Of a stretch of 64,000 nucleotides of DNA, positions 1 to 64,000 are shown piece after piece. The stretch is taken from contig NZ_FZNO01000002.1 of NCBI RefSeq assembly GCF_900188025.1, forward strand, positions 1-64,000, read 5' to 3'. Origin of the DNA: Blastococcus mobilis. GTDB taxonomy: Bacteria > Actinomycetota > Actinomycetes > Mycobacteriales > Geodermatophilaceae. The position numbers and the translations under genes are program-made. Each line of letters begins with the position of its first letter. The stretch's first letter is position 1. Below the pieces are notes generated by a model, which was not told where the DNA came from, did not search any database, and saw only the letters and a program-made list of their open reading frames with translations.

Positions 1-645
1 CGAAGTGGTGTCTTGGCGGACGCCCAACACCTACCTCACGGCCGGTGCGGGCAGGGGGCCGCCACCTCAACTTCTACGAGACCCGGGACAACCTCCGCTG
101 TCGAGCCAGCTCTCTCATGACGACTGAGACACCGACGCGGCCGGCAATGTCTGTCATCTCGAAACCGTCCCACGGGCGGGCCGAGGCGCCGCGTGGGCCG
201 CAGCCTTTGCAGATCGGCGAGATCAAACCGATGGCCACCGTTGCCCGAAGCACTCCACAGTCGGACATCCACGGCGTCCTCCGCCACTCCCCGTCTTTGT
301 CCCAGCGATGGCACGTCTGTTGCCGCCCGTCAATCCCACACGACTTCGAGCGCCTGGGTCATGCATCTCGTGACCTCGACCAGTGAGGCTCTCTCGCCGC
401 GCGTCCAACACCCCTCGAACAGGTCATCTCCGCCCCCGATCCTGCGGCATCGCTAGAAGCTGCGGCATCGCGTTGTGCGCGTTGAGTAGACGGCGTACGG
501 ACTTCCGCGGGGTCTTGTCGGAGGTTATGTACGGCTGACCGGACAAGCTGGCCCGCATGCGCCGGCTCGATCTTGACCGCCAGAGCCGAAGGCTTCTGGT
601 CGACCGCGTACCGCCCGCATCGGGCCATCCCCTAGCGTCCCTTGC
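1..645. other. Weakly coding region, no gene supported
   Basis: Several overlapping open frames exist on both strands, but none has a ribosome site, a recognisable domain or the strong third-position G/C bias of the neighbouring genes. The base composition is more mixed than downstream. A short direct repeat (CTGCGGCATCGC, twice near 440-472) is the only local structure I see. It may be decayed sequence or the edge of an island lying to the left of the window. Confidence 0.5.
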
Positions 646-1617
646 ATGCGTGCTGTGCAGATCACCCGTTTCGGCGGGCCCGAGGTCCTCGACATCGTCG
701 ACCTGCCCGACCCCACCCCAGGACCGGGACAGAAGCTCTACGAGGTGCAGGCCGCAGGAGTTAACTTTGCCGACACCCACCAGATCGAGAACTCCTACCT
801 GGCGGCGCAGGAGCTGCCGCTGGTTCCGGGTGCCGAGTTCGTCGGCACGCCGGTGGGCGGCGGGCAGCGCGTCGTCGGGCTGCTCGACGGCGGCGGCTAC
901 GCGGAGAAGGCCGTCGCGCACGACGTCCTGACCTGGCCGGTCCCGGACGGCGTCAGCGACGAGCAGGCGCTGGCCGTCGTCCTCCAGGGGGCGACCGCCT
1001 GGCACCTGCTGCGCACGAGCGCGCACATGGCCGAGGGCGAGTCCGTCGTCGTGATCGCCGGCGCCGGCGGCGTCGGCAGCCTCGCCGTCCAGCTGGCCAG
1101 GCACTGGGGCGCCGGCCGGGTGATCGCCACCGCCTCCAGCCCCGAGAAGCGGGCACTGGCCGAGGACCTCGGCGCGCACGCGACCGTGGACCCGGCCCTG
1201 GCCGACGACGACCCGAAGACCTTCACCGGAGCGCTGCGCGAGGCCAACGGCGGCAAGCCGGTCGACATCGTCCTGGAGATGACCGGCGGCAACGTGTTCG
1301 CCGGCTCCCTGTCCGCGTTGGCCCCCTTCGGCCGCCTGGTCACCTACGGCATGGCCGCACGTCAGGAGACGACGGCGGTGCCGCCGGGCGCGCTGATGCA
1401 GAAGAGCCGGGCCGTCATCGGTTTCTGGCTGGCCCACTGCATGGCGCGCCCGCGGATGCTCGACGCCGCGATGAACGAGCTGCTGCCGATGGTGGCCGAC
1501 GGCGTCCTGAAGCCCGTCGTGGGGGGCCGCTACCCGCTGTCGAACGTCCGCGACGCCCACCAGGACCTGCTCGCCCGCCGCACGACCGGCAAGCTCGTCC
1601 TCGACCCCGCGCGGTGA
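646..1617 (+). CDS. Zinc-type alcohol dehydrogenase-like NADPH:quinone oxidoreductase
   Basis: This is a 323-residue medium-chain dehydrogenase/reductase of the quinone oxidoreductase (QOR) type, predicted to reduce quinones or alpha,beta-unsaturated carbonyls with NADPH. The N-terminal GroES-like half carries the AAGVNFADT signature near residues 36-44. The Rossmann half begins with VVIAGAGGVGSLAVQLA around residue 132, and its GAGGVG loop binds the nucleotide. There is no structural-zinc cysteine cluster, as expected for QOR rather than true alcohol dehydrogenases. Length is normal for the family and the ATG start is the only one that includes the whole GroES fold. It stands alone and meets the next gene tail to tail across a strong hairpin. 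The substrate cannot be told from sequence. Confidence 0.9.
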   Translation: MRAVQITRFGGPEVLDIVDLPDPTPGPGQKLYEVQAAGVNFADTHQIENSYLAAQELPLVPGAEFVGTPVGGGQRVVGLLDGGGYAEKAVAHDVLTWPVPDGVSDEQALAVVLQGATAWHLLRTSAHMAEGESVVVIAGAGGVGSLAVQLARHWGAGRVIATASSPEKRALAEDLGAHATVDPALADDDPKTFTGALREANGGKPVDIVLEMTGGNVFAGSLSALAPFGRLVTYGMAARQETTAVPPGALMQKSRAVIGFWLAHCMARPRMLDAAMNELLPMVADGVLKPVVGGRYPLSNVRDAHQDLLARRTTGKLVLDPAR

Positions 1618-1618
1618 C

Positions 1619-1673
1619 GGACTCTCGGTACAGGAAGTCCCGGGAACCGAGGGAGTTCCTGTACCGAAAGTCC
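1619..1673. terminator. Bidirectional terminator hairpin
   Basis: Two 22-base arms (1619-1640 and 1652-1673) are inverted complements with two mismatches around an 11-base loop. The stem core is TCGGTACAGGAA. It lies in the few bases between two converging genes, just after the oxidoreductase stop and just before the VWA gene stop, so it probably ends transcription from both sides. There is no clear T-tract. Confidence 0.8.
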
Positions 1674-1677
1674 CCGA

Positions 1678-2634
1678 TCAGACGAGGCGGTTGGTCCAGA
1701 GCAGGCTGAGGACGGCTCCGAGCAGGGCGAGCAGGACGCCGGCCCGCACGAACCAGTAGCTGATGTCCTGCGGCTCCGTGGTGTAGCCGATCTGGCTGCC
1801 CAGGTCCGCGTAGACCTCTTCGAGCTCGGCCGCGCTGGCGGCTTGGCTGAAGCTGCCGCCGGTTTCGTCGGCGATCTTCTCCAGCGTCTCGCGGTCGACG
1901 GGTACCGGCACGGTCTCGCCGTCGAGGTCGAGCGTCCCGTAGTCGGTACCGAAGGCGATCGTCGAGACCGGCACCCCGGCGGCGCGGGCGGCGTCGATGG
2001 CCTGGGTGTCCTCCCGGCCGACGGTGTTGTAGCCGTCGGACAGCAGCACGATCCGGGCCGGAGCCGCCTCCTCCTCGCCGTCGTCCAGCGACGACTGGAA
2101 GTTCTCGATGGTGGTGAGCGAGGTGAACACCGCCTCGCCGATCGCGGTGGCCTCGGCGAGGTCGAGGTTGTCGATCGCGCCCGCCAACTGCGCACGGTCG
2201 GTCGTGGGCGGCACGACGGTGGTCGCAGTCCCGGCGAACGAGACCAGGCCCAGGTTGATCCGCTCGGGCAGGACGTCGACGAACTCCTTGGCCGCGGTCT
2301 GCATCGCACGGAAGCGGTCGGGCTCGATGTCGGTGGCCTGCATCGACAGCGAGACGTCCACGGCCATCACGACCGTCGCCCGCTCGCGCGGCACCCGCAC
2401 CTCGGTGCTGGGCATCGCCAGGGACACGACCAGCGCGGCCAGACCCAGGGCGACGACGCCGAACGCCAGATGGCGCCGCCAGCCCGGGCGCTTGGGCACG
2501 ATCGACCCGAGCAGCGCGACGTTGGTGAAGCGCGCCGCGTAGGCCTTCCGGCGCATCTGCAGCAGGACGTAGAAGACGACCAGCGCCACGACGGCCAGCA
2601 GTCCCAGCAGCCAGAGCGGTGCCTGGAAGGTCAT
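1678..2634 (-). CDS. VWA-domain membrane protein of a MoxR system
   Basis: This 318-residue protein has two N-terminal membrane segments (about residues 7-28 and 54-73), then a von Willebrand factor A domain with the MIDAS start DVSLSMQATD, and a final membrane helix near the C-terminus (YWFVRAGVLLALLGAVLSLL). This is the BatA-like layout of the third partner in MoxR/DUF58/VWA operons. The partners are thought to act as a chaperone or metal-insertion system at the membrane. I chose the ATG at 2634 because it overlaps the stop of the DUF58 gene (ATGA), which implies translational coupling; a longer open frame upstream only reads through the DUF58 gene. The client protein is unknown. Confidence 0.88.
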   Translation of the reverse strand: MTFQAPLWLLGLLAVVALVVFYVLLQMRRKAYAARFTNVALLGSIVPKRPGWRRHLAFGVVALGLAALVVSLAMPSTEVRVPRERATVVMAVDVSLSMQATDIEPDRFRAMQTAAKEFVDVLPERINLGLVSFAGTATTVVPPTTDRAQLAGAIDNLDLAEATAIGEAVFTSLTTIENFQSSLDDGEEEAAPARIVLLSDGYNTVGREDTQAIDAARAAGVPVSTIAFGTDYGTLDLDGETVPVPVDRETLEKIADETGGSFSQAASAAELEEVYADLGSQIGYTTEPQDISYWFVRAGVLLALLGAVLSLLWTNRLV

Positions 2635-3659
2635 CGGGAGGCCCCTCCGCTGCCGGCACGCCGGCGGTCGGCGACGAAGCGAACCACGTCCATCAGCCAG
2701 TCGCGGTCGGTGCGCAGCCGCAGGTGCCCGGCGCCGGCCCGGCGCAGCGCGGCGGCGACCTGCTCCCGCTGGGCCGCCGCCCCCTCGGCGAACCGGGCAC
2801 GGAACTCCGCGTCCCCCGTGGGCACCTCCAGGGTCTGGCCGCTCTCCGGGTCGACGACGGTCAGCAGTCCCACGTCGGGCAGCTCCAGCTCCCGCGGGTC
2901 GACCACCTCGATCGCCAGCAGCTCGTGCCGGGTGCCCAGCCCGCGCAGCGGCCGCTCCCACTCGCTGTCGCCGAGGAAGTCCGAGATCACCACGACCAGC
3001 CCGCGCCGGCGGTGCGGCCGACGCAGCGTCTCCAGGGCGGCGGCCAGGTCACCACGGCGCCCGCTCGCCGCCCGGGGAGTCGCAACCACCGAGCGCAGCA
3101 GGCGCTCGGCGGCCAGTCGGCCGGCCATCGCCGGATAGCGGTCCAGCCGCTCCCCTGTCGTGACGACGGCGCCGAGCCGGTTGCCGCCGTGCACGGTCAG
3201 GTGCCCGACCGCGGCGAGCCCGGCGATCGCGAGGTCACGCTTCTGGCAGTTCGCGGTGCCGAAGTCCAGGCTCGCGGAGAGGTCGACGACGGCCCAGGTC
3301 TCCAGCTCGCGGTCGGCGATGGTCTCCCGCACGTGCGGCACCTGGGTGCGCGCGGTGACCGGCCAGTCCATCCGCCGGACGTCGTCCCCCGGGTGGTAGG
3401 TGCGGGAGTCCCCTGCCTCCGAACCCGACCCGGGGACGAGCCCCAGGTGGTCGCCCTGCAGCAGGCCGTCGAGCCGCCGCCGCACGGTGAGCTCCAGGCG
3501 GCGCAGCAGGACGTCCGCCGGGCCGTCGGTGAAGCGCGGCGGGGCCCCGCCGCCATCCCTGGGCTCCGCCCCGGACCCCGGCGTGGCCGGGTGCAGCAGG
3601 AGCCCCGGGTGCTGGGGCGCCGGCTGGGACGGCTGGGCGGCGCGGCGACGCAGGATCAC
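2631..3659 (-). CDS. DUF58 domain protein
   Basis: This 342-residue soluble protein carries the DUF58 signature (SRTYHPGDDVRRMDWPVTAR at about residues 85-104), typical of proteins encoded between moxR and a VWA gene. The C-terminal half resembles a VWA fold that keeps only part of the metal-binding motif (VDLSASLDFG). It probably bridges the MoxR ATPase and the membrane VWA partner. The start is GTG, overlapping the moxR stop in the 4-base sequence GTGA, and its own stop overlaps the next start (ATGA), so all three genes look co-translated. The biochemical role is unproven for this family. Confidence 0.88.
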   Translation of the reverse strand: MILRRRAAQPSQPAPQHPGLLLHPATPGSGAEPRDGGGAPPRFTDGPADVLLRRLELTVRRRLDGLLQGDHLGLVPGSGSEAGDSRTYHPGDDVRRMDWPVTARTQVPHVRETIADRELETWAVVDLSASLDFGTANCQKRDLAIAGLAAVGHLTVHGGNRLGAVVTTGERLDRYPAMAGRLAAERLLRSVVATPRAASGRRGDLAAALETLRRPHRRRGLVVVISDFLGDSEWERPLRGLGTRHELLAIEVVDPRELELPDVGLLTVVDPESGQTLEVPTGDAEFRARFAEGAAAQREQVAAALRRAGAGHLRLRTDRDWLMDVVRFVADRRRAGSGGASR

Positions 3660-4876
3660 GCCGGGTGCGGCCCGTGGGCGTAGCCGTTGGCCGCGGGACC
3701 GGCCGGGGGGCCCTGCGGGCCGGCGGCCTGCGGTCCGGATCCGTTCGGCGGCCCCGCCATCTGGGGCCCGGGTGCCGGCTGGCGCGGGCCGAAGTGCGGC
3801 ACCTGCGGCCCGCCCGGGGTGCCCGGCCCGAACCCGGTGGCGTTCTGCCGGGGAGCGACCTGCGGCATGGGCACCGTCTGCACGATCCGCTTCACGATGT
3901 GGTCGGCGGGGACTCCGTCGGCCAGCGCGTCGTAGGAGAGCACCAGCCGGTGCCGGAGCACGTCAGCAGTGATGTCGAGGACGTCCTGCGGGAGCACGTA
4001 GTCCCGCCCACGCACCAGCGCCAGCGCCCGGCTGGCGGCGATCAGCCCCAGCGACGCACGCGGGCTCGCGCCGTAGGACACCCACGTCGCGACGTCCTCC
4101 ATGCCGTGCTCCCGGGGGGTGCGGGTGGCCACGACGAGGCGGACGACGTAGTCGACCAGCGCGTGGTGGACGAACACCTGCGAGGCGGTCCGCTGCAGCC
4201 GGCGCAGCTCCTCGGCGCCGAGCACCGTCTGGGCGACCGGCGGCTCCGAGCCCATGCGGTAGACGATCTCCCGCTCCTCCTCCGGGCTCGGGTAGTCCAC
4301 GAGCACCTTCATCAGGAAGCGGTCGCGCTGGGCCTCGGGCAGCGGATAGACGCCCTCGGACTCGATCGGGTTCTGGGTGGCCAGCACCAGAAAGGGGTCG
4401 GGCAGCGGATGCGTGACGCCGCCGATGGACACCTGACGCTCGGCCATGACCTCGAGCAGTGCCGACTGCACCTTCGCCGGTGCGCGGTTGATCTCGTCGG
4501 TGAGCACGAAGTTGGCGAAGACGGGGCCGAGTTCGGTGTCGAAAGCGTCCTGTCCGGCCTTGTAGATCCGGGTGCCGATGATGTCCGCCGGCACCAGGTC
4601 GGGCGTGAACTGGAGCCGGGCGAACTTCCCGCCGACGGCGGTGGCCAGCGTCTCCACCGCGAGCGTCTTGGCGACGCCGGGCACCCCCTCGAGCAGCACG
4701 TGGCCGCGGGCGAGCAGCGCCACGAGCATCCGCTCGACGAGACGGTCCTGACCCACGATGACCCGCTTGATCTCGAACAACACCCGTTCCAGCCGGGCCG
4801 CGTCGGCCGACGGGGGAACGGGCGATCCGGCGCCCGCGGGCGGAGTACCGATCGGGGTGCTGGCAGCGCTGCTCAC
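3656..4876 (-). CDS. MoxR-family AAA+ ATPase
   Basis: This 406-residue AAA+ ATPase has Walker A GVPGVAKT (about residues 64-71), Walker B FVLTDEINRA, a sensor-1 region LATQNPIE and the QRDRF arginine-finger stretch. These are classic for the MoxR family, which remodels or activates partner proteins through DUF58 and VWA companions. The last ~70 residues are a low-complexity Pro/Gly/Gln tail, probably disordered. The GTG at 4876 is preceded by GAGGAGG about 5 bases upstream and overlaps the stop of the last mini-ORF of the 77-bp array (GTGA). Translation may therefore depend on ribosomes leaving that mini-ORF. It is first of a three-gene operon with the DUF58 and VWA genes. Confidence 0.93.
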   Translation of the reverse strand: MSSAASTPIGTPPAGAGSPVPPSADAARLERVLFEIKRVIVGQDRLVERMLVALLARGHVLLEGVPGVAKTLAVETLATAVGGKFARLQFTPDLVPADIIGTRIYKAGQDAFDTELGPVFANFVLTDEINRAPAKVQSALLEVMAERQVSIGGVTHPLPDPFLVLATQNPIESEGVYPLPEAQRDRFLMKVLVDYPSPEEEREIVYRMGSEPPVAQTVLGAEELRRLQRTASQVFVHHALVDYVVRLVVATRTPREHGMEDVATWVSYGASPRASLGLIAASRALALVRGRDYVLPQDVLDITADVLRHRLVLSYDALADGVPADHIVKRIVQTVPMPQVAPRQNATGFGPGTPGGPQVPHFGPRQPAPGPQMAGPPNGSGPQAAGPQGPPAGPAANGYAHGPHPA

Positions 4877-5415
4877 GCCACCTCCTCGCTGGCGCTCGTC
4901 CGCCGCGTTCGCGGCGCTGCTGTCCTCATCGGTTCGCTCGCAAGCTCGCTCACGGGCGCTCCTCGCTGGCGCTCGTCCGCCGCGTTCGCGGCGCTGCTGT
5001 CCTCATCGGTTCGCTCGCAAGCTCGCTCACGGGCGCTCCTCGCTGGCGCTCGTCGGCCGCGTTCGCGGCGCTGCTGTCCTCATCGGTTCGCTCGCAAGCT
5101 CGCTCACGGGCGCTCCTCGCTGGCGCTCGTCGGCCGCGTTCGCGGCGCTGCTGTCCTCATCGGTTCGCTCGCAAGCTCGCTCACGGGCGCTCCTCGCTGG
5201 CGCTCGTCCGCCGCGTTCGCGGCGCTGCTGTCCTCATCGGTTCGCTCGCAAGCTCGCTCACGGGCGCTCCTCGCTGGCGCTCGTCGGCCGCGTTCGCGGC
5301 GCTGCTGTCCTCATCGGTTCGCTCGCAAGCTCGCTCACGGGCGCTCCTCGCTGGCGCTCGTCGGCCGCGTTCGCGGCGCTGCTGTCCTCATCGGTTCGCT
5401 CGCAAGCTCGCTCAC
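4873..5415 (-). repeat. Seven-copy 77-bp tandem array of chained mini-ORFs
   Basis: Seven head-to-tail units of exactly 77 bp lead into moxR, with GTG starts at 5415, 5338, 5261, 5184, 5107, 5030 and 4953; moxR's own GTG at 4876 is the next position in the same series. Each unit reads on the minus strand as a 26-residue ORF beginning VSELASEPMRTAAP and ending SASEERP. Its TGA overlaps the next GTG as GTGA. Each unit ends with GAGGAG 6 bases before the next GTG. The last unit ends SASEEVA. Each unit also holds a GCCGCGAACGCGGC hairpin. Units differ at one codon (CGG or CCG), in the order R R P P R P P going away from moxR. Whether the peptides are made is unknown. Confidence 0.9.
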
Positions 5416-5712
5416 GCGTGCTCCCTGGTCGTGCCGGCCGACGGCCGCCCGGTGGGAGCGGCTGTCGACGGGGCGGCAGGACCGTCCCCCGTGCCAGTGT
5501 CCTACACCGGCTGAACCGGTGACTGGGCGCGCGGAGAGAGTTGCCTGAGGAGTTCCTGGGAGACTTCCGTGACGCGGCCACAAGTCTGCCCGGGGGGCAC
5601 GCTGACTGCTAGCCTTGCCACGCGTCGGGCAGCTCCCCCCGTGGCTGCCCGACGCCTTGACGTCTGGCGCCGGTGCCCTGTCCCGGCGGCCGCCCGCGCC
5701 CCGGATCCGCCG
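5416..5712. other. Intergenic region between the NlpC/P60 gene and the array
   Basis: I find no convincing gene here. Short minus-strand frames run through it into the array, but their composition is not gene-like. It should hold the promoter of the moxR operon; I see only a possible -10 (TAGCAG, minus strand, 5606-5611) without a matching -35. A perfect hairpin at 5623-5654 is listed separately. Confidence 0.5.
5623..5654 (-). terminator. Terminator hairpin after the NlpC/P60 gene
   Basis: A perfect 11-bp stem (CGTCGGGCAGC and its complement) encloses a 10-base loop, about 60 bases past the stop of the NlpC/P60 gene. The stem is strong and there is no T-run, as is usual for high-GC actinobacteria. 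It would separate that gene from the moxR operon on the same strand. Confidence 0.7.
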
Positions 5713-7020
5713 TCAGGCGCTGGGCCGCACGGCGCCGGCGTAGCCCTTCCACCGCATGTCGGAAGTCTTGACGACCGAGCCGCTCTCCGGCGCCTCGAGG
5801 ATGCGGTCCCCGCCCAGCCAGATGGCCACATGGTGAATGGTGCCCGGCGCCGAGACGTCCGTGGCCCAGAAGACGAGGTCGCCGGGGCGCAGGTCGTTGC
5901 TCGAGACCTTGGGCAGCGAGGCGTACTGCGCGCGGCTGTTGCGCGCGATCGTGACGCCCGCCTGGCCGTAGGCGTACTGCGTCAGGCCGCTGCAGTCGAA
6001 CCCGATGACGCCCTCGTCCGGATCCTGGCCGGGCCCCGGCCCGCGCGTACCGCCGCCGCCCCAGGCGTAGGGCGTGCCGCGGTAGGCCATCGCGGCATCG
6101 ATCGCCGCCTGGGCGGCGGAGGTGTCCCCCGCTCCGGCCGGGGTCGGGTTGCCGGCCGGCGTGGGCGCGATGCCGGCCGCGGGCGGCGTGACCACCGGAC
6201 GGGTGATCTCGGCGGTGCGGTCCGCGGCAGCCCGCTCGCCGACCAGCTGCTGCAGCTCCACCTGGGCGGCGGCCAGCTCGGTCTCCAGCTGCGCCTGCTC
6301 GGTGGTCAGCGCGGCGGCCTGCTCGCGTGCGTCCACCTCGGCGGCCTTGGCGACCGCGAGGGCGGCGGCGGCGTGCTCCTGCAGGCCGGCCGCGGTCTCG
6401 ACGCTGGTCCGCGCGACCGTCTCGGCCTCGGCGGCCTGCGCCTGCAGCACCGTCACCCGGTCGAAGACGTCGGACCGGTGCGCGCCCGCCGCCTCGAGCA
6501 GCGCGGCACGCTGGATCAGCTCGCCGGGATCGGCGGCGGTGATCAGGGCTGCGGCCCCGGGGTACGTGCTGCCCTGCATGTAGCTGCGGCGCGCGAAGGC
6601 AATCACGTCGGTGCGGGCGGCATCCAGGTCCGCGGTGGCCTGCGCGGCCTCGGCGGCGGCGGCGTCGGCCTCCTGCTGGGCGACCAGGTAGGCGGCCTGC
6701 GTGGCCTGGTACTCGTCGAGCGCGATCGCCGCGTCGGCCTGCGCGGCGTCCACGACGTCCTGTGCGGCGGTCAGCCGGTCCGACAGTTCGCGGATGCGCG
6801 TGGCGACGGCGTCGGCGGCGGCCTGCGCCGCGGCGATCTCGCTGTCGCTGGGCCGTCGGGGGTCTGCCTGCGCGACCGACGGAGTCAAGCCGAACGTCAG
6901 GGCCGCGGCGACGGCGACACCGCCGACGCGCAGCGCAGTCCGGACCCGGCGGGACCGCGTGCCGGCGTCCGCCCCATGGCGAGGCGGCCGCACGGACGCG
7001 GTCTGCCTACTCCTGTCCAC
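5713..7020 (-). CDS. Secreted NlpC/P60 peptidoglycan endopeptidase with coiled-coil
   Basis: This 435-residue exported wall hydrolase resembles RipA. After an Arg-rich start comes a signal peptide (VRTALRVGGVAVAAALTFGL, cleavage near AQADP). About 190 residues of Ala/Glu-rich coiled coil follow, then a Pro/Thr/Ala linker, and a C-terminal NlpC/P60 domain with catalytic Cys in GFDCSGLTQYAY, the His in TIHHVAIWLG and Trp/Glu near DRILEAPE. It probably cleaves the stem-peptide bond next to diaminopimelate during septum splitting. I chose the GTG at 7020, preceded by AGAGG about 9 bases upstream, over the upstream ATG at 7065, which has no ribosome site. The 5' region is long and structured (see leader). 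Confidence 0.9.
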   Translation of the reverse strand: MDRSRQTASVRPPRHGADAGTRSRRVRTALRVGGVAVAAALTFGLTPSVAQADPRRPSDSEIAAAQAAADAVATRIRELSDRLTAAQDVVDAAQADAAIALDEYQATQAAYLVAQQEADAAAAEAAQATADLDAARTDVIAFARRSYMQGSTYPGAAALITAADPGELIQRAALLEAAGAHRSDVFDRVTVLQAQAAEAETVARTSVETAAGLQEHAAAALAVAKAAEVDAREQAAALTTEQAQLETELAAAQVELQQLVGERAAADRTAEITRPVVTPPAAGIAPTPAGNPTPAGAGDTSAAQAAIDAAMAYRGTPYAWGGGGTRGPGPGQDPDEGVIGFDCSGLTQYAYGQAGVTIARNSRAQYASLPKVSSNDLRPGDLVFWATDVSAPGTIHHVAIWLGGDRILEAPESGSVVKTSDMRWKGYAGAVRPSA

Positions 7021-7076
7021 TGATCCGACCTCTTCCGACGCTCCCGACCCGGAGGCCGGTGCCACTCGACACCGAC

Positions 7077-7158
7077 GGCGCCCGGCAGGGCGCCACCATG
7101 GTCAGGATCGACCGGTACGAGCCACCCGTTGAGGGCGTCTCACCCTTCAGGGGGAGAC
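7077..7158 (-). promoter_or_regulatory. Structured 5' leader of the NlpC/P60 gene
   Basis: Two hairpins lie upstream of the wall-hydrolase start. One has a perfect 7-bp GGCGCCC stem with a 4-base loop (7077-7094). The other is a 9-bp stem with one mismatch and a TTCA/TGAA loop (7137-7158). The upper hairpin may also serve as the terminator of the acyl-CoA synthetase gene. Actinobacterial wall-hydrolase genes are often controlled by c-di-AMP riboswitches, but I cannot match that consensus here by eye. Confidence 0.35.
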
Positions 7159-7181
7159 GACCCGCACGGGCGATCCGCGGC

Positions 7182-7237
7182 GCGGTCCCGCCCCCCGGGA
7201 GCCCCGAGCCCCCAGGGGGCACCAGGAAGGGGTCCTT
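7182..7237 (-). repeat. Stop-codon-associated GC repeat, partial copy
   Basis: Just after the TGA of the acyl-CoA synthetase gene the minus strand reads GAAGGACCCC followed by a GCCCCCTGGGGGC palindrome. It matches the start of the repeat family seen at 23958-24035, 31068-31138, 35879-35972 and 48333-48452, but lacks the central CCGCTCGCAGGCTCGCGG part. It is probably a transcription end signal. Confidence 0.5.
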
Positions 7238-7240
7238 CGC

Positions 7241-8776
<1,536 letters not shown>

Positions 8777-8876
8777 GCCGGCTCCCGGGGGCGTGGGCCG
8801 GACGGCGCCGGCCGCTCGTGGTGGTCCCCGTCACGCTATCCGCCGGGACGGCCGACGACGAGGTGTGCGTCTGCGT

Positions 8877-9638
8877 TCAGGAACCGCCGGACAGCAGGCG
8901 CGGCAGAGCCGTGCCGATGGGCTCACGGACGACCAGGTCGACGATGTCGTCGTACGGCGTGGGCTCGGCGTTGACGACGACGATCCGTGCGCCGGCGCCC
9001 GCGGCGAGATCGGTGAGTCCCGCAGCGGGGTGCACGGTCAGCGACGTCCCGACGGCGAGGAAGACGTCGCAGTCGGCCGCGGCCTCGGCGGCGGCGCCGA
9101 TCACCTCGGGGTCGAGCATCTGACCGAAGCTGATCGTCGCCGACTTCAGGATCCCGCCGCAGACGAGGCAGGCCGGGTCGGGGTCACCCGCGTCCACCCG
9201 CTCCATCGCGCTGTCCATCGTCGTCCGGTCACCGCACGACAGGCACTCGACCTCGTGGATGGTCCCGTGCAGCTCGAGGACGACGTCCGGCGACGAGCCG
9301 GCCCGCTGGTGCAGCCCGTCGATGTTCTGCGTGAGCAGGGCCCGCAGGCGGCCCTGCCGTTCGAGGTCCGCGAGCGCTCGGTGGCCCGCGTTCGGCGCGA
9401 TGTCCCCGACCCGCAGGTCGCGGCGCATCCGCCAGGCCCGCCGTCTGATGTCCGGATCGCTCACGTAGTAGGAGAGCGTCACCAGCTTCTCGGCGTCCGG
9501 GTCGCGCGTCCACACCCCGTTGGGTCCGCGGTAGTCCGGGATGCCGCTCTCGGTGGAGATCCCGGCGCCGGTGAGGGCGACGACCCGGCGCCCCCCGGTC
9601 AGCCAGTCGGGCAGGACGTCTGGAACTGCTCCGGTCAC
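8877..9638 (-). CDS. NAD-dependent protein deacylase, Sir2 family
   Basis: This 253-residue sirtuin removes acyl groups from lysine with consumption of NAD+. The NAD-binding motif [18 protein letters not shown] is at about residues 21-38, the catalytic [12 protein letters not shown] and ELHGTIHE (His) follow, and the four zinc cysteines are in CLSCG and [18 protein letters not shown] closes the Rossmann fold. I start at GTG 9638, which has GGTGGG just upstream and gives normal length; the open frame runs further to 9764 without a ribosome site. It is divergent from aconitase. Substrates might include acetyl-CoA-linked enzymes such as the nearby acyl-CoA synthetase, but that is only context. 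Confidence 0.9.
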
Positions 9639-9697
9639 GCACCCACCGTAGGCAGCGAGTCCGCCGGAGGTGTTTCCCCGACCGTGATGGAGGTCAC

Positions 9698-9724
9698 CGG
9701 GTGAGGGAAGGGGTGCCTCACCCG
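9698..9724. promoter_or_regulatory. Inverted repeat in the sirtuin-aconitase intergenic region
   Basis: A perfect 9-bp inverted repeat (CGGGTGAGG and its complement, 9-base spacer) lies 60 bases before the sirtuin start and 91 before the aconitase start. It may be an operator or a leader hairpin of acnA. It does not resemble the AcnR site I know from corynebacteria. Confidence 0.35.
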
Positions 9725-9814
9725 ATGCATCCGGCGCTGGGCTGGGATGATCGGACGTGGACACGAGCGCGACGAACCAGCCGCGACGAACCAGCGAGGG
9801 GTAGGCGCAGAGAA

Positions 9815-12682
<2,868 letters not shown>

Positions 12683-12695
12683 TCGGGGCCGCACC

Positions 12696-13457
12696 ATGGA
12701 TCTGGGGCTGGGCGGTCGCGGATACCTGCTCACCGGCGCGAGCCGGGGACTGGGGTTCGCGACCGCCCGTGTCCTGGTCGACGACGGCGCCCGGGTCCTG
12801 GTCAGCTCGCGATCCGCCGACGCCGTCGATGCCGCGGTGAAAGAGCTGGGTGGCGCACCCGCCGCCCACGGGTCGGCCGCCGACCTGGCCGACCCCGACG
12901 CCGCCGAGCGACTGGTCGCCGAGGCCCGGGAGCGGCTGGACCGGATCGACGGCGCCCTGATCTCCGTCGGTGGCCCGAAACCGGGCACCGTGCTCGAGAC
13001 GGCGGAGGACGACTGGCGGGCCGGCGTCGACAGCGTTCTGCTCGGACCCCTGCGGCTGGTCCGGGCCTTGGTCCCCCATCTCGACGACGGCGCCGCGATC
13101 GGTTTCGTCCTCTCCACCTCCGTCCGCCAGCCCATCGGCCACCTGGCGATCTCGAACGGCCTCCGACCGGGGCTGGCGATGACCGCCAAGGCGCTCGCCG
13201 ACGAGCTGGGCCCCCGGGGCATCCGGGTGTTCGGCCTGATGCCCGGCACGATCGCGACCGACCGGATAGCCGAGATCGAGGCCGCCTCCGGGGACGCCGA
13301 GGCGATGCGGGCCCGCACCGAGGCCGGTATCCCGCTGCGCCGCGTGGGCCGGCCGGAGGAGTTCGGCCAGGTGGCTGCCTTCGCGCTCTCGCCTGCCGCC
13401 TCGTACCTGACCGGGACGATGATCCCCGTCGACGGTGGCGTCCTCCGCGCGCTGTGA
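12696..13457 (+). CDS. SDR-family protein with altered catalytic site
   Basis: This 253-residue Rossmann-fold protein has the cofactor motif TGASRGLG at about residues 12-19 and the usual C-terminal GTMIPVDGG. Where classical short-chain dehydrogenases have Tyr-x-x-x-Lys, it reads SNGLR (S and R at the two positions), so the standard acid/base pair is missing. A known SDR subgroup annotated as 3-oxoacyl-reductase-like shares this SN-x-x-R pattern; its reaction is unsettled. The ATG at 12696 follows acnA by 13 bases. The stop overlaps the next gene's GTG (GTGA), so it is probably co-translated with the CbiX-like gene. Confidence 0.85.
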   Translation: MDLGLGGRGYLLTGASRGLGFATARVLVDDGARVLVSSRSADAVDAAVKELGGAPAAHGSAADLADPDAAERLVAEARERLDRIDGALISVGGPKPGTVLETAEDDWRAGVDSVLLGPLRLVRALVPHLDDGAAIGFVLSTSVRQPIGHLAISNGLRPGLAMTAKALADELGPRGIRVFGLMPGTIATDRIAEIEAASGDAEAMRARTEAGIPLRRVGRPEEFGQVAAFALSPAASYLTGTMIPVDGGVLRAL

Positions 13458-14170
13458 ACCATCCGCCCGGACCCCCGGTGCTCATCGCCTGCGCGCACGG
13501 CACCCGCAACCCCACCGGCCGCCGGCTGATCGCCGAGCTGGCGCTGGCCGCCCGGACGCAGCGGCCTGGGCTGATCACCACCGCGGCCTTCGTCGATGTC
13601 CAGCCGCCCACCGTCGGCGACGTCGTCGCGGAGTTGTCCGCCACCGGGCGACCGGCCGTCGTCGTCCCGCTGCTCCTCTCGGGCGGCTACCACGTGCACG
13701 TCGACATCGCGGGCGCGGTGGCCGCCGCACCTGGGACGGTCGCCGCCCGGCCGCTCGGACCCGACCCGCGGCTGGTCGAGGTGCTGCACGACCGCCTGCT
13801 GCAGGCGGGAGCCGATCCCCGCGACCCACTGACCGCCGTCGTCCTCGCCGCGGCCGGCTCCAGCGATCCACGCGCGGTCGCGGACGTCGGGGACACCGCT
13901 GACCTCCTGCAGCGCTCCTGGGCGGGCGCGGTCACGACCGGCTACGGCTCTGCCGCTCAGCCCCCTGTGCCGGACGCCGTCGCGGCTGCTCGCCGGGGCG
14001 GCGCCGAGCGGGTCGTGGTCGCCGCCTACCTGCTGGCGCCGGGGCACTTCTACGACAAGCTGGCCGGAGCGGGCGCCGATGCGGTGACCGCACCACTGCT
14101 GCCCGACGAGCGGATCGCCGCCGTCCTGCTCGACCGCTACGACGCGGCACTGGTGGCGGCGGGGGCCTGA
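13454..14170 (+). CDS. CbiX/SirB-type chelatase
   Basis: This 238-residue protein contains two CbiX-like halves. The first has the metal-binding His motif CAHGTRNP near residue 13 and GGYHVHVDI near residue 77. The second has LAAAGSSDP and the YLLAPGHFYDK stretch. Such proteins insert cobalt or ferrous iron into sirohydrochlorin in cobalamin or sirohaem synthesis. No other tetrapyrrole gene is adjacent except, far away, ctaA/ctaB, so the exact metal and pathway are not set by context. The GTG start overlaps the SDR stop by four bases. Confidence 0.85.
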   Translation: MNHPPGPPVLIACAHGTRNPTGRRLIAELALAARTQRPGLITTAAFVDVQPPTVGDVVAELSATGRPAVVVPLLLSGGYHVHVDIAGAVAAAPGTVAARPLGPDPRLVEVLHDRLLQAGADPRDPLTAVVLAAAGSSDPRAVADVGDTADLLQRSWAGAVTTGYGSAAQPPVPDAVAAARRGGAERVVVAAYLLAPGHFYDKLAGAGADAVTAPLLPDERIAAVLLDRYDAALVAAGA

Positions 14171-14171
14171 G

Positions 14172-14451
14172 TCAGGCCTGCCACACGAGTACCTGGTCGC
14201 CCAGGACGAGGACCAGCACGAGGAACAGGGCGGCCCCCACCGGGATCGCCGGCGTCCACCAGGAGCGGCCTACCGCCCACCGGACCAGGAAACGCCGCGA
14301 GCACGAGCCAGAGGATCCACAGCGGGATCAGCGCGTAACCCGGGACCACCAGCCCACTGACCAGGGAGAAGTACCCCACGACCAGGTGGGCGAGCCCGGC
14401 CAGGACGGCGAGGAGGAGCGGCCCGGTCGAGCGGGCGGTGTCGGTCTGCAC
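14172..14451 (-). pseudogene. Small membrane protein with a frameshift
   Basis: From GTG 14451 the frame reads VQTDTARSTGPLLLAVLAG and continues through two hydrophobic helices ending ALIPLWILWLVLAAF. There the frame turns into Pro/Gly/Arg sequence. If one base is dropped near 14286-14292 (CC before TGGTCC on the minus strand), the frame goes on as LVRWAVGRSWWTPAIPVG, then a third hydrophobic stretch, and stops at 14172 after DQVLVWQA. That makes an intact ~92-residue membrane protein. Either the gene is broken or the base call is wrong. Function unknown. Confidence 0.65.
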
Positions 14452-14494
14452 GCCGGGAGTATGGCGGCGCCGGAGGGTGCTCAGGCGGAGGTGA

Positions 14495-15319
14495 TCATCG
14501 GCCGGTGGCGGCCGGGCGGTCGGGATCGGCCGCCCACTGCGACCACGACCCGGGCCACAGCGCCGCCTCGATGCCGGCGACGGCCAGCGCGGCGACCTCG
14601 TGTGCGGCCGTGACGCCGGAGCCGCAGTAGACACCGACGTCCGTGCCGGGTTGCACCCCCATGGCCGCGAACCGCGCCCGCAGCTCGGAGGCGGGGCGGA
14701 ACGTCCCCTCGACGGTGAGGTTCGCCGTCGTGGGGGCGCTGACCGCACCCGGGACGTGCCGGGCGCGCGGGTCGACCGGCTCCACCTCGCCGCGGTACCG
14801 CTCGCCCGCCCGGGCGTCCAGCAGCACCCCGGACGACGGCAGCGCCGCCGCCTGATCGATCGAGAGGACGGGCAGGCCGCCCCCGGTCAGGGTCACGTCC
14901 CCGGGCTCGGGGACCACGTCGCCGGTCGCCACCGGTCCCCCGGCCCGCAGCCACGCGTCGAGGCCACCGTCCAGCAACTGCACGTCGGCCACCCCACCCC
15001 ACCGCAGCAGCCACCAGGCACGGGCCGCCGCGAGGCCGCCGGTCGCGTCGTAGGCCACGACGGCGTCGCCGTCGCGGATCCCCCACCGCCGGGCCGCTGC
15101 CTGCAGTCGCTGTAACGACGGCAGCGGATGGCGTCCCTCCGCCGCCGACGGCGGGTCCGCGAGCTCGTTCCCCAGGTCGACGTAGACCGCTCCGGGCAGG
15201 TGCCCGTCGAGGTAGCGCGCCCGCCTGGGGTCGTCGCCGAGCGCCCAGCGCACGTCGAGCAGCACCGTCGGGCCGCGGTCACCCGCCAGCAGGTCGGTGG
15301 CGGAGACCAGCACGCTCAC
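14495..15319 (-). CDS. Two-domain rhodanese-type sulfurtransferase
   Basis: This 274-residue protein has two rhodanese domains. The N-terminal one is the inactive structural copy, with VAYDATGG where the active loop would be. The C-terminal one carries the active-site cysteine in the loop VYCGSGVTA near residue 233. It transfers sulfane sulfur from thiosulfate or 3-mercaptopyruvate to cyanide or thiols. The loop CGSGVT is typical of 3-mercaptopyruvate sulfurtransferases in actinobacteria. Its GTG start at 15319 overlaps the stop of the SnoaL-like gene (GTGA), so the two are coupled, and the mini-ORF upstream adds a third coupled reading frame. Confidence 0.9.
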   Translation of the reverse strand: MSVLVSATDLLAGDRGPTVLLDVRWALGDDPRRARYLDGHLPGAVYVDLGNELADPPSAAEGRHPLPSLQRLQAAARRWGIRDGDAVVAYDATGGLAAARAWWLLRWGGVADVQLLDGGLDAWLRAGGPVATGDVVPEPGDVTLTGGGLPVLSIDQAAALPSSGVLLDARAGERYRGEVEPVDPRARHVPGAVSAPTTANLTVEGTFRPASELRARFAAMGVQPGTDVGVYCGSGVTAAHEVAALAVAGIEAALWPGSWSQWAADPDRPAATGR

Positions 15320-15780
15320 CGCGGCGTGAGCAGGCCGCGCAGTTCCTCCGTGAGCGCCTCGCGCTCCTCCGGGAAGCCGTGGAAGGCGGCCGGCGTCGAC
15401 TGGAAGAGCGAGATCCGCCAGCGTCCGGATCCCTCGTCCACCGCGACGAGCGTGTGCACCGTGTGCAGGTCCGGGTCGAGGTCGCTGCTTCCCGGGGGGA
15501 TCATCCCGGCGTGTGCGAGCAGCACGGCCACCCCCGGTGCGATGGGCCGCACGGACCGGATGATGCCGACGTAGGCGGGAGTCTGGTGGCTGCCGAAGAT
15601 GGCGCGCAGGTCGGCGGCAATGGACAGCCGACCGCGATGGTGGCTGCCGTCGAAGCCGATGATGTCCCCGTCATCGGCGAACCCGGCCGCCACGGACGCG
15701 CCGCTGCGCCGGTTCCACCCGTCGAGGAACTGGTGGTAGAGCGCGCGGATCTGGGCGTCCTGCGGATGTGCTGCGGTCAC
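15316..15780 (-). CDS. SnoaL-like / SgcJ-type NTF2-fold protein
   Basis: This ~154-residue protein of the SnoaL-like (NTF2) superfamily starts VTAAHPQDAQIRALYHQFLD and has the typical FADDGDIIGFDG and HTVHTLVAVDEG strands. Members are small cone-shaped barrels acting as isomerases, hydrolases or unknown enzymes. I start at the GTG at 15780, which overlaps the TGA of an upstream 26-codon mini-ORF (GTGA) and is preceded by GAGGAG. A longer frame to 15810 exists but only reads part of the mini-ORF in another frame. Its stop overlaps the rhodanese start. Substrate unknown. Confidence 0.85.
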   Translation of the reverse strand: MTAAHPQDAQIRALYHQFLDGWNRRSGASVAAGFADDGDIIGFDGSHHRGRLSIAADLRAIFGSHQTPAYVGIIRSVRPIAPGVAVLLAHAGMIPPGSSDLDPDLHTVHTLVAVDEGSGRWRISLFQSTPAAFHGFPEEREALTEELRGLLTPR

Positions 15781-15857
15781 GTGTTCTCCTCGCTGGCGCT
15801 CGTCGGCCACGTGCCAACGGTGCTGCGTTCTTCGGCGTGACCCTCGAGCTCGGTCAC
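15777..15857 (-). CDS. 26-codon leader mini-ORF, single diverged copy
   Basis: It reads VTELEGHAEERSTVG then TWPTSASEENT and stop. Its GTG lies exactly 77 bases upstream of the SnoaL-like GTG, and its TGA overlaps that start (GTGA). It shares the VxEL beginning, the T-x-P-x-S-x-S-E ending and the GAGGAG ribosome site inside its 3' end with each unit of the array before moxR, although the middle is quite different. It has its own GGAAGAGGAG upstream. The ABC exporter stop lies 49 bases further up. Whether the peptide is made, or the element only links translation, is unknown. Confidence 0.7.
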   Translation of the reverse strand: MTELEGHAEERSTVGTWPTSASEENT

Positions 15858-15906
15858 GCTGTCTCGAACTCCTCTTCCGGTACTGGGACAGGAGTGACGG
15901 TAGTGC

Positions 15907-17805
15907 TCAGGCCGCCTCCACCGTTCGACGCTCGCCGTCGGCGAACTGCGTCCGGTAGAGGTCGGCGTACCGCCCCCCGAGTGCCAGCAACTCATCGTGT
16001 GTGCCCGACTCCGCAACGCGACCACCGTCGATCACCAGGATCTGGTCCGCGCTCCGGATGGTGGACAGCCGGTGGGCTATGACCAGCGATGTCCGGCCGG
16101 TGAGCGCGGTGTCCAGAGCATGCTGGACGGCGACCTCGGACTCGCTGTCCAGGTGCGCCGTCGCCTCGTCGAGGATGACGATGCCCGGGCCCTTCAGCAG
16201 CACACGGGCGATCGCCAGCCGCTGCTTCTCACCGCCGGACATGCGGTACCCGCGGTCTCCGACGACCGTGTCGAGCCCCTCCGGCAGCGACCGCACGAGC
16301 GCCGCGATCCGCGCTCCCTCCAGTGCCGACCAGAGCTCGGTCTCGCTCGCCTCCGGGCGGGCGTAGAGCAGGTTCGCCCGGATGGAGTCGTGGAAGAGGT
16401 GCGCGTCCTGGCTGACCACGCCGATCGAGTTCCGGAGCGACTCCAGCGTCGCCGCCCGGACGTCGACCCCACCGACCCGGACCGCTCCGCCCGTCACGTC
16501 GTACAGCCGCGGGACCAGGTTCGCGATCGTCGACTTGCCGGCGCCGGAATGACCGACCAGCGCCACGAGGTGCCCGGGCTCGACGCGGAAGGAGACGTCG
16601 TGCAGCACGTCCACCGGTCCCCCGTGCTCGGGCAGCGACACTTCTTCCAGTGACGGCAGCGAGACATCGGTCGCCGACGGGTAGCTGAAGGACACCGCGT
16701 CGAACTCGATCGAGCGGTCGCCGGTCGGCACCGGGACGGCGTCGGGCGCCTCGCGGATCATCGGTTCCAGGTCGAGCACCTCGAAGACGCGGTCGAAGCT
16801 GACCATCGCGCTCATCACGTCGACACGGACGTTGGCCAGCGCGGTCAGCGGCCCGTACAGCCGCGACAGCAGCAGGGCGAGGGCGACGACGTCGCCGGCG
16901 CTCAGGGAGCCGGTGAACGCCAGCCAGCCACCCATCCCGTAGACCAGCGCGGTCGCCAGCGCAGCGACGAGGGTGAGGGCGGTGAAGAACGTGCGCCCGT
17001 ACATGGCCGACAGGACGCCGATGTCGCGGACCCGCGCCGCCCGCCCGCGGAAGGACTCCGCCTCTGCCGAGGGGCGGCCGAACAACTTGACCAGGAGCGC
17101 GCCGGCCACGTTGAACCGCTCGGTCATCGTCGCGTTCATCGAAGCGTTGAGCCCGTAGGACTCCCGGGTGATCTCCTGCAGCCGCCGGCCGATCCGCCGT
17201 GCCGGCAGGACGAACAGCGGCACCATCACCAGCGACAGCAGCGTGATCTGCCACGACAGCGTCAGCATCACCCCGGCGGTGAGCACCAGCCCGATCACGT
17301 TCGAGACGACGCCCGACAGCGTCGAGGTGAACGCCTGCTGGGCCCCGATGACGTCGTTGTTGAGCCGGCTCACGAGTGCGCCGGTCTGGGTGCGGGTGAA
17401 GAACGCGACCGGCATGCGCTGCACGTGCTCGAAGACCCGGCTGCGCAGGTCGTAGATGACGCCCTCGCCGATGCGGGCGGAGAACCAGCGGGTGGCGAGG
17501 GAGATGCCGGCGTCGAGCACCGCCAGCCCGGCGATGAGCAGCGCGATGCGGACGATGTCGCCGGCCGTGCCTTCGAGCCCGGCGATGCGGTTGATGATCT
17601 GCCCGGCCAGCAGCGGGGTGATCACGCCGATCAGCGACGACCCGACCACCAGCAGGAGGAAGAAGGTGAGCTCGCGCCGGTAGGGCCGGGCGATGCCGAG
17701 GATCCGGCGCACCGTGCCCTTCGGCAGCTCGCGGGCCGTCACCGAGGGGTCGCGCCGGAACGACCGCATGGCGGCCATGGAGGTCATCGATGAACTCACG
17801 TCCAC
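15907..17805 (-). CDS. ABC exporter, fused membrane and ATPase domains
   Basis: This ~632-residue half-transporter has six membrane helices (about residues 50-330) and one nucleotide-binding domain. Walker A is GHSGAGKST, the signature MSGGEKQRLAIARV, Walker B IVILDEATAHLDS, and the H-loop VIAHRLSTI. The A-loop (SFSYPSA) is separated from the domain core by an unusual ~20-residue insert. It works as a homodimer or with a partner to export lipids, drugs or peptides; no partner gene is adjacent, so a homodimer is likely. I chose GTG 17805 with AAAGGAGG 4 bases upstream; GTG 17799 is possible. Substrate unknown. Confidence 0.9.
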   Translation of the reverse strand: MDVSSSMTSMAAMRSFRRDPSVTARELPKGTVRRILGIARPYRRELTFFLLLVVGSSLIGVITPLLAGQIINRIAGLEGTAGDIVRIALLIAGLAVLDAGISLATRWFSARIGEGVIYDLRSRVFEHVQRMPVAFFTRTQTGALVSRLNNDVIGAQQAFTSTLSGVVSNVIGLVLTAGVMLTLSWQITLLSLVMVPLFVLPARRIGRRLQEITRESYGLNASMNATMTERFNVAGALLVKLFGRPSAEAESFRGRAARVRDIGVLSAMYGRTFFTALTLVAALATALVYGMGGWLAFTGSLSAGDVVALALLLSRLYGPLTALANVRVDVMSAMVSFDRVFEVLDLEPMIREAPDAVPVPTGDRSIEFDAVSFSYPSATDVSLPSLEEVSLPEHGGPVDVLHDVSFRVEPGHLVALVGHSGAGKSTIANLVPRLYDVTGGAVRVGGVDVRAATLESLRNSIGVVSQDAHLFHDSIRANLLYARPEASETELWSALEGARIAALVRSLPEGLDTVVGDRGYRMSGGEKQRLAIARVLLKGPGIVILDEATAHLDSESEVAVQHALDTALTGRTSLVIAHRLSTIRSADQILVIDGGRVAESGTHDELLALGGRYADLYRTQFADGERRTVEAA

Positions 17806-17868
17806 ACCGCCTCCTTTCCGTCGTCCGGCCAACATCGGGGGTGGCCGGGCTGTTCCGGAGGCAGTCTG

Positions 17869-18651
17869 TCAGCGCCCTCCGACGAGTTCCTGCAGCCGCA
17901 GGACCTGCGCGGCACGTTCGGCGGCGTCCTGTGCGGCGGGGTCGTTGCGGACCGCCGAACGGACCAGCGCCGCGGTCGCCCGGCTGGCGGCCACCGGCAC
18001 GGCGGTCAGGGCCGCCACGAGGTCGGCGACGGTGGCCTCGAGTTCGGCGACGGGGACGACGACGTTCGCCAGCCCCAGCGCCTGCGCCTCGGCGGCCTTC
18101 ACCGCACGCCCGGTCAGGCAGATCTCCATCGCCCGCGAGTAGCCGACCAGCTCCATGAGGGTGCTGGTGCCGGTCAGGTCGGGCACGAGACCCAGGGTCG
18201 CCTCCGGCAGCCGCAGCTGCGCGTCGTCGGCGAGGACGCGCAGGTCGCAGGCCAGCGCCAGCTGGGCGCCCGCGCCGATCGCGTGCCCCTGCACCGCCGC
18301 GACCGAGACGATGCCCGGGGAGCGCAGCCACCGGAAGCCCGCCTGGTAGGCGCGGATCCGCTCCTGCGACTCCTCGGCCGGCAGTCGCCCGAGCTCGCCG
18401 AGACCGCCGTCCGTGGAGGGGTCGGCGCTGAACATGCTGCGGTCCAGGCCCGCGGAGAACGACCGCCCCTCACCACGCAGCACCACGACGCGCACGTCCT
18501 CGTCCAGCGAGGCGCCCACCGCGGCCAGTGCGGTCCAGGTGGCCGGTGTCTGTGCGTTGAGCTGGTCCGCGCGATCGAGGGTGACGGTGAGGACGGCACC
18601 GTCCCGGCTCGTGCGGACCCAGCCGTTGTTCTCGAGATCTGAGGAGGTCAC
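17869..18651 (-). CDS. Enoyl-CoA hydratase/isomerase family protein
   Basis: This 260-residue crotonase-fold protein has the oxyanion-hole motifs GRSFSAGLD and AVQGHAIGAGAQLALACD. Of the two hydratase glutamates, the second is kept (RLPEATLGLVP) but the first is Gln (GAGAQ in place of GGGCE), so it may be an isomerase, hydrolase or a specialised member rather than a standard hydratase. The GTG start overlaps the TGA of a 26-codon mini-ORF, which in turn overlaps the stop of the HTH gene. All three frames therefore form one coupled chain. Confidence 0.85.
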   Translation of the reverse strand: MTSSDLENNGWVRTSRDGAVLTVTLDRADQLNAQTPATWTALAAVGASLDEDVRVVVLRGEGRSFSAGLDRSMFSADPSTDGGLGELGRLPAEESQERIRAYQAGFRWLRSPGIVSVAAVQGHAIGAGAQLALACDLRVLADDAQLRLPEATLGLVPDLTGTSTLMELVGYSRAMEICLTGRAVKAAEAQALGLANVVVPVAELEATVADLVAALTAVPVAASRATAALVRSAVRNDPAAQDAAERAAQVLRLQELVGGR

Positions 18652-18728
18652 GCGCGCGCCTCGCTGACGCTCGGCGGGCGCGTGCCCCGGGGTGCTCTGT
18701 CTACTGGCTCGTTCGCAAGCTCACTCAC
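18648..18728 (-). CDS. 26-codon leader mini-ORF between HTH and crotonase genes
   Basis: It reads VSELANEPVDRAPRG then TRPPSVSEARA and stop. The GTG at 18728 overlaps the HTH gene stop (GTGA), and the TGA overlaps the crotonase GTG at 18651, again exactly 77 bases on. The first seven residues are nearly those of the moxR array units, and the tail keeps the T-R-P-x-S-x-S-E pattern. The ribosome site before the crotonase start (GCGAGGCGC) is weaker than in the other copies. This is the clearest case of the element sitting inside an otherwise overlapping gene pair. Confidence 0.7.
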   Translation of the reverse strand: MSELANEPVDRAPRGTRPPSVSEARA

Positions 18729-18952
18729 GTCTTCTTACTATTCCGGTTGGCCCCACCGCGGCTGCGCAGTGTGGCCCCGGACTCCGAGAGGAGGCGGTGG
18801 ACGAACCCGTAGGAACGGTTCGTGGACGTCGCGAGGGAACGGATGCTCTCGCCGCCGTCGTAACGCTGGCGGAGCTCGTCGGCCAGCGAGGACCGGTCCC
18901 CTCCGGTGATGCGCTTGCCCTTGCCGAGATCCGCAGTGTTCGAGTCCGCCAT
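18725..18952 (-). CDS. Small helix-turn-helix protein
   Basis: This 75-residue basic protein is built around a helix-turn-helix: DELRQRYDGGESIRSLATST, then RSYGFVHRLLSESGATLRSR, with an Arg/Gly/Lys tail. Similar ~70-residue HTH proteins with the SYGFVHR...SG..LR.RGG signature are common in actinobacteria beside enoyl-CoA hydratase and ABC-F genes, as here. They are probably DNA-binding but without known targets. The ATG at 18952 has an excellent ribosome site (GGAGGGGAG). The stop overlaps the mini-ORF start. Confidence 0.85.
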   Translation of the reverse strand: MADSNTADLGKGKRITGGDRSSLADELRQRYDGGESIRSLATSTNRSYGFVHRLLSESGATLRSRGGANRNSKKT

Positions 18953-19180
18953 GACTCCCCTCCGTGTCAGCCGCCGGCCCACGTCACCACCGCTTGCGAC
19001 CGGTCGGCACCGGCCCGGTGACGGCAGTCCGTCCCCCTGGGCGCCGCCGTCCCGCTGACCACGACGTCCCGGAACCCATGATCACCCACCCCCGGGTGGG
19101 CCGCGACGCGAAAGAGGACGGGATGGACCGTTCGCACCGCGCCGGACCGCCGACGACGCGCATGCCCTGCCGTCCCGGCG

Positions 19181-19445
19181 GTGCAGGAGTGGTACCGGAC
19201 GCCGGACTGGGACGCTGCGGCGCGTGCCGACTTCGAGCAACGCCTCGGCCGTGCGAGGGGCTCCCGCCGCCCCCTGTACCTGCGGGGCAAGGCCTGGGCG
19301 CTCCAGCAAGCCGGTCACGTGGACGACGCCGTCGAGCTGCACGAGCGCTTCCTCCGCGAGCATCCCGATGAACTGGACGCGCCCTACGTGCAGGAACGCG
19401 TCTTCCTACATCGCCGGAGAGCAGCGCAGGCTCGACCGAAGGAGC
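19181..19445 (+). pseudogene. Probable remnant of a TPR-like gene
   Basis: From GTG 19181 the frame reads VQEWYRTPDWDAAARADFEQ, then RLGRARGSRRPLYLRGKAWA and VDDAVELHERFLREHPDEL. This matches the first ~65 residues typical of an actinobacterial tetratricopeptide-like family. After DAPYVQER the sequence becomes Arg/Ser-rich and runs antisense into the end of the ABC-F gene, with no family-like C-terminus. I think only the 5' end survives. There is no good ribosome site. The rest of 18953-19180 shows nothing further. Confidence 0.45.
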
Positions 19446-19446
19446 G

Positions 19447-21048
19447 TCAGGCCAGCTCGACCAGGTCGGTGAGGTCCTCGCTCCAGGCGTCCTCGGTGCC
19501 GTCGGGCAGCAGGATGACCTTGTCGGGGTCGAGCGCCCGGACCGCGCCCTCGTCGTGGGTGACCAGCACGATCGCCCCGGTGTAGGTGCGCAGTGCCTCG
19601 AGCACCTGCTCCCGGCTGGCCGGGTCGAGGTTGTTCGTCGGCTCGTCGAGCAGCAGCACGTTGGCACCGGAGACGACCAGCGTCGCCATGGCCAGGCGCG
19701 TCCGCTCGCCGCCGGACAGCGTGCCGGTGCGCTGGTCGACCGTCTCGCCCGAGAACAGGAACGCCCCGAGGATGCGGCGCAGCTCGGTGTCGGTGCTGTC
19801 GGGCGCGGACGAGCGCATGTTCTCGAGCAGCGTGCGGTCCATGTCCAGGGTCTCGTGCTCCTGGGCGTAGTAACCGACCCGCAGCCCGTGCCCGGCCTTC
19901 ACCTCACCGGTGTCCGGGGTCTCCGTGCCGGCCAGCATGCGCAGCAGCGTCGTCTTCCCGGCGCCGTTGAGGCCGAGGACGACGACCCGGGCGCCCCGGT
20001 CCACCGCGAGGTCGACGTCGGTGAAGATCTCCAGCGAGCCGTAGCTCTTCGACAGGCCCTCGGCGGTGAGCGGCGTCTTGCCGCAGGCGGCGGGGGTCGG
20101 GAACCGGAGCTTGGCGACCTTGTCGTGCACCCGCACCTCGGCCAGACCCGCGGCGAGCCGCTCGGCACGCTTGTCCATGCTCTTCGCGGCCTTGGCCTTG
20201 GTGGCCTTCGCGCGCATCTTGTCGGCCTGCGCGTTCAGCGTGTCGATCTTGCGCTCGGTGTTGGCCCGCTCCTGCTTCCGGCGCCGCTCGTCGGTCTCCC
20301 GCTGGTCGAGGTAGCGCTTCCAGCCGAGGTTGTAGATGTCGACGGTGGCGCGGTTGGCGTCCAGGTGCCACACCTTGTTGACGACGGCCTCGAGCAGCTC
20401 GACGTCGTGGCTGATGACGATGAGCCCGCCGCGGTGGCTGGAGAGGAAGCCCTTGAGCCAGGTGATTGAGTCGCCGTCCAAGTGGTTGGTCGGCTCGTCG
20501 AGCAGCAGGGTCTCGGCGTCGGAGAACAGGATGCGGGCGAGCTCGACGCGGCGGCGCTGACCGCCGGAGAGGGTGCGCAGCGGCTGGGCGAGCACGCGGT
20601 CGGGCAGGCCCAGGTTGGTGCAGATGCGGGCGGCGTCGCTCTCGGCCGCGTACCCGCCCATCGCGGCGAACTGGTCCTCCAGCCGCCCGTAGCGGCGCAC
20701 CGCCTTGTCCCGCTCGTCGTCGTCGGCCGGCTCGGCCATCGCGACCTGCGCCTTGACCAGCTGAGCGCGCAGCACGTCGAGGCCGCGGCCGGAGAGCACC
20801 CGGTCGCTGGCGGTGATGTCGAGATCGCCGCTGCGCGGGTCCTGCGGCAGGTAGCCGATCTCCCCGACGACGTCGACCTTGCCGGCGTGCGGGACGCGCT
20901 CCCCGGCGAGCGTGGTGAGGGTGGTGGTCTTGCCTGCGCCGTTGCGGCCGACGAGGCCGATCCGGTCGCCGGGCTGCACGCGGAGGTCGGCGTCGCTGAT
21001 GAGGATGCGGGCGCCGGCACGCAGCTCGAGGCCGGTCGTCGTGATCAC
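19447..21048 (-). CDS. ABC-F family ATPase
   Basis: This 533-residue protein has two ABC domains and no membrane helices. It has Walker A GRNGAGKTTTL and GLNGAGKTTLL, signatures LSGGQRRRVELA and LSGGERTRLAMA, Walker B LLLDEPTNHLD and LLLDEPTNNLD. The linker between them is a charged helical hairpin (DERRRKQERANTERKIDTLN). ABC-F proteins bind the ribosomal E site and tune translation or protect against antibiotics; the long linker is the part that reaches the peptidyl-transferase centre. It resembles housekeeping EttA/Uup-type members rather than dedicated resistance factors. GTG 21048 is the start that gives a normal N-terminus. Confidence 0.9.
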   Translation of the reverse strand: MITTTGLELRAGARILISDADLRVQPGDRIGLVGRNGAGKTTTLTTLAGERVPHAGKVDVVGEIGYLPQDPRSGDLDITASDRVLSGRGLDVLRAQLVKAQVAMAEPADDDERDKAVRRYGRLEDQFAAMGGYAAESDAARICTNLGLPDRVLAQPLRTLSGGQRRRVELARILFSDAETLLLDEPTNHLDGDSITWLKGFLSSHRGGLIVISHDVELLEAVVNKVWHLDANRATVDIYNLGWKRYLDQRETDERRRKQERANTERKIDTLNAQADKMRAKATKAKAAKSMDKRAERLAAGLAEVRVHDKVAKLRFPTPAACGKTPLTAEGLSKSYGSLEIFTDVDLAVDRGARVVVLGLNGAGKTTLLRMLAGTETPDTGEVKAGHGLRVGYYAQEHETLDMDRTLLENMRSSAPDSTDTELRRILGAFLFSGETVDQRTGTLSGGERTRLAMATLVVSGANVLLLDEPTNNLDPASREQVLEALRTYTGAIVLVTHDEGAVRALDPDKVILLPDGTEDAWSEDLTDLVELA

Positions 21049-21179
21049 TGATCCCAGGATAGGCGTCCCCGCGGCGATACTCCGCATGTCCCGGGCGTGA
21101 CATCGGCGGCATCACCCGGCCGGGCGTGTTGCTGTGGATTCCATGTCGTCCCGGTCGCCGGCGGGCCAGGATGCGCGCA

Positions 21180-21446
21180 TGGATCCGCGGGGAGGCGCCT
21201 GGGGGCCGCCGTGCCCGGTCTGCGGCAGTGCGGTCGGCGACATCGGTGCAGGCCCGTGCCCCGGATGGGCTGCCGGCCGCCGCGCGGTCCGCGGTGATCC
21301 TGGCGCGGATCGGGACGACGATGGGCGAGCTGGCCCGCGAGCGCGACGAGCTGCTGGCCACCACCCTCCGCGCCGCCGGGGCCACCTACGAGCGCCGTCG
21401 TCAGCAGGCGCGGGAAGCGGTCGCCCGGGTCGCGCAGATGCGCTGA
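21180..21446 (+). pseudogene. Zinc-ribbon protein split by a frameshift
   Basis: From ATG 21180 one frame gives MDPRGGAWGPPCPVCGSAVG and GAGPCPGW, the first three cysteines of a zinc ribbon. The reading then belongs to another frame, LPAAARSAVILARIGTT followed by MGELARERDELLATTLRAAG and ending at 21446. The break is at about 21269-21275, where TGGG stands in place of an expected TGCGGG, so two bases (and the fourth cysteine plus glycine) seem lost. The repaired product would be about 90 residues: a zinc ribbon plus a helical stretch. It may form a pair with the membrane gene that starts 66 bases later. Confidence 0.55.
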
Positions 21447-21512
21447 CCGGGTGCCCCGCTCCCCCGGCCGCCCTACGGTGGGACGGCCCGAGGGGAACGG
21501 AAGGGGGCGGGG

Positions 21513-23321
21513 ATGAACCAGTCGGTCGGGACGGCGGCGCACCGTCCTCTGCCCTACCGCACCAGCCCTCCACAGGTCCTCCTCGGCGTCGGCGCGGTGC
21601 TGCTGGTCAGCGCGGGCGGCGCGGTCGCGTCGGCCTACGGCGGCGGTCCGGTCCGCGTCCTGCTCCTCGCGCTCGCGGCCGGTACGGCCTGGTTCTCCGT
21701 GCGCGCCGCCCGGACCGGACTGCGCAGCTCCGAGGAGACCCTCGCCGCGTGCACCGCGGGTCTCGCGCTGGCCGGCACCGACCTCGGCGGCCCGCTGCTC
21801 GGCGCGGCTCCGGGATCGGCCGCCGTCCTGGCCGTCGGCTTCCTGGGGCTGCACCGCGTCGCGCGCACCACCGTGAGCTGGCCGCTGGCGGCCTGGGGCG
21901 CCGCGCAGCTGGCCGTGCTCCGCGGGCTGGACGCGGTTCCGGACGTGCTGCACACCGCGGTCCTCCTCTCCGTGGCACTCATCGGGCTGGGCATCGCGCT
22001 GTCCGGACGGCGGGTCGTGGCGCGGGTCGCCCTCGTGACCACCGCCCCCTGGTGGCTGGCCGGGGTGGTGGGCGGGTCGTCGAGCGCCTGGACGGGGGCC
22101 GGTGCCGAGCGGTGGCTCTCTGCCGTGCTCGTGGTCGCCGCGGCGGGAGGTCTGCTGGTCGTCCGGGTGCGGGCGGAGCTCGAACCGCTCACGGGCCCGC
22201 CGGTCGCGATACCGGTGGTCGCGGGCGTCGTGGCGGGGGCCGCGGTCACCGGCGCGTTCTCGTCGCTGGGCACCGTCGCCATGACGCTGACGGGTTACGC
22301 CGGCGTGCTGCTCGCCAATACGGCCGCGGCCACGCTGACCGGCCGGCGGCGCGGGCTGTTCCTCCCGGTCGCGCTCGCCGCCGGCATCGTGATGGCCCTG
22401 CTGTGCATCGGCCAGCTCGTCGCCCGCGAGCGCTGGTCGGAGCTCAGCCTGCTGCTGCTCCTCACCGCGCTGCCGACGGTGCTGGTCGCGGTCCGCCGTC
22501 CCGACGACCGGCCCGTGGCGCTGCCCGTGGCCATCGGCTGCCTGGCGGGCGCCGCGCTGCTGGCGCTGCCCGACGGCTGGCTCGGGCCGGTCGGGGCCGC
22601 GGTGCTGCTGACGGTCCTCTACGGCGTCGCGATGACGGTGGGCGCCGGGCTGGACGCCACCTCGCGCAGCGCGACGGCCCGGGCGGCCGCGCTCTGCTCC
22701 CTGGCCGCCGCGGCGCTGCTCCGCGTCGAGGACGAACGGACCACCCTCGCCGTCCTGCTGGCCGTCCAGGGCGTCCTCACCCTCAGCTGGGCCTGGCGCA
22801 CCGGCCGCACGCACAGCGCCGAGGAACCGCTGCATCCGACGTCCGCGACGGCCTGGCGGGGCGGGGCCGTCCAGCTCGTGGCCGCGGGCTGGTTCTTCGC
22901 CGCCGCCGCCGATCTGGCCGCGGTCGAGTGGTACTCCCTGCCCGCGGCGGTCGGACTGCTGATCGCCGCCGGGCCGAGGCTGGTGGACGGCCCGTCCTGG
23001 CCGGCCTGGGGTCCGGGGCTGCTCACCGCCGCCCTGCCGTCGGCCGTGCTGGCGGTGACGACGTCCGACGGCGACCGCGCCATGAGCGTCCTGCTCGTCG
23101 CCGCGGCTGTGCTGGTCGCCGGCGCACGGACGGGAGTGCGCGCGCCGCTGATGGTGGGGGCCGGGACGGTGCTCTTCCTGGGGCTCGGGTTCACCGTGCG
23201 GGCACTCCCCTGGCCCCTCGCGACGGCGCTCGTCGTGGGATGCGCTCTCCTGGCCCTCGGCATGCGGCGGGAACGCCGTCCGGTCGCCGGCTTCGGCGCC
23301 CGCCTCGCCGACCTGCGCTGA
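21513..23321 (+). CDS. Polytopic membrane protein, SCO7613-like
   Basis: This 602-residue protein is made almost wholly of membrane helices (about 18-20 hydrophobic stretches rich in Ala, Leu, Val and Gly), with a short cytoplasmic N-terminus and no catalytic motif I recognise. The style matches the actinobacterial SCO7613 C-terminal-domain membrane proteins, which are often preceded by a zinc ribbon, as here. Function is unknown. The ATG at 21513 follows GGAAGGGGGCGGGG. It is the last + strand gene before the GNAT and suf genes. Confidence 0.75.
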   Translation: MNQSVGTAAHRPLPYRTSPPQVLLGVGAVLLVSAGGAVASAYGGGPVRVLLLALAAGTAWFSVRAARTGLRSSEETLAACTAGLALAGTDLGGPLLGAAPGSAAVLAVGFLGLHRVARTTVSWPLAAWGAAQLAVLRGLDAVPDVLHTAVLLSVALIGLGIALSGRRVVARVALVTTAPWWLAGVVGGSSSAWTGAGAERWLSAVLVVAAAGGLLVVRVRAELEPLTGPPVAIPVVAGVVAGAAVTGAFSSLGTVAMTLTGYAGVLLANTAAATLTGRRRGLFLPVALAAGIVMALLCIGQLVARERWSELSLLLLLTALPTVLVAVRRPDDRPVALPVAIGCLAGAALLALPDGWLGPVGAAVLLTVLYGVAMTVGAGLDATSRSATARAAALCSLAAAALLRVEDERTTLAVLLAVQGVLTLSWAWRTGRTHSAEEPLHPTSATAWRGGAVQLVAAGWFFAAAADLAAVEWYSLPAAVGLLIAAGPRLVDGPSWPAWGPGLLTAALPSAVLAVTTSDGDRAMSVLLVAAAVLVAGARTGVRAPLMVGAGTVLFLGLGFTVRALPWPLATALVVGCALLALGMRRERRPVAGFGARLADLR

Positions 23322-23394
23322 GCTACCGCCCGCCGGGACCGCACCGGAACGGTGCCGGCGGGCTGTATCCCGCCCGCGTGCGCATCGGGGCGTT

Positions 23395-23901
23395 TCAGGA
23401 ACCGAAGAGGACCTCGGCTCCGACCGGGCGGTAGCCGGCGGTGAGGAAGGCGCGCAGCGACGCGGTGTTCGCCGGCGCCACCTGCGCCCACAGCGGCTCG
23501 GCCGCCAGGGACCGGGCGGCCCGGGAGAGCGCGGTGCCGAGTCCACGACCGCGGCAGTCCGTCTCGACCTCAAGGCTTGCTTCGAGCCGTCCGGCGACTC
23601 CCCGCCCGATGGTCAGGAGCCCGGCCCCGTCGGGAGTGGCCCAGACGCGGACATCGGTGCGGTGCAGGAACGCCCGCTGCACACGCGGGTGCGAAAGCCC
23701 TGTGGCGGACACTTCCTGCACCGGAATGTCCGTCTGAGGGACACCGCCGCCCGGTGGCGCGACGAGGACGGCGTCCAGCACTCCGGGCTCGCAGCCGACC
23801 CGGTCGGCGAGGGCCGCGAGGAACCGCGCACCGAGCGGCGCCGCGATCGGGTCGTGGGCCATCGCTGCGGCCACCCAGCGCGGGTCGACGTCGGCAGCCA
23901 C
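23395..23901 (-). CDS. GNAT-family N-acetyltransferase, 5' end uncertain
   Basis: The C-terminal half is a clear GNAT fold: the acetyl-CoA loop ETDCRGRGLGTALSRAA, followed by PANTASLRAFLTAGYRPVG. The N-terminal half (DPRWVAAAMAHDPIAAPLGA) is a less defined partner domain. The open frame runs unbroken upstream into the dispersed repeat at 23958-24035, and the only usable start downstream of that repeat is the GTG at 23901, which cuts into what looks like the domain start. The repeat may have replaced the original 5' end. Substrate unknown. Confidence 0.65.
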   Translation of the reverse strand: MAADVDPRWVAAAMAHDPIAAPLGARFLAALADRVGCEPGVLDAVLVAPPGGGVPQTDIPVQEVSATGLSHPRVQRAFLHRTDVRVWATPDGAGLLTIGRGVAGRLEASLEVETDCRGRGLGTALSRAARSLAAEPLWAQVAPANTASLRAFLTAGYRPVGAEVLFGS

Positions 23902-23957
23902 GACGTGCCACGCCGTCCCTCCGACGACGACTGCCCGCGCCCCTCTAGGGCGCGGAG

Positions 23958-24035
23958 GTGACGTGCTGGAGCGGCCCCTGCCCCTTGCAGGGGCCCACCG
24001 CGAGCCTGCGAGCGGTGGGGGGCAAGGGGTGCTTT
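23958..24035 (-). repeat. Stop-codon-associated GC repeat, full copy
   Basis: Immediately after the sufT TGA, the minus strand runs AAAGCACCCC, GCCCCCC, ACCGCTCGCAGGCTCGCGGT, GGGCCCCTGCAAGGGG and ends CTCCAGCACGTCAC. The same order of blocks occurs at 31068-31138 and 48333-48452, with a looser copy at 35879-35972. The palindromes could fold into two GC hairpins, so a terminator at the end of the suf operon is the likeliest role. Confidence 0.7.
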
Positions 24036-24422
24036 TCAGACGCGGAAGCCGAGCGCGCGGAGCTGCTCGCGGCCGTCGTCGGTGATCTTGTCCGGGCCCC
24101 ACGGCGGCATCCAGACCCAGTTGATCCGGATGTCGTCGACCAGGCCGGGGCCGGGGCCGCCGGTCAGCGCCTGACGGGCCTGGTCCTCGATGACGTCGGT
24201 CAGCGGGCAGGCCGCCGACGTGAGGGTCATGTCGAGGATCGCCACGTTGGACTCGTCGACGTCGATGCCGTAGACGAGGCCCAGGTCGACGACGTTGACG
24301 CCCAGCTCGGGGTCCACGACGTCGCGCATGGCCTCCTCGAGGTCCTCGAGCAGCGCCGACTTGTACGCGGGCAGCTCGGCCGGCGTCTCGTCGGCGGTCA
24401 CGTTCTCGGTGGTCTCGCTCAT
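24036..24422 (-). CDS. sufT: SUF maturation factor SufT-like (DUF59)
   Basis: This 128-residue MIP18/DUF59 protein has the motif DPELGVNVVDLGLVYGI and TLTSAACPLTDVIEDQ, whose conserved Cys sits in a domain that helps deliver or mature Fe-S clusters. It is the last gene of the suf operon. The ATG overlaps the sufU stop (ATGA). A Pro-Trp-Gly segment near the end (VWMPPWGPDKITDDGREQL) is typical of the family. Confidence 0.92.
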   Translation of the reverse strand: MSETTENVTADETPAELPAYKSALLEDLEEAMRDVVDPELGVNVVDLGLVYGIDVDESNVAILDMTLTSAACPLTDVIEDQARQALTGGPGPGLVDDIRINWVWMPPWGPDKITDDGREQLRALGFRV

Positions 24423-24874
24423 CGGGTGGACCCTCCCCAGGCTCGGGCGGACGCGTCCTTCAACGCCATCCAGCTCATCAGCGCGCACTTGATGCGCGCG
24501 GGGTACTTCGACACACCGGCGAACGCCACGGCGTCCTCCAGCTCGTCCTCGAGCTTCTCGGCGACGGCGGGGTCGCCCTTGGCCTGCATCAGGGTCATGA
24601 AGTGCTCGCCGGTCTCCAGCGCCTGCGGCACCGTCTTGCCGATGACCAGGTCGTACATCGCCGACACGGAGGCCTGGCTGATCGAGCAACCCATGCCTTC
24701 GTAGGACACGTCGGCGATGGTGTCGCCGTCCAGGTGCACCCGCAGGGTCACCTCGTCACCGCAGGTCGGGTTGACGTGGTGCACCTCGGCCTCGAACGGC
24801 TCCCGCAGGCCGCGGCCGTGCGGGTTCCGGTAATGGTCCAGGATGATCTCCTGGTACATGTTCTCCAGCTGCAT
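24419..24874 (-). CDS. sufU: SUF sulfur-transfer/scaffold protein SufU
   Basis: This 151-residue NifU-like protein has conserved cysteines in NPTCGDEVTL, YEGMGCSISQAS and RIKCALMSW, the three-Cys plus Asp pattern of SufU that binds zinc and accepts persulfide from SufS. ATG 24874 lies 13 bases after the sufS stop, with GAGGTCGAG upstream. The longer open frame is only an extension into sufS. It is coupled to sufT by ATGA. Confidence 0.94.
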   Translation of the reverse strand: MQLENMYQEIILDHYRNPHGRGLREPFEAEVHHVNPTCGDEVTLRVHLDGDTIADVSYEGMGCSISQASVSAMYDLVIGKTVPQALETGEHFMTLMQAKGDPAVAEKLEDELEDAVAFAGVSKYPARIKCALMSWMALKDASARAWGGSTR

Positions 24875-24887
24875 CAGCGGCTCGACC

Positions 24888-26198
24888 TCACACCGTTCCG
24901 AAGAACTTCTGGGCCGCGAGAATTCCATCGGCCAGCGCGTCGATGTCGTCGTAGCCGGTGTGCACGTAGAACGTGGCGCGGGTGGTCGCCGGCACGCCGT
25001 ACCGCCGGACGACGGGCCAGGCACAGTGGTGCCCCACACGGACGGCGATCCCCAGGTCGTCGAGGACCTGGCCGACGTCGTGCGGATGGATGCCCTCGAC
25101 GGTGAAGGAGACCGCTCCCCCGCGCGCCACCGTGTCGGGCGGGCCGACGACGGTCACGCCGGGGATCTCGGCCAGCTTCTCCAGCGCGTAGCCGGTGATC
25201 GCCTTCTCGTGCGCCTCGACGTTCTCCATGCCGAGCGCCTCGAGGTACTCGACGGCGGCGGCCAGCCCGATCACCTGCGCGGTCATCGGGACGCCGGCCT
25301 CGAAGCGCTGCGGCGGGGCGGCGAAGGTGCTGCGCTCCATCCGGACGACCTCGATCATCGAGCCACCGGTCAGGAACGGCGGCAGCTTGTCGAGGACGTC
25401 GTAGCGCCCCCACAGCACCCCGACACCCGTCGGACCGAGCATCTTGTGCCCCGAGAACACCAGGAAGTCCGCGCCGAGCTGCGTCACGTCGACCGGCTGG
25501 TGCGGCACCGACTGCGCGCCGTCGACCAGTACCAGGGCCCCGACCTCGTGCGCCCGGGCGGTGATCTCGCCCAACGGGTTGATCGTGCCGAGGATGTTCG
25601 ACTGCTGGGTGACCGCGACCAGCTTCGTCCGCTCGTTGATCACCGTGGTCAGGTCGGAGAGGTCCAGCCGGCCGTCGTCGGTCAGGCCCAGCCAGCGCAG
25701 GGTCGCCCCGGTGCGCTCGCAGAGCTGCTGCCACGGCACCAGGTTCGCGTGGTGCTCCATCTCGGTGACCACGATCTCGTCGCCCTGGCCCACCGCGTAG
25801 GTCCGGAACTCCGGCTCCTTCGCGGTGGCAGCGTTCGAGAGCGCGTAGGCCACCAGGTTGATCGCCTCGGTGGTGTTGCGGGTGAAGACGATCTCCTGCT
25901 CGGGCGCCCCGATGAACGCGCCGATGGCAGCGCGGGCGGCCTCGTAGGCGGCCGTGGCCTCCTCGGCGAGCTGGTGGGCTCCCCGGTGCGGCGCGGCGTT
26001 GACGTTCTCGTAGAACCAGCGCTCGGCGTCCAGGACGCTGCGCGGCTTCTGCGAGGTGGCCCCGGAGTCGAGGTAGACCAGCCGCTTCCCGTCCCGCACG
26101 GTGCGGGACAGGATCGGGAAGTCCGCCCGGATCGCCTCGACGTCCAGAGGCAGGGGCGCCTGCTGCGCCCCTACAGGACGCGAGACGGTGACGGTCAT
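24888..26198 (-). CDS. sufS: Cysteine desulfurase SufS
   Basis: This 436-residue PLP enzyme takes sulfur from cysteine for Fe-S cluster building. The Schiff-base lysine is in FSGHKMLGPTG, the pyridine-ring Asp in VLVDGAQSVPHQ, and the active-site cysteine in RVGHHCAWPV, whose position marks group II (SufS) desulfurases. ATG at 26198 overlaps the sufC stop (ATGA). SufU is directly downstream, its usual sulfur acceptor in Gram-positive bacteria. Confidence 0.95.
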   Translation of the reverse strand: MTVTVSRPVGAQQAPLPLDVEAIRADFPILSRTVRDGKRLVYLDSGATSQKPRSVLDAERWFYENVNAAPHRGAHQLAEEATAAYEAARAAIGAFIGAPEQEIVFTRNTTEAINLVAYALSNAATAKEPEFRTYAVGQGDEIVVTEMEHHANLVPWQQLCERTGATLRWLGLTDDGRLDLSDLTTVINERTKLVAVTQQSNILGTINPLGEITARAHEVGALVLVDGAQSVPHQPVDVTQLGADFLVFSGHKMLGPTGVGVLWGRYDVLDKLPPFLTGGSMIEVVRMERSTFAAPPQRFEAGVPMTAQVIGLAAAVEYLEALGMENVEAHEKAITGYALEKLAEIPGVTVVGPPDTVARGGAVSFTVEGIHPHDVGQVLDDLGIAVRVGHHCAWPVVRRYGVPATTRATFYVHTGYDDIDALADGILAAQKFFGTV

Positions 26199-26968
26199 GC
26201 GGAAGCGACCTCCGTCGAACCCTTGACGTACGCGGCGTAGCCGTCGTTCTCCAGCTTCTCCGCCAGCTCGGCGCCGCCCTCCTCGGCGATCCGCCCGTTG
26301 ACGAACACGTGCACGAAGTCGGGCTGGATGTAGCGCAGGATCCGCGTGTAGTGGGTGATCAGCAGGACGCCGACGTCACCCTCCTCACGGGTCTTGTTGA
26401 CGCCCTCGGAGACGATCCGCAGCGCGTCGACGTCGAGGCCGGAGTCGGTCTCGTCGAGGATCGCGATGCGGGGCTTGAGCAGGCGCATCTGCAGGATCTC
26501 GTGGCGCTTCTTCTCACCACCGGAGAAGCCCTCGTTGACGTTGCGCTCGGCGAACGCCGGGTCCATCTCCAGGCCGGCCATCTCGGTCTTGACGTCCTTG
26601 ACCCAGGTGCGCAGCTTGGGGGCCTCGCCCTTGATCGCGGTCGCGGCGGTGCGGAGGAAGTTCGACACCGAGACGCCGGGGACCTCGACCGGGTACTGCA
26701 TGGCCAGGAACAGGCCGGCCCGGGCGCGCTCGTCGACGGTCATCGCGAGGACGTCCTCGCCGTCGAGGGTCACCGTGCCACCGGTGATCGTGTACTTGGG
26801 GTGCCCGGCGATCGAGTAGGCCAGGGTCGACTTGCCCGAGCCGTTGGGGCCCATGATCGCGTGCGTCTCGCCCGACCGGACGGTCAGGTCGACGCCGCGG
26901 AGGATCTCCTTGGCGTCATCACCCTCGCCGACCGTGACGTGCAGATCGCGGATCTCCAGGACGGACAC
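26195..26968 (-). CDS. sufC: SUF ATPase SufC
   Basis: This 257-residue ABC-type ATPase has Walker A GPNGSGKSTLAYSI, signature FSGGEKKRHEILQM, Walker B IAILDETDSGLDVD and the H-loop LITHYTRIL. It powers the SufBCD scaffold. I start at GTG 26968, with GAGGAGCG 9 bases upstream; this gives the standard length, whereas the open frame up to 27040 overlaps the Rieske gene. Confidence 0.95.
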   Translation of the reverse strand: MSVLEIRDLHVTVGEGDDAKEILRGVDLTVRSGETHAIMGPNGSGKSTLAYSIAGHPKYTITGGTVTLDGEDVLAMTVDERARAGLFLAMQYPVEVPGVSVSNFLRTAATAIKGEAPKLRTWVKDVKTEMAGLEMDPAFAERNVNEGFSGGEKKRHEILQMRLLKPRIAILDETDSGLDVDALRIVSEGVNKTREEGDVGVLLITHYTRILRYIQPDFVHVFVNGRIAEEGGAELAEKLENDGYAAYVKGSTEVASA

Positions 26969-26993
26969 TCTTGTTCGCTCCTCAGTTGCTGGC

Positions 26994-27350
26994 TCAGTGT
27001 GCGGCGCGCATGGCGGGAAGGCTGTCGTCGATGGCGACATCGACGTACACGTCCTCCCCTTCCACGCGGGCCGGGTAGACGGACACCGGCTCGGTGGCCG
27101 GCAGGTTGGTGGGCTCGCCGGTGCGCAGGTCGAAGCACGACCCGTGCAGCCAGCACTCGATGGTCGGGGCGCCGTGGAACTCCTCGACGTCTCCCTCGGA
27201 CAGCGGCACCTCGGCGTGGGAACAGAGGTCCTCGATCGCGTAGACCTCGCCCTCGAACCGGACGACGGCGATGTCGACGTCGTCCAGCTCCACCCGCAGC
27301 GAGCCCGGCTCGGGGATGTCCTTCAGCGCGCAGACCCGCTCGAAACTCAT
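26994..27350 (-). CDS. Rieske [2Fe-2S] protein in the suf operon
   Basis: This 118-residue single-domain Rieske ferredoxin has cluster ligands in DLCSHAEVPL (Cys, His) and CWLHGSCFDL (Cys, His). It is a soluble electron carrier of the NirD/biphenyl-dioxygenase-ferredoxin type. It sits between sufD and sufC in many actinobacterial suf operons, perhaps supplying electrons for assembly. ATG 27350 overlaps the sufD stop by four bases. Confidence 0.92.
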   Translation of the reverse strand: MSFERVCALKDIPEPGSLRVELDDVDIAVVRFEGEVYAIEDLCSHAEVPLSEGDVEEFHGAPTIECWLHGSCFDLRTGEPTNLPATEPVSVYPARVEGEDVYVDVAIDDSLPAMRAAH

Positions 27351-28660
27351 GCCGGCTGCTCCACCGACTGCTCCTCCAGGCCGGGGAGGGCGCCGAGGCG
27401 GGCCTCGATGGCGGCCATCAGCCGGTCCTGCAGGCCGTCGATGCCGATGAGCTGGACGACGTCGGCGAAGAAGCCGCGCACCACGAGGCGGCGGGCGGTC
27501 TCGGCGTCGATGCCGCGCGAGCAGAGGTAGAACAGCTGCTCGTCGTCGAACCGGCCGGTGGCGCTGGCGTGGCCGGCGCCGACGATCTCACCGGTCTCGA
27601 TCTCCAGGTTGGGGACCGAGTCGGCGCGGGCGCCGTCGGTGAGCACCAGGTTGCGGTTGAGCTCGTAGGTCTCGGTGCCGGTGGCGGCGGGCCGGATGCG
27701 GACATCGCCGATCCAGACGGTGCGCGCCTCCTCGCCCTGCAGCGCGCCCTTGTAGAGGACGTTGCTGCGGCAGTTCGGGACGGCGTGGTCGACCCAGAGC
27801 CGGTGCTCCTGGTGCTGGGTCTCGTCGGCGAAGTAGACGCCGAAGAGTTCCGCGGTGCCGCCGGGGCCGGCGTACTGCACGTTGCTGACCAGGCGGACGA
27901 GGTCGCCGCCGAGGGTCACCACGACCTGCTTGAAGGTCGCGTCGCGGCCGACGACGGCGTCGTACTGGCCGCCGTGGACCGTTCCTGGCGCCCAGTCCTG
28001 CACCGAGACGAGGGTGACCTGGGCGCTGTCGCCCACGATGATCGCGACGCCGCCGGCGTAACGAGCCAGGCCGGTGTGGTCCAGGACGATGGTCGCCCTC
28101 GCGAAGGCGCCGACCTCGATGACCAGCTGGCCCCAGACGATGTCGTCCGAACCCGTGCCGGCGAGCCCGAGGGTCACCGGACGGTCGAGCTGGGCCTCGG
28201 ACTTCACGCGGACGACGGCCGCGCCGCCGCTGCGCTGGCGGGCCAGCGCGGCCAGCCGGTCGGCCGGCTCGGGCAGGGCCTTGAGCAACGGGTCGCCGGC
28301 CTCGACGCTGGTCAGCTCGACGCCCTCGGGCAGGTCGGTCGTCCACGTGAGGTGGGCGTCCGACGGGGCGCCGTCGAGCAGGGTGCGCATCCGCTTCATC
28401 GGGGTGAAGCGCCACGTCTCCTCACGACCCGTGGGCACGCCGAAGGCGTCCGGGTCGGTCGAGGTGAACCGCTCGGCCGGCGAGCCGGTCGGGGCGGGAC
28501 CACCGTGCGAGTGCGCGCCCGGAGCGACGCCGGTGCCCTCGGCCGGGGTGGTCGGGGGCCCGGCCTGCGCGCCCACGCCCGGAGCGAAGAGCTCCGAGGC
28601 GAGGGCCGCAGTGTCGGTGGTGAGTTCGGTCGTGCTGGTGTTCTCGGGACTTGCCGACAT
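27347..28660 (-). CDS. sufD: SUF scaffold subunit SufD
   Basis: This 437-residue SufB/D-family beta-helix protein forms the SufBC2D complex. The N-terminal ~70 residues are Pro/Thr/Gly-rich and probably flexible; the core includes VPTGREETWRFTPMKRM, the YELNRNLVLTDGARADS stretch and the family's conserved Cys/His-containing C-terminus (FYLCSRGIDAE). ATG 28660 overlaps the sufB stop by one base (TGATG). Confidence 0.93.
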   Translation of the reverse strand: MSASPENTSTTELTTDTAALASELFAPGVGAQAGPPTTPAEGTGVAPGAHSHGGPAPTGSPAERFTSTDPDAFGVPTGREETWRFTPMKRMRTLLDGAPSDAHLTWTTDLPEGVELTSVEAGDPLLKALPEPADRLAALARQRSGGAAVVRVKSEAQLDRPVTLGLAGTGSDDIVWGQLVIEVGAFARATIVLDHTGLARYAGGVAIIVGDSAQVTLVSVQDWAPGTVHGGQYDAVVGRDATFKQVVVTLGGDLVRLVSNVQYAGPGGTAELFGVYFADETQHQEHRLWVDHAVPNCRSNVLYKGALQGEEARTVWIGDVRIRPAATGTETYELNRNLVLTDGARADSVPNLEIETGEIVGAGHASATGRFDDEQLFYLCSRGIDAETARRLVVRGFFADVVQLIGIDGLQDRLMAAIEARLGALPGLEEQSVEQPA

Positions 28661-30102
28661 CAGCCGACGGCACCTTCCATCTGCAGTTCGATGAGCCGGT
28701 TCAGCTCGAGGGCGTACTCCATGGGCAGCTCGCGCGCGATCGGCTCGACGAACCCGCGCACCACCATCGCCATGGCCTCGTCCTCGGACAGGCCGCGGCT
28801 CATCAGGTAGAAGAGCTGGTCGTCGCTGACCCGGGAGACCGTTGCCTCGTGGCCCATGGCCACGTCGTCCTCGCGGACGTCGACGTAGGGGTAGGTGTCC
28901 GAGCGGCTGATCGTGTCGACGAGCAGGGCGTCGCACTTCACCGTCGACCTGGAGCCGTAGGCGCCCTCGTCGATCTGGACCAGACCGCGGTAGGAGGTAC
29001 GGCCACCGCCACGGGCCACCGACTTGGACACGATGGTCGAGGAGGTGTGCGGGGCGGCGTGCACCATCTTGGCACCGGCGTCCTGGTGCTGACCCTCGCC
29101 CGCGAAGGCGATGGACAGCACCTCGCCCTTGGCGTGCTCACCGGTCATCCAGACCGCCGGGTACTTCATCGTCACCTTGGAGCCGAGGTTGCCGTCGACC
29201 CACTCCATGGTCGCGCCCTCGTGGGCCACGGCCCGCTTGGTGACCAGGTTGTAGACGTTGTTCGACCAGTTCTGGATGGTCGTGTACCGGCAGCGCGCGT
29301 TCTTCTTGACGATGATCTCGACGACCGCGGAGTGCAGCGAGTCGCTCTTGTAGATCGGCGCGGTGCAGCCCTCGACGTAGTGCACGTAGGCGCCCTCGTC
29401 GACGATGATCAGCGTCCGCTCGAACTGGCCCATGTTCTCGGTGTTGATCCGGAAGTAGGCCTGCAGCGGGATGTCGACGTGCACCCCCTTGGGGACGTAG
29501 ATGAACGACCCCCCGGACCACACGGCGGTGTTCAGCGCGGCGAACTTGTTGTCACCGGACGGGATCACCGAGCCTAAGTACTCCTGGAAGATCTCCGGGT
29601 GCTCCTTCAGGGCCGTGTCGGTGTCCAGGAAGATGACGCCCTGGTCCTCCAGCTCCTTCTGGATCTGGTGGTAGACGACCTCGGACTCGTACTGCGCGGC
29701 CACGCCGGCGACGAGCCGCTGCTTCTCGGCCTCCGGGATGCCCAGCCGGTCGTAGGTGTTCTTGATGTCGTCGGGCAGGTCCTCCCACGAGGCGGCCTGC
29801 GCCTCGGTGGAGCGCACGAAGTACTTGATGTTCTGGAAGTCGATGCCGGACAGGTCCGAGCCCCAGTCGGGCATGGGCTTGCGGTTGAAGAGCTTGAGGG
29901 CCTTGAGGCGGCGCTCGAGCATCCACTCCGGCTCGCTCTTGCGGCGGGAGATGTCGCGGACGACGTCCTCGTCGAGCCCGCGGCGGGCCGAGGCACCGGC
30001 GACGTCGGCGTCAGCCCAGCCGTACTCGTAGCGGCCGAGCTGCTCGATCTGCTCGTCCTGCGTCAGCGGCGTGCTGGTCACCGGCTGCTGGGTGCTGGTC
30101 AT
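28660..30102 (-). CDS. sufB: SUF scaffold subunit SufB
   Basis: This 480-residue subunit of the SufBC2D scaffold assembles the nascent Fe-S cluster. It has the conserved EGCTAPIY (cluster-site Cys) and [15 protein letters not shown] segments and a typical ending [19 protein letters not shown]. Length is normal. ATG 30102 overlaps the sufR stop (ATGA), so the repressor and first structural gene are co-translated. Confidence 0.95.
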
Positions 30103-30983
30103 ACGGGCGTCCTCTCCCGGTCGTTCACGAGGGCGGTGCTGGTCGGTGCGGTCCTGGTGGACGGTGCGGTGCGCGCGCGGTGCGGCGCTGCTCGCTCACC
30201 TGGTACAGGTCGTGCGGGGGCCGATCTGTTCCCCGTCCGGATGTGGTCCCGGCTGCTGCGGAGGGTGTCCGCCGCGAACGGCCCCGGGATGTGGGTGGTG
30301 CAGATCCCGTCGCCGTGGGCGATGGTGGCCAGCCGCTGGACGTGGGTTCCCACGAGCCGGCCGATCACCGCGGTCTCGGCCTCGCACAGCTGGGGGAACT
30401 CCGCGGCCACGTGCGCCACCGGGCAGTGGTGCTGGCAGAGCTGCCCCCCGCTGGAGATCGCCGAGGCCGTGGCAGCGTAGCCCTCGGCCGTGAGCGCGGC
30501 GGCAAGGGCCTGGGCACGGTCGACCGGCTCCCCGGGCCGCGCGTCGACCGCCTGCTCCACCGCACTCGATGCACGGGCCTCGAGGCCGGCGAGCTGCTGC
30601 TCGGCCACGGCCCGGACGGCGTCGGCGCCGCCCGACGCGGCGACGAACCGCAGCGCGGTCAGTGCCAGGTCGTCGTAGGCGTGCGGGAAGGAGGCCCGGC
30701 CGGCATCGGTGAGGTGGAACCGGCGGGCGGGCCGTCCCCGGCCCCGGTGGGCCGTGCTGCTCCCCGGCCCTCCCACGCGCTCCTCGAGCCGGCCCGCGGC
30801 GACGAGGGAGTCCAGGTGCCGGCGGACGGCGGCCGGCGAGATGCCCAGCCGGGTGGCGAGCTCGGTGGCGGTCTGCGGGCCGTGCTCCAGCAGCAGGGCA
30901 CTGACGCGGTCGCGGGTACGCCCGTCGTCGGCGGTCACCGACGTGCGCGGGTGTGCCCCGTCGACGGTGCGAGCGCTTTCCAC
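30099..30983 (-). CDS. sufR: Iron-sulfur-sensing suf operon repressor SufR
   Basis: This ~294-residue regulator has an N-terminal winged helix ([20 protein letters not shown]) and a C-terminal cysteine cluster [19 protein letters not shown] plus a further Cys (GDGICTTHI). These are the ligands expected for a Fe-S cluster that controls DNA binding in SufR proteins. The last ~50 residues are a Thr/Arg/Pro-rich tail not typical of the family. I use the GTG at 30983, just inside the predicted operator; GTG 30938 is also possible. It heads the suf operon and should repress it when clusters are sufficient. Confidence 0.88.
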
Positions 30984-31023
30984 AACACGAGTGTGTCCTA
31001 TTTCAACTGCCCCGCAAGCAAGG
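30980..31023 (-). promoter_or_regulatory. Predicted suf promoter and SufR operator
   Basis: On the minus strand TAGGAC (30995-31000) is a plausible -10, with a weak CCTTGC -35 17 bases upstream (31018-31023). Immediately downstream lies ACACT-N5-TGTGG (30980-30994), close to the ACACT-N5-TGTGA sequence I recall for mycobacterial SufR. The operator overlaps the proposed GTG start, so mRNAs may be nearly leaderless. Confidence 0.5.
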
Positions 31024-31067
31024 TCCACCTAAGAAGGGCGGGTGGGGGTCCGTTCGTGAGCAGGCTC

Positions 31068-31138
31068 ACGCCCGGGAACGGGGCCCTGCAGGGGCCCGCC
31101 GCGAGCCTGCGAGCGGTGGGGGGCAGGGGGTCCTTCTA
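31068..31138 (-). repeat. Stop-codon-associated GC repeat, copy before ctaA
   Basis: The minus strand reads AGAAGGACCCCC, GCCCCCCACCGCTCGC, AGGCTCGCGGCGGGCCCCTG then CAGGG. Unlike the other copies, no minus-strand stop codon is next to it: it lies between the divergent sufR and ctaA genes, 10 bases before the ctaA start. It would insulate the two promoters, or mark a past gene end. Confidence 0.65.
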
Positions 31139-31148
31139 GCATCGGGGC

Positions 31149-32075
31149 GTGCCGGTCCTGCCCACCGCCTTCTCCCCCGCGACCGTCTCGCGCGTCGCCC
31201 TGGCGAACGCGGTCGCCAACGGTCTGATCGTCGTGACCGGCGGCCTCGTCCGGCTGACCGGGTCCGGACTGGGTTGCCCCACGTGGCCGCGCTGCACCGA
31301 GGAGAGCTTCGTGGCGACGCCGGAGCTCGCCGTCCACGGTGTCATCGAGTTCGGCAACCGCTTGCTGACCTTCGTGCTCACCGCCGTCGCCATCGCCACC
31401 GTCGTGGTGGTCTTCCGGTCGGTGCGGCGCGACCTGCGGGGGCTGGCGGTGCTGGGCTTCCTCGGCATCCCGGCCCAGGCCCTGCTCGGCGGTGTCACGG
31501 TGCTCACCGGCCTCAACCCGTGGACGGTGGCGGCACACTTCCTGCTGTCCATGGTCCTGGTCGCCGTCGCCACCGTGCTGTGGCTGCGCTCCCGCGAACC
31601 GGGGGTCGGTCAGCCGCTGCTCCGTCGTCCGCTGGTCCTGCTCGTGCGCGGCATCGCCGTCGTCACCGCCGTCGTCCTGGCGCTCGGGACCGTCGTGACC
31701 GGGAGCGGGCCGCACAGCGGTGACCCGCAGGCCGGGCGCACGGGGCTGGACCCGGAGCTGGTCAGCCAGGTGCACGCCGACGTGGTCTTCCTGCTGCTGG
31801 GCCTGACGGTGGCCCTGCTCCTCGCGCTCTACGCCACCGAGTCCCCCGGCCGGGTCCGCCGGGCGGCCCGGGACCTGCTGATCGTCCAGCTCGCCCAGGG
31901 CGTGGTCGGGTACGTGCAGTACTTCACGAACCTGCCGATCGCGCTGGTCCTGGCCCACATGCTCGGCGCGGTGCTGATCACCGCCTACACCGCGCGGCTG
32001 GTCTGGTCGGTCCGCGGCCCGGCGTCCGAGCTGCCGCTCCCCTCCGCCGCGGAGCCCGCCGCCGCCACGCGTTGA
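31149..32075 (+). CDS. ctaA: Haem A synthase CtaA/Cox15
   Basis: This 308-residue membrane protein has about eight helices and oxidises the C8 methyl of haem O to make haem A for cytochrome aa3 oxidase. The early GGLVRLTGSGLGCPTWPRC holds the extracellular cysteine pair region; conserved haem-binding histidines are in AVHGVIEFGNR, TVAAHFLLS, VSQVHADVVF and VLAHMLGAV. GTG 31149 is the start. ctaB, which makes haem O, is about 370 bases away on the other strand with one small gene between. Confidence 0.92.
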   Translation: MPVLPTAFSPATVSRVALANAVANGLIVVTGGLVRLTGSGLGCPTWPRCTEESFVATPELAVHGVIEFGNRLLTFVLTAVAIATVVVVFRSVRRDLRGLAVLGFLGIPAQALLGGVTVLTGLNPWTVAAHFLLSMVLVAVATVLWLRSREPGVGQPLLRRPLVLLVRGIAVVTAVVLALGTVVTGSGPHSGDPQAGRTGLDPELVSQVHADVVFLLLGLTVALLLALYATESPGRVRRAARDLLIVQLAQGVVGYVQYFTNLPIALVLAHMLGAVLITAYTARLVWSVRGPASELPLPSAAEPAAATR

Positions 32076-32097
32076 GGGCGGGCCGTCAGCGTGCGCT

Positions 32098-32129
32098 GAT
32101 CGGCAGTGCTGGGCCTCGACCTGCCGATC
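32098..32129. terminator. Terminator hairpin between converging genes
   Basis: A perfect 9-bp stem (GATCGGCAG and its complement) with a 14-base loop lies between the ctaA stop and the stop of the small gene on the other strand. It likely stops both. Confidence 0.65.
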
Positions 32130-32155
32130 CGCGCACACCGCCGGCGCGACGGCGG

Positions 32156-32440
32156 TCACTCGGGCCAGACGGGGACGACGGCGAGCGCACCGTCGGCTGA
32201 CTCCCACCGCCCGCTCGTGACCGTCTCCGGGGCGGTTCGTGCGTCCGCCCAGGCAGGCCACGCGTCGTCCTCGTCGTGCCAGAGGAGCCGCCCGCCGGCG
32301 ACGTAGGTGACCACCGGCCACCCGGCCTCGATCAGGTCCTCGATCTCCGGGCCCTCGATGCGTGAGGCGCGCAGCGAGTAGGTGCGCCCGTCCGCCCCCA
32401 CGAACTGGCCCATCCGCGCGTTGGCGAGGTCACGCCGCAC
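32156..32440 (-). CDS. Hypothetical 94-aa protein downstream of ctaB
   Basis: I do not recognise it by function. It reads RMGQFVGADGRTYSLRAS then EIEDLIEAGWPVVTY and LLWHDEDDAWPAWADA: small, acidic, soluble, with conserved-looking aromatic residues. The GTG at 32440 lies four bases past the ctaB stop; an internal ATG at 32413 is an alternative start. Composition is normal for a real gene, and it is probably in an operon with ctaB. Confidence 0.65.
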   Translation of the reverse strand: MRRDLANARMGQFVGADGRTYSLRASRIEGPEIEDLIEAGWPVVTYVAGGRLLWHDEDDAWPAWADARTAPETVTSGRWESADGALAVVPVWPE

Positions 32441-32444
32441 GGCT

Positions 32445-33377
32445 TCAGACGATGGCGTCGACGACGATCGCGACCATCAGCAGCGCCAGGTACGAGATCG
32501 AGACGTGGAACAGCTGCATCGGCTTGGTCTCCCCGCCCCGCACGATGCGACGCAGCAGCCGGTGCGACTCGAGGACGAACCAGCCGCCCAGCAGCGCCGC
32601 GGCGATCGTGTAGCCCAGCCCGATGCCGTAGTCGGCCGCGACCGGCCACAGCAGCAGCGAGACGGCGAGGGTCACCCAGGCCCAGGCGACGGTCTGCCGA
32701 CCGACCGACACCGCGGTGGTCACCACCGGGAGCATCGGGACGTCGGCCCGCGCGTAGTCGTCCTTGAACCGCATGGCCAGCGCCCAGAAGTGCGGCATCT
32801 GCCAGCAGAAGACCACCCCGAACACGACGACGGCGGGCCAGTCCAGCGATCCCGTGACAGCGGCCCACCCGATCAGCACCGGCGCCGCCCCGGGCACGCC
32901 GCCGAACTCGGTGCTGCGCCTGGTGTGCCGCTTGAACACCATCGTGTAGAGGACGGCGTAGTAGAAGATCGCGCCGGCGGCGAGGGCCGCGGCCAGCAGC
33001 GTCGTGGTGAGCGCGAGCAGCAGGATCGAGCTGACCGTGAGCACCGCACCGAAGATCAGCGCCGCGCGCGGGGTGATCTCCCCCGTCGGCAGCGGCCGCT
33101 TCTGCGTGCGGTGCATCAGCCGGTCGATGTCGCGGTCGAAGTAGCAGTTGAAGACGTTGGCCGCGCCCGCGGCGAGGGTGCCGCCGACGAGCGTGGAGAG
33201 CAGCAGCGTCCAGGACGGCCAGCCGCGGGCGGCCAGCATCATCGCCGGCACCGTGGTCACCAGCAGCAGCTCGATGATGCGCGGCTTGGTCAGCGCCACA
33301 TAGGCGGTGATCCGCGCACGCAGGACGGCGGGCAGGCGGCGAGCGGGGTCGGCCTGGCGCTCGGACAGAGCCGTCAC
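32445..33377 (-). CDS. ctaB: Protohaem IX farnesyltransferase (haem O synthase)
   Basis: This 310-residue UbiA-family prenyltransferase with about nine membrane helices attaches farnesyl to haem B. The Asp-rich motif NCYFDRDID and the second loop (EFGGVPGAAPVLIGW, FKDDYARADVPMLPVV) are typical of CtaB. The GTG start at 33377 has no strong ribosome site. It is divergent from tkt across 269 bases. Confidence 0.93.
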   Translation of the reverse strand: MTALSERQADPARRLPAVLRARITAYVALTKPRIIELLLVTTVPAMMLAARGWPSWTLLLSTLVGGTLAAGAANVFNCYFDRDIDRLMHRTQKRPLPTGEITPRAALIFGAVLTVSSILLLALTTTLLAAALAAGAIFYYAVLYTMVFKRHTRRSTEFGGVPGAAPVLIGWAAVTGSLDWPAVVVFGVVFCWQMPHFWALAMRFKDDYARADVPMLPVVTTAVSVGRQTVAWAWVTLAVSLLLWPVAADYGIGLGYTIAAALLGGWFVLESHRLLRRIVRGGETKPMQLFHVSISYLALLMVAIVVDAIV

Positions 33378-33646
33378 CGGGTGCCCTCGTGCGCGCGGAC
33401 GCGCGGGCAGCAGGGCACCACGGGGTCCCTTCGAACCGGGGATGGGAACGGCCGCAACTGTAGCCCGCGCACGGGCAGGCAGCGGTGAGGCATCGGCACG
33501 GACGACTAGGGTCGATCACGTTGATGCCGCGTGTGCAGCGGGTAGGGCCGACGTCGACGACGACGGTGCGCCCCCGGTCAAGAGCCGGTCCGGGCGGAAC
33601 GCTCAGCCACACGACGCAGGGCCGTATTCGAGGGAGCACCCAGCAC
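33378..33646. promoter_or_regulatory. Divergent ctaB/tkt promoter region
   Basis: No gene is supported here. On the + strand TAGGGT (33507-33512) is a likely -10 of the common actinobacterial form and would give tkt a ~130-base leader; I see no good -35. Nothing resembling an operator stands out. Confidence 0.4.
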
Positions 33647-35857
<2,211 letters not shown>

Positions 35858-35878
35858 GGGACCCCACTGCCCCCGCCG

Positions 35879-35972
35879 TGAAAGGACTCCGTCCCCCCAA
35901 CCCTCCGCAAGCTCAGTGCGGGCCCCGAGACGGGGCCTTGGGCCCCTGCAGCGGGGCCGCTCCCCCACCCGA
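35879..35972 (+). repeat. Stop-codon-associated GC repeat, diverged copy
   Basis: Shortly after the tkt stop the + strand reads GAAAGGACTCC, CCCCCCAACCCTCCGC, GCGGGCCCC and GGGCCCCTGCAGCGGGGCC. Block order and orientation relative to the upstream gene match the other copies. It separates tkt from tal and may cause partial termination within the operon. Confidence 0.6.
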
Positions 35973-35990
35973 TCGAGAAGGGCACGAGAC

Positions 35991-37091
35991 ATGGCACAGA
36001 ACGAGAAGCTGGCCGAGCTCTCCGAGGCAGGGGTCGCCGTCTGGCTCGACGATCTCTCCCGTGACCGCATCCGCAGCGGCAACCTGCAGTCCCTCGTCGA
36101 CGAGCACTCCGTCGTGGGGGTCACCACCAACCCGACCATCTTCGCGGCGGCGATCAGCGGGTCGGAGTCCTACGACGACCAGCTGCACGCCCTCGCCGTC
36201 CGCAAGGTGAGCGTCGAGGAGGCGCTGCGGACCATCACGGCGTCCGACGTCCGGGACGCCTGCGACCTGCTGGCCCCGGTGGCGGAGATGTCGCCCGGCG
36301 ACGGCCGGGTCTCGCTCGAGGTTGCGCCCGGCCTGGCCCACGACACCGACGCGACGGCTGCCGAGGCCGGTCACCTGTGGTGGCTGGTCGACCGGCCGAA
36401 CCTCTTCATCAAGATTCCGGCGACAGAGGCGGGCCTGCCGGCGATCACCGAAACCATCGCCAACGGGATCAGTGTCAACGTCACCTTGATCTTCAGCCCG
36501 GAGCGCTACCGCGCGGTCATGGACGCCTACCTCTCCGGCCTGGAGAAGCGCGTGGCCGAGGGCGGCTCGCTCGCCGGAATCGCCTCGGTGGCGTCGTTCT
36601 TCGTGTCCCGGGTGGACACCGAGATCGACAAGCGGCTCGACAAGGCGGGCGCCGACCCGTCACTCAAGGGCAAGGCGGGCATCGCCAACGCGCAGCTGGC
36701 CTACCAGGCCTACGAGGAGGTCTTCTCCTCCGAGCGCTGGCGGAGCCTCGAGGCGCAGGGCGCCCGCCCGCAGCGGCCGCTGTGGGCCTCGACGGGCGTC
36801 AAGAACCCGGAGTACTCGGACACGATGTACATCTCCGAACTCATCGCGCCCGGCACCGTGAACACGATGCCGGAGAAGACCCTGATGGCCTACGCCGACC
36901 ACGGCGCGCCCGGCGCGCCGGTGCAGAAGTCCTACGACGAGGCCGCCGCCGTGATGCGGTCGGTCGCCGACGCCGGCGTCGACCTCGACGACGTCTTCCG
37001 GGTGCTCGAGGAGGAGGGCGTGCAGAAGTTCGTCGACTCCTGGGACGAGCTGACCGAGTCGGTGCGCACCCAGCTCGAGGACAAGGCATGA
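35991..37091 (+). CDS. tal: Transaldolase
   Basis: This 366-residue transaldolase moves dihydroxyacetone units between sugar phosphates. The Schiff-base lysine is in [11 protein letters not shown], with [12 protein letters not shown] near the N-terminus and [16 protein letters not shown] toward the end. Length fits the actinobacterial Tal group. The ATG at 35991 follows GAGAAGGG. The stop overlaps the pgi ATG (ATGA). Confidence 0.95.
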
Positions 37092-38701
37092 GCCTGTCGG
37101 TCAGCGTCCACGGGCTGGACGTCCCCGACACGGTCCGGGGCCCGCTCACCGAGGACGACGTCCCTGCGCGACTGGTCGCCAAGGACGCCACCCTGTGGGG
37201 TCCCGAGGCGGAGAGCGAGTCGGCGATCCGGCTGGGCTGGTTGGACCTGCCGGCCACGTCCCGGGAGCTGGTCTCCCGGCTGGCGGACCTGCGCGCGGAA
37301 CTTGTCGGCGAGGGGCTGGACCGGATCGTCCTGTGCGGCATGGGTGGCTCCTCCCTGGCGCCGGAGGTCATCTGCCGGACGGCGGGGGTGCCGCTGGTCG
37401 TGCTGGACACCACCGATCCCGGTCAGGTGCTCGCGGCGATGGACGACCTCGACCGCACGGTCGTGGTGGTGAGCTCGAAGTCCGGCGGCACGGTGGAGAC
37501 CGACAGCCAGCGGCGCGCCTTCATCCAGGCGTTCGCCGACGCCGGGCTGGACGAGAAGGAGATCGGCCGGCGTTTCGTCGTCGTCACCGACCCCGGCTCG
37601 CCGCTGTCCGAGACGACCGCGGCGATGGGCGCCCGCGCGGTGTTCCTGGCCGACCCGAACGTCGGCGGGCGATACAGCGCCCTGTCGGCGTTCGGCCTGG
37701 TTCCGTCGGCGCTCGCCGGTGCCGACGTCGGAGCACTGCTGGCCGAGGCCGAGGATCTCGCCGTCCAGCTGGCCGAGCCGGACAACCCGGCGCTGCAGCT
37801 GGGGACGGTCCTCGGCGCGGCCTTTCGCGCCGGTCGCGACAAGCTGGCCCTGGCCGTTGGTGGATCGCAGGGTTCGGGGCCGCAGCTGCAGGGCTTCGGC
37901 GACTGGGCCGAGCAGCTGATCGCGGAGTCCACCGGCAAGGAGGGGCGCGGCATCCTGCCCGTCGTCCTCGAGTCCGTCGACGCCCCCGGCGCATCCGGCC
38001 CGGACGTCCTGCTGGGGGTCGTCGGCTCCGGCGCTCCCGCGCTGGAGCCGTCGGTCGGCGTCTCCGGACCCCTCGGTGCCCAGTTCCTGGGCTGGGAGTA
38101 CGCGACGGCCGTGGCCGGCCGGGTGCTCGGGATCAATCCCTTCGACCAGCCCAACGTGACCGAGAGCAAGGAGAACACCCAGCGCATCCTCGGCGAGGGC
38201 CTCCCCGAGGAGCGGCCCGCGGCGACGATCGGCGCCATCGAGGTCTACGGCAGCGGCGGAGTCCTCGACGGCGTCGACCTGTCCTCGCACGACGGAGTGT
38301 CCCTGGCGATCGACGCGCTCCTGGCGTCGATCCCCCCGCGTGGATACCTCGCGGTCATGGCCTACCTCGACCGGCAGAAGGACGCGAGCGCCGAGGGGCT
38401 GCGCGCGGCCCTGGCCCGCCGGAGCGACCACGCGGTCACGTTCGGATGGGGTCCGCGCTTCCTGCACTCGACCGGCCAGTACCACAAGGGCGGTCCGCAG
38501 GTCGGGGCGTTCCTCCAGCTCACCGGCGTGGTGGCCGAGGACCTGCAGGTCCCCGACCAGCCGTACAGCTTCGGGACCCTCCAGGCGGCGCAGGCCGGTG
38601 GTGACCGCAAGGCCCTCGCCGATCGGCAACGGCCGCTGCTCCACCTGCACCTGACCGACCGCGCCGCCGGGCTCGATCAGCTCCTGGCGACGCTCAGCTG
38701 A
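37088..38701 (+). CDS. pgi: Glucose-6-phosphate isomerase
   Basis: This 537-residue enzyme interconverts glucose-6-phosphate and fructose-6-phosphate. It has the phosphate-binding [24 protein letters not shown], and [18 protein letters not shown] with the catalytic His/Lys. It belongs to the group encoded beside tal in actinobacteria and cyanobacteria. The open frame runs 711 bases further upstream antiphase to tal, but the ATG overlapping the tal stop is clearly the start. Confidence 0.93.
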
Positions 38702-38741
38702 CGGCCGTGGTTACAGCCGCACGACCCGCGTGCTGATCCGC

Positions 38742-38777
38742 CCCGTCGTCCGGTCCCCCGCCGGGCCGGACGACGGG
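38742..38777 (+). terminator. Hairpin between pgi and zwf
   Basis: A perfect 12-bp stem (CCCGTCGTCCGG and its complement) with a 12-base loop lies 41 bases after the pgi stop and 27 before the zwf start. It could terminate or attenuate between the two halves of the cluster. Confidence 0.65.
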
Positions 38778-38803
38778 TGTCCCTCCGATCTCGAGGACCG
38801 ATC

Positions 38804-40321
38804 ATGATCCCCAACCCGCTGCGTGACCCGCGGGACCGGCGGCTGCCCCGAGTGCCCCAGCCCTGCGCGCTCGTCGTCTTCGGCATCACCGGCGACCTGG
38901 CCCGCAAGAAGCTGCTGCCGGCCGTCTACGACCTGGCCAACCGGGGACTGCTGCCCACCAACTTCGCGCTCCTCGGTTTCGCCCGCCGCGACTGGGCGGA
39001 CCAGGACTTCGCGGAGCTGTCCCGGGAGGCCGCCCGGAAGCACGCTCGCACGCCGTGGCGCGAGGAGGTGTGGGAGCAGCTGGCCGCCGACATCACCTTC
39101 GTGCCGGGTTCGTTCGACGACGACGCCGCCTTCGACCAGCTCGCCGCCACTCTCGGCCGGCTCGAGGGGTCACACGGGATCGGTGGCAACGCCGCGTTCT
39201 ACCTCTCCATCCCCCCGGCGATGTTCCCGACCGTGCTCAAGCAGATGCAGCGGACCGGTATGGCCGAGAGCACCCCGGAGCGCTGGCGCCGGGTGGTGGT
39301 CGAGAAGCCCTTCGGCGACGACCTGCTCTCCAGCCGCCAGCTCAACGAGCTGGTCGACTCCGTGTTCAGCGCCGACGACGTCTTCCGGATCGACCACTAC
39401 CTGGGCAAGGAGACCGTCCAAAACCTGCTGGCCCTGCGCTTCGCCAACAGTCTCTTCGAGCCGATCTGGAACGGCCACCACGTCGACTCGGTGCAGATCA
39501 CCATGGCCGAGGACGTCGGCATCGGCGGCCGCGCCCAGTTCTACGAGAACACCGGCGCCGCCCGTGACGTGCTGCAGAACCACCTCCTGCAGCTGCTCGC
39601 GCTGACCGCCATGGAGGAGCCGGTCGAGTTCTCCCCCGAGGAGATCGGGACGGAGAAGCTCAAGGTCCTGCGCGCCATCTCGATCCCCGAGGACATGGAG
39701 ACGTTCGCCGTCCGCGGCCAGTACGAGCAGGGCTGGCTCGCCGGGGAGCGCGTCAGCGGATACCGCCAGGAGGAGGGGGTGGACCCCGAGTCCACGACCG
39801 AGACCTTCGCCGCCGTCCGGCTCGGGGTGGAGACCCGTCGCTGGGCCGGGGTGCCCTTCTACGTGCGCACCGGCAAGCGACTCCCCCGCCGGGTCACCGA
39901 GATCGCCCTCGTCTTCAAGCGGGCCCCGCACCTGCCCTTTGCCGACACCGACACCGAGGAGCTGGGCAACAACCAGCTGGTGATCCGCGTCCAGCCGGAC
40001 GAGGGGGTAACCCTCAAGTTCGGCTCGAAGGTTCCTGGCAGCGTCATGGAGGTCCGCGACGTGTCGATGGACTTCCTCTACGGCGAGCAGTTCACCGAGA
40101 CCAGCCCCGAGGCCTACGAGCGGCTGCTGCTCGACGTGCTCCTGGGCGATGCCACGCTCTTCCCGCGGAACGCCGAGGTGGAGGCCTCGTGGACGGTCAT
40201 CGATCCGCTGGAGGAGTTCTGGGCCGGCACGACACCGCACTCCTACCGGGCCGGCGAATGGGGCCCGCGCGCGGCCGACGAGATGCTGGCCGCCGAGGGT
40301 CGCCGGTGGCGCCGACCGTGA
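38804..40321 (+). CDS. zwf: Glucose-6-phosphate 1-dehydrogenase
   Basis: This 505-residue first enzyme of the oxidative pentose-phosphate pathway makes 6-phosphogluconolactone and NADPH. It has GITGDLARKKLLPAVYDL (nucleotide fold), the active-site RIDHYLGKETVQN and the substrate-contact VVEKPFGDD. ATG 38804 has GAGGA 7 bases upstream. opcA, its assembly factor, follows after 61 bases. Confidence 0.96.
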   Translation: MIPNPLRDPRDRRLPRVPQPCALVVFGITGDLARKKLLPAVYDLANRGLLPTNFALLGFARRDWADQDFAELSREAARKHARTPWREEVWEQLAADITFVPGSFDDDAAFDQLAATLGRLEGSHGIGGNAAFYLSIPPAMFPTVLKQMQRTGMAESTPERWRRVVVEKPFGDDLLSSRQLNELVDSVFSADDVFRIDHYLGKETVQNLLALRFANSLFEPIWNGHHVDSVQITMAEDVGIGGRAQFYENTGAARDVLQNHLLQLLALTAMEEPVEFSPEEIGTEKLKVLRAISIPEDMETFAVRGQYEQGWLAGERVSGYRQEEGVDPESTTETFAAVRLGVETRRWAGVPFYVRTGKRLPRRVTEIALVFKRAPHLPFADTDTEELGNNQLVIRVQPDEGVTLKFGSKVPGSVMEVRDVSMDFLYGEQFTETSPEAYERLLLDVLLGDATLFPRNAEVEASWTVIDPLEEFWAGTTPHSYRAGEWGPRAADEMLAAEGRRWRRP

Positions 40322-40382
40322 GGGGGCGAGTTCCCCCACCCACCCGCCGATCCGCTCCCCCGTCCCCCACCGAGGAGACCCC

Positions 40383-41432
40383 ATGACCACGCTCTGGGAC
40401 ACGACCGGCTCGGCCGTGGTGAAGGAACTTGCGGCGCAGCGGCGCACCGGCGGCGCCGTGCTCTCCGGCGTGGCGCTCACCCTGGTCGTCGTCGCGGACG
40501 AGAGCCGGGTCACCGAGGCCGAGGAGGCCGCGACGCACGCCGCCGAGGCGCACCCGTGCCGCGTCCTCGTCGTGGTGCGACGGCAGATCGACGCGCCGAC
40601 GCCGCGGCTGGACGCCGAGGTGGCGATCGGGGGCCGGCTCGGCCCCGGTGAGGCCGTGGTCATGCGGATGTACGGCCGGCTCGGGTTGCACGCGGAGTCG
40701 GTGGTGCTGCCGCTGCTCGCCGCCGACGCCCCCGTGGTGGCCTGGTGGCACGCTCCGCCGCCGGATCAGTTGTCGACCGACGCGCTCGCCGTCTTCGCCG
40801 ACCGGCGGATCACCGACAGCTCCATCTCCGACGACCCCCTGGCTGCACTGAAGACCCGCGCCGCCGACTACGCCCCGGGTGACACGGACCTGGCGTGGAC
40901 GCGGAGCACGGCGTGGCGGACGATCCTGGCCTCGACCCTCGACTCGGTGTCCGGCCGGCGGGGGGAACCGGTCGTGGTGCGGAGCGGCCGCATCTCAGGC
41001 GATCCGGGAAATCCGACTGCGGCGCTCCTGGCCGGCTGGCTGATCTCGCGGTGCGGTTGCCCCATCACCGTGGAGGAGGGCGGGCGCAGGCCGGGCTCCA
41101 GCGGCGTCGACTCGGTCGTCCTGGAGCTCGACCAGGACGAGGAGGTGCAGCTGCACGCCGACCGCAAGGGCAGCGCCGTGATCTCCCAGCCGCACCGGCC
41201 CGACGCCACCGTGGCCCTGCCCGAGCGGGCACTGGGTGACCTGCTCAGCGAGGAGCTGCGCCGGCTGGACACCGACGAGCCCTACCGCGACGCACTGGAG
41301 GCCGCGACCGGTGTGACCGGCCTGGCCGACCGGTCGCCGGTGCGGGAGTACGTGTGGGTCGACCCCGCCGAGGAGAACGCCGACGGCGACCACCCCAGGG
41401 AACGCGCCGCAGCGAAGAGCCCCGACTCGTGA
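40383..41432 (+). CDS. opcA: Glucose-6-phosphate dehydrogenase assembly protein OpcA
   Basis: This 349-residue OpcA protein, which activates or assembles Zwf, starts MTTLWDTTGSAVVKELAAQR, typical of actinobacterial members. ADAPVVAWWHAPPP and the middle RSTAWRTILAS are family hallmarks. The ATG has GAGGAG 5 bases upstream. Its stop overlaps the pgl GTG. Confidence 0.93.
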   Translation: MTTLWDTTGSAVVKELAAQRRTGGAVLSGVALTLVVVADESRVTEAEEAATHAAEAHPCRVLVVVRRQIDAPTPRLDAEVAIGGRLGPGEAVVMRMYGRLGLHAESVVLPLLAADAPVVAWWHAPPPDQLSTDALAVFADRRITDSSISDDPLAALKTRAADYAPGDTDLAWTRSTAWRTILASTLDSVSGRRGEPVVVRSGRISGDPGNPTAALLAGWLISRCGCPITVEEGGRRPGSSGVDSVVLELDQDEEVQLHADRKGSAVISQPHRPDATVALPERALGDLLSEELRRLDTDEPYRDALEAATGVTGLADRSPVREYVWVDPAEENADGDHPRERAAAKSPDS

Positions 41433-42247
41433 GCACGTCCCCGCCGGACGTCGTCGTCGAGCCCGACGCCGAACACCTGGCACGGGCCGGGGCCGAGGCG
41501 CTCGTCGCGCGCCTCGCCGCGGCGCAGGCCGTGCACGGGACGGCGTCGGTGGTGCTCACCGGCGGAGGCATCGGTACCGCGGTCCTCCGACGGGTCGCCG
41601 AGCTGGCTGCCGAGCCGGTCGGCGAGACCGTCGACTGGACGGCGGTGCACGTCTGGTGGGGCGACGAGCGATTCGTTCCGGCCGACGACGACGAACGCAA
41701 CGAGAAGGCGGCCCGCCGCGTACTGCTGGACGTCGTCGGCGTCCCGGCGGAGCGGGTGCATGCGATGCCCGCGTCGGACGGGGAGTTCGCCGAGCCCGAG
41801 GACGCCGCCGCCTGGTACGCCGCCGAGCTGGCCGCCGCCGCACCGGAGGGGCGTGCCGTGCCCCGCCTCGACGTCCTGCTGCTCGGGATGGGCCCGGAAG
41901 GTCACGTCGCGTCCATCTTCCCGGAGACACCGGCCGCGCGGGACGAGCGTCCCGTCGTCGCGGTGCGGGACTGCCCCAAGCCGCCGCCGACCCGGGTCAG
42001 CCTGGGCTTTGCCGCCATCAACGCCGCGGAGGAGGTCTGGCTGCTGGTGTCCGGGGAGGCGAAGGCGCCGGCCGTCGCCGCGGCGCTGGCCGAGGGGGCG
42101 ACGGCGGAGCAGCTTCCCGCCGCGGGCGTGCACGGCGTCCGGACCACCAGGTGGTTGCTCGACCGCGCCGCCGCCGCCGGGCTGCCCGTGTCGCCCGGAC
42201 AGGGGCTTAAGTCTGTATCCGCGAGGCACGCGACGGACTCCACTTGA
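41429..42247 (+). CDS. pgl: 6-phosphogluconolactonase
   Basis: This 272-residue NagB-like hydrolase of the DevB/Pgl group opens the lactone made by Zwf. It has VVLTGGGIG near the start, VWWGDERFVPADDDERN, LLGMGPEGHVASIFP and the closing PLL-like region. GTG 41429 overlaps the opcA stop (GTGA). The last ~20 residues (GLKSVSARHATDST) seem an extra tail. Confidence 0.92.
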   Translation: MSTSPPDVVVEPDAEHLARAGAEALVARLAAAQAVHGTASVVLTGGGIGTAVLRRVAELAAEPVGETVDWTAVHVWWGDERFVPADDDERNEKAARRVLLDVVGVPAERVHAMPASDGEFAEPEDAAAWYAAELAAAAPEGRAVPRLDVLLLGMGPEGHVASIFPETPAARDERPVVAVRDCPKPPPTRVSLGFAAINAAEEVWLLVSGEAKAPAVAAALAEGATAEQLPAAGVHGVRTTRWLLDRAAAAGLPVSPGQGLKSVSARHATDST

Positions 42248-42250
42248 GGC

Positions 42251-42272
42251 GAGCGGTCGCCTCCGGCCGCTC
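42251..42272 (+). terminator. Short hairpin after pgl
   Basis: A 6-bp GAGCGG stem with a 10-base loop starts 3 bases after the pgl stop. It is a modest candidate for ending the pentose-phosphate operon. Confidence 0.4.
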
Positions 42273-42298
42273 AGCACCAGCCGTCCAGGAGTTGTCCG

Positions 42299-42547
42299 AT
42301 GACCGTCTCCGAGGCCCGCACCGCGAGCACCGCCCCGCCGATCCCGCGCCCGCGCGACGCCGAACCCTGCCTGCCCGAGGCGGCCGGCACCGGGACGCCC
42401 CTGGTTCCGGAGCTTCCCGAGGCGCACTATCCCTGGCCGGAGCCGTGGCGGTCAGCCCGGGGCGCACAACCGCGCAGCGAGTTCTGGCACGCCGAGAGCG
42501 GCAGCTGGCGATCCCGGGGACCGGTGTCCGCCCCGCGCGCCGACTGA
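42299..42547 (+). CDS. Small Pro/Glu-rich hypothetical protein
   Basis: This is an 82-residue protein of unknown function. It is hydrophilic and proline-rich, with PEAHYPWPEPWRSARGA and SEFWHAESGSW. A proper ribosome site (CAGGAG, 8 bases before the ATG) supports it. It ends two bases before the rbpA stop on the other strand. It could be a small basic-acidic binding protein, but I recognise no domain. Confidence 0.5.
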   Translation: MTVSEARTASTAPPIPRPRDAEPCLPEAAGTGTPLVPELPEAHYPWPEPWRSARGAQPRSEFWHAESGSWRSRGPVSAPRAD

Positions 42548-42549
42548 TC

Positions 42550-42891
42550 TCAGACGCTGCGGCGCTGGTGCAGCCGGGTCAGGGCTTCCTCGAGGAGCGC
42601 GTCCCCGTCGGCGTCGCTGCGCCGCTCGCGGACGTAGGCCAGGTGGGTCTTGTACGGCTCGCTGCGTGGCGCCGGCGGCGGGTTCTGCTGATCCTGCCCG
42701 GCCGGGAGACCGCAGCGCGGGCAGTCCCAGAGCTCGGGCACGTCCGCCTCCGAGGCGAAGGCGACGCGGGTCTCGTGCCGGTTGGCGCACCAGAACGGGA
42801 TGCGGTTCCGCGGAGCCGCCTCACCGCGCTCGACCTCACCCATCGGACCTGCGCCGACCCGGGTCCCCCGGATCGCATTGCCACCAGCCAC
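42550..42891 (-). CDS. rbpA: RNA polymerase-binding protein RbpA
   Basis: This 113-residue actinobacteria-specific transcription activator binds sigma and the RNA polymerase beta subunit. It has ATRG-like GNAIRGTRVGAGPMGEVERG, the zinc-ribbon-like FWCANRHE...WDCPRCGLPAG, and the sigma-interaction end KTHLAYVRERRSDADGDALL. GTG 42891 is the start by family alignment, with GGGGGC upstream; the longer frame is not RbpA-like. It closes the uvrC-to-rbpA gene block. Confidence 0.95.
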   Translation of the reverse strand: MAGGNAIRGTRVGAGPMGEVERGEAAPRNRIPFWCANRHETRVAFASEADVPELWDCPRCGLPAGQDQQNPPPAPRSEPYKTHLAYVRERRSDADGDALLEEALTRLHQRRSV

Positions 42892-43015
42892 GAGCGCCCC
42901 CTGCAGTCCTCGCCGGTCGTGCGGCACGTCACGGCCGCGGGCGAAGTCTAGGGCCTGGTGGCGCCATCTCCGGTCACGTTTCTGCGCCGGATCGATCGGG
43001 AGCCCGAGCGGGCGC

Positions 43016-43252
43016 TCAGCCGACCTTGAGCAGGATTCCCAGGCCGACGATGCAGACACTCCAGATCAGTGCACAGAACACCGTGAGCCGGTTGAGGTTC
43101 TTCTCCACGACCGAGGACCCGCTCAGCGAGGAGGACACCGCGCCGCCGAACATCGAGGACAGACCGCCGCCCTTGCCCCGGTGCAGCAGGATCAGCACCA
43201 CGAGGAGCGTGCTGGTGAGGACCAGCAGCACGTTGAGGACCAGCTCGACCAT
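43016..43252 (-). CDS. secG: Protein-export membrane protein SecG
   Basis: This 78-residue SecYEG accessory subunit has two membrane helices (residues 2-23 and 54-74) around the conserved HRGKGGGLSSMFGG loop. Length and motif are standard. It sits between the ABC lipoprotein gene and rbpA rather than next to tpiA as in many actinobacteria. Confidence 0.95.
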   Translation of the reverse strand: MVELVLNVLLVLTSTLLVVLILLHRGKGGGLSSMFGGAVSSSLSGSSVVEKNLNRLTVFCALIWSVCIVGLGILLKVG

Positions 43253-43317
43253 GACTTCTCCAGGCTAGGCGACCGGCAGGAGGGCACCGGGCTCTGGTCT
43301 ACGAGCCTAACCGACGC

Positions 43318-45099
43318 TCAGCGCACGCCCGCGGTGGCGAGGTCGTAGCCGCTGTAGGGCTGCATCACCACACCGTTGCGCAACCGCTGGCCCGCGACCA
43401 GCTGCACCCGCACCTCGGCCAGCGGCACGTACACCGACGTCTCCGACACCGCCGTGGCGACCTCGCGCCACGCGTCCGGATCATCGGCGGCCTGGGCGGC
43501 GTCCACCAGTGCATTGACGGCCGGGTCGTCGAGCCGGGCGTAGTTGGTGTTGCCGACGTGCCGGAGGCTGCCGCCGTCGACGAGCGGCGTCAGGAACGAG
43601 GCCGGCGTCGGGAAGTCCGCCGTCCAGGTGGCGAGCACGATGCCGAAGCCGTTCGCCGCCACGTTGTCGGGGTTCCCGACATCGGTCGCGTAGAAGCTCG
43701 TGGCGCTCAGCGGCCGGACCTCTGCGTCGATGCCCACCTCGGCCAGTTGCCCGGCGATCAGCCCGGCGACCTCGACACTGGTCGGCGTGTCGGCAACCGC
43801 GAGGACGGTGCCGAAGCCGTCGGGGTGCCCGCAGGCCGCCAGCGAGGCCCGGGCGGCCGAGAGATCGGGACCCGGGTCGGAGTCCTCGGGACCGCCGCCG
43901 AGGCCACGCGGCCACAGCTGCGACCGGCGGACCGCGTTGGCCGCCCCACCCAGCTCCTCCTGCACCGCCGCGCGGTCGACCGCCGCTGCGACCGCGGCGC
44001 GGCAGTCGGCGTTGTTCATCGGCGCGACGTCGGTCGGCAGGGCGAGCAGCCGGAGGGCCCCGGTGGTCGTGTCGTCCACCCGGTCGCGGACCGGGTGGTC
44101 CTCGTCCGCGTCCAACCGGGCGGTGGTCGCCGGCTGCACGCCGGTGCCCGTGATGTCCGCGTCGGCGGACCCGGCCAGCAGCGCCTGATCCCGCTCCACG
44201 CCCGTCAGCCCCGTCCGGACGACGACCCGGTCGGGTAGCGCGGTGCGGACGGCGTCGGTGGCGGGGTCCCATTCCGGGTTCCGCTCGAGCAGGATGCCCG
44301 TCGCCGGGTCGACCGAGGCGATCGCGTACGGCCCCGAGGAGACGGGGTCCTGGCCGTACTCGGCGGCGGTGTCGGCCTCGATGGGCACGGGACTGCTGGA
44401 CGGCAGTGCCATGACGTACGGGAAGTCCGGCTGGGGTGCGCGCAGCCGGAACGTGATCGTGCGGTCGTCGGGGATCTCGACGGCGGCGAGGTCCAGCTTG
44501 TCGGGCGACTCGTCCTGATAGGGGCCGGCGTAGGGGTTGCCGGGGTCGTCGAGCAGGTCCACGACATACGTGGGGCCGCCGACGATCACGTCGGAGGCGA
44601 AGGACCGCTCGATGCCGTACTTGAGGTCGCGACTGGTGATCGGGCGGCCGTTCTCGAAGCGGACGCCGTCCCGCAGGGTGAACGTCCAGCTCAGTCCGTC
44701 CTCCGACGGGGTGCCGAGGTCGGTGGCGAGGTCGGGCACCAGTTCGTCGGTGCGGCCTGGCTCGGAGGAGTAGGTGACCAGGGTGCGGGTGTAGAGCCGC
44801 ATCAGGTTCCAGACACCCGGGAGGTAGGACCGCTGGGGGTCGAGGCTGTCGATCTCCGCCGACACCACCCGCAGCGTCCCGCCGGTCCGGTCGGAGGGGG
44901 CGCGCACGCCGGTCACTCCCGCGTCGGGGGTCCCCTCGACCACGGGGACGTCGGCGCGCCCCCCGGTCCCGCCACCGCAGCTGACGGCGATGACGACCAC
45001 CAGCAGGACGACGGCCGCGGCGGCCAGAACCCGCCGCCGCGGCCGGTCGCGGATCCATGTGGGGAGCCGGTCCCGCAGCCGCTCCAGGGTGCTCTCCAC
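43318..45099 (-). CDS. Family 5 extracellular solute-binding lipoprotein
   Basis: This ~593-residue periplasmic-type binding protein of the oligopeptide (DppA/OppA-like) family has an N-terminal basic stretch, a hydrophobic helix and the lipobox-like IAVSC before a GGGTGG linker. The SBP-bac-5 core includes SLDPQRSYLP, the WTFTLRDGVRFENGRPITS signature and NNADCRAAVAAAVDRAAV. No permease or ATPase gene is adjacent, so it may work with a transporter elsewhere or serve as an orphan surface protein. I use GTG 45099; GTG 45123 is possible. It is inserted in the glycolytic gene string. Confidence 0.85.
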   Translation of the reverse strand: MESTLERLRDRLPTWIRDRPRRRVLAAAAVVLLVVVIAVSCGGGTGGRADVPVVEGTPDAGVTGVRAPSDRTGGTLRVVSAEIDSLDPQRSYLPGVWNLMRLYTRTLVTYSSEPGRTDELVPDLATDLGTPSEDGLSWTFTLRDGVRFENGRPITSRDLKYGIERSFASDVIVGGPTYVVDLLDDPGNPYAGPYQDESPDKLDLAAVEIPDDRTITFRLRAPQPDFPYVMALPSSSPVPIEADTAAEYGQDPVSSGPYAIASVDPATGILLERNPEWDPATDAVRTALPDRVVVRTGLTGVERDQALLAGSADADITGTGVQPATTARLDADEDHPVRDRVDDTTTGALRLLALPTDVAPMNNADCRAAVAAAVDRAAVQEELGGAANAVRRSQLWPRGLGGGPEDSDPGPDLSAARASLAACGHPDGFGTVLAVADTPTSVEVAGLIAGQLAEVGIDAEVRPLSATSFYATDVGNPDNVAANGFGIVLATWTADFPTPASFLTPLVDGGSLRHVGNTNYARLDDPAVNALVDAAQAADDPDAWREVATAVSETSVYVPLAEVRVQLVAGQRLRNGVVMQPYSGYDLATAGVR

Positions 45100-45148
45100 T
45101 GCCTGCTGCCCGCTCCCACCCACATGCGGCCGGCGGCGGCAGCGGGGC

Positions 45149-45976
45149 TCAGCTGCCGTCGGCGGCGATCCGACAGATCTGCGCGAACTCGTCGGCGTCC
45201 AGGCTCGCGCCGCCGACGAGGGCACCGTCGATGTCCGGCCCGGCCAGGATCCCGGCCGTGCTCGCGGCCTTCACCGACCCGCCGTAGAGGATACGGACGG
45301 AGGCGGCCGTCTCCGGGCTGAACCGCTCGGCGAGCCGCGCCCGGAGTGCGCCGCAGACCTCCTGCGCATCCTCCGGAGTAGCCACCTCTCCGGTGCCGAT
45401 CGCCCACACCGGCTCGTAGGCGATGACCAGCGAGGCCACCTGCTCCGCCGTGAGGCCCTCCAGGGAGGCGTCGAGCTGGGTCGTGCAGTACGCGACGTGC
45501 TCGCCGGCCTGCCGGATCTCCAGCCCCTCCCCCACGCAGACGATGGGGACGACGCCGTGCCGCAGTGCGGCCCGCGCCTTGGCCGCCACCACGGCGTCGT
45601 CCTCGGCGTGCATCGCCCGCCGCTCCGAGTGACCGACGGTGACGTACTGGCAGGCCAGCGCGGCGAGCATCCCGCCGCTGACCTCACCGGTGTACGCCCC
45701 GGAGTCGTGCGCCGACAGGTCCTGCGCGCCGAAGCCGACGGCGAGCTTGTCGCCGGTCACCAGGGTCTGCACGCTGCGCAGCGCGGTGAACGGCGGGAGG
45801 ACGACGACGTCGACGGTGTCGAGCACCAGCTCGGGCACCGTGAACGCCAGCTTCTGCACCAGGCCGATGGCCTCCAGGTGCGTCATGTGCATCTTCCAGT
45901 TGCCGGCGATCAGCGTGCGCCGGCCCTCCCCCTGGAAGGCGCCACGCCTGGGTTCGGTGCGTTCCTTGCGCGCCAT
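45149..45976 (-). CDS. tpiA: Triosephosphate isomerase
   Basis: This 275-residue (beta/alpha)8 enzyme interconverts dihydroxyacetone phosphate and glyceraldehyde-3-phosphate. It has the substrate lysine in [12 protein letters not shown], catalytic His in [10 protein letters not shown], catalytic Glu in [11 protein letters not shown] and phosphate loop [11 protein letters not shown] 45976 overlaps the pgk stop by one base (TGATG); a GTG three bases earlier is also usable. Confidence 0.96.
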
Positions 45977-47180
45977 CACTGCCCCGATCCGTCGGCGAGC
46001 ACCACGAGCCCGGGCAGCTCCCGGCCCTCGAGGTACTCCAGCGACGCGCCGCCGCCGGTGCTGATGTGGCCGTAGGCCTGCTCGTCGAGCCCGAGCTGCC
46101 GGACGGCGGCGGCGGAGTCGCCGCCCCCCACCACCGACAGTCCGTCCACGGCGGCGACGGCCGCGGCGACGCCGCGGGTGCCCGCCTGGAAGGGGGCCAG
46201 CTCGAACACGCCCATCGGGCCGTTCCAGAAGACGGTGCGCGCGGCGCCCAGCGCCTGGCCGAACACCTCGACGGTGCGCGGGCCGACATCGAGGCCCATG
46301 AGCCCGTCAGGGATCTCCGACACCGGGACGACGCTGGTTTCTGCCTCGGCGCTGAAGGCCGTGGCGCAGACGACGTCGAGCGGAAGCACGATGCGCTCCC
46401 CGGCCTCGGCCAGCAGCCGACGGCAGGTGTCGACCTGATCGGCCTCCAGCAGCGAGTTCGCGACGCCGTGCCCCTGCGCTGCCAGGAAGGTGAAGCACAT
46501 GCCGCCACCGACCAGGAGCCGGTCGACCTTGGGCAACAGGGCCTCGATGACCGCGAGCTTGTCGCTGACCTTGGAGCCGCCCAGCACGACCAGGTAGGGC
46601 CGGTCGGGTTCGGCGGTCAGCCGGGTCAGCACCTCCAGCTCGCGGGCGACCAGCCGCCCTGCGACGTGCGGGAGCCGCTCGGCGACGTCGAACACCGACG
46701 CGTGCTTGCGGTGCACCGCACCGAAGGCGTCGTCGACGTAGACGTCGGCCAGGTCGGCCAGCCGGTCGGCCAGCTCACCGCGCTCGGCGTCGTCCTTCGA
46801 GGTCTCGGCGGCCTCGAAGCGGACGTTCTCCAGCAGGAGGACGTCGCCGTCGCCCAGCGCGGCCGCCTTGGCGTTCGCGTCCGCACCGGCCACGTCGGTG
46901 GCCAGCGGCACCGTCGTCCCCAGCAGCTCGCCCAGACGTGCCGCGACCGGCGCGAGGGAGAACTGCGGGTCCGGCGCCCCCTTGGGCCGACCGAGGTGGG
47001 CGGCCACGATCACCTTGGCACCGGCCTCGCGCAACGCCTGCAGCGTGGGCAGGCTCGCCCGGATGCGGCCGTCGTCGGTGATGGCCCCCGTGTTCTTGTC
47101 CAGCGGGACGTTCAGGTCGGCGCGCAGCAGGACGCGCCGACCGGAGACGCCGTCGGCGATGAGGTCGTCCAGGCTCCGCA

Positions 47181-47181
<1 letters not shown>
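45976..47181 (-). CDS. pgk: Phosphoglycerate kinase
   Basis: This 401-residue two-domain kinase makes ATP from 1,3-bisphosphoglycerate. It has [24 protein letters not shown], the hinge [20 protein letters not shown] and the nucleotide loop [14 protein letters not shown] 47181 overlaps the gap stop by one base. The three glycolytic genes are translationally linked. Confidence 0.96.
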
Positions 47182-48452
<1,271 letters not shown>

Positions 48453-49433
48453 CTACTGCGCCAGCATGTCGTCGGTGACGACGGATTCTGTGTCCGGGAT
48501 GCCGAGGTCCTTGGCCCGCTTGTCGGCCATGGCCAGCAGGCGGCGGATCCGCCCGGCGACCGCGTCCTTCGTCATCGGCGGATCGGCACGCTGACCCAGC
48601 TCCTCCAGCGACGCCTGGCCGTACTCCAGCCGCAGCCGGCCGGCGACGAGGAGGTGCTCGGGTGCGTCGTTGGCCAGGATCTCCAGCGCCCGCTCCACGC
48701 GTGCGCTGGCGGCCACGGCCGCCCGGGCCGAACGACGCAGGTTCGCGTCGTCGAAGTTGGCGAGCCGGTTCGCCGTCGCCCGGACCTCGCGGCGCATCCG
48801 CCGCTCCTCCCAGGCGAGCACGGCGTCATGGGCTCCCATGCGGGTCAGCAGGGCGCTGATCGCGTCGCCGTCGCGGATGACGACCCGGTCGGCGCCGCGG
48901 ACCTCGCGGGCCTTCGCCGGGATACCGAGGCGCCGCGCGGCGCCGACGAGCGCCATCGCCGCCTCGGGCCCGGGGCAGGTCACCTCCAGGGAGGACGACC
49001 GGCCCGGCTCGGTGAGCGAGCCGTGGGCCAGGAACGCGCCGCGCCAGGCCGCCTCGGCGTCGTTGATGCCGCCGGAGACGACCGACGGCGGCAGGCCGCG
49101 GACGGGCCGGCCGCGCTGGTCGACGAGCCCGGTCTGACGGGCGAGGCCCTCGCCGTGCTTGGCGATCCGCACGAGGTACCGCACGCCCCGGCGGATGTTG
49201 CCGCCGGCGAGCACGCTGACCCCGCTGGTGTAGCCGTACACCTCGCTGATGTCGCGACGCAGTCGTCTGGCTACCGAGCCCGTGTCGAGCTCGGCCTCGA
49301 TGACCACCCGGCCGCCCACGATGTGCAGGCCACCCGAGAAGCGCAGCAGCGCGGTGACCTCCGCCTTGCGCTCGGAGGTCTTCGTGCACTCGACCCGTGA
49401 GAGTTCGTCCTTGACCATTGCGGTCATCGCCAT
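48453..49433 (-). CDS. whiA: Sporulation/division regulator WhiA
   Basis: This 326-residue WhiA protein has the N-terminal LAGLIDADG-like fold ([26 protein letters not shown]) fused to a C-terminal helix-turn-helix ([20 protein letters not shown]). In Streptomyces it partners WhiB and controls septation genes. The DNA-cutting acidic residues of homing endonucleases are not conserved, as in all WhiA. It follows yvcK after 90 bases, where a TTGACT (minus strand) could be part of its own promoter. Confidence 0.95.
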
Positions 49434-49523
49434 GTGCGGCGTCCCCTTCCCCCTTGTACCGACCGCTCAGGATCGAAAGCTGTCGCAGTCAATTCCGATA
49501 CCCGATCGGACACTCGTACTCCC

Positions 49524-50477
49524 TCACCGCGCGCCGACCACGGAGGCCAGCGCGGCCGACAGGCGCACGGGATCGTGCCGTGGCGCACCGTCGAGCTCGG
49601 CGACCGGAGCCAGGACGAGCTCGGCGCCGCACTCCCGCACCGCAGACAGAAGACCACGACGGTCAACGACCCAGTCAGCATCCGCAATCACCGTGTGCAA
49701 CGCCACCCCGTCCAGATGTGACTGCAGCACGCTCAGATGCTCCTCCGGGGAGAACCCTTCGGTCTCCCCGGGCTGCGGCACCAAGTTGAGCACAACCACC
49801 ACCCGGGCGTGCGCGGAGGCCAGCGCGCTGCGCAGTCTGGGCACGAGGAGGTGCGGAAGCACCGAGGTGTACCAGGACCCCGGCCCGAGGGAGACGACGT
49901 CCGCCGCGGCGATCGCCTCGAGGACAGCCGGGTGCACGGGCGGGTCGGGCGGCGAGAGCAGGATCTCCCGCACGCGGCCCGGGGTCGCGGCGATGGCGCC
50001 CTGCCCCCGGATCGTGCGGGTGCGCTCCGGGTCGTCGGGGTCGGTGGTGTCCACCTTGGCCACCAGGTCGAGCGGGACGTCGGCCATCGGCAGCACCCTG
50101 CCGCAGCAGCCGAGAAGCTTCCCCAGGGCGTCGAGCGCCCGCGTGGTGTCGCCCGCGTGCATCTCGGTGAGGCCGGTGAGCATGAGGTTGCCCACCGGGT
50201 GACCGGCGAGCACTCCGGTGCCCCCCAGCCGGTGCTGCAGCAGCGCGGCCAGCTCGCGCCCCCGCGCACCGCCGTCGGCGAGGGCCGCCAGGGCCATCCG
50301 GAGGTCACCAGGAGGCAGGACCGGCATCTCGCGGCGGATCCGGCCCGATGACCCCCCGTCGTCGGCGACGGTGACCACTGCGGTGAGCTCCGTGGTGATC
50401 CGGCGCCAGGCCTCGAGTGCGGCCGCCAGTCCGTGACCGCCGCCGAAGGCCACGACCCGCGGGTTTCTCCCGTCCAC
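49524..50477 (-). CDS. yvcK: YvcK-family gluconeogenesis factor (UDP-sugar-binding)
   Basis: This 317-residue CofD-like protein begins VVAFGGGHGLAAALEAWRR and has VADDGGSSGRIRREM, GNLMLTGL and LGPGSWYTSVLPHLL. YvcK proteins bind UDP-sugars and influence carbon flow and wall synthesis; they are not lactyltransferases. GTG 50477 overlaps the rapZ stop by one base (TAGTG). It sits in the conserved rapZ-yvcK-whiA order. Confidence 0.93.
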   Translation of the reverse strand: MDGRNPRVVAFGGGHGLAAALEAWRRITTELTAVVTVADDGGSSGRIRREMPVLPPGDLRMALAALADGGARGRELAALLQHRLGGTGVLAGHPVGNLMLTGLTEMHAGDTTRALDALGKLLGCCGRVLPMADVPLDLVAKVDTTDPDDPERTRTIRGQGAIAATPGRVREILLSPPDPPVHPAVLEAIAAADVVSLGPGSWYTSVLPHLLVPRLRSALASAHARVVVVLNLVPQPGETEGFSPEEHLSVLQSHLDGVALHTVIADADWVVDRRGLLSAVRECGAELVLAPVAELDGAPRHDPVRLSAALASVVGAR

Positions 50478-51460
50478 TACTCGCGGCCCAGGTCGCGGTG
50501 TCGGGCGGCGGCGGTCAGCCCCTCCGCGGTGAGACGGCGCGCGAACTCCTCGGCGATGGCGACGCTGCGGTGCTTGCCGCCGGTGCAGCCGACCGCGAGC
50601 GTCAGGTAGCGCTTTCCCTCGCGCCGGTAGCCGGGGATCAGCAGCCGGAGCACGTCGGAGTAGCGGTCGAGGAACTCGCCGGCGTCGGCCTGGCCGAGCA
50701 CGTAAGCGCTCACGTCCGGGTCCTTGCCGGTCTTGGGCCGCAGTTCCGGGATCCAGTGGGGGTTGGGCAGGAACCGCGCGTCGATCACCAGGTCCGCGTC
50801 GAGCGGGAGCCCGTACTTGAACCCGAAGCTCATGACGGTCGCCGTGAGCGGTGGCGTGCGGCCCTCGCGGGCGAAGGCGTTCTCGAGCGTCGCGCGCAAC
50901 TGGTGGACGTTGAGATCGCTGGTGTCGACCCAGAGGTCGGCCTCGCCCGCGATCCCGGTGAGCAGGCCCCGCTCGGCGGAGATCCCGTCGATGAGCGTGC
51001 CGGTGCCCTGCAACGGGTGCTCACGGCGCACGGACTCGTACCGCCGCACGAGGACCTCGTCGCGCGCGTGCACGTAGATCACCCGGGGCCGGTTGCCCGC
51101 CTCGGCCAGGACACGGATCGCCTCCTGCAGGTCACTGGAGAAGGCGCGGCTGCGGACGTCGACGACGGCGGCGAAGCGGCGGATGTCGCCACGCGCGCCC
51201 AGCTCGACCATGGGTTGCAGCAGCGCCGGGGGCAGGTTGTCGACGACGAACCAGCCGAGGTCCTCCAGGACGCGGCCGGCACTGAGCTTCCCGGCGCCGG
51301 AGAGCCCGGTGACGACGACGATCTCCAGTGGCTGCACCTCGGTCGTGGTGGGGTCCAGCCCGGGCGCCACGTCGCTGTGCGGACCGGCGGGGCCACCCGG
51401 AGATCGTGGTGCCGCCTGGTCGGGGGCGTCGTCGAGCCCGCTCGGGGCGCCCACGGTCAC
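50477..51460 (-). CDS. rapZ: RapZ-like nucleotide-binding protein
   Basis: This 327-residue RapZ/YvcJ family protein has the P-loop [18 protein letters not shown], switch [12 protein letters not shown] and the C-terminal [16 protein letters not shown] that binds glucosamine-6-phosphate in E. coli RapZ. After the P-loop lysine comes Leu rather than Ser/Thr, an oddity discussed in the findings. The first ~43 residues are Pro/Gly/Asp-rich. GTG 51460 overlaps the uvrC stop (GTGA). Confidence 0.93.
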
Positions 51461-53508
51461 GACGCCACCCGACCAACCTCGGCGGTCGCGCCCGCTCCGG
51501 CTCGGGGAGTGCCGCGCTCGGCGGGTCCCTGGGGTGCCGTCGTGGACTCCACGGCAGCCCCGTCGGCGGCGGGCGGCGACGTCGACGCGTCGTCGGCCGC
51601 CGGCTGGGCGACGGCCGCCAGGACGGCCTCGGCGGTACGCCGGCCGATGCCGGGCACCGCCGTCAGCTCCTCGACGGTGGCGGCCCGCAGCCGCTTGAGC
51701 GATCCGAACTGTTTCATCAGCGCCTTCCGCCGCGACTCCCCGAGACCCGGGACATCGTCCAACATCGACACCAGCATGCCGGTGGACCGCTTCTGCCGGT
51801 GGTACGTGATGGCAAACCGGTGGGCCTCGTCACGCACCCGCTGCAGGAGATAGAGGGCCTCGGAGGTGCGGGGCAGGATCACCGGGTCGCTGTCTCCCGG
51901 CAGCCACACCTCCTCCATGCGCTTGGCCAGCCCGCAGACGGCGACGTCCACGATGCCCAGCTCGTCGAGGGATCGCGCCGCCGCCGCGACCTGCGGCGCA
52001 CCGCCGTCCACGACCAGGAGGTTCGGCGGGTAGGCGAACCGGCGTGGCCGGCCCTCCTCCGCCGCCACGCCCTGCTCGTCCCGGCGGTCCGCCTCCTCCT
52101 TGAGGTGACGGGCAAACCGCCGGCGGACGACCTCGGCCATGGCGGCGGTGTCGTCGGTTCCGTTGGCGACGGAGAACCGGCGGTAGTCGGACTTCTTGGC
52201 CAGGCCGTCCTCGAACACCACCATGCTGGCCACCACGTTGGTGCCCTGGACGTGCGAGATGTCGATGCACTCGATCCGCAGGGGTGCGTCGGGGAGCTCG
52301 AGCGCCTCCTGCAGCTCCGCGAGCGCGAGGGAGCGGGCCGTGAGGTCGCTGGCGCGCTTGACCCGGTGACGGGCGAACGCCTCCTTGGCGTTGCGCTCCA
52401 CCGTCTCCAGCAGGCTGCGCTTGTCGCCCCGCTGGGGCACCCGCAGCGAGACCTTGCCGCCGCGCAGCTCCTCGAGCAGCTCGGTGTAGACGTCGGCGTC
52501 GTTCGGGAGTTCCGGGACCAGCACCTCGCGGGGCACGGCCTCCCCCGCCTCGCCGAGGCCGGTCTGCTCGTCGACGCCGCCGTAGACCTGGAGCAGGAAC
52601 TGCTCGACCAGCTCGCCGGTGGTAACCGCCTCGACCTTGTCGACGATCCAGCCGCGCTGACCGCGCACCCGCCCGCCGCGGACGTGGAAGACCTGGACCG
52701 CGGCCTCGAGCTCGTCCTGGGCGAAGGCGACGACGTCGGCGTCGGTGCCGTCGCCGAGGACGACGGCCTGCTTCTCCATCGCCCGCTTGAGGGCACCGAG
52801 GTCGTCGCGGAGCCGGGCGGCCTTCTCGTACTCCATCGCCTCGGCGGCCGCAGCCATCTCCCGCTCGAGGCGTTTGATCATCGACTCCGTCTTGCCGGCC
52901 ATAAAGTCGCAGAAGTCGTCGACGATCTGCCGGTGCTCCGCGGCGCTGACCCGGTCGACGCAGGGCGCCGCACACTTGCCGATGTACCCGAGCAGGCAGG
53001 GGCGGCCGATCTGGCCGGCCCGCTTGAACACCCCGTTGGAGCAGGTCCGGGCGGGGAAGACGCGGGTCAGGGTGTCGAGCGTCTCGCGGATGGCCCAGGC
53101 GTGGGCGTAGGGGCCGAAGTACCGGACTCCTTTGCGCTTGGGCCCCCGCATCACCTGCAGCCGGGGATACTCCTCGTTCAGCGTCACCGCGAGGCTGGGA
53201 TAGCTCTTGTCGTCCCGGTACCGGACGTTGAACCGCGGGTCGAACTCCTTGATCCAGTTGTACTCGAGCTGGAGGGCCTCGACCTCGGTGCCGACGACGG
53301 TCCAGTCCACGCTCGACGCCGTCGTGACCATCTGCCGGGTGCGCGGGTGGAGGCCGGCGACGTCGGCGAAGTAGCTGTTCAGCCGCTGCCTGAGGCTCTT
53401 GGCCTTGCCGACGTAGATGACGCGGCCTGTGGGGTCGCGGAACCGGTAGACGCCGGGCGACTCGGGGATGCTGCCGACCGCTGGGCGGTACGTGGACGGG
53501 TCGGCCAT
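51457..53508 (-). CDS. uvrC: Excinuclease ABC subunit C
   Basis: This 683-residue UvrC makes both incisions in nucleotide excision repair. It has the GIY-YIG nuclease ([20 protein letters not shown]), cysteine-bearing [12 protein letters not shown], a UVR UvrB-binding motif ([20 protein letters not shown]), the RNase H-like nuclease half ([19 protein letters not shown]) and C-terminal helix-hairpin-helices ([19 protein letters not shown]). ATG 53508 gives the standard N-terminus. Confidence 0.95.
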
Positions 53509-53520
53509 GGCTCCCAGATT

Positions 53521-53538
53521 ATGTCGGCCCTCCGACAT
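53521..53538. promoter_or_regulatory. Palindrome in the uvrC upstream region
   Basis: A perfect 7-bp inverted repeat ATGTCGG-N4-CCGACAT lies 12 bases before the uvrC start and 160 before the divergent gene. It could be an operator or leader hairpin. It does not match the LexA (SOS) box used in actinobacteria. Confidence 0.4.
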
Positions 53539-53697
53539 GGCGGCCGGGGGTCGGGCGCCCGTGCCGGCTGGGGGACCGTTCGAAGGCCCGGGACCATCGG
53601 ACCTGCCGGTGCACGGCTCCCTCCGGTTCTATCGACATCCCAGGGCCTCGGGACCAGACCCGTCCCACCTGGTTCAGCCCTCGCCGGAGGTGGCGCG

Positions 53698-55077
53698 ATG
53701 AGCTCGACTCGCGACTCGACCGGATCGGCGCAGAACCCGATCACCCGGGAGCCCGACGCCCGGGGACCGATCCCGGAGGCACGGACGCCGACGGCTGCGG
53801 GGCCCACGGTCGGCAGCGACCCGCTGGCCGAGCTGGCGGCCTTTCCGTTGGTGGAGGCCCTGTTCGGGCGCCGATCGCGGCGGTTCGCCCTGGGCGACGA
53901 GATCCCGGACGGGCCGCTGGCCTACCGATCCCGGCACGAGCCGGTGCCGCTGAACGAGCTGGAGCGCCTGCTGGTGCTGAGCGCCATGGGCGGGACCACC
54001 GGGTGGCACTACTCCATCACCCGCAATGCCCGCTACGCGCCCCATGCCGCCAACTACGCCGGCGGGGCCGCGGGCCGGACCTTCCCCTCGGCCGCCGGCT
54101 TCCACACCGCCGAACTCTTCTTCACCGACGACTCCGGCGTGTACTTCTTCCCGACGCGTGACGCCGGTGCTCTGGTGGACCCGGCCGTCGAGGACGTCAC
54201 AGCAGAGCTCATGGTGGAGCGGCACGCGTCCCGGCTGCGCCGGCTGTCCGGCACACGGCTCCACCTGCCGGCGGAGGAGCCGTACCTGGAGGGGCACAAC
54301 ACCTGGTGCGTCAACGTGCCCGGTTCGCTGCTGGTCATCCCGGTGGCCGACATCGCCCAGCACATGCTCGCCATCCTGTGCTTCTTCGCCCAGAACGGGT
54401 ACGCGATCTTCGACGACGTCAACGGCCGTGAGATTCCCGGCCTGGACGAGTTCCGGGACCTCGTGGACGTCGATGCGCCGTTCCCGCTCACGTTCAGCGA
54501 GCAGTACGCGCTGACGGAGGCCACCGCTGAGCTGGCCACCAGCTGCTACGCGGGCGTGCTCATGCTGCAGGGCCTGGGTCTGGGCGGGTGGATGTTCGAC
54601 GGGATCGACCGCTTCTCGATGCTGGGCGCGTCCGGGAACCCCGACGTCCCCGGACTGGGCTTCCGGTACGACACCGATGATCGCTGGGCCGTGCCGAACC
54701 CGACGGGCCTGCCCGGTGTCTTCGAGGCGTTCTGCCCACCGCACCACGCCGACATGACCGCTGCCGTGGAAGCGTTCGCGGAGCGCAAGTTCGGCGAGGG
54801 AGGCCCGTTCAACCCCCGCACTCCCGGCCCGTGGACGGACAGCCCGGGTTTCCGGGGCAGCGCCCAGGTCCATGACGAGCGGTTCAAGGCGTGCGTGGCG
54901 CTGCAGGCCCAATACGTGCTGGACACGTTCGGCAAGTTCCCGGGCACCGTGCCGACGCTGTTCATCCTCAACTACGTGCAGGCCCACCACCTGGACCTGG
55001 AGTTCTACGACCGCTTCTTCGCTCCGGGCGCCTACCTGCGCACGCATGCCGAGCACATGGAGCGGTGGCACTCCTGA
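53698..55077 (+). CDS. Nitroreductase-like hypothetical protein
   Basis: This is a 459-residue protein of uncertain function. FGRRSRRFALGDEIPDGPLA near residue 57 and LNELERLLVLSAMGG recall the start of flavin-dependent nitroreductase/SagB-like folds. ELFFTDDSGVYFFPTRDA and ATSCYAGVLMLQGLGLGGWM are further conserved-looking cores. I see no clear catalytic motif. ATG 53698 follows GGAGG by 7 bases. It is placed between uvrC and uvrA, which are otherwise neighbours in many relatives, and has normal base composition. Confidence 0.65.
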   Translation: MSSTRDSTGSAQNPITREPDARGPIPEARTPTAAGPTVGSDPLAELAAFPLVEALFGRRSRRFALGDEIPDGPLAYRSRHEPVPLNELERLLVLSAMGGTTGWHYSITRNARYAPHAANYAGGAAGRTFPSAAGFHTAELFFTDDSGVYFFPTRDAGALVDPAVEDVTAELMVERHASRLRRLSGTRLHLPAEEPYLEGHNTWCVNVPGSLLVIPVADIAQHMLAILCFFAQNGYAIFDDVNGREIPGLDEFRDLVDVDAPFPLTFSEQYALTEATAELATSCYAGVLMLQGLGLGGWMFDGIDRFSMLGASGNPDVPGLGFRYDTDDRWAVPNPTGLPGVFEAFCPPHHADMTAAVEAFAERKFGEGGPFNPRTPGPWTDSPGFRGSAQVHDERFKACVALQAQYVLDTFGKFPGTVPTLFILNYVQAHHLDLEFYDRFFAPGAYLRTHAEHMERWHS

Positions 55078-55255
55078 GAGGAAGCTGCACCGACGGTCGT
55101 GCTCGCCGGCGGGCGAGACCCCACGGCCCGCCCCGAGCGGCCGCGCCGTCGCCGACACCATCCGCGGTCCGCACCGCGACCCCAGGAGCCCCCGGACCAC
55201 GAGCGGATGGTCGCCCCAGCCGACAGTCCGACGTCCTGACGGCCGGGGCGTTCCC

Positions 55256-58147
<2,892 letters not shown>

Positions 58148-58342
58148 GTGATCCCTGTCGGTCGCTGTGGCTGGAATGCGGTCAGGCCGGTCGGCCGTGG
58201 TTCCGGGGAACGGTGGTGCGGGCGGCGGCCTCCCGGTGGAGGCAAGGCGCCGCTCCCGGCGGCTGTTCCCCCGCCTCCGCGCGCCCCGGTGTCACCCGCA
58301 TCACGCGTGCCGGGACGACACCACGGCACGGTGGCCGAGGGC

Positions 58343-59779
58343 TCAGCCCGGCGCCTGGGCCGGTGACGCGGTGGGGTCGAAGACGGGTGCATGGCGCCGC
58401 CAGGGCTGCTGACGCTCCAGCTCTCCGGCCAGCCAGAGTAGTCGTCCTTCGGCGCCCGGAGGACCGACGAACTGGACAGCCACGGGAAGGCCGTCCGGCC
58501 GGATCCCGGCCGGCACGACCGCCGCGGGGAGGCCCGCCAGGTTCCAGGCCGCGGTCCACGGGGCCCAACGGGCGTTCGCGGTGATGTTGGCCAGGAACGA
58601 CCGCTCGTGCCACGGGCGCGCGGCGAGCGGGGGGCCGGTCGTCACCGGGCTCAGCAGCACGTCGACGTCGTCGAAGAACGCCACCATCCGCTCCCGGAAA
58701 CGCTCCGCCGTCCGCGGCCGCACCAGGCCCGCACGGCGCACGAACCGGCCGATCCGCGCGTGCGTCCGGCTCCGGGGCTGGAGGGCCTGCCGGTCGAGGC
58801 CGAGATGCTCGGCATCGTTGTCGGCGCCCACCATCCAGCGGGTCAGCGCGCCCGCTGCCGCGGCCGGGGTGATGGGCGCTTCCCGGCGCACGACGGTGTG
58901 GCCTGCGGCGGTGAGCAGTGCCACGACGGCGGCGACCGCGGCACGCGTGGGGGCGTCGGCGCGGGCGCCCGGCACCGGGGACCTGGTCGAGAGCGCGATG
59001 CGCAGCGGCCGGCCGGGGGCCGCCGGGTCGGCCGGCTCCTCCCCCGCCATCACCGCGTGCGCCACCGCGAGGTCGGCCACGGTCGTCGCCAGCGCGCCGT
59101 TCTCGGCCATGCCCGACCAGCTGTCGGCGCCGATCTCGGCGGGCACGACACCCGTGCCCGGCTTCAGCGTGACCAGCCCGCAGGCCGCGGCCGGCAGCCG
59201 GAGGGAACCCATGCCGTCGTTGCCGTGGGCGAGCGGCACGGCCCCGGACGCCACCGCTGCCGCGCTCCCCCCGGAGCTGCCCGCCGGGGACCGGGCGGTG
59301 TCCCAGGGGTTGCGGCTGACCGCACCCGGGCCGTCGGTGACCGCGTAGAGACACAGCTCGGGCGCCCGCGCGATGCCGACGATCACGGCCCCGGCCTTGC
59401 GGAGGCGGCTCACGACCGGGTGGTCGCGGGGCTCGGGACCGGAGGTGGACGCCGGGGAGCCGTCGGTGCACACCTCGCCGGCGACCGCGACGTTGTCCTT
59501 GACCGCGATGGGGACGCCGGCCAGGGGCAGGGCGAAGCGGGTGAGCGCGGTGTCGACCGCGTGCGCCTCGGCCAGAGCGGCCTCCCGGCGGACGACCCGG
59601 AAGGCGCCGACCCGGGCGTCGACGGCGTCGATGTGGTCCAGGTGCGCGCGGACGACGTCGACCGCGGTCACCTCGCCGGAGCGCACCAGGCGCGCGATCT
59701 CGGTGGCGGGCAGGCCGACGGTCGCGGCCGCACGCGGAACAGCAGATCCGGCGTCGTGGAGAGCTCCGCTAGCGTCCAT
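58343..59779 (-). CDS. Amidase signature family hydrolase
   Basis: This 478-residue amidase has the Ser-cisSer-Lys triad: lysine in PIAVKDNVAV, the cis serine in GMGSLRLPAA and the nucleophile in the GSSGGSAAAVASG loop. It hydrolyses amides; the family includes GatA, but the variant surroundings (no gatB/gatC nearby) argue for a catabolic amidase. The ATG at 59779 keeps the whole fold. It meets the MBL-fold gene head to head across 47 bases. Confidence 0.9.
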   Translation of the reverse strand: MDASGALHDAGSAVPRAAATVGLPATEIARLVRSGEVTAVDVVRAHLDHIDAVDARVGAFRVVRREAALAEAHAVDTALTRFALPLAGVPIAVKDNVAVAGEVCTDGSPASTSGPEPRDHPVVSRLRKAGAVIVGIARAPELCLYAVTDGPGAVSRNPWDTARSPAGSSGGSAAAVASGAVPLAHGNDGMGSLRLPAAACGLVTLKPGTGVVPAEIGADSWSGMAENGALATTVADLAVAHAVMAGEEPADPAAPGRPLRIALSTRSPVPGARADAPTRAAVAAVVALLTAAGHTVVRREAPITPAAAAGALTRWMVGADNDAEHLGLDRQALQPRSRTHARIGRFVRRAGLVRPRTAERFRERMVAFFDDVDVLLSPVTTGPPLAARPWHERSFLANITANARWAPWTAAWNLAGLPAAVVPAGIRPDGLPVAVQFVGPPGAEGRLLWLAGELERQQPWRRHAPVFDPTASPAQAPG

Positions 59780-59826
59780 GCCAGGACCGTAACGGCGGCC
59801 GCTGACACTCTGCGATCGGAGTCCCG

Positions 59827-60510
59827 ATGAGCGCCTCTCCCCCGACCGGCGACCAGCCCTACACCGGCGATGTGGAGGTCGGCGGCCCGGCCGACGTGCG
59901 GGCGCTGCCCGGCCTGACCATCAGCAAGCTGGCCGTCAGCGAGATGGCGAACAACGCCTACCTCCTGCGCTGCACCGCCACGGGTGAGGCCCTGCTCGTC
60001 GACGCGGCCGCCGAACCGGAGGCGCTGCTCGCCCTGATCGGCGACGCCGACCTGCGCACCGTCGTCACGACGCACGGGCACTGGGACCATCACCGGGCGC
60101 TTCCGGAAGTGGTCGAGGCGACCGGCGCGGCGACCGTGGCCGGCACCGCCGACGCGGCGGACCTGCCCGTCGTGGTGCAGCGCACCGTCGAGCACGGCGA
60201 CACCGTGACGGTGGGCGAGCAGACGCTCGAGGTGGTGCACCTGCGCGGCCACACGCCGGGCAGCATCGCGCTGGTCTGGCGGGGGCCGGAGGACGCGGGC
60301 GTCCACGTCTTCACCGGGGACAGCCTCTTCCCGGGCGGTCCTGGAAGGACAACGAACCCGACGGACTTCACCTCGCTGATAGACGACCTGGAGGAGCGCA
60401 TCTTCGGGCAGTTCGACGACTCGACGTGGTTCTACCCAGGCCATGGCAAGGACAGCACTCTCGGAGTCGAACGTCCGCATCTGAGCGAGTGGCGCGCTCG
60501 TGGCTGGTGA
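59827..60510 (+). CDS. Metallo-beta-lactamase-fold hydrolase
   Basis: This 227-residue glyoxalase II-like enzyme has the metal motif TTHGHWDHH, a second His in LRGHTPGSIAL, Asp in FTGDSLFPGG and the final His in FYPGHGKDST. It would hydrolyse thioesters or similar. In relatives such a gene is often next to uvrA; here the amidase gene lies between. ATG 59827 is the first start after the promoter gap. Confidence 0.9.
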   Translation: MSASPPTGDQPYTGDVEVGGPADVRALPGLTISKLAVSEMANNAYLLRCTATGEALLVDAAAEPEALLALIGDADLRTVVTTHGHWDHHRALPEVVEATGAATVAGTADAADLPVVVQRTVEHGDTVTVGEQTLEVVHLRGHTPGSIALVWRGPEDAGVHVFTGDSLFPGGPGRTTNPTDFTSLIDDLEERIFGQFDDSTWFYPGHGKDSTLGVERPHLSEWRARGW

Positions 60511-60540
60511 AGTGGAGCCACCGCGTCCCAGAGGGGCAAC

Positions 60541-60690
60541 GTGACAGACCGGCTTGCGGACCTTGCCGAGACGGCGCGCAAGTCGGGGTGGGCTACCGGG
60601 TCCATCCCCCCTGAGCAACCTGCGGTGGATGGCAACATCGCTCGGCTGGGAAGAGGTACTCCAGATCCGCCACTTCGGCCCGGCCGCTGA
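60541..60690 (+). CDS. Possible 49-aa ORF
   Basis: From GTG 60541 a frame reads VTDRLADLAETARKSGWATG then SIPPEQPAVDGNIARLGRG and stops at 60690. GAGGGG stands 6 bases before the start. The peptide is acidic at the front and has no recognisable domain. It could be a real small protein or chance. Confidence 0.3.
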   Translation: MTDRLADLAETARKSGWATGSIPPEQPAVDGNIARLGRGTPDPPLRPGR

Positions 60691-60756
60691 CAGGCAGTTG
60701 AGCCGGTCGAGCCTACGGAGCAGAGATCGGGCACACCGCTGTCCCAGGAGGCTGTC

Positions 60757-60876
60757 ATGAGTGGCAGGCACCGTCTGCTCCGTTCCGCAATCGCTGCTGC
60801 CGCGGCCACCGCGGCCGGCCTGCTGACCGGATGGATGGTGCGGACCGTCAGTGCTCCCGAGGACGGAACCGGGTAG
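60757..60876 (+). CDS. Possible 39-aa single-span membrane peptide
   Basis: The frame reads MSGRHRLLRSAIAAAAATAA then GLLTGWMVRTVSAPEDGTG. A basic start, one Ala/Leu-rich helix and an acidic tail are consistent with a small membrane protein, Nin-Cout. AGGAGG lies 6 bases upstream of the ATG. It is too short to judge codon use and lies opposite the open frame of the decayed gene to its right. Confidence 0.45.
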   Translation: MSGRHRLLRSAIAAAAATAAGLLTGWMVRTVSAPEDGTG

Positions 60877-60929
60877 GACGCTCGTTGCGGTACCCAAGGA
60901 CCGGGTACGGCACGGCGGGACGGTAACGA

Positions 60930-61193
60930 CCGGCGGCCGAGCCCGTCGTCGCCCTCAGGGGTGAGGGCCCTGGCCGCGAGGTCCCGCTCGGCGGCGGACA
61001 AGGCCGGTCGCCACAGCAGCCACAGCGCGAGCAGTTGCGCGCCCGCGACCGTGCCCAAGCCGGCGGCGCCGTGGAAGCGCGCGTGTGGAGGCCACTCCGG
61101 GTTGAACACGTGGGTGGCGTTCAGGTCTGCTCGCGCCGTGCCCACGATCGTGCCGACCGCTGCGCCGGTCAGTACCAGGCGGCTCGTCCTCAT
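60930..61193 (-). pseudogene. Truncated small membrane protein gene
   Basis: From ATG 61193, with an excellent GGAGGAG ribosome site, the frame gives MRTSRLVLTGAAVGTIVGTA, RADLNATHVFNPEWPPHARF and LALWLLWRPALSAAERD. The HxFNPxWPPHxRFH stretch recalls actinobacterial small membrane proteins of the DUF6640 type, which normally continue with two more helices. Here the rest is Pro/Arg-rich, non-membrane sequence with no sensible end, so the 3' half seems lost. The frame stays open to 60432 only because of high GC. Confidence 0.45.
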
Positions 61194-61322
61194 CGCGTCT
61201 CCTCCCTCCGTCACCCCCGTCGGACGAGGCCGCGAGCGCGACCCCAGGAGCTCACTCTCATCTCGCGGCCGTGGTGGTCGACGGTCGTTGGGGCCACGCC
61301 GCCGGCGGCAAACGCTGCACGG

Positions 61323-61844
61323 TCACCGTCCTCGAAGGACGTCGCGGCCCCCCACCCGGCCGCCTGATCGACCTGCCAGCACGACGGCGTTGACGCCCAG
61401 GCCCAGTACGGCGGCGATGACCGCGAAGGTGTTGGCCACGGCCACGACGCCGGCCACGGGGTTGGCCCAGCTCCGGTAGATCCCCGCAGGAGTCTCGGCC
61501 GGGGCCCCGACGAAGTGCACCCACACCACGAGGGCACCCAACAACAGCGATGTCACGAACCAGTGACCGGCCACGCGCCCCCGTGAGGTCAGCCAGATGC
61601 CGGCGCCGAGGAGCCCGTAGACCCCGATCAGGCTGGCGGTGAAGGGAGTGAACTCCGACATGAATGGCCAGCCGCTGTGGTTCCAGGAGGGATCCAATCC
61701 GCGGTCGACGACGTAGTAGCCGCGGATCACATGGTCGAGAAAGTGCAGTGTGCCAACCGCGACCGTGACCCACGCGATGACCAGGGTCCGCCGGCGGAGC
61801 AGGCCGGCCGTGCGTGCGCTCTTAATGCTCGGTCGCGCGGCCAT
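61323..61844 (-). CDS. Four-helix membrane protein
   Basis: This 173-residue membrane protein of unknown function has helices near residues 20-35, 68-85, 95-115 and 130-155. LHFLDHVIRGYYVVDRGLDP between the first and second helices and WNHSGWPFMSEFTPFTASL are conserved-looking loops with His and Asp that might bind metal. ATG 61844 has GGGAGGCGAGC before it. It lies 129 bases upstream of the truncated membrane gene on the same strand, suggesting a former pair. Confidence 0.7.
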   Translation of the reverse strand: MAARPSIKSARTAGLLRRRTLVIAWVTVAVGTLHFLDHVIRGYYVVDRGLDPSWNHSGWPFMSEFTPFTASLIGVYGLLGAGIWLTSRGRVAGHWFVTSLLLGALVVWVHFVGAPAETPAGIYRSWANPVAGVVAVANTFAVIAAVLGLGVNAVVLAGRSGGRVGGRDVLRGR

Positions 61845-62191
61845 GCTCGCCTCCCCCCACGAACCGGTTCGGTGTACTTCAGCGTGGACCACGGCGCGGG
61901 GAGCGCACGGGTTGGGGCGCCGACCCCTTGACGGCCGCGGTGGCGACGCGAGTGAGGGTGCCGACCTCCGCCGCAGCGCTGCTCCTGGACAGTTCGCGGA
62001 CTGGTCGCGGGCTGGGCTGCTTGGGGCGTCCCCATGAGCAGCGTCCGGGCCCCTTGGGCGGGATCGGCGTACAACGAGATCCCGGACCCTTGACAGCGGC
62101 CGTGTCCCCCGTTTGGGTGACCTCCTCTACAGGCGCCGTGTCAAGGGAAGCGGCCGACCGACCGGCCGGTCCGCTATCCCGGGGAGGGCAC
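61845..62191. other. Intergenic region with degenerate TTGAC repeats
   Basis: About 350 bases hold no supported gene. A block CCCTTGACxGCxGCCG occurs at about 61924 and 62087 as a degenerate direct repeat. The second copy contributes the -35 of the promoter listed below. The rest shows nothing recognisable. Confidence 0.4.
62090..62118 (+). promoter_or_regulatory. Possible promoter of the LVIVD/PA gene
   Basis: A perfect -35 TTGACA (62090-62095) is followed after 17 bases by TTGGGT (62113-62118), a partial -10. The start codon is about 74 bases further. Only the -35 is convincing. Confidence 0.4.
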
Positions 62192-64000
62192 GTGTTCACG
62201 AGGATCGGCAAGGTCACGGCTCTGGCCGCCGTCGGCGTGTTCGCGACGGCCGCGCCGGCGTTCGCGCACGACGACGAGGGAGCGACCGAGGAGACGCAGG
62301 TCGCTCAGGGACGCGACGCGCAGCACGACGGGACCGACGGTCACCTGCTGCCCGTCGACGAGAACGTCGACCTGGTCAGCAAGCTCGAGCTCAGCAACGT
62401 CGAACCTGGGGGCATCGCCGACGTCGCCGTGTTGGGCGATCACGCTTATCTGGCCGCATTCGGCCGGTCGGTCTGCGAGAACACCGGGGTCCACGTCGTC
62501 GACATCTCCGACATCGGAAATCCCCGGGAGGTCGGCTTCGTTCGCGCACCGGAGGGCAGTTTCCCTGGCGAGGGGGTGCAGGTCGTGTCGATCGACACCC
62601 CGGGCTTCACCGGCGACGTCCTGCTGACCAACAACGAGATCTGCAGTCCGGATAGCGGCTTCGGCGGGATCAACCTCTACGACGTCACGGACCCTCTCCA
62701 GCCGCAGCCCCTCGCGGTCGGTTTCGGCGACGCCGATGACCCCACCAACCCACAGATGTCGGCCCATCAGACCCACAGCGTCTTCGGGTGGGACGCCGGC
62801 GACAAGGCGTACGCGGTGCTGGTGGACAACCAGGAGTCCGCGAACGTCGACATCGTCGACATCACCGATCCCAGAACGCCGGTCCTCATCGCGGAGCACG
62901 ACCTCGCGGCTCTGTTCCCGGAGATCCTGCAGCCGGGTCAGGGCCTCGACCAGGTCCTCCTGCACGACATGGTGGTCAAGGAGATCAACGAGCGGTTCGT
63001 CATGCTGGCCTCGTACTGGGACGCCGGCTACGTGCAGTTGGACGTGACCGACCCGGCCAACCCGGTCAACCTCGCCGACAGCGACTTCGCCGAGCCCGAT
63101 CCCGAGGCCCTGGAGAGTGGCTTCAGGGTGCCGCCGGAGGGCAACGCCCACCAGGCCGAGTTCACGGCGGACAACGCCTTCGTGATCGGCGCCGACGAGG
63201 ACTTCAACCCCTACGCCGTCACCGCTCGCAATGACACCGACGGCACGGAGCTCGACGCCGCCCCAGGCAGCAGCGAGGGCACCCGGCTCGAGCCGGGTGA
63301 GACGATCAGCGGTCAAGCCGTCTTCGTGGGACGGGCCTGCCCCGGGGACCCGGCGGTGCCGACGGGCGGGGAGGGCACGCAGATCGCCGTCGCCGAGCGC
63401 GGGGTCTGCGAGTTCACGGCGAAGGTGGCCGCGGTGGAGGCCGCGGGCGGCTACGAGGCCGTCCTCGTCTTCAACCGGGAGGGCCCGGACGGCTGCAACC
63501 TCCCGGCCGGCATGGCGGTCGAGGGCAACATCCCGACGTTCGGCGTCGCGCCACGGGACCAGGGCTTTGCCATCTTCAACGCTCCCTACGACGACGCCGC
63601 CTGCCGTGCCGGGGACGGTTCGGCGGTCGCGCCGATCGCCGTCGGCACGGCCGGGGACACGCTGACCTTCTCGTCGTACTTCGACGGATGGGGCTACGTC
63701 CGCCTCTTCGACGCCACCGACATGACCGAGCTGGACACCTACGCCATCCCCGAGGCGCACGATCCGCGCTTCGCCCGCGGCTTCGGTGACCTCTCGGTGC
63801 ACGAGGTGGCGGTCTCGCAGGAGTCCTCCGGTCTGGCCTACCTTTCGTACTACTCCGGCGGCCTGCGCGTCATCGAGGTCAGCCCCGGGGAGATCCGGGA
63901 GGTCGGCGCCTTCATCGACGAGGGCGGCAACAACTTCTGGGGAGTGGAAACCTTCGTCGCGGACGGCGTGGAGTACGCGGCAGTGTCCGACCGGGACTTC
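62192..64000 (+). CDS. Secreted LVIVD-repeat protein with PA domain (partial)
   Basis: The frame starts at GTG 62192 (GGGGAGGG upstream) and is open through the end of the window, 603 codons. A signal peptide (TRIGKVTALAAVGVFATAAP, then AFAHDDE) is followed by LVIVD-type blades: GVHVVDISDIGNPREVGFV, ANVDIVDITDPRTPVLIAEH and VQLDVTDPANPVNLA. A protease-associated (PA) domain is inserted around residues 360-490 (VAERGVCEFTAKVAAVEAAG, CNLPAGMAVEGNIPTFGV). Blades resume (GYVRLFDATDMTELDTYAIP). It is probably a beta-propeller surface or extracellular protein; no enzyme active site is visible. The C-terminus lies outside the window. Confidence 0.8.
   Translation, partial: MFTRIGKVTALAAVGVFATAAPAFAHDDEGATEETQVAQGRDAQHDGTDGHLLPVDENVDLVSKLELSNVEPGGIADVAVLGDHAYLAAFGRSVCENTGVHVVDISDIGNPREVGFVRAPEGSFPGEGVQVVSIDTPGFTGDVLLTNNEICSPDSGFGGINLYDVTDPLQPQPLAVGFGDADDPTNPQMSAHQTHSVFGWDAGDKAYAVLVDNQESANVDIVDITDPRTPVLIAEHDLAALFPEILQPGQGLDQVLLHDMVVKEINERFVMLASYWDAGYVQLDVTDPANPVNLADSDFAEPDPEALESGFRVPPEGNAHQAEFTADNAFVIGADEDFNPYAVTARNDTDGTELDAAPGSSEGTRLEPGETISGQAVFVGRACPGDPAVPTGGEGTQIAVAERGVCEFTAKVAAVEAAGGYEAVLVFNREGPDGCNLPAGMAVEGNIPTFGVAPRDQGFAIFNAPYDDAACRAGDGSAVAPIAVGTAGDTLTFSSYFDGWGYVRLFDATDMTELDTYAIPEAHDPRFARGFGDLSVHEVAVSQESSGLAYLSYYSGGLRVIEVSPGEIREVGAFIDEGGNNFWGVETFVADGVEYAAVSDRDF

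Follow-up and report, generated by a model that had tools for sequence, protein, structure and literature searches.

In the window analysed here (64,000 nucleotides of Blastococcus mobilis DNA), moxR lies in a neighbourhood coding for MoxR, DUF58, VWA/BatA and NlpC/P60 proteins, and its GTG start codon is directly preceded, on the minus strand from 5415 to 4877, by seven tandem units of 77 bp. Each unit consists of a GTG, 25 further codons and a TGA that overlaps the following GTG (GTGA), and each contains a GAGGAG that stops 5 bases short of the next GTG. Tandem Repeats Finder gives a period of 77 with 7.1 copies, 98% matches, no indels and a score of 1051, a periodicity far beyond chance; coordinates and program output thus confirm the seven overlapping mini-ORFs, with their ribosome sites, that a preliminary description had reported as ending on the moxR GTG. 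The features are as follows, positions within a unit being counted from its GTG.

3656..4876, minus strand: moxR (AAA_3 ATPase), the host gene
4877..4953, minus strand: unit 7, which differs at one base, has GTGGC as its final five bases and abuts the moxR start
4954..5030, minus strand: unit 6, one base different
5031..5107, minus strand: unit 5
5108..5184, minus strand: unit 4
5185..5261, minus strand: unit 3, one base different
5262..5338, minus strand: unit 2
5339..5415, minus strand: unit 1, whose GTG comes after AGGGAG, which also precedes the moxR start in relatives lacking a unit
4870..4913, minus strand: predicted hairpin 41–84 of unit 7 (arm 4913–4894, loop 4893–4890, arm 4889–4870), based on covariation across the family
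5394..5415, minus strand: predicted 5' hairpin (positions 1–22) around the start codon of the unit 1 mini-ORF, with covariation mainly at 5–18 and 1–22
5496..5505, minus strand: promoter-like motif GTAGGACACT, conserved in 19 of 22 moxR loci and lying 5' of the array, with a putative promoter role

Unit 7 terminates in GAGGAGGTGGC and is followed without any gap by the moxR GTG at 4876; its 4889–4870 arm holds the GAGGAG, the spacer, the moxR GTG and bases of codons 2–3. By eye, the units differ at a single internal base and in the final five bases of unit 7. The internal base reads, from the upstream end of the array, C C G C C G G, a pattern suggesting growth by duplication of three-unit blocks. 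Between the NlpC/P60 gene and moxR, an inverted repeat, GCGTCGGGCAGC ... GCTGCCCGACGC (5655–5622), is visible and recurs upstream of moxR in many relatives; it is perhaps a terminator. An Rfam scan of 3000–6500 returned nothing above gathering score, the sole match below it being an L31 leader inside moxR.

The unit belongs to a dispersed family. The B. mobilis genome contains 48 unit matches at E ≤ 0.001, organized in four arrays (of 7, 4, 3 and 2 units) and single copies, and a consensus query found matches in 41 of 61 genomes, including 34 of the 37 from the same bacterial family. Our covariance model R1 had matches in 39 of 121 genomes of the order and in 15 of 148 drawn from the class, counts that include B. 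mobilis itself each time and are obtained with filters that lose weak matches. Matches listed for the conserved 3' pattern include records from Geodermatophilus, Blastococcus, Modestobacter, Pseudonocardia, Amycolatopsis, Prauserella and Nocardia. Among the matches listed, one Geodermatophilus record (L093) shows at least five in tandem, so that long arrays are not unique to moxR. Elsewhere in the B. mobilis genome, the array L029 (G000:C51:165606-165903) is made of four 75-bp units, a length that predicts in-frame reading into the gene; by its length, it would extend the host protein rather than restart translation.

Our main set comprises 290 full-length matches, 38 of them internal, giving 229 distinct gene-adjacent copies in 171 clusters by downstream protein. 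We kept the 159 cluster representatives with DTGA at both ends (12 were dropped), 134 of which are 77 bp long; array-internal units and 8 copies with an element-like start downstream are excluded, although the sets used for G.T counts, near-identical pairs and codon-position variability include a few array-internal units taken as gene-adjacent. Of the 70 copies drawn for alignment A1, 68 are included; the other two were visibly out of register. One has to keep in mind that the copies share ancestry, so the counts are not fully independent, even at one copy per host gene.

The insertion site is well defined. In copies not selected for a start codon, the ends are flush on DTGA start codons in 32 of 34 cases in B. 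mobilis and in 90 of 94 cases in relatives, the latter taken mostly from the best-scoring matches to the consensus query; at least 101–107 copies retrieved with a pattern ending in a start codon were left out of this evidence. An open frame of at least 60 codons lies downstream of 34/34 and 93/94 of these copies, respectively; the flush ends are the stronger sign, since 61% of 1492 random DTGA sites are also followed by such a frame. Element and gene have the same base at position 5 in 119 of the 159 copies (75.7 ± 5.5 when shuffled; matched by 0 of 2000 shuffles), whereas base 6 shows no association in the same copies; the duplication is thus DTGAN, on both sides of the element. A longer duplication reaching upstream of the start was rejected, the comparison of flank bases −1 to −7 with the spacer being unconvincing (weak at −2 and −4). 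For 17 of 30 first units in B. mobilis, the left TGA is the end of an ORF of at least 200 codons (20% of 481 control sites; p = 1.0e-5), so many insertions seem to have occurred between overlapping genes; unlike these, moxR has no overlapping upstream gene.

Two hairpins are predicted in the element. In the larger one, positions 41–60 face 65–84 (covarying pairs sum to 125) around a loop at 61–64, and the stem encloses the GAGGAG (67–72), the spacer, the host start codon (78–80) and bases 82–84 of codons 2–3; inner positions 54–55 and 57–58 face 67–71 as G-A letters and were treated as unpaired when covariation was counted. Cells changed on both sides number 129, against 48.5 ± 4.9 in shuffled and at most 46 in slid alignments, and RNAalifold recovers the 41–84 stem unaided. 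The 5' hairpin (1–10 facing 13–22, pairs summing to 23) draws its support from 5–18 and 1–22 only and is not given by RNAalifold; it would hide the start of the mini-ORF itself, and moxR has no overlapping upstream gene that would open it. Folds of single sequences are no better than those of shuffles (z = −0.66, 0.50 and −0.63); the moxR leader fold, the first of these, includes much of the unit 7 hairpin.

The arm of the larger hairpin is fitted to each host gene. Positions 41–43 are complementary to bases 82–84 of their own gene at 2.63 of 3 positions (1.82 ± 0.06 shuffled), and positions 37–39 are identical to the same bases at 2.37 of 3 (1.50 ± 0.05 shuffled). Base 5 is unlike base 82 in 31 of 134 copies; among these, 18 is paired with 5 in 29 and 43 is paired with 82 in 27, the crossed pairs occurring in 8 and 6. 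In the moxR array, the third base of the last unit's arm fits the GCG of a next unit and not the GCA of moxR. A set of 41 copies from other families of the class replicates the complementarity over 12 bases (8.95 vs. 7.07 shuffled, maximum 7.54), with the reservation that these copies came from a search with a structural model, which favours complementarity, and that the weakest of 42 matches was left out. The 37–39 identity was not replicated in them (4.32 vs. 4.26 shuffled, identity and complement being scored jointly).

This fit could have arisen on the DNA itself, when the element inserted or later, by target recognition or by templated rewriting (quasipalindrome-type copying), any effects on translation being secondary. 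Among 150 near-identical pairs of elements at different genes (0–2 differences in 46 core positions), 121 have differing gene triples, and in these, the arm fits its own gene at 2.71 of 3 positions and the other's gene at 1.71, the own-gene fit dropping to 2.10 as core divergence rises; among 37/43/82, 38/42/83 and 39/41/84, the gene is the deviating member in 2, 2 and 9 of 134 copies, and at 41–84, G.T is rarer than A.C (2 vs. 13). Against this, G.T is retained over A.C (18 and 7, with 46.6 and 41.8 expected) at five strongly covarying pairs picked post hoc (1–22, 5–18, 42–83, 43–82 and 47–78), which points to pairing at the RNA level. Moreover, positions 44–45 read G-A in 65 of 78 copies with C43-G82 and in 1 of 45 with G43-C82 (p = 1.8e-20), a context-dependent replacement of Watson–Crick letters that copying would not produce, even if subfamily structure may partly lie behind it. 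The rule for sheared tandem G.A pairs predicts such a dependence. An origin of the fit on the DNA is possible but not our first choice; copying, selection on the RNA and target choice could each explain part of it.

A fixed inherited guide was rejected as the sole cause of target choice, as guides differ between near-identical elements; at orthologous loci with similar upstream flanks, guide and gene often change together by eye (L079/L204 and L174/L276 are exceptions), and repeated insertion at the same gene could also be a source of differing guides. The copy of the host's 82–84 at 37–39 has no explanation in translational coupling. We put forward, as a tentative idea, a minimal mobile element whose arm would be rewritten or selected for each invaded gene (41–43 complementary and 37–39 identical to 82–84), each copy locking the start of its own host gene until translation of the mini-ORF opens the hairpin.

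Among the 134 copies that are 77 bp long, the frame of the mini-ORF is interrupted by a stop in 1, against 25.2 ± 4.7 expected when substitutions are randomly placed (minimum 11 in 200); the control frames are stopped in 39 (frame 1, 41.7 expected) and 11 copies (frame 2, 31.0 expected), and as frame 2 is also short of stops, the openness partly reflects positional conservation. With each host gene represented once (159 copies), the frame stays open up to the overlapping TGA in 147, and a further 8 have an open frame that continues in phase into the gene; among the 30 copies that are not 77 bp long, the overlap is kept in 18, an in-frame fusion is found in 9 and neither in 3 (p = 0.0033). Copies in other families of the class mostly measure 68, 77 or 80 bp, and 35 of 41 have a length that fits the overlap, all 35 being open. 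The three codon positions are equally variable, which speaks against selection on the peptide; the peptide does not seem to be conserved, and from these patterns, the mini-ORF products look irrelevant. Translation through the unit, as the preliminary description had proposed for the moxR array, thus seems to be under selection across the family, while the part of that proposal in which copy number regulates moxR is not supported.

A passive repeat, tolerated at start codons for its good ribosome site and with immaterial mini-ORF translation, would agree with the intact GAGGAG at 67–72 in 123 of 134 copies; we consider it improbable, as the open frame and its phase are kept above expectation (with frame 2 also depleted in stops) and the ribosome site sits in a covarying hairpin.

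We, therefore, favour, with a probability of roughly 0.7 and from sequence comparison, a dispersed, MIRU-like element that inserts at start codons and would keep the invaded gene expressed by translational coupling. As the sequences show, it lies on a DTGA start codon, with DTGAN repeated on either side, often at an overlapping TGA/start, and supplies an open frame ending on the host start, a GAGGAG five bases upstream and the two predicted hairpins (1–22 and 41–84). A ribosome completing the mini-ORF would open the 41–84 hairpin and restart at the overlapping GTG, so that the invaded gene would stay expressed. At moxR, a single insertion probably grew to seven units, and up to seven such steps may consequently lie before a ribosome that enters where moxR translation once began.

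We compared the moxR loci of 21 relatives (L047–L067; 22 loci with that of B. mobilis, L046–L067). Against seven units here, one is found in 2 of the 21 (L047 in G012, E = 7.8e-17, and a degenerate unit in L058 in G015, E = 3.2e-4) and none in 19, 15 of which show a readable empty site, CAGGGAG N4 GTGA, uninterrupted; the array, thus, looks like a local expansion and not a conserved control of moxR. The motif GTAGGACACT is found at 19 of the 22 loci, B. mobilis included; no promoter was seen between the array and moxR, since this motif stands on the far side of the array and the gene follows the last unit directly. A regulator specific to moxR, in which the number of reinitiation steps sets the MoxR level, is most improbable: the array, its overlaps and its ribosome sites are real and would lie within the moxR leader if GTAGGACACT is its promoter, but the unit precedes many unrelated genes, relatives carry a single unit or none at moxR, and the 75-bp units of L029 would, by their length, read in frame into their gene with no restart. 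Such a dial is unsupported; moxR could be served directly by the GAGGAG of the last unit, and the seven-step chain is plausibly a by-product of the tandem growth of a coupling unit.

Several known systems resemble this element. REP elements are short dispersed hairpin repeats moved by Y1 (RAYT) transposases; our element is likewise short, dispersed and hairpin-forming, but differs by its phased insertion at start codons and by the absence of Y1_Tnp. A Y1 transposase was rejected as the mover, Y1_Tnp being found in none of the 16 genomes of the genus (B. mobilis and 15 congeners) and in 1 of the 25 genomes searched overall. Viral carriers were likewise set aside, as one 3' pattern had no exact match in viral_contigs. 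A short ORF whose end falls on the main gene's start, a ribosome site within that ORF and translation that opens a structure are also characteristic of translationally coupled upstream ORFs and bicistronic expression designs, from which the element differs in being a dispersed repeat, not a gene-specific one.

The closest likeness is with mycobacterial MIRUs, which insert where an upstream stop overlaps a start and whose tandem copy number varies between relatives. The element shares with them its dispersal over many loci of one genome (48 matches), its insertion at DTGA start codons (32/34 and 90/94), an internal ORF with a stop codon overlapping the start of the host gene (147/159), an upstream ORF end overlapping the insertion site (17/30 first units, absent at moxR) and a tandem copy number that varies among relatives (7, 1 and 0 at moxR). 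When 298 genomes of the order were searched for a MIRU motif, 13 had it, all in one genus, presumably Mycobacterium; at these loci, a CGACGA-like stretch precedes GAGGAG, with DTGA 6–11 bases later in 13 of 21. The letters shared with our element are seen by eye only; R1 reached a best E-value of 0.38 on 20 loci retrieved with this motif.

In the passage that PMC12548453 devotes to them (citing Supply 1997 as its reference 77), MIRUs are apparently mobile, insert at start codons and couple an internal ORF, at −4 nt, to the gene they enter; parts of the same source cover coupled upstream ORFs and bicistronic expression designs. The earlier statement that no regulator of this design had been described was, thus, wrong, the MIRU design being already in print in that passage. 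Our element differs from MIRUs by its occurrence in other host families and by a 5' hairpin and a host-fitted arm, both absent from the MIRU passage of PMC12548453; the host-fitted hairpin may be a new feature. Among the titles listed on Geodermatophilaceae, MIRUs or coupling (subscription papers lying outside the scope), none names this element family.

These results take the MIRU design beyond mycobacteria to other actinobacteria, give statistical evidence for selected translation through the unit, and add a testable oddity, a repeat hairpin that matches the first codons of each host gene. How a repeat can spread without killing the genes it enters, and whether reinitiation chains carry ribosomes, become testable questions. 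In another family of the class, a subfamily (L361, L363, L364 and L370–L373) has arms around the start codon that are variable and largely complementary.
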